A DNA stretch of 13,574 bases. Source: a bacterium. Its GTDB lineage: Bacteria; Blakebacterota; Blakebacteria; Blakebacterales; Blakebacteraceae. A program made the position numbers and the translations under genes. The stretch spans positions 1 to 13,574 of the forward strand of contig JALGWK010000027.1 in the NCBI GenBank assembly GCA_025774205.1, given 5' to 3'. Position 1 is the stretch's first letter; the number at the start of each line of letters is the position of its first letter. A model generated the notes under the pieces. That model had not been told where the DNA came from and did not search any database. It saw only the letters and a list, made by a program, of their open reading frames with translations. Positions 1-13,574 of the stretch are shown in pieces.

Positions 1-792
1 GGCGGCCACCTGGTCCTCAATATCGTCGACACCCCGATCAAGTGCCCGGTGGCGCCGCTCGAGTTCATCTTCCTGGCCGACTGGTTCCTGCACGAGCATG
101 GACTGCGGGACAAGGTGGAGATCACCTTCACCACCCCCCTGCCGGAGGTGTTCACCAAGCCGCGGGCGTCGGCCTTCCTCGGCAACCTGCTCGAGGAACG
201 CCGGATCAACGTCGAGACCGAGTACCTGATCGAGGAGGCCGATCCGGAGAAGAAGGTGATCCGGGCCTTCGACGGCCGCGAAGTGCCCTTCGACCTGCTG
301 GTGACGATTCCGCTGAACATGGGGAGCGAGGTCATCGAGCGCTCCGACATGGGGGACGACCTCAACTACGTGCCGACCGAGAAGCACACCCTGCGGCACA
401 AGACCTTCGAGAACATCTTCGTCCTGGGTGACGCGACCGACCTGCCGACCTCGAAGGCCGGCTCGGTGGCGCACTTCCAGTCCGAGTCGTTTATCGATAA
501 TTTCCTGCGCTACATCGACGGGATGGAACTGCTGCCCACCTTTGACGGCCACTCCAACTGCTACATCGAGACCGGCTACGGCAAGGGCACCCTGATCGAC
601 TTCAACTACGATGTCGAGCCCCTGCCCGGGAAGTTCCCCCTGCCCGGCCTTGGTCCATTCTCTCTGCTGGAAGAATCGCGAGTGGACCACTGGGGCAAAC
701 TGATGTTCCGCTGGATTTACTGGCACCTGCTCCTGAAGGGCAAGGAACTCCCTATCCCGGTCCGGATGAGCATGGCCGGCAAGCGGCTTTAA
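1..792 (+). CDS. Sulfide:quinone oxidoreductase-like FAD flavoprotein, C-terminal part (5' end outside window)
   Basis: The reading frame is open from base 1, so only the last 263 residues are present. The family is two-Rossmann FAD flavoproteins that oxidise sulfide or related sulfur species and pass electrons to membrane quinone. Visible support: a KCPVAPLE stretch (Cys15 of the fragment) matching the region of the catalytic cysteine in sulfide:quinone oxidoreductases; a VLGDATDLPTSKAG segment (about 141-154), the usual C-terminal FAD-binding motif; a second cysteine at 187 (SNCYIETG), where these enzymes carry the other redox cysteine; and an aromatic, amphipathic tail (WGKLMFRWIYWHLLL, about 211-225) suited to peripheral membrane attachment. 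The GTG at base 49 is not the start, because homology continues upstream of it. It leads a tight operon with DUF1641, DsrC-like and DsrE-like genes, supporting a sulfur role. The exact substrate (sulfide, polysulfide or a protein persulfide) cannot be read from sequence. Confidence 0.88.
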   Translation, partial: GGHLVLNIVDTPIKCPVAPLEFIFLADWFLHEHGLRDKVEITFTTPLPEVFTKPRASAFLGNLLEERRINVETEYLIEEADPEKKVIRAFDGREVPFDLLVTIPLNMGSEVIERSDMGDDLNYVPTEKHTLRHKTFENIFVLGDATDLPTSKAGSVAHFQSESFIDNFLRYIDGMELLPTFDGHSNCYIETGYGKGTLIDFNYDVEPLPGKFPLPGLGPFSLLEESRVDHWGKLMFRWIYWHLLLKGKELPIPVRMSMAGKRL

Positions 793-808
793 ACTGGAGG
801 GCACCGAG

Positions 809-1549
809 ATGACGACCATGACAGTCGAAGACTCGCTGCAGGAGATCACGGAGCAGCTCACGCAGCTGAACGCCCGGGTCGACTACCTGAGTGAGCGGGC
901 CCGGATCGATCAGAACCGCTGGGAAACGGTAGAGGATCTCGCCGCCGACCTGAAGCTGGTGGGCCAGAGCGCTTTCGAAGGCGCGGTCGAAGAACTGAGC
1001 GACCTCGATCCCGCCGTCTCTCTGGAGGACTCGCTCAGGCTCCTGCGTCGCCTGGCCGAGAACACCGGCAACCTCGAATGGACCCTGCAGCAGCTCGAGA
1101 GTATCCGCGATTTCGTTCGCGACGCAGGGCCGATCGCGACCTACGCCTTCGGTGCCGCGACTGAGAAGTTCGAGGAACTCGACCGGATTGGTGTGTTCTC
1201 TTTCGGCCAGGAGGCCTGGCGCATCGTCCAGATCATCCTGACGAGTTTCACCCCCGAGGACGTCCGCGCCCTGGGAGACAACGTGGTGCTCATCCTCAAC
1301 ACCGTGAAGGGGATGACCCAACCCGAGGTCATGCACATGCTCGGCAACCTGACCGGCGCTTACCGGCAGGCCGAAGCGACTTCGGAAGAGATAAAGACGG
1401 GGACCTTCGCCCTGCTGAAGCAGATGCGGGATCCCGAGGTCCGGCGCGGTCTGGCCGTGACCATGCAGATGCTGAAAGGCGTCGCGGGCGGACCCGCCCC
1501 CGTCGCCGGTGAGAACGAACGTATCGAACCGACACCTGACGTCGAATAA
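809..1549 (+). CDS. DUF1641 domain-containing protein
   Basis: A soluble, acidic, mostly helical protein of 246 residues with no cysteine, so it cannot itself carry a persulfide. The N-terminal 50 residues look like a coiled coil (QEITEQLTQLNARVDYL). A KGMTQPEVMHMLGNL segment at about 167-181 resembles the short conserved core of DUF1641. The tail (about 228-246) is proline- and acid-rich and looks disordered. The start at 809 follows a TGGAGG ribosome-binding site at 795-800; an in-frame ATG at 818 is a less well spaced alternative. It begins 16 bases after the flavoprotein gene and ends 20 bases before the DsrC-like gene. DUF1641 proteins are known to neighbour SQR-like flavoproteins and, in other bacteria, formate dehydrogenase genes; no biochemical role is established to my knowledge. 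A scaffold or partner for the flavoprotein is my inference. Confidence 0.85.
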   Translation: MTTMTVEDSLQEITEQLTQLNARVDYLSERARIDQNRWETVEDLAADLKLVGQSAFEGAVEELSDLDPAVSLEDSLRLLRRLAENTGNLEWTLQQLESIRDFVRDAGPIATYAFGAATEKFEELDRIGVFSFGQEAWRIVQIILTSFTPEDVRALGDNVVLILNTVKGMTQPEVMHMLGNLTGAYRQAEATSEEIKTGTFALLKQMRDPEVRRGLAVTMQMLKGVAGGPAPVAGENERIEPTPDVE

Positions 1550-1569
1550 GACGAGGAGGAACAGGAACC

Positions 1570-1884
1570 ATGGCAACACTGGAAGTTGCAGGAACCGCGC
1601 TGGAACTCGATGACGACGGATTCCTGGTGAACATGGATGAATGGTCGAAGGAAGTCGCGGAGGAGCTCGCAAAGGCCGACGAGATCTCCCTGACCGACCG
1701 GCACTGGGAGGTCATCGAATTCGTCCGTAAATGGTACGCCGAGAAAGACGAGTCCCCCACCCTGCGCAGGATAACCAAGGTGGGCGGCATTCCGACCAAG
1801 GAACTCTACCAGCTTTTCCCCGACGGCCCGGGCAAGAAGGTCGCCCGCATCGCCGGAACCCCGAAGCCCGAAGGATGTGTCTGA
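1570..1884 (+). CDS. TusE/DsrC-family sulfur relay protein with a single conserved cysteine
   Basis: A small protein of 104 residues with the full DsrC/TusE pattern: LDDDGFLVNMDEWS near 13-26, LTDRHWEVIEFVRKWY at about 41-56, PTLRRITK near 64-71 and the C-terminal arm ending PKPEGCV. Family members carry sulfur as a persulfide or trisulfide on the penultimate cysteine, here Cys103. True DsrC of dissimilatory sulfur metabolism has a second cysteine eleven residues earlier; here that position is Ala92 (VARIAG), so the protein is TusE-like or a regulatory homologue and cannot form the DsrC intramolecular disulfide. A strong ribosome-binding site, GAGGAGGA at 1553-1560, precedes the ATG. Its neighbours are an SQR-like flavoprotein, DUF1641 and DsrE-like genes, not tRNA-thiolation genes, so a role in sulfur oxidation or delivery is more likely than tRNA modification. 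Family certain, role inferred. Confidence 0.92.
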   Translation: MATLEVAGTALELDDDGFLVNMDEWSKEVAEELAKADEISLTDRHWEVIEFVRKWYAEKDESPTLRRITKVGGIPTKELYQLFPDGPGKKVARIAGTPKPEGCV

Positions 1885-1923
1885 GACACCGGGCCACAAT
1901 CTGCCTGAAAGGATCAGCGTACG

Positions 1924-2397
1924 ATGAGTGAAACCAAAAGTACCCGCAAGATCGCCATCATCTGCTCGAAGGGAACGCTCGACATGGCGTACCCGGGGCT
2001 GGTGCTGGCCAACGCCGCCCGCCAGGCCGGGATCGACGCCGTACTCTTCTTCACCTTCTGGGGACTCGATATTGTCACGAAGAAGAAGAACAGCAAGATC
2101 AAGGTGACCCCGGTCGGCAATCCCGCCATGGGTATGCCGAACCTGGTCGGAATTATCCCCGGTATGACAACGATGGCCACCTCGATGATGAAGAAGAAGA
2201 TCGAGGGCCTTGATATCCCACCGATCGACGAGTTCATCGAGATGATCCACGACGCCGGCGTGAAGCTCTACGGCTGCCGGATGTCGGTCGACATGATGGG
2301 TCTCACGGAGGATGACCTGGTCCCTCAGCTCGAGGGAGTCATCACCGCCATGGACTTCATGGATATCTCCGAAGGCGCCCAGACGATCTTCGTGTAG
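1924..2397 (+). CDS. DsrE/DsrF/DrsH-like sulfurtransferase-family protein
   Basis: A 157-residue protein of the DsrE3-like type. Visible features are the beta-strand and turn IAIICSKGTLD with Cys14, the FFTFWGLDIV segment (about 42-51), a Met-rich region NPAMGMPNLVGIIPGMTTM (66-84), and the signature YGCRMSVDMMG with Cys118, the cysteine position that accepts sulfane sulfur in characterised DsrE-family carriers. There is no signal peptide. The hydrophobic stretches belong to the Rossmann-like core, so it should be cytoplasmic. The ATG at 1924 follows AAAGGA at 1908-1913. It is the last gene of the sulfur operon, 39 bases after the DsrC-like gene and just before a duplicated terminator. DsrE3 and TusE/DsrC proteins typically exchange persulfide, so the two probably act as a relay. 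Family assignment is firm; direction of transfer is unknown. Confidence 0.9.
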   Translation: MSETKSTRKIAIICSKGTLDMAYPGLVLANAARQAGIDAVLFFTFWGLDIVTKKKNSKIKVTPVGNPAMGMPNLVGIIPGMTTMATSMMKKKIEGLDIPPIDEFIEMIHDAGVKLYGCRMSVDMMGLTEDDLVPQLEGVITAMDFMDISEGAQTIFV

Positions 2398-2426
2398 TAC
2401 CTGACTGCCGGCCTACCCGACCGAAG

Positions 2427-2460
2427 AGCCCCTGCCGCATCGCGCCGGGGGCTTTTCTTT
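2427..2460 (+). terminator. Rho-independent terminator 1 of the sulfur operon
   Basis: A GC-rich hairpin with AGCCCC at 2427-2432 pairing GGGGCT at 2448-2453, followed by a TTTTCTTT run to 2460. It begins 30 bases after the stop of the DsrE-like gene. Confidence 0.75.
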
Positions 2461-2496
2461 GCGCCCCTCGCCACTCCGTGCCGGGGGCTTTTCTTT
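2444..2496 (+). repeat. 17-base direct repeat forming the 3' halves of the two terminators
   Basis: GCCGGGGGCTTTTCTTT occurs at 2444-2460 and again, identically, at 2480-2496, offset by 36 bases. The match covers the descending stem arm and T-run of both terminators, as expected if one arose by local duplication of the other. Confidence 0.85.
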
Positions 2497-2497
2497 T
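2463..2497 (+). terminator. Rho-independent terminator 2 (tandem copy)
   Basis: A second hairpin directly after the first: GCCCC at 2463-2467 pairs GGGGC at 2484-2488, then TTTTCTTTT at 2489-2497. Its 3' arm and T-run repeat terminator 1 exactly over 17 bases. Confidence 0.7.
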
Positions 2498-2561
2498 CTC
2501 ACCATCTCCGGTATCGGCTACCATCCTGACCTCAACCGGTGATCGTGACCGACCAACCATC

Positions 2562-2565
2562 GAGG
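2562..2565 (+). promoter_or_regulatory. Ribosome-binding site deciding the DUF4838 lipoprotein start
   Basis: GAGG at 2562-2565 sits 8 bases before the ATG at 2574. This favours that ATG over the in-frame GTG at 2478, which lies inside the second terminator and would put 32 residues ahead of the signal peptide. Confidence 0.6.
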
Positions 2566-2573
2566 TACCCGAC

Positions 2574-4859
2574 ATGACCAACCGTCCCCGGATCCCGTTC
2601 CTTCTTCCGATCATCATCCTGGTCCTCCTTACCGCCTGTTCCAGCCGGACCGCCCTTGAACTGACCAACGGAGGAGCCAGCAACTACCGGATCGCACTCT
2701 CCCCCAACGCGACCGATATCGACCGGCAGGCGGCTGAAGTCCTTCAGCAGTACCTTGAACGGATCTCGGGCGCCCGACTGCCGATCGTCGTCGATGGGAG
2801 CTCGCCCGCCAGCGGGCCCCTCATCCTGATCGGCAGCGCCCGTACACAGTCGGACACCTTCCTGGCGGTCGACTGGGCTGCCCTCGAGGAAGACGGCTTC
2901 CACATCGTCACCTTCCGTGACGACCTCTTCATCGCCGGCGGCACGGAGAAGGGTACCCTCTATGGCGTCCACACGCTGCTGGAGACGTATCTCGGCTGCA
3001 GGATGTACAGCCCCGATGTGACGGTAGTCCCCGAGCAGGCATCGATCCACCTGCCTGCTATCGACGACACCCGGGTCCCGGTGATCCGGTTCCGATCAAC
3101 CCATTACGACCACGCCTACGAACAGCCCTACCGCGACTGGCACAAACTGGACGACGGCAACGTCGACCGATTCCTCGAGTGGAGCACCAGGGTTCACACC
3201 TTCAACCGGCTGGTGCCGCCGGAGCAGTACTTCAAGGATCACCCGGAGTACTTCTCCGAGATCAACGGCATCAGAGTCCCCGACACCCAGCTCTGTCTCA
3301 CCAATGAGGATGTCTTCCAGATCATCGTGGAACGGCTGCGGGAGATGATGGCTGAACACCCCGATGTGAAATACTGGTCGGTGAGCCAGAACGACACCTA
3401 CGGCAACTGCCAGTGCGAGGAGTGCCGGGCGCTCGACGAGCAGGAGGGCAGTCCGATCGGTTCCCTGCTCACCTTCGTGAATCGGGTCGCGGCCGAGTTC
3501 CCCGACCGGATCATCACCACCCTGGCCTACCAGTACACCCGCGTGGCGCCGAAGAATCTGAGACCGGCAGAGAATGTCTGCATCACCCTCTGCAGCATCG
3601 AGTGCGACCGGAGCGGGTCACTTCCGGCCGATCCCGACAACGCCTCCTTCGCCGACGACGTCCGTGACTGGTCGGCGATTGCCAGCCACCTCTACATCTG
3701 GGATTACGTGGTCCAGTTCCGGAACCTGGTGAGCCCCTTCCCCAACTTCCATGTCCTGCAGCCGAATATCCGCTTCTTCGTCGAGAACGGGATCGATGCC
3801 ATCTTCGAACAGGGCAGCGGCGGCATCAGGGGTGAGTTCACTGACCTCCGATCGTACCTGATCGCCAAGCTCCTCTGGGATCCCGATGCCGATGTCGACG
3901 CCATCATCGATGACTTCCTCTCCGGGTACTACGGCGAGGCGGCCCCGTACCTGCGACGGTACATCGATCTCATGACCCGTTCGCTGCTCCGCTCCGGCGA
4001 GCGGCTCGACATCTACGGTAATCCCTACACCCCGGTGGAGGGGTACCTCTCCCCCCGTCTGATGGCGAAATACGAACGCCTCTTCGATCAGGCCGTGACC
4101 GCAGTTGCCGAAGCTCCCGATGTACTGGAGCGGGTGAGGTTCGCCCGTCTCCCCCTCGAATACGCCAGACTGGAGCAGGCGAAGCGATACGGCACCGGCA
4201 AATGGGGCTTCTTCGTCCTCGACGATTCAGGTACCTGGTCGGTCCGGCCGGAAATGCGTCAACGTCTCGATGATTTCATCACGATGTGCGAAGAGGCCGG
4301 CTACAACCGGCTCCATGAGCACGGCGGGCCGCCCATGGAGTACCGGCAGGTCCTGCTGGAGCTGTTCGACAAGAGCATGGAGAGCCACCTGGCCCTGTTC
4401 AGACCGGTTACCGTGAACACGGAGTGGAGCCCGACCTACCCTGCCAACGGCGTCGACACGTTCACCGATGGCCTGAAAGGGATCCCCGATTACACCTGCA
4501 ACTGGCTCGGCTTCGAGGGACACGACATGGAGGTGTTGATCGACCTGCAGGAACCGACCACGGTGAGTGAGATCTCGACCGACTTCCTCCAGGTGTTCTA
4601 CTCCTGGGTGTGGCTGCCGACAGAGGTTGTCTATTCGGTATCTGACGATGGAGAGCGCTTCACAGAGGTGGCCCGGCTCCTGAACACTGTCTCAGACCAG
4701 CGTGACGGCTCTTTCATCGAGACCTTCGAAGCCCGGTTCGATCCGGTCGAAGCCCGATACGTGAAAGTGGAAGCAGTGAATCGGAAGATCTGCCCCGAAT
4801 GGCACCAGGGGCACCCGGGCAGGTCGTGGATCTTCGCCGACGAGATCATCGTGCGATAG
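2574..4859 (+). CDS. DUF4838 domain-containing lipoprotein with C-terminal discoidin-like domain
   Basis: A 761-residue exported protein. The N-terminus is a lipoprotein signal: hydrophobic residues 9-19, then LTAC with the lipidated Cys22. Residues about 35-170 match the alpha-glucuronidase-like N-terminal fold common in this family (AAEVLQQYLERISGARLPI, then IAGGTEKGTLYGVHTLLE). Residues about 180-480 form the DUF4838 core, with PEYFSEING and the family hallmark SVSQNDTYGNCQCEEC, holding Asp274 and cysteines 279, 281 and 284. A helical region follows, then about 612-761 resembles a discoidin/F5-8-type-C or CBM32-like sandwich (NTEWSPTYPANGVDTFTDG). DUF4838 proteins are thought to act on polysaccharides, but I know of no firmly established activity. 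Surface anchoring and a carbohydrate-binding module suggest glycan capture or hydrolysis. It is isolated from the upstream operon by terminators. Confidence 0.87.
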   Translation: MTNRPRIPFLLPIIILVLLTACSSRTALELTNGGASNYRIALSPNATDIDRQAAEVLQQYLERISGARLPIVVDGSSPASGPLILIGSARTQSDTFLAVDWAALEEDGFHIVTFRDDLFIAGGTEKGTLYGVHTLLETYLGCRMYSPDVTVVPEQASIHLPAIDDTRVPVIRFRSTHYDHAYEQPYRDWHKLDDGNVDRFLEWSTRVHTFNRLVPPEQYFKDHPEYFSEINGIRVPDTQLCLTNEDVFQIIVERLREMMAEHPDVKYWSVSQNDTYGNCQCEECRALDEQEGSPIGSLLTFVNRVAAEFPDRIITTLAYQYTRVAPKNLRPAENVCITLCSIECDRSGSLPADPDNASFADDVRDWSAIASHLYIWDYVVQFRNLVSPFPNFHVLQPNIRFFVENGIDAIFEQGSGGIRGEFTDLRSYLIAKLLWDPDADVDAIIDDFLSGYYGEAAPYLRRYIDLMTRSLLRSGERLDIYGNPYTPVEGYLSPRLMAKYERLFDQAVTAVAEAPDVLERVRFARLPLEYARLEQAKRYGTGKWGFFVLDDSGTWSVRPEMRQRLDDFITMCEEAGYNRLHEHGGPPMEYRQVLLELFDKSMESHLALFRPVTVNTEWSPTYPANGVDTFTDGLKGIPDYTCNWLGFEGHDMEVLIDLQEPTTVSEISTDFLQVFYSWVWLPTEVVYSVSDDGERFTEVARLLNTVSDQRDGSFIETFEARFDPVEARYVKVEAVNRKICPEWHQGHPGRSWIFADEIIVR

Positions 4860-5049
4860 CGTTCAGAGGATTCGGTCAGAACATGGTTCCGATTCGCGGT
4901 CACAGATCGGGATCGACCTTCGTTTCACCTCCGAGGCTGGAAGTACCCGACCTTCTCACCTCAGAACTCATACATCCATCTCTGCGGCGTAACCGTACGT
5001 CCTCCCTCTTTCTGCGGCCATGTGGGAGGCCCAGGAAGGTGTATAACCC

Positions 5050-6609
5050 ATGAGGTTATCATTACTACGGGCCGGATCGATAACCGGCCTTCTGATCCTT
5101 CTTCTGGCAGGTGCTGCATCCGGCCAGATGATCCCGATCAAGACTGTACCGGTCGCGACCGGTGATCAGTTCCTCTTCATCCCGTCCCGATCGACTGCCA
5201 TGGGAGGAGTGTCCATCGCGATGGACGATCCTCTGCTGGATCCGTTCACGAATCCCGCTAAAAGCAGTCGAATCCGCAGGTCGTTCCTGTTCGGTGGTTC
5301 AACACAATATTCGACGACCGGGGACGATGGAGGCGGCCGGACCATGCCCGTTGGCGGTCTTGCCCGAATGGGGAAATGGGCCATCGGAGCGATCGTGGCC
5401 CTCCAGAGACTCTCCCCGGCTGAACAATATTTCCGGTGGTATCATGCCCAGGAAGTGAACGCCTCCCTATTCCCCAAGAAATCACCCGGTTCACCGATCC
5501 TGAACCATGTTCCGAGGACTGACCACCCGGCCAGAAACCGATACCTGACGGGTGTGATCGGGAGAACCATTCTGGATGATCGGATATCGCTTGGTGCCGG
5601 TATCTCAGTAGCCGATCTGCGGGCTATCGACGGGGTGGACCTGCTCTATGATGGCAGCATACGCATTCTTCAGGACGGTTACTCCACCGATTACCGCCTG
5701 GGGATGATGGCCGATCTCGGCAGGAACAGTGAGGTCGAATTCCTCTGGTTCCAGAATCATCTGGATATGATCCACGACGTGTACTACCCGGAACTCTCTC
5801 CAATCACCTATCAGTTCTGGCCGGGATTCCCGACCGATTCGAACCTGAAGCGGAATTCAGACCATACACGGACATCAGGTCTGCATTGTGGTTATTCCCG
5901 CCCCCTTCGCGACGATGCCTGGCGGATCGGAGGGATCGTCACAATCAACTGGAAATCACATCCCAAGATCCCTGAATACGAACTGCAGTTCCTGCCTGCA
6001 ATCCCCCGGGATCCGGGGTATTCACGCGCATACAACCTGGGAATCGGGTTATCCGGCGCCGGCAGATCCAGTCGATTCGGGATCGATTTCATCTTCGAAC
6101 CGGTCTGGACGGACACCTGGGGAGTCGCTGACCAGGCTATGGAAACCAGAAGCGGAGGCGTGATCCAGCCGGGCGGCAAAACGGTCGAGAACTTCTTCAC
6201 CTTCCTGAACGCACACCTGCGATTGGGCCTGGCGATCGGAGATGAATCGGGAGGGCTTCAGTTCGGTCTCCACATCCACTCCATCAGCTATCAGCTGGAC
6301 CAGCTGGACAACAGTCGCGAGCGGTGGCGAAGACAGAATGAATCATGGATCGAATGGAGTCCGAGCCTGGGTGCACACCTCGATATCGCCGACTTCCAGG
6401 TCCGCTACCTCGGGCGATTGAAGCTGGGTACCGGTATACCGAAGGGGTGGCCCGAGGGGGCGTGGTGGAATCCGATCTCCCTGAACGGCTCACTGAGCAT
6501 CAGTCCCTCCGGTCCCGATTTCCTCGTAGCGCCGACCGGTCCGTACCGTTTCGAGAAGACGCTCATCGCGACCCACCAGGTAGCGCTGGTGATCCCGTTC
6601 GGTCGCTGA
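5050..6609 (+). CDS. Outer-membrane beta-barrel protein, PorV/OmpP1-like
   Basis: A 519-residue exported protein with a signal peptide (MRLSLLRAGS, hydrophobic core 11-22, likely cut near AASG-Q at 25/26). After a short N-terminal segment comes FIPSRSTAMGGVSIAMDDPLLDPFTNPA (about 43-70), the N-terminal plug pattern of FadL/OmpP1-like barrels such as PorV and UPF0164 proteins. The rest is alternating polar and hydrophobic strands rich in Gly, Tyr and Trp, ending in HQVALVIPFGR, a plausible last strand though it does not end in an aromatic residue. AGGAAGG at 5033-5039 precedes the ATG. The 190-base gap upstream includes a weak hairpin (CCTCCC 5001-5006 with GGGAGG 5024-5029). It lies downstream of the DUF4838 gene on the same strand. 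Substrate and function are unknown; a fatty-acid-type channel or a secretion-associated barrel are both possible. Confidence 0.72.
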   Translation: MRLSLLRAGSITGLLILLLAGAASGQMIPIKTVPVATGDQFLFIPSRSTAMGGVSIAMDDPLLDPFTNPAKSSRIRRSFLFGGSTQYSTTGDDGGGRTMPVGGLARMGKWAIGAIVALQRLSPAEQYFRWYHAQEVNASLFPKKSPGSPILNHVPRTDHPARNRYLTGVIGRTILDDRISLGAGISVADLRAIDGVDLLYDGSIRILQDGYSTDYRLGMMADLGRNSEVEFLWFQNHLDMIHDVYYPELSPITYQFWPGFPTDSNLKRNSDHTRTSGLHCGYSRPLRDDAWRIGGIVTINWKSHPKIPEYELQFLPAIPRDPGYSRAYNLGIGLSGAGRSSRFGIDFIFEPVWTDTWGVADQAMETRSGGVIQPGGKTVENFFTFLNAHLRLGLAIGDESGGLQFGLHIHSISYQLDQLDNSRERWRRQNESWIEWSPSLGAHLDIADFQVRYLGRLKLGTGIPKGWPEGAWWNPISLNGSLSISPSGPDFLVAPTGPYRFEKTLIATHQVALVIPFGR

Positions 6610-6622
6610 GGATAGAGGAGGA

Positions 6623-7603
6623 CTACTCGTGCCCCTGGATGGCGTGGGCCACGTAGAGTTCCTCGAGCCGGTCGAGTTCTTCAGATGAAAGAAGCACTTC
6701 CGGGGCGTGGAGGGCGGCCTCGAGCTGCTCCGGCTTCGTGATCCCGATGATCGGCGCCACCACGCCCGGCTGATGAAGGAGCCAGGCTAGCGCCACGGCG
6801 GTCGGATCCTCTCCCCGTTCACCGGCGACCTCGACGAGCCGGTCGATGACGTCGAAGTCATTGAGCGGCTCATAGATCTTCTTCCCGTAGTCGTCGAGCT
6901 TCGCCCGCAGGGTCGGCTCCAGTTCCTCCCGGGTCCTGGTACCGGTCAGGAGTCCCCGTGCCAGCGGGCTCCAGGGGATGATCCCCACCCCCTCCTGCAC
7001 ACAGAGGGGGTTCATCTCCCGCTCTTCCTCCCGGTAGATGAGATTGTAGTGGTTCTGCATCGTTTCGAACCGCTCGAGCCCGAGCATGTCGGAGAGGTGG
7101 AGGGACTCGGCGAACTGGTGGGCCCACATGCTGGAGGCGCCGATATGGTGCACCTTCCCCTGCCGGACAAGGTCGTCGAGCGCCCGCAGAGTCTCCTCGA
7201 TCGGGACGGTATAGTCCCAGCGGTGGATCTGGTAGAGATCGATATGGTCGGTCCCCAGCCGCTTCAGCGAGCGCTCCACCTGTGACATGATATGTTTGCG
7301 CGAGAGCCCGCCCTCGTTCGGTCCCTCCCCCATGGTGAAGTAGACCTTGGTGGCCAGTACGATCCGGTCGCGGTCGGCGAAGTCGGCCAGTGCCCGACCG
7401 ATGACCTCTTCACTCACTCCCATCGAGTACATGTTGGCGGTGTCGAAGAAGTTGATCCCCTCCTCCACCGCTTTCCTGATGATGACCCGCGACTCCTCCT
7501 CCTCCAGCACCCACTCGCGCCACTTCTTCGTGCCGAACGACATGCAGCCGAGACAGACGGGGCTCACCTTGAGGCCGGTCGAGCCGAGATTGACGTACTC
7601 CAT
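6623..7603 (-). CDS. Aldo/keto reductase
   Basis: A 326-residue cytoplasmic oxidoreductase with the complete NAD(P)H-dependent TIM-barrel pattern. The catalytic tetrad is visible as Asp54 and Tyr59 (FFDTANMY), Lys86 (LATK) and His127 (QIHRWD). LGSTGLKVSPVCLGCMSFG opens the protein, IPWSPLARGLLTG lies mid-way, and the C-terminal cofactor region includes APIIGITKPEQLEAAL. It resembles the Tas/YajO/YghZ-like group that reduces sugar or small aldehydes and ketones, but the substrate is not predictable. AGGAAGG just upstream of the ATG supports the start at 7603. It begins 45 bases after the small membrane protein gene on the same strand, so it may share its transcript with the YeiH-type gene. Its stop is only 13 bases from the convergent beta-barrel gene and I see no terminator hairpin between them. 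Confidence 0.93.
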   Translation of the reverse strand: MEYVNLGSTGLKVSPVCLGCMSFGTKKWREWVLEEEESRVIIRKAVEEGINFFDTANMYSMGVSEEVIGRALADFADRDRIVLATKVYFTMGEGPNEGGLSRKHIMSQVERSLKRLGTDHIDLYQIHRWDYTVPIEETLRALDDLVRQGKVHHIGASSMWAHQFAESLHLSDMLGLERFETMQNHYNLIYREEEREMNPLCVQEGVGIIPWSPLARGLLTGTRTREELEPTLRAKLDDYGKKIYEPLNDFDVIDRLVEVAGERGEDPTAVALAWLLHQPGVVAPIIGITKPEQLEAALHAPEVLLSSEELDRLEELYVAHAIQGHE

Positions 7604-7648
7604 CGATCGTCATCCTTCCTGTTCAGGTCGGTCGGTAGCGGAGAAAAA

Positions 7649-7948
7649 TCAGGGCTTTTCCTGCCCGTTCGAGCCGGAGTACTTCAACGAGTCATGCAGC
7701 AGCAGCCATGAGGGAGCGTACTCCTCGGAGTCGGACCACCAGTACGCTCCGGCGTCCATACCGCGCGCCTCAATGAAGGCCGTCAGTTCCTCGACCTGTC
7801 TGATCTTCGAGAGGAGGGGATCGAGACCGAACATGAAGAGGAGGATCGCGATGATGCCGAGACCGAGTCGCAGCCAGCCACCTGAGGTGGCCGATCCGCT
7901 GACGTTCTTCCTCTCCATTCCCTCCCGATTCTTCCTGTCATCCATCAT
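7649..7948 (-). CDS. Small single-helix membrane protein, unknown function
   Basis: A 99-residue protein that I do not recognise. The N-terminal 24 residues are hydrophilic and basic (DDRKNREGMERKN), followed by one membrane helix at about 25-42 (WLRLGLGIIAILLFMFGL), then a soluble tail with a Trp-rich motif GAYWWSDSEE at about 67-76 and APSWLLLHD. The tail probably faces the periplasm, from the positive-inside rule. I chose the ATG at 7948; an in-frame GTG at 7954 lies immediately after the stop of the YeiH-type gene and would add two residues. Either way the start is within 6 bases of that stop, which points to translational coupling. Its position and membrane topology suggest an accessory subunit of the transporter, but that is inference. 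Confidence 0.75.
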   Translation of the reverse strand: MMDDRKNREGMERKNVSGSATSGGWLRLGLGIIAILLFMFGLDPLLSKIRQVEELTAFIEARGMDAGAYWWSDSEEYAPSWLLLHDSLKYSGSNGQEKP

Positions 7949-7954
7949 GAACAC

Positions 7955-9682
7955 CTAAATCGCCGCCGTGATCTTCGTGAAAACAACGTAGAACATCAGG
8001 TACGCCATCGAGAGGGTCAGGATGAGGTTGAAACTCTGTCCACAGACGTAGAGGATGAGCGGCTTGCCACCCTTGAAGTACTCCTTCAGTTCCCTGAAAT
8101 TGGTCGCCAGACCGATGCTGACGAAAGCGAGGCAGAAGAACCAGCCGCGGAGGGTCTTGGTGAGCCCCCCGATCACTCCCTGGTCGATCAGGGTGTATCC
8201 GGCATCCGGTCCAAGGGCGGCATAGATCGCGGAGAACAGGATCGACGCCCCGATGAATCCGATCACGAACTTCGGGAAGCGATGCCAGATCTCCCAGATG
8301 CTCACCCGCTCACCCTCCTGCCGATCGACCCGGGCGGTCCAGTAGAGAGCCACGAAGAAGGCTATCACGCCGATCAGCACGTTCTGGATCATCTTGATCG
8401 TGGCGGCTACATAGAGGGCCCTCTCACCCAGGAAGGCACCGGCAGCAGCGACCGCGCCGGTGGCATCGATCGTTCCCCCCATCCAGGCCCCACCGAGGAT
8501 CTCCGGGATACCGACCGCTTTGATGAAAGCTGGCATGGCGATCATCATGACGGCGGTGAAGACCAGCGACATGCCGACCGCCAGGGTGAGCTCCTCCTTC
8601 TTCGCCCGGCAGGCGGCGGCGGTGGCGATGGCCGCCGAGACTCCGCAGACCGACATGTCGGCCGAGATGGTGATGTTCAGCGTCTTGGAGGGGATCTTGA
8701 TCACCTTCTGGCCGAAGATGTAGGTGGATACCAGCACGATCGGTGTGACAATCCAGGAGACGAAGATCCCCGGCACCCCGATGGCCAGGATCTTCCCGAA
8801 GAGGATCTCGGCGCCGAGGAGGACCAGGCCGGTTTTGATGAAGTACTCGGTCTGGACCGCCGGCTTGACCCATTCAGGAGTACCGACGGTGTTGCTGATC
8901 AGGAGACCGAAGAGGATTGCCCAGGCGGCGTAGCCGATCCCGTAGGCCTTCATGGTCGCCTGCTCCGCCGCGATATAGGCCAGGATCGCGATCCCGAAGA
9001 CGAAGAGGAAGCCGACCAGGAATTTCCGGAACGACCGGCCCAGGGCGATGGTGCCGATCCCGAAGAAGATGCCCAGCGCGATCGCCAATCCGATCAGGTT
9101 GACGATCTGGTTGTGCGACGAGATCGTGGTCTTCTTCTTCGCGCTCGAAGCCTCGGTCGCCAGGGCGCGCCACTCGTCGATCGCGGCCACCGCGGCCGCG
9201 TTCAGGGCTTCATCCCCGAAACCGGTCATTGCGGCCGTGGTCTCGGCCGAGACCGCCCGTTGTCGGGCCACGGTGACTTCCGTCAGTAATTCATTGTACC
9301 GGGGCTGGGCGGCCGTGTTCTTCCGTTCGGCTCCGGCCTCCGAGAGCATCAGTGATTCGAGCGGGTTGTTTTTCCAGCCGTGCGGCTTCCTGATGAATCC
9401 GGCCAGGCGTTTGGCCCGCAAGGCCGAGGAAGCCTTGATCCCCGACTTGGTGTTCCCCGCCTCGTACCAGGTCACGGTCCGGAAGGGCGCCCGATCGGCC
9501 TCGTCCGCCATGATCCGGTTGGCCTCGGCGAACTGCTCCCGCATCCCCGCCGGTGGACGCGAGAGGAAGAACACCGTACCGACCAGCAGGACGAGGAGCG
9601 CGAGCCAGATGGCCCAGTAATCCTCGAGCCGGAAGAGTTCGGCCCACCCCGTGACCTCTTCCGATGGCTGTGATTCAGGCAT
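7955..9682 (-). CDS. YeiH-family putative sulfate exporter, long form
   Basis: A 575-residue integral membrane protein of the YeiH/Cons_hypoth698 family, annotated elsewhere as putative sulfate exporters. Family hallmarks are LKTG-like [16 protein letters not shown] (281-296), [14 protein letters not shown] (about 344-357) and [15 protein letters not shown] (401-415), within about ten hydrophobic helices from residue 191 onward. Unlike the short form of around 350 residues, it starts with one helix at about 23-41 followed by a hydrophilic, mostly helical segment at about 42-188 before the conserved transporter core. AAGGA about 8 bases before the ATG supports the start. It lies 65 bases downstream of the GH172 gene and is coupled to the small membrane protein gene. 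Sulfate export is a family-level prediction with limited direct proof; sulfite or organosulfonates are alternatives. It may link to the sulfur oxidation operon at the other end of the window. Confidence 0.87.
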
Positions 9683-9747
9683 GATGCTGTTCCTTAGCGG
9701 GTGTTGGTGGCAGGTTCTCCGTTCTCAGTCCCCTCTCTCATGGTATA

Positions 9748-11762
9748 TCACGGTGTCGGTCTGATGACCAGAACACCGTCGGGATCAGGGATGCGGAGGT
9801 AATACCCCCAGCCGCCGTAGTCGTCGCCGACCTTGATGAGCAGGGTATTCACTCCCTTCCTGAGAGAGAGCCGGACATGGTCCTGGTCCGGTTCGGCCGG
9901 CCGGTGCAGCACATGCTCATGGACCCGCTCGCCGTTCAGCCAGAGACCAACCCAGTCATCGGAACCGAGCAGGCAGTCGACGACGCGGGCGTCGGGACTC
10001 TCGATCCAGACTGCGCCGTACACACAGCTCAGTTCGTTCGGGGTGAAGAGAGCGTCCAGGTTGACGTAGCCGCTCTCATCGGTCTCTATCAGGCGCCAGC
10101 CGACCTCCCGGGAGTTCATCCCTTCATACGTTTGCGAGAGATCGATCTCCTGTTCGGGGGGGTACGGAATATCGAGACCGACCGTGAGTTCGCTCCCCTC
10201 CTGCCCCGGGTTGTCGAAGGGACCGATCACCTGCCAGCGGGTTACGAAGTTCATGACCGGCTCGATGCTCACCGCGTCGAAGCCGAACACCTGCCTGCCG
10301 GTGGCGGGTGCGGGACCGACCGATTCGACCTCCAGCGATGCCGTGCCGGGTTCCAGCCTGACCTCGCCCAGTTCGATCCGACCGGAGGGAGTGACCTCGG
10401 TATCATTCAGGTCTATCACCCCGCCGAGGAACTCCCCGTTCACCCGGAACCTGACCCTCCCGCTATCGGGTCCCTTCGTGAGATAGAGCGCGATCGTGTA
10501 GCGGTCGATCGTCTCGACCGGCAGTGTCCAGCTGACCGGTCCAACCTCCGACAGTTCCATCCATATCGACTTCCCCCCACTCCAGTCGACGCCATGGCGC
10601 TGCATGTCCTCGAGAGGTAGATCCATCGTCCGGTGTATTCCTTCACCATCAGGGACTCAGCCTCTATCGCACCATCCGGCACCAGCACCCGTAGCGGGAT
10701 CCGGGCGTTGCCTGCCGGCATCTCCGGGAAGGGCGCGTGCGGTTCCATCTGGTACCAATAGGCGGTACTGGCGTAATCCCCCACCTCGGTGTTGGCGTGG
10801 CCGTGTTCGATCGTGAACCTCAGGGAACGGATCGTGAACCTCAGGGAACGGGTGAAGGGGATGGCGTCACCGAGATGATAACGGTAGGCGGCGATCCGGG
10901 CCCGCTCCTCGTCCTTGATGATCAGGCCGTGGAAGGGACCGGCGTAGATTCCCTCGTTGAAATACCAGCCGCTGGTGAAGTAGTCCTCGGTTCCGGTGCC
11001 GTACATGCACGGTTCCTCGGCTCCATCCACCCAGACCATTTCGTCTCCTTCGAGGAACCACAGCTCCCCGTTGTAGCCCTGCATGTTCAGGTTCACCCCG
11101 ACCAGGTGCCCTTCCCCCTCGGCTTCGAGGATGGTGTAGTTCCGGTCGGGATCGGTCTTCGGCTCCCGGCGCCACTGGGCATGGAAATAGGCCACGTCAT
11201 CCTCGAGCGGCTGGTGCATCTCCTGGTAGTCGATCTGGTAGTAGAAGGCGTCGACCTGCTGACCGGTTTCGTTCACCACCTCGATACGGGCCCGCTCGCG
11301 GAAGGGCATCGGCCAGTATGAGTAGAATCCACCACTGGAGATCCCAAGGTAGTACGAGACGTAGTGGACCTTGTCGAAGCCGGTGCCGAAGAAGTCCCCT
11401 ACCGGCACCTCCACGCTCGGTGTCTCCTCATCATCCCAGTACATCCGCAGGAGGATCCGCCGGAGGTAATGCGGATCGCGGCTCGAGATGGTGATCCAGA
11501 TACGCGTTATCACCCCCGGCCCCCCGATATCGGCCAGGATCGCGCTCGTTCCCGGAGCCATCACCAGCCGGTCGGCGTTGCCGCCGGTGGTGTCGTTGGA
11601 GGCGATCTGGGCGATCTGCCTGAAGGTGCTCTGCTTCAAGTAGGGGAGCCTGCCGGGATCGATCAGGTTCTCCAGGGCTCCCTGGGCCCGGACCGCTCCG
11701 GTGATGGCAAGCATGAGGATCATGACCGAAACAACAGATCGACCGATACAATTCCTGCTCAT
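9748..11762 (-). pseudogene. DUF2961/GH172 glycoside hydrolase, frameshifted
   Basis: The gene reads in one frame from ATG 11762 through about residue 380, then continues as sensible protein in another frame down to the TGA at 9748. A one-base deletion (or equivalent) between about 10656 and 10600 explains this; restored length would be about 670 residues. The first part has a signal peptide (1-26, cut near VRA-Q) and the GH172 core: PVGDFFGTGF (120-129), GTGTEDYF (255-262) and EHGHANTEVGDY to AYWYQ (319-338). The second part is beta-rich, with a WQVIGPFDN module typical of C-terminal sandwich domains in such enzymes. Past residue 380 the first frame turns Arg/Ser-rich, as expected of an out-of-frame read. 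GH172 enzymes act on arabinofuranosides or fructose dianhydrides; the substrate here is unknown. A 21-base tandem duplication also lies in the core. Sequencing error remains possible. Confidence 0.82.
10809..10850 (-). repeat. 21-base exact tandem duplication inside the GH172 gene
   Basis: The unit at 10809-10829 is repeated without a mismatch at 10830-10850. In the protein it yields RSLRFTI twice in a row (305-311 and 312-318), just before the conserved EHGHAN motif. Family members normally show one copy of this strand. The length is a multiple of three, so the frame is kept. Confidence 0.95.
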
Positions 11763-11830
11763 CCTGGATCCTTCCGGTACTCTCCCTCGTCAAGACGCGC
11801 CGGTGTGTCGCGGTCCGGAACGGAAGAAGT

Positions 11831-11858
11831 GTGACAGGTCGGTACGTACCCTTATATG
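11831..11858 (+). promoter_or_regulatory. Candidate sigma70-type promoter for the arsenate reductase gene
   Basis: GTGACA at 11831-11836 (5 of 6 matches to the -35 consensus) and TATATG at 11853-11858 (4 of 6 to the -10) are 16 bases apart, and the region is locally AT-richer than its surroundings. The spacer contains a perfect 10-base palindrome, GGTACGTACC (11841-11850), a possible operator. It lies about 50 bases before the arsC start in the divergent gap with the GH172 gene. Confidence 0.4.
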
Positions 11859-11910
11859 CTGTTCACATGGTGAAGAAAGTGAGTCTATCAAAGGGGAAGC
11901 CGCCTTATCC

Positions 11911-12345
11911 ATGAACAACACGATCCGCATACTCTTCCTCTGTACCGGGAATTCCTGCCGTTCGCAGATGGCTGAAGGATTTGCGCGTGTCCTGGGGGGA
12001 GAGGATGTTGAGGCACACTCCGCCGGCATCGAGGCACACGGGAAGAATCCCCGGGCAATAGCAGCAATGGCAGAGGCGGGAATCGATATAACCGGTCAGG
12101 AATCAACCATCGTGACCGATGAGATGATTGCCCGGTCTGACCTGGTTGTGACTGTCTGCGGCCACGCTGATGAACACTGTCCGGTACTGCCGGATAGTGT
12201 GCGGAAGCTCCACTGGCCGCTTGACGACCCGGCCAGGGCCACCGGCTCGGAAGAGGAGATAACAGCTGTCTTCCTGGAGGTCCGGGATGAGATACGGAAA
12301 AGGGTAGTCAGCCTTCTTCACGAAATGGATATATCGATTCGCTGA
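11911..12345 (+). CDS. arsC: Arsenate reductase ArsC, thioredoxin-coupled type
   Basis: A 144-residue cytoplasmic enzyme of the low-molecular-weight phosphatase fold that reduces arsenate to arsenite. The P-loop CTGNSCR (Cys11 to Arg17) holds the nucleophilic Cys11, and the redox relay cysteines Cys83 and Cys90 are in TVCGHADEHCPVLP, the spacing of the thioredoxin-linked Staphylococcus pI258 type. HWPLDDPA (101-108) supplies the conserved Asp region. Plain tyrosine phosphatases lack the two extra cysteines, so the assignment is strong. AAGGGGAA at 11891-11898 lies 12 bases before the ATG, somewhat far; I see no better start. The gene stands alone: no arsR, arsB or acr3 gene is within the window. 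Its codon use looks a little less GC-biased than that of the neighbouring minus-strand genes, which could reflect transfer. It converges with the porin gene over 28 bases. Confidence 0.94.
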   Translation: MNNTIRILFLCTGNSCRSQMAEGFARVLGGEDVEAHSAGIEAHGKNPRAIAAMAEAGIDITGQESTIVTDEMIARSDLVVTVCGHADEHCPVLPDSVRKLHWPLDDPARATGSEEEITAVFLEVRDEIRKRVVSLLHEMDISIR

Positions 12346-12373
12346 CCTGGCTGAACCGCAGGATCTCGAATGT

Positions 12374-13369
12374 CTACCACTTCCAGTTGAAGGTGATCCG
12401 GAACATGCTGGTCGGATCGGCGGTGCCGATCTTCGTCTGGTGGAAGTTGGGGATGATGCTCAATCCCTTGCCGGCGCGGTAGTCGAGACCGACCATAAGC
12501 AGGGTCATGGTGTCGTCATCCGTGCTGGTGTCGGGATCCCAGTTCATGTACGTACCGAGCAGCGTGAGGGGCGATCCCGGGAGCGCGAAGCGGCCGAAGC
12601 CCCAGATACCCGATCCGTCCTGGTCGAGGGTGAAGCGGTAGTTCGACTGGGTGGTGTATGAACCGCCGACCGCGAAACCATCGACCTCATACCCCACCGA
12701 GAGATCCATGGTAGTGGTATTCTCCATATCCCCTTCAGTGGTCGGGTCGTCATCGGGATCGAAGCCGTTCATCCCGTAGTGAGCCGTGATGAGCAGCCCG
12801 TCGATCGGGGTGAAGACCCCCTGAATCTCATACGCTTTTCCGAAGGAGTCATCATCCAGGTTGCTGTAGCCGTTACCGTTACTGAGCATGACATTCACCG
12901 CGATCATCTCGTTCAGCCGGAACCGGGCCATGATCCCGAGATCGGCCGAAGAGCGCAGCTTGTAGTAGTCCTGCATGGTCATCTCGACGCCGCGATAGGC
13001 CCAGACCTCCTCGATGGTGCCGAAGAGGACCGTACCCATCATGCCGGCGCGAAGACTCACCCGGCCGGAGGCCTTCCAGTCGGCATAAACATGCTTGATG
13101 AAGAGACGATACTTCCCATCACCATCCTGCTTCACATCGGTGCGGAAGCGACCGGTGATGCCATCACTCATCTGCAGGTCGTAGGTGAAGTAAACCCGCC
13201 GGAAGCTGTGGGTCATCACATTGCTGACATCATCGCTCAGTCCCTGCGAGAGGTCGAAGTAGGCCTTCCCCTTGAGGGTGCCATTGCCCTCGACCTGCGC
13301 CCGGACCTGCGTCCCCATGGCGAGGATCACAATTATCGCCGTGGCAGTGGTAAGAACTCTTCGGAACAT
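12374..13369 (-). CDS. Outer-membrane beta-barrel protein, probable porin
   Basis: A 331-residue exported protein. The signal peptide (MFRRVLTTATAIIVILAMGTQVRAQ) is cut near A24/Q25. The mature part is made of alternating strands with short turns and Asp-rich loops (DDDSFG, FDPDDDPTTEGD, DPDTSTDDD), and the last residues FRITFNWKW form a typical terminal strand ending in an aromatic residue, the BAM recognition signal. Acidic external loops suggest a calcium-binding or cation-favouring porin, though no specific family can be named with certainty. I chose the ATG at 13369 because AAGGAG sits 8 bases upstream and the signal peptide begins right there; an in-frame GTG at 13453 would add 28 unconvincing residues. 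It faces the arsenate reductase gene across a 28-base gap without a clear terminator. Confidence 0.82.
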   Translation of the reverse strand: MFRRVLTTATAIIVILAMGTQVRAQVEGNGTLKGKAYFDLSQGLSDDVSNVMTHSFRRVYFTYDLQMSDGITGRFRTDVKQDGDGKYRLFIKHVYADWKASGRVSLRAGMMGTVLFGTIEEVWAYRGVEMTMQDYYKLRSSADLGIMARFRLNEMIAVNVMLSNGNGYSNLDDDSFGKAYEIQGVFTPIDGLLITAHYGMNGFDPDDDPTTEGDMENTTTMDLSVGYEVDGFAVGGSYTTQSNYRFTLDQDGSGIWGFGRFALPGSPLTLLGTYMNWDPDTSTDDDTMTLLMVGLDYRAGKGLSIIPNFHQTKIGTADPTSMFRITFNWKW

Positions 13370-13378
13370 CCGGTTCGT

Positions 13379-13384
13379 CTCCTT
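13379..13384 (-). promoter_or_regulatory. Ribosome-binding site deciding the porin start
   Basis: AAGGAG on the minus strand, 8 bases before the ATG at 13369. It places the start directly at the signal peptide. Confidence 0.7.
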
Positions 13385-13574
13385 GCAAGGCCGGTTTTCC
13401 TGTCGGTCGCCTTGAACCAATCCGGTGTTACACCTGATCGGGAATATCGTCACAATCGACCCTCCCGGACACCTTCACTATCGAGCCGTGATCTGACGGT
13501 CACCTGACCGGCTCAACACCCTGCCATAGTGTGAAAACCTTGCAGTAACAGGGGTTGACAGGGGAATCAGGGTG

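Follow-up and report, generated by a model that had tools for sequence, protein, structure and literature searches.

A recurrent operon of type III SQR, DUF1641, one-cysteine DsrC and DsrE-like genes, present mostly in bacteria without dsrA

Gene content of the operon

The window, by which we mean the whole stretch of DNA that was analysed (13,574 bp), is the entire contig C50 of a 3.09 Mb genome comprising 527 contigs, and its SQR gene starts before base 1. The following features were located at its beginning:

1..792, forward strand: type III SQR fragment, comprising the last 263 of about 411 residues and truncated at the 5' side where the contig begins
43..45, forward strand: codon of the first invariant SQR cysteine (C163 of the full protein, residue 15 of the fragment)
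559..561, forward strand: TGC codon, read directly, of the second invariant SQR cysteine (C335, residue 187 of the fragment)
809..1549, forward strand: ForE-like DUF1641 protein, 246 aa, cysteine-free; PF07849, 38.4 bits (cut-off 21)
1570..1884, forward strand: DsrC/TusE family protein, 104 aa; PF04358, 125.5 bits, and TIGR03342, 109.5 bits
1876..1878, forward strand: codon of DsrC Cys103 (CysA position)
1924..2397, forward strand: DsrE-like protein (PF13686, DsrE2-like), 157 aa; PF13686, 136.3 bits
2275..2277, forward strand: codon of DsrE-like Cys118

The sequence-only reading had placed these four genes in one operon, and all of them were indeed found at these positions, in an order that recurs far beyond chance (see below). 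Gaps between consecutive genes are about 16, 20 and 39 bp, and GGAGG-like sites precede the DUF1641 and DsrC genes. The cysteines singled out earlier, Cys118 of the DsrE-like protein and Cys103 of DsrC, as well as the lack of cysteine in the DUF1641 protein, were confirmed in the translations.

The complete operon is present in a genome of the same genus (MAG Meg19_1012_Bin_119), on the 19 kb contig JALGVQ010000068.1 (L015/L022), where SQR has 411 residues; the window fragment is 96% identical to it. Codon differences between the two genomes fall mostly at third positions (67/78 in SQR, 35/43 in DsrC, 40/55 in the DsrE-like gene and 85/129 in DUF1641), which indicates that all four genes are real and under purifying selection. 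An intrinsic terminator 3' of the operon was considered and found unsupported, as four terminator-like sites occurred in the region against 1.8 expected. Further downstream (window 2478-13453), inspection of translations by eye pointed to ORFs resembling a lipoprotein (a large ORF), an aldo/keto reductase and an arsenate reductase, together with one for a large membrane protein.

The SQR flavoprotein

The window fragment aligned with residues 145-406 of model NF049943 (427 bits over 262 residues), and the full-length SQR of the same-genus genome scored 630 bits against a cut-off of 525, which identifies it as a type III SQR. The model takes its name from a selenoprotein subtype that bears an HxxU motif (PMC13188914). 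A selenoprotein reading of the window SQR was rejected, because the HxxU position (559-561) is occupied by a TGC cysteine codon. Both SQR cysteines were Cys in 82 of 82 aligned sequences, so that the protein belongs to the two-redox-cysteine SQRs. Human SQOR is the closest solved relative in sequence (profile E 1e-62) as well as in fold (Foldseek E 1e-29), with C163 aligned to the cysteine of the SQOR KCxxAP motif and C335 to the C-terminal cysteine of SQOR. The predicted structure is poor just past C335, residues 336-380 having pLDDT below 50. Published work suggests that SQRs of this type would oxidise sulfide: a two-cysteine type III SQR expressed in E. coli removed H2S (PMC10989961), and in Methylacidiphilum an operon of type III SQR, TusA and DsrE2 is induced by H2S (PMC10205796).

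The DUF1641 protein

The DUF1641 family profile matched ForE1 of structure 8rqz (E 2.8e-7), so that the protein, a member of PF07849, is related to ForE. Its structure prediction was of low confidence (pTM 0.29) and gave no fold match. In the Bacillus subtilis ForCE formate dehydrogenase, loss of ForE1 removes menaquinone coupling (PMC8808070). Given this role and the profile match, a quinone-coupling subunit is a more likely function of the DUF1641 protein than the scaffold that had been suggested from the sequence. Both ForCE and the operon set a DUF1641/ForE gene beside a quinone-reducing enzyme (PMC8808070), but the partner of ForE is a molybdenum formate dehydrogenase, while that of DUF1641 in the operon is SQR.

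The carrier proteins

The penultimate arm cysteine of DsrC was Cys in 80 of 80 aligned operon copies, as in the DsrC/TusE superfamily, while the CysB position was not Cys in any of the 80, which sets the protein apart from dissimilatory two-cysteine DsrC. With one cysteine, the operon DsrC cannot form the two-cysteine trisulfide made by DsrAB and hence fits a simple carrier. At locus L127, the operon DsrC ends with PKPASYV, Tyr replacing the penultimate Cys. Another DsrC variant, a 212-aa protein of two fused DsrC domains without the penultimate cysteine, is encoded at L020:9174-9812 (G000 contig C47).

As for the DsrE-like protein, Cys118 was Cys in 77 of 77 aligned sequences. The protein scored 125.6 bits on the DsrE2 equivalog NF047629, below its cut-off of 210, and is thus placed in the broader PF13686 family. 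DsrE2 of the A. vinosum type has two transmembrane helices (PMC12998232); in the operon protein a crude hydropathy test detected no clear ones (top 19-residue mean 1.29). TusA was detected in 7 of the 30 operon-bearing genomes checked, including that of the window. Gene order and cysteine conservation suggest that the two carriers may accept SQR sulfur.

Distribution of the operon

A contig scan, with SQR recognised by exact peptide patterns, yielded 80 named loci, which are related rather than independent and mostly labelled Bacteroidota. The order SQR-DUF1641-DsrC-DsrE-like was present in 74 of them; two lacked DUF1641 (Rhodothermaceae and Crocinitomix) and four ended at a contig edge. Draconibacterium, Labilibacter and Maribellus are among the named strains hosting the operon. 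Recurrence of the four genes together, usually without dsrAB, had been expected of a distinct pathway, and it is borne out by these loci and by the absence of dsrA from all 48 operon-bearing genomes checked outside the genus of the window. In L092 (4721-4921), the DsrE-like gene bears an apparent internal deletion leaving 66 aa, the operon being otherwise intact.

Genomes of the Bacteroidota phylum group, 296 in all, made up a second, better balanced sample. In 28 of these an SQR scored about 650 bits or higher, always with DsrC directly downstream (28/28) and always in the absence of dsrA (28/28). The SQR-DsrC gap was 35-106 bp in 20 genomes and 728-835 bp, leaving space for DUF1641, in the other eight; DUF1641 was accordingly absent from 20 of the 28 operons. 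Among 24 annotated loci, 20 had the order SQR-DsrC-DsrE-like and four the full four-gene order. Elsewhere among dsrA-negative Bacteroidota, DsrC exceeded its cut-off in only 3 of 220 genomes, two of them solely through short fragments like those found at contig edges (Fisher p for the SQR-DsrC association 6e-34, uncorrected for kinship).

This distribution bears on the possibility that a TusE-like DsrC and the DsrE-like protein supply SQR sulfur for biosynthesis, be it for the thiolation of tRNA or for some other acceptor. TusD and TusE relay sulfur to tRNA thiolation in E. coli, and the operon DsrC resembles TusE in having CysA only. However, it scored 77 on the TusE equivalog NF008562 (cut-off 191), and its near confinement to SQR-bearing genomes within the dsrA-negative Bacteroidota sampled would be odd for a housekeeping role in tRNA modification. 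We regard a biosynthetic supply as improbable.

In a domain-wide sample of 386 genomes, a related SQR was found in 21. The full operon occurred at eight loci (including the same-genus one) and SQR-DsrC-DsrE-like at three, while SQR-DUF1641 without adjacent DsrC was seen at another three (L169, L172 and L174); L168 was cut off early, and the remaining related SQRs had no DUF1641, DsrC or DsrE-like partners. On the SQR tree, the presence of DUF1641 requires four changes, at least three of them on well-supported branches. As SQR-DUF1641 occurs without DsrC and SQR-DsrC-DsrE-like is common without DUF1641, neither partner is strictly required. The system is modular: the core shared unit is SQR-DsrC-DsrE-like, in which SQR is joined by a carrier pair, and DUF1641 is optional. 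At L151, L152 and L153, a more distant SQR is immediately preceded by a weak match to the DUF1641 profile (20-32 bits).

Genomic context and dsr genes

Consistent with the sequence-only reading, no dsr or hdr gene lies inside the window. It had also been considered that the region upstream of base 1 might carry an rDsr or sHdr system of which the operon is the end. On the sister contig, an HTH_17-PocR regulator is located directly upstream of the operon instead, and none of the ORFs on this 19 kb contig was recognised as a dsr or hdr gene. No shdr genes were recognised on this contig or among the recurrent neighbours of the operon, and neither a rhodanese nor a persulfide dioxygenase adjoins the operon there.

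The proposal of a self-contained relay can be retained only in part. Judged from family searches, other contigs of the window's genome contain dsrA and dsrM, a partial aprA, genes for Qmo-like subunits and one for a two-cysteine DsrC. The sister genome contains dsrA and parts of dsrB and dsrK; next to its dsrB lie two candidate genes, one possibly DsrL-like and the other possibly DsrD-like (the latter matched no family model). Self-containment is thus supported only for the hosts outside the genus, by their lack of dsrA. Some of the dsrA-positive genomes in the Bacteroidota sample, probably green sulfur bacteria, carry a sister SQR beside a DsrN-like gene, followed by dsrC and dsrA. A paper on new FCB phyla reports Dsr and SQR genes in those phyla.

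It might be argued from the dsr, aprA and qmo-like genes and the two-cysteine DsrC of the host genus, and from the sister SQRs adjoining dsr genes, that in the host of the window the operon serves as a Dsr accessory which reoxidises sulfide and exchanges sulfur with canonical DsrC and DsrAB. The absence of dsrA from the 48 genomes outside the genus and the dsr-free operon contig of the sister genome argue against this, and we give it little credence.

Two kinds of neighbours recurred beside the operon: i) a divergent Crp/Fnr-type gene directly upstream, in 57 loci, and ii) a PhsA-like molybdoenzyme nearby, in 16 loci. As for i), these genes bear on a regulatory rather than sulfur-carrying DsrC, since some DsrC homologues have been proposed to act in regulation. 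With separate regulators present (PocR-type, MerR-type or divergent Crp/Fnr) and the arm cysteine almost invariant, such a role seems very improbable. As for ii), several of the 16 loci include FeS and NrfD subunits, and YeeE/TsuA-like transporters and rhodanese are also found near several of them. Together with the many operon hosts from anaerobic groups, this might indicate a reverse or mixed use, i.e. reduction or disproportionation of sulfur or polysulfide with a Psr/Phs-type molybdoenzyme, the carriers handling sulfane sulfur. However, the PhsA-like and associated genes adjoin a minority of loci, under ordinary conditions the reduction of a persulfide with menaquinol is energetically uphill, and an SQR of the same type removes H2S in E. 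coli (see above). Reverse use is therefore unlikely, if slightly less so than the biosynthetic and Dsr-accessory alternatives.

Proposed role of the operon

The reading we favour, and consider reasonably probable, is that SQR oxidises sulfide and its sulfane sulfur then goes to the DsrE2-like protein and DsrC, while DUF1641 makes the coupling to quinone more effective. According to this model, the two-cysteine type III SQR would oxidise toxic hydrogen sulfide at the membrane surface, two electrons passing from SQR through FAD to quinone (presumably menaquinone), while the sulfane sulfur would remain on the cysteine pair. From there, it would most likely be taken by a protein thiol, namely Cys103 on the flexible C-terminal arm of DsrC and/or Cys118 of the DsrE-like protein, any order of transfer between the two being presumed. 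The ForE-like DUF1641 protein, where present, would help SQR to reach and reduce quinone.

Human SQOR passes its sulfane sulfur to a small thiol. A broader version can be put forward tentatively, and we lean somewhat against it: a dsrAB-independent DsrC sulfide-oxidation pathway in which the arm cysteine is the dedicated protein acceptor of SQR sulfur, filling the role which the small thiol holds for SQOR, and DUF1641 is a general quinone-coupling subunit of unrelated dehydrogenases.

The familiar partner of DsrC is DsrAB. In the operon, gene order links a one-cysteine DsrC to an SQR across many genomes that lack dsrA, from which it follows that a DsrC gene alone is no evidence for Dsr metabolism; in most hosts, a DsrC-based sulfur route would probably work without the Dsr enzyme that DsrC normally serves. 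The operon allows a direct test of the sulfur acceptor of a bacterial SQR, and also of whether DUF1641 couples enzymes other than formate dehydrogenase to quinone.

Relation to known sulfur systems

Operons joining SQR to sulfur carriers are already known, and the DsrC/DUF1641 gene set is a new version of them. In Methylacidiphilum fumariolicum SolV, a type III SQR is likewise followed by carrier genes including DsrE2 (PMC10205796), but TusA is present there, whereas the window operon has DsrC and DUF1641. The yrkD-pdo cluster in B. licheniformis and the cst cluster in S. aureus combine SQR with DsrE- and TusA-type carriers (PMC9918477); unlike the operon, they possess rhodanese and persulfide dioxygenase and lack DsrC. 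Human SQOR shares its fold and both matched cysteines with the operon SQR, but uses small thiols and coenzyme Q and has no carrier-protein operon. No description of the four-gene operon was found in the open-licence PMC papers covered, a part of the literature that provides weak evidence of novelty. The rDsr/Dsr pathway also employs DsrC and DsrE-family proteins; the operon differs from it in its one-cysteine DsrC and in the absence of dsrA from most hosts.

Finally, a gene cluster was observed downstream of the SQR operon at L087 (12113-17227) and also at L092, L095 and L097; L087 and L095 were checked and both lack dsrA. The cluster contains two aminotransferase-V (cysteine-desulfurase-like) genes, a two-cysteine DsrC, a 210-aa membrane protein and a CCG-domain DsrK-like protein, along with a NifX-like small protein in L087.
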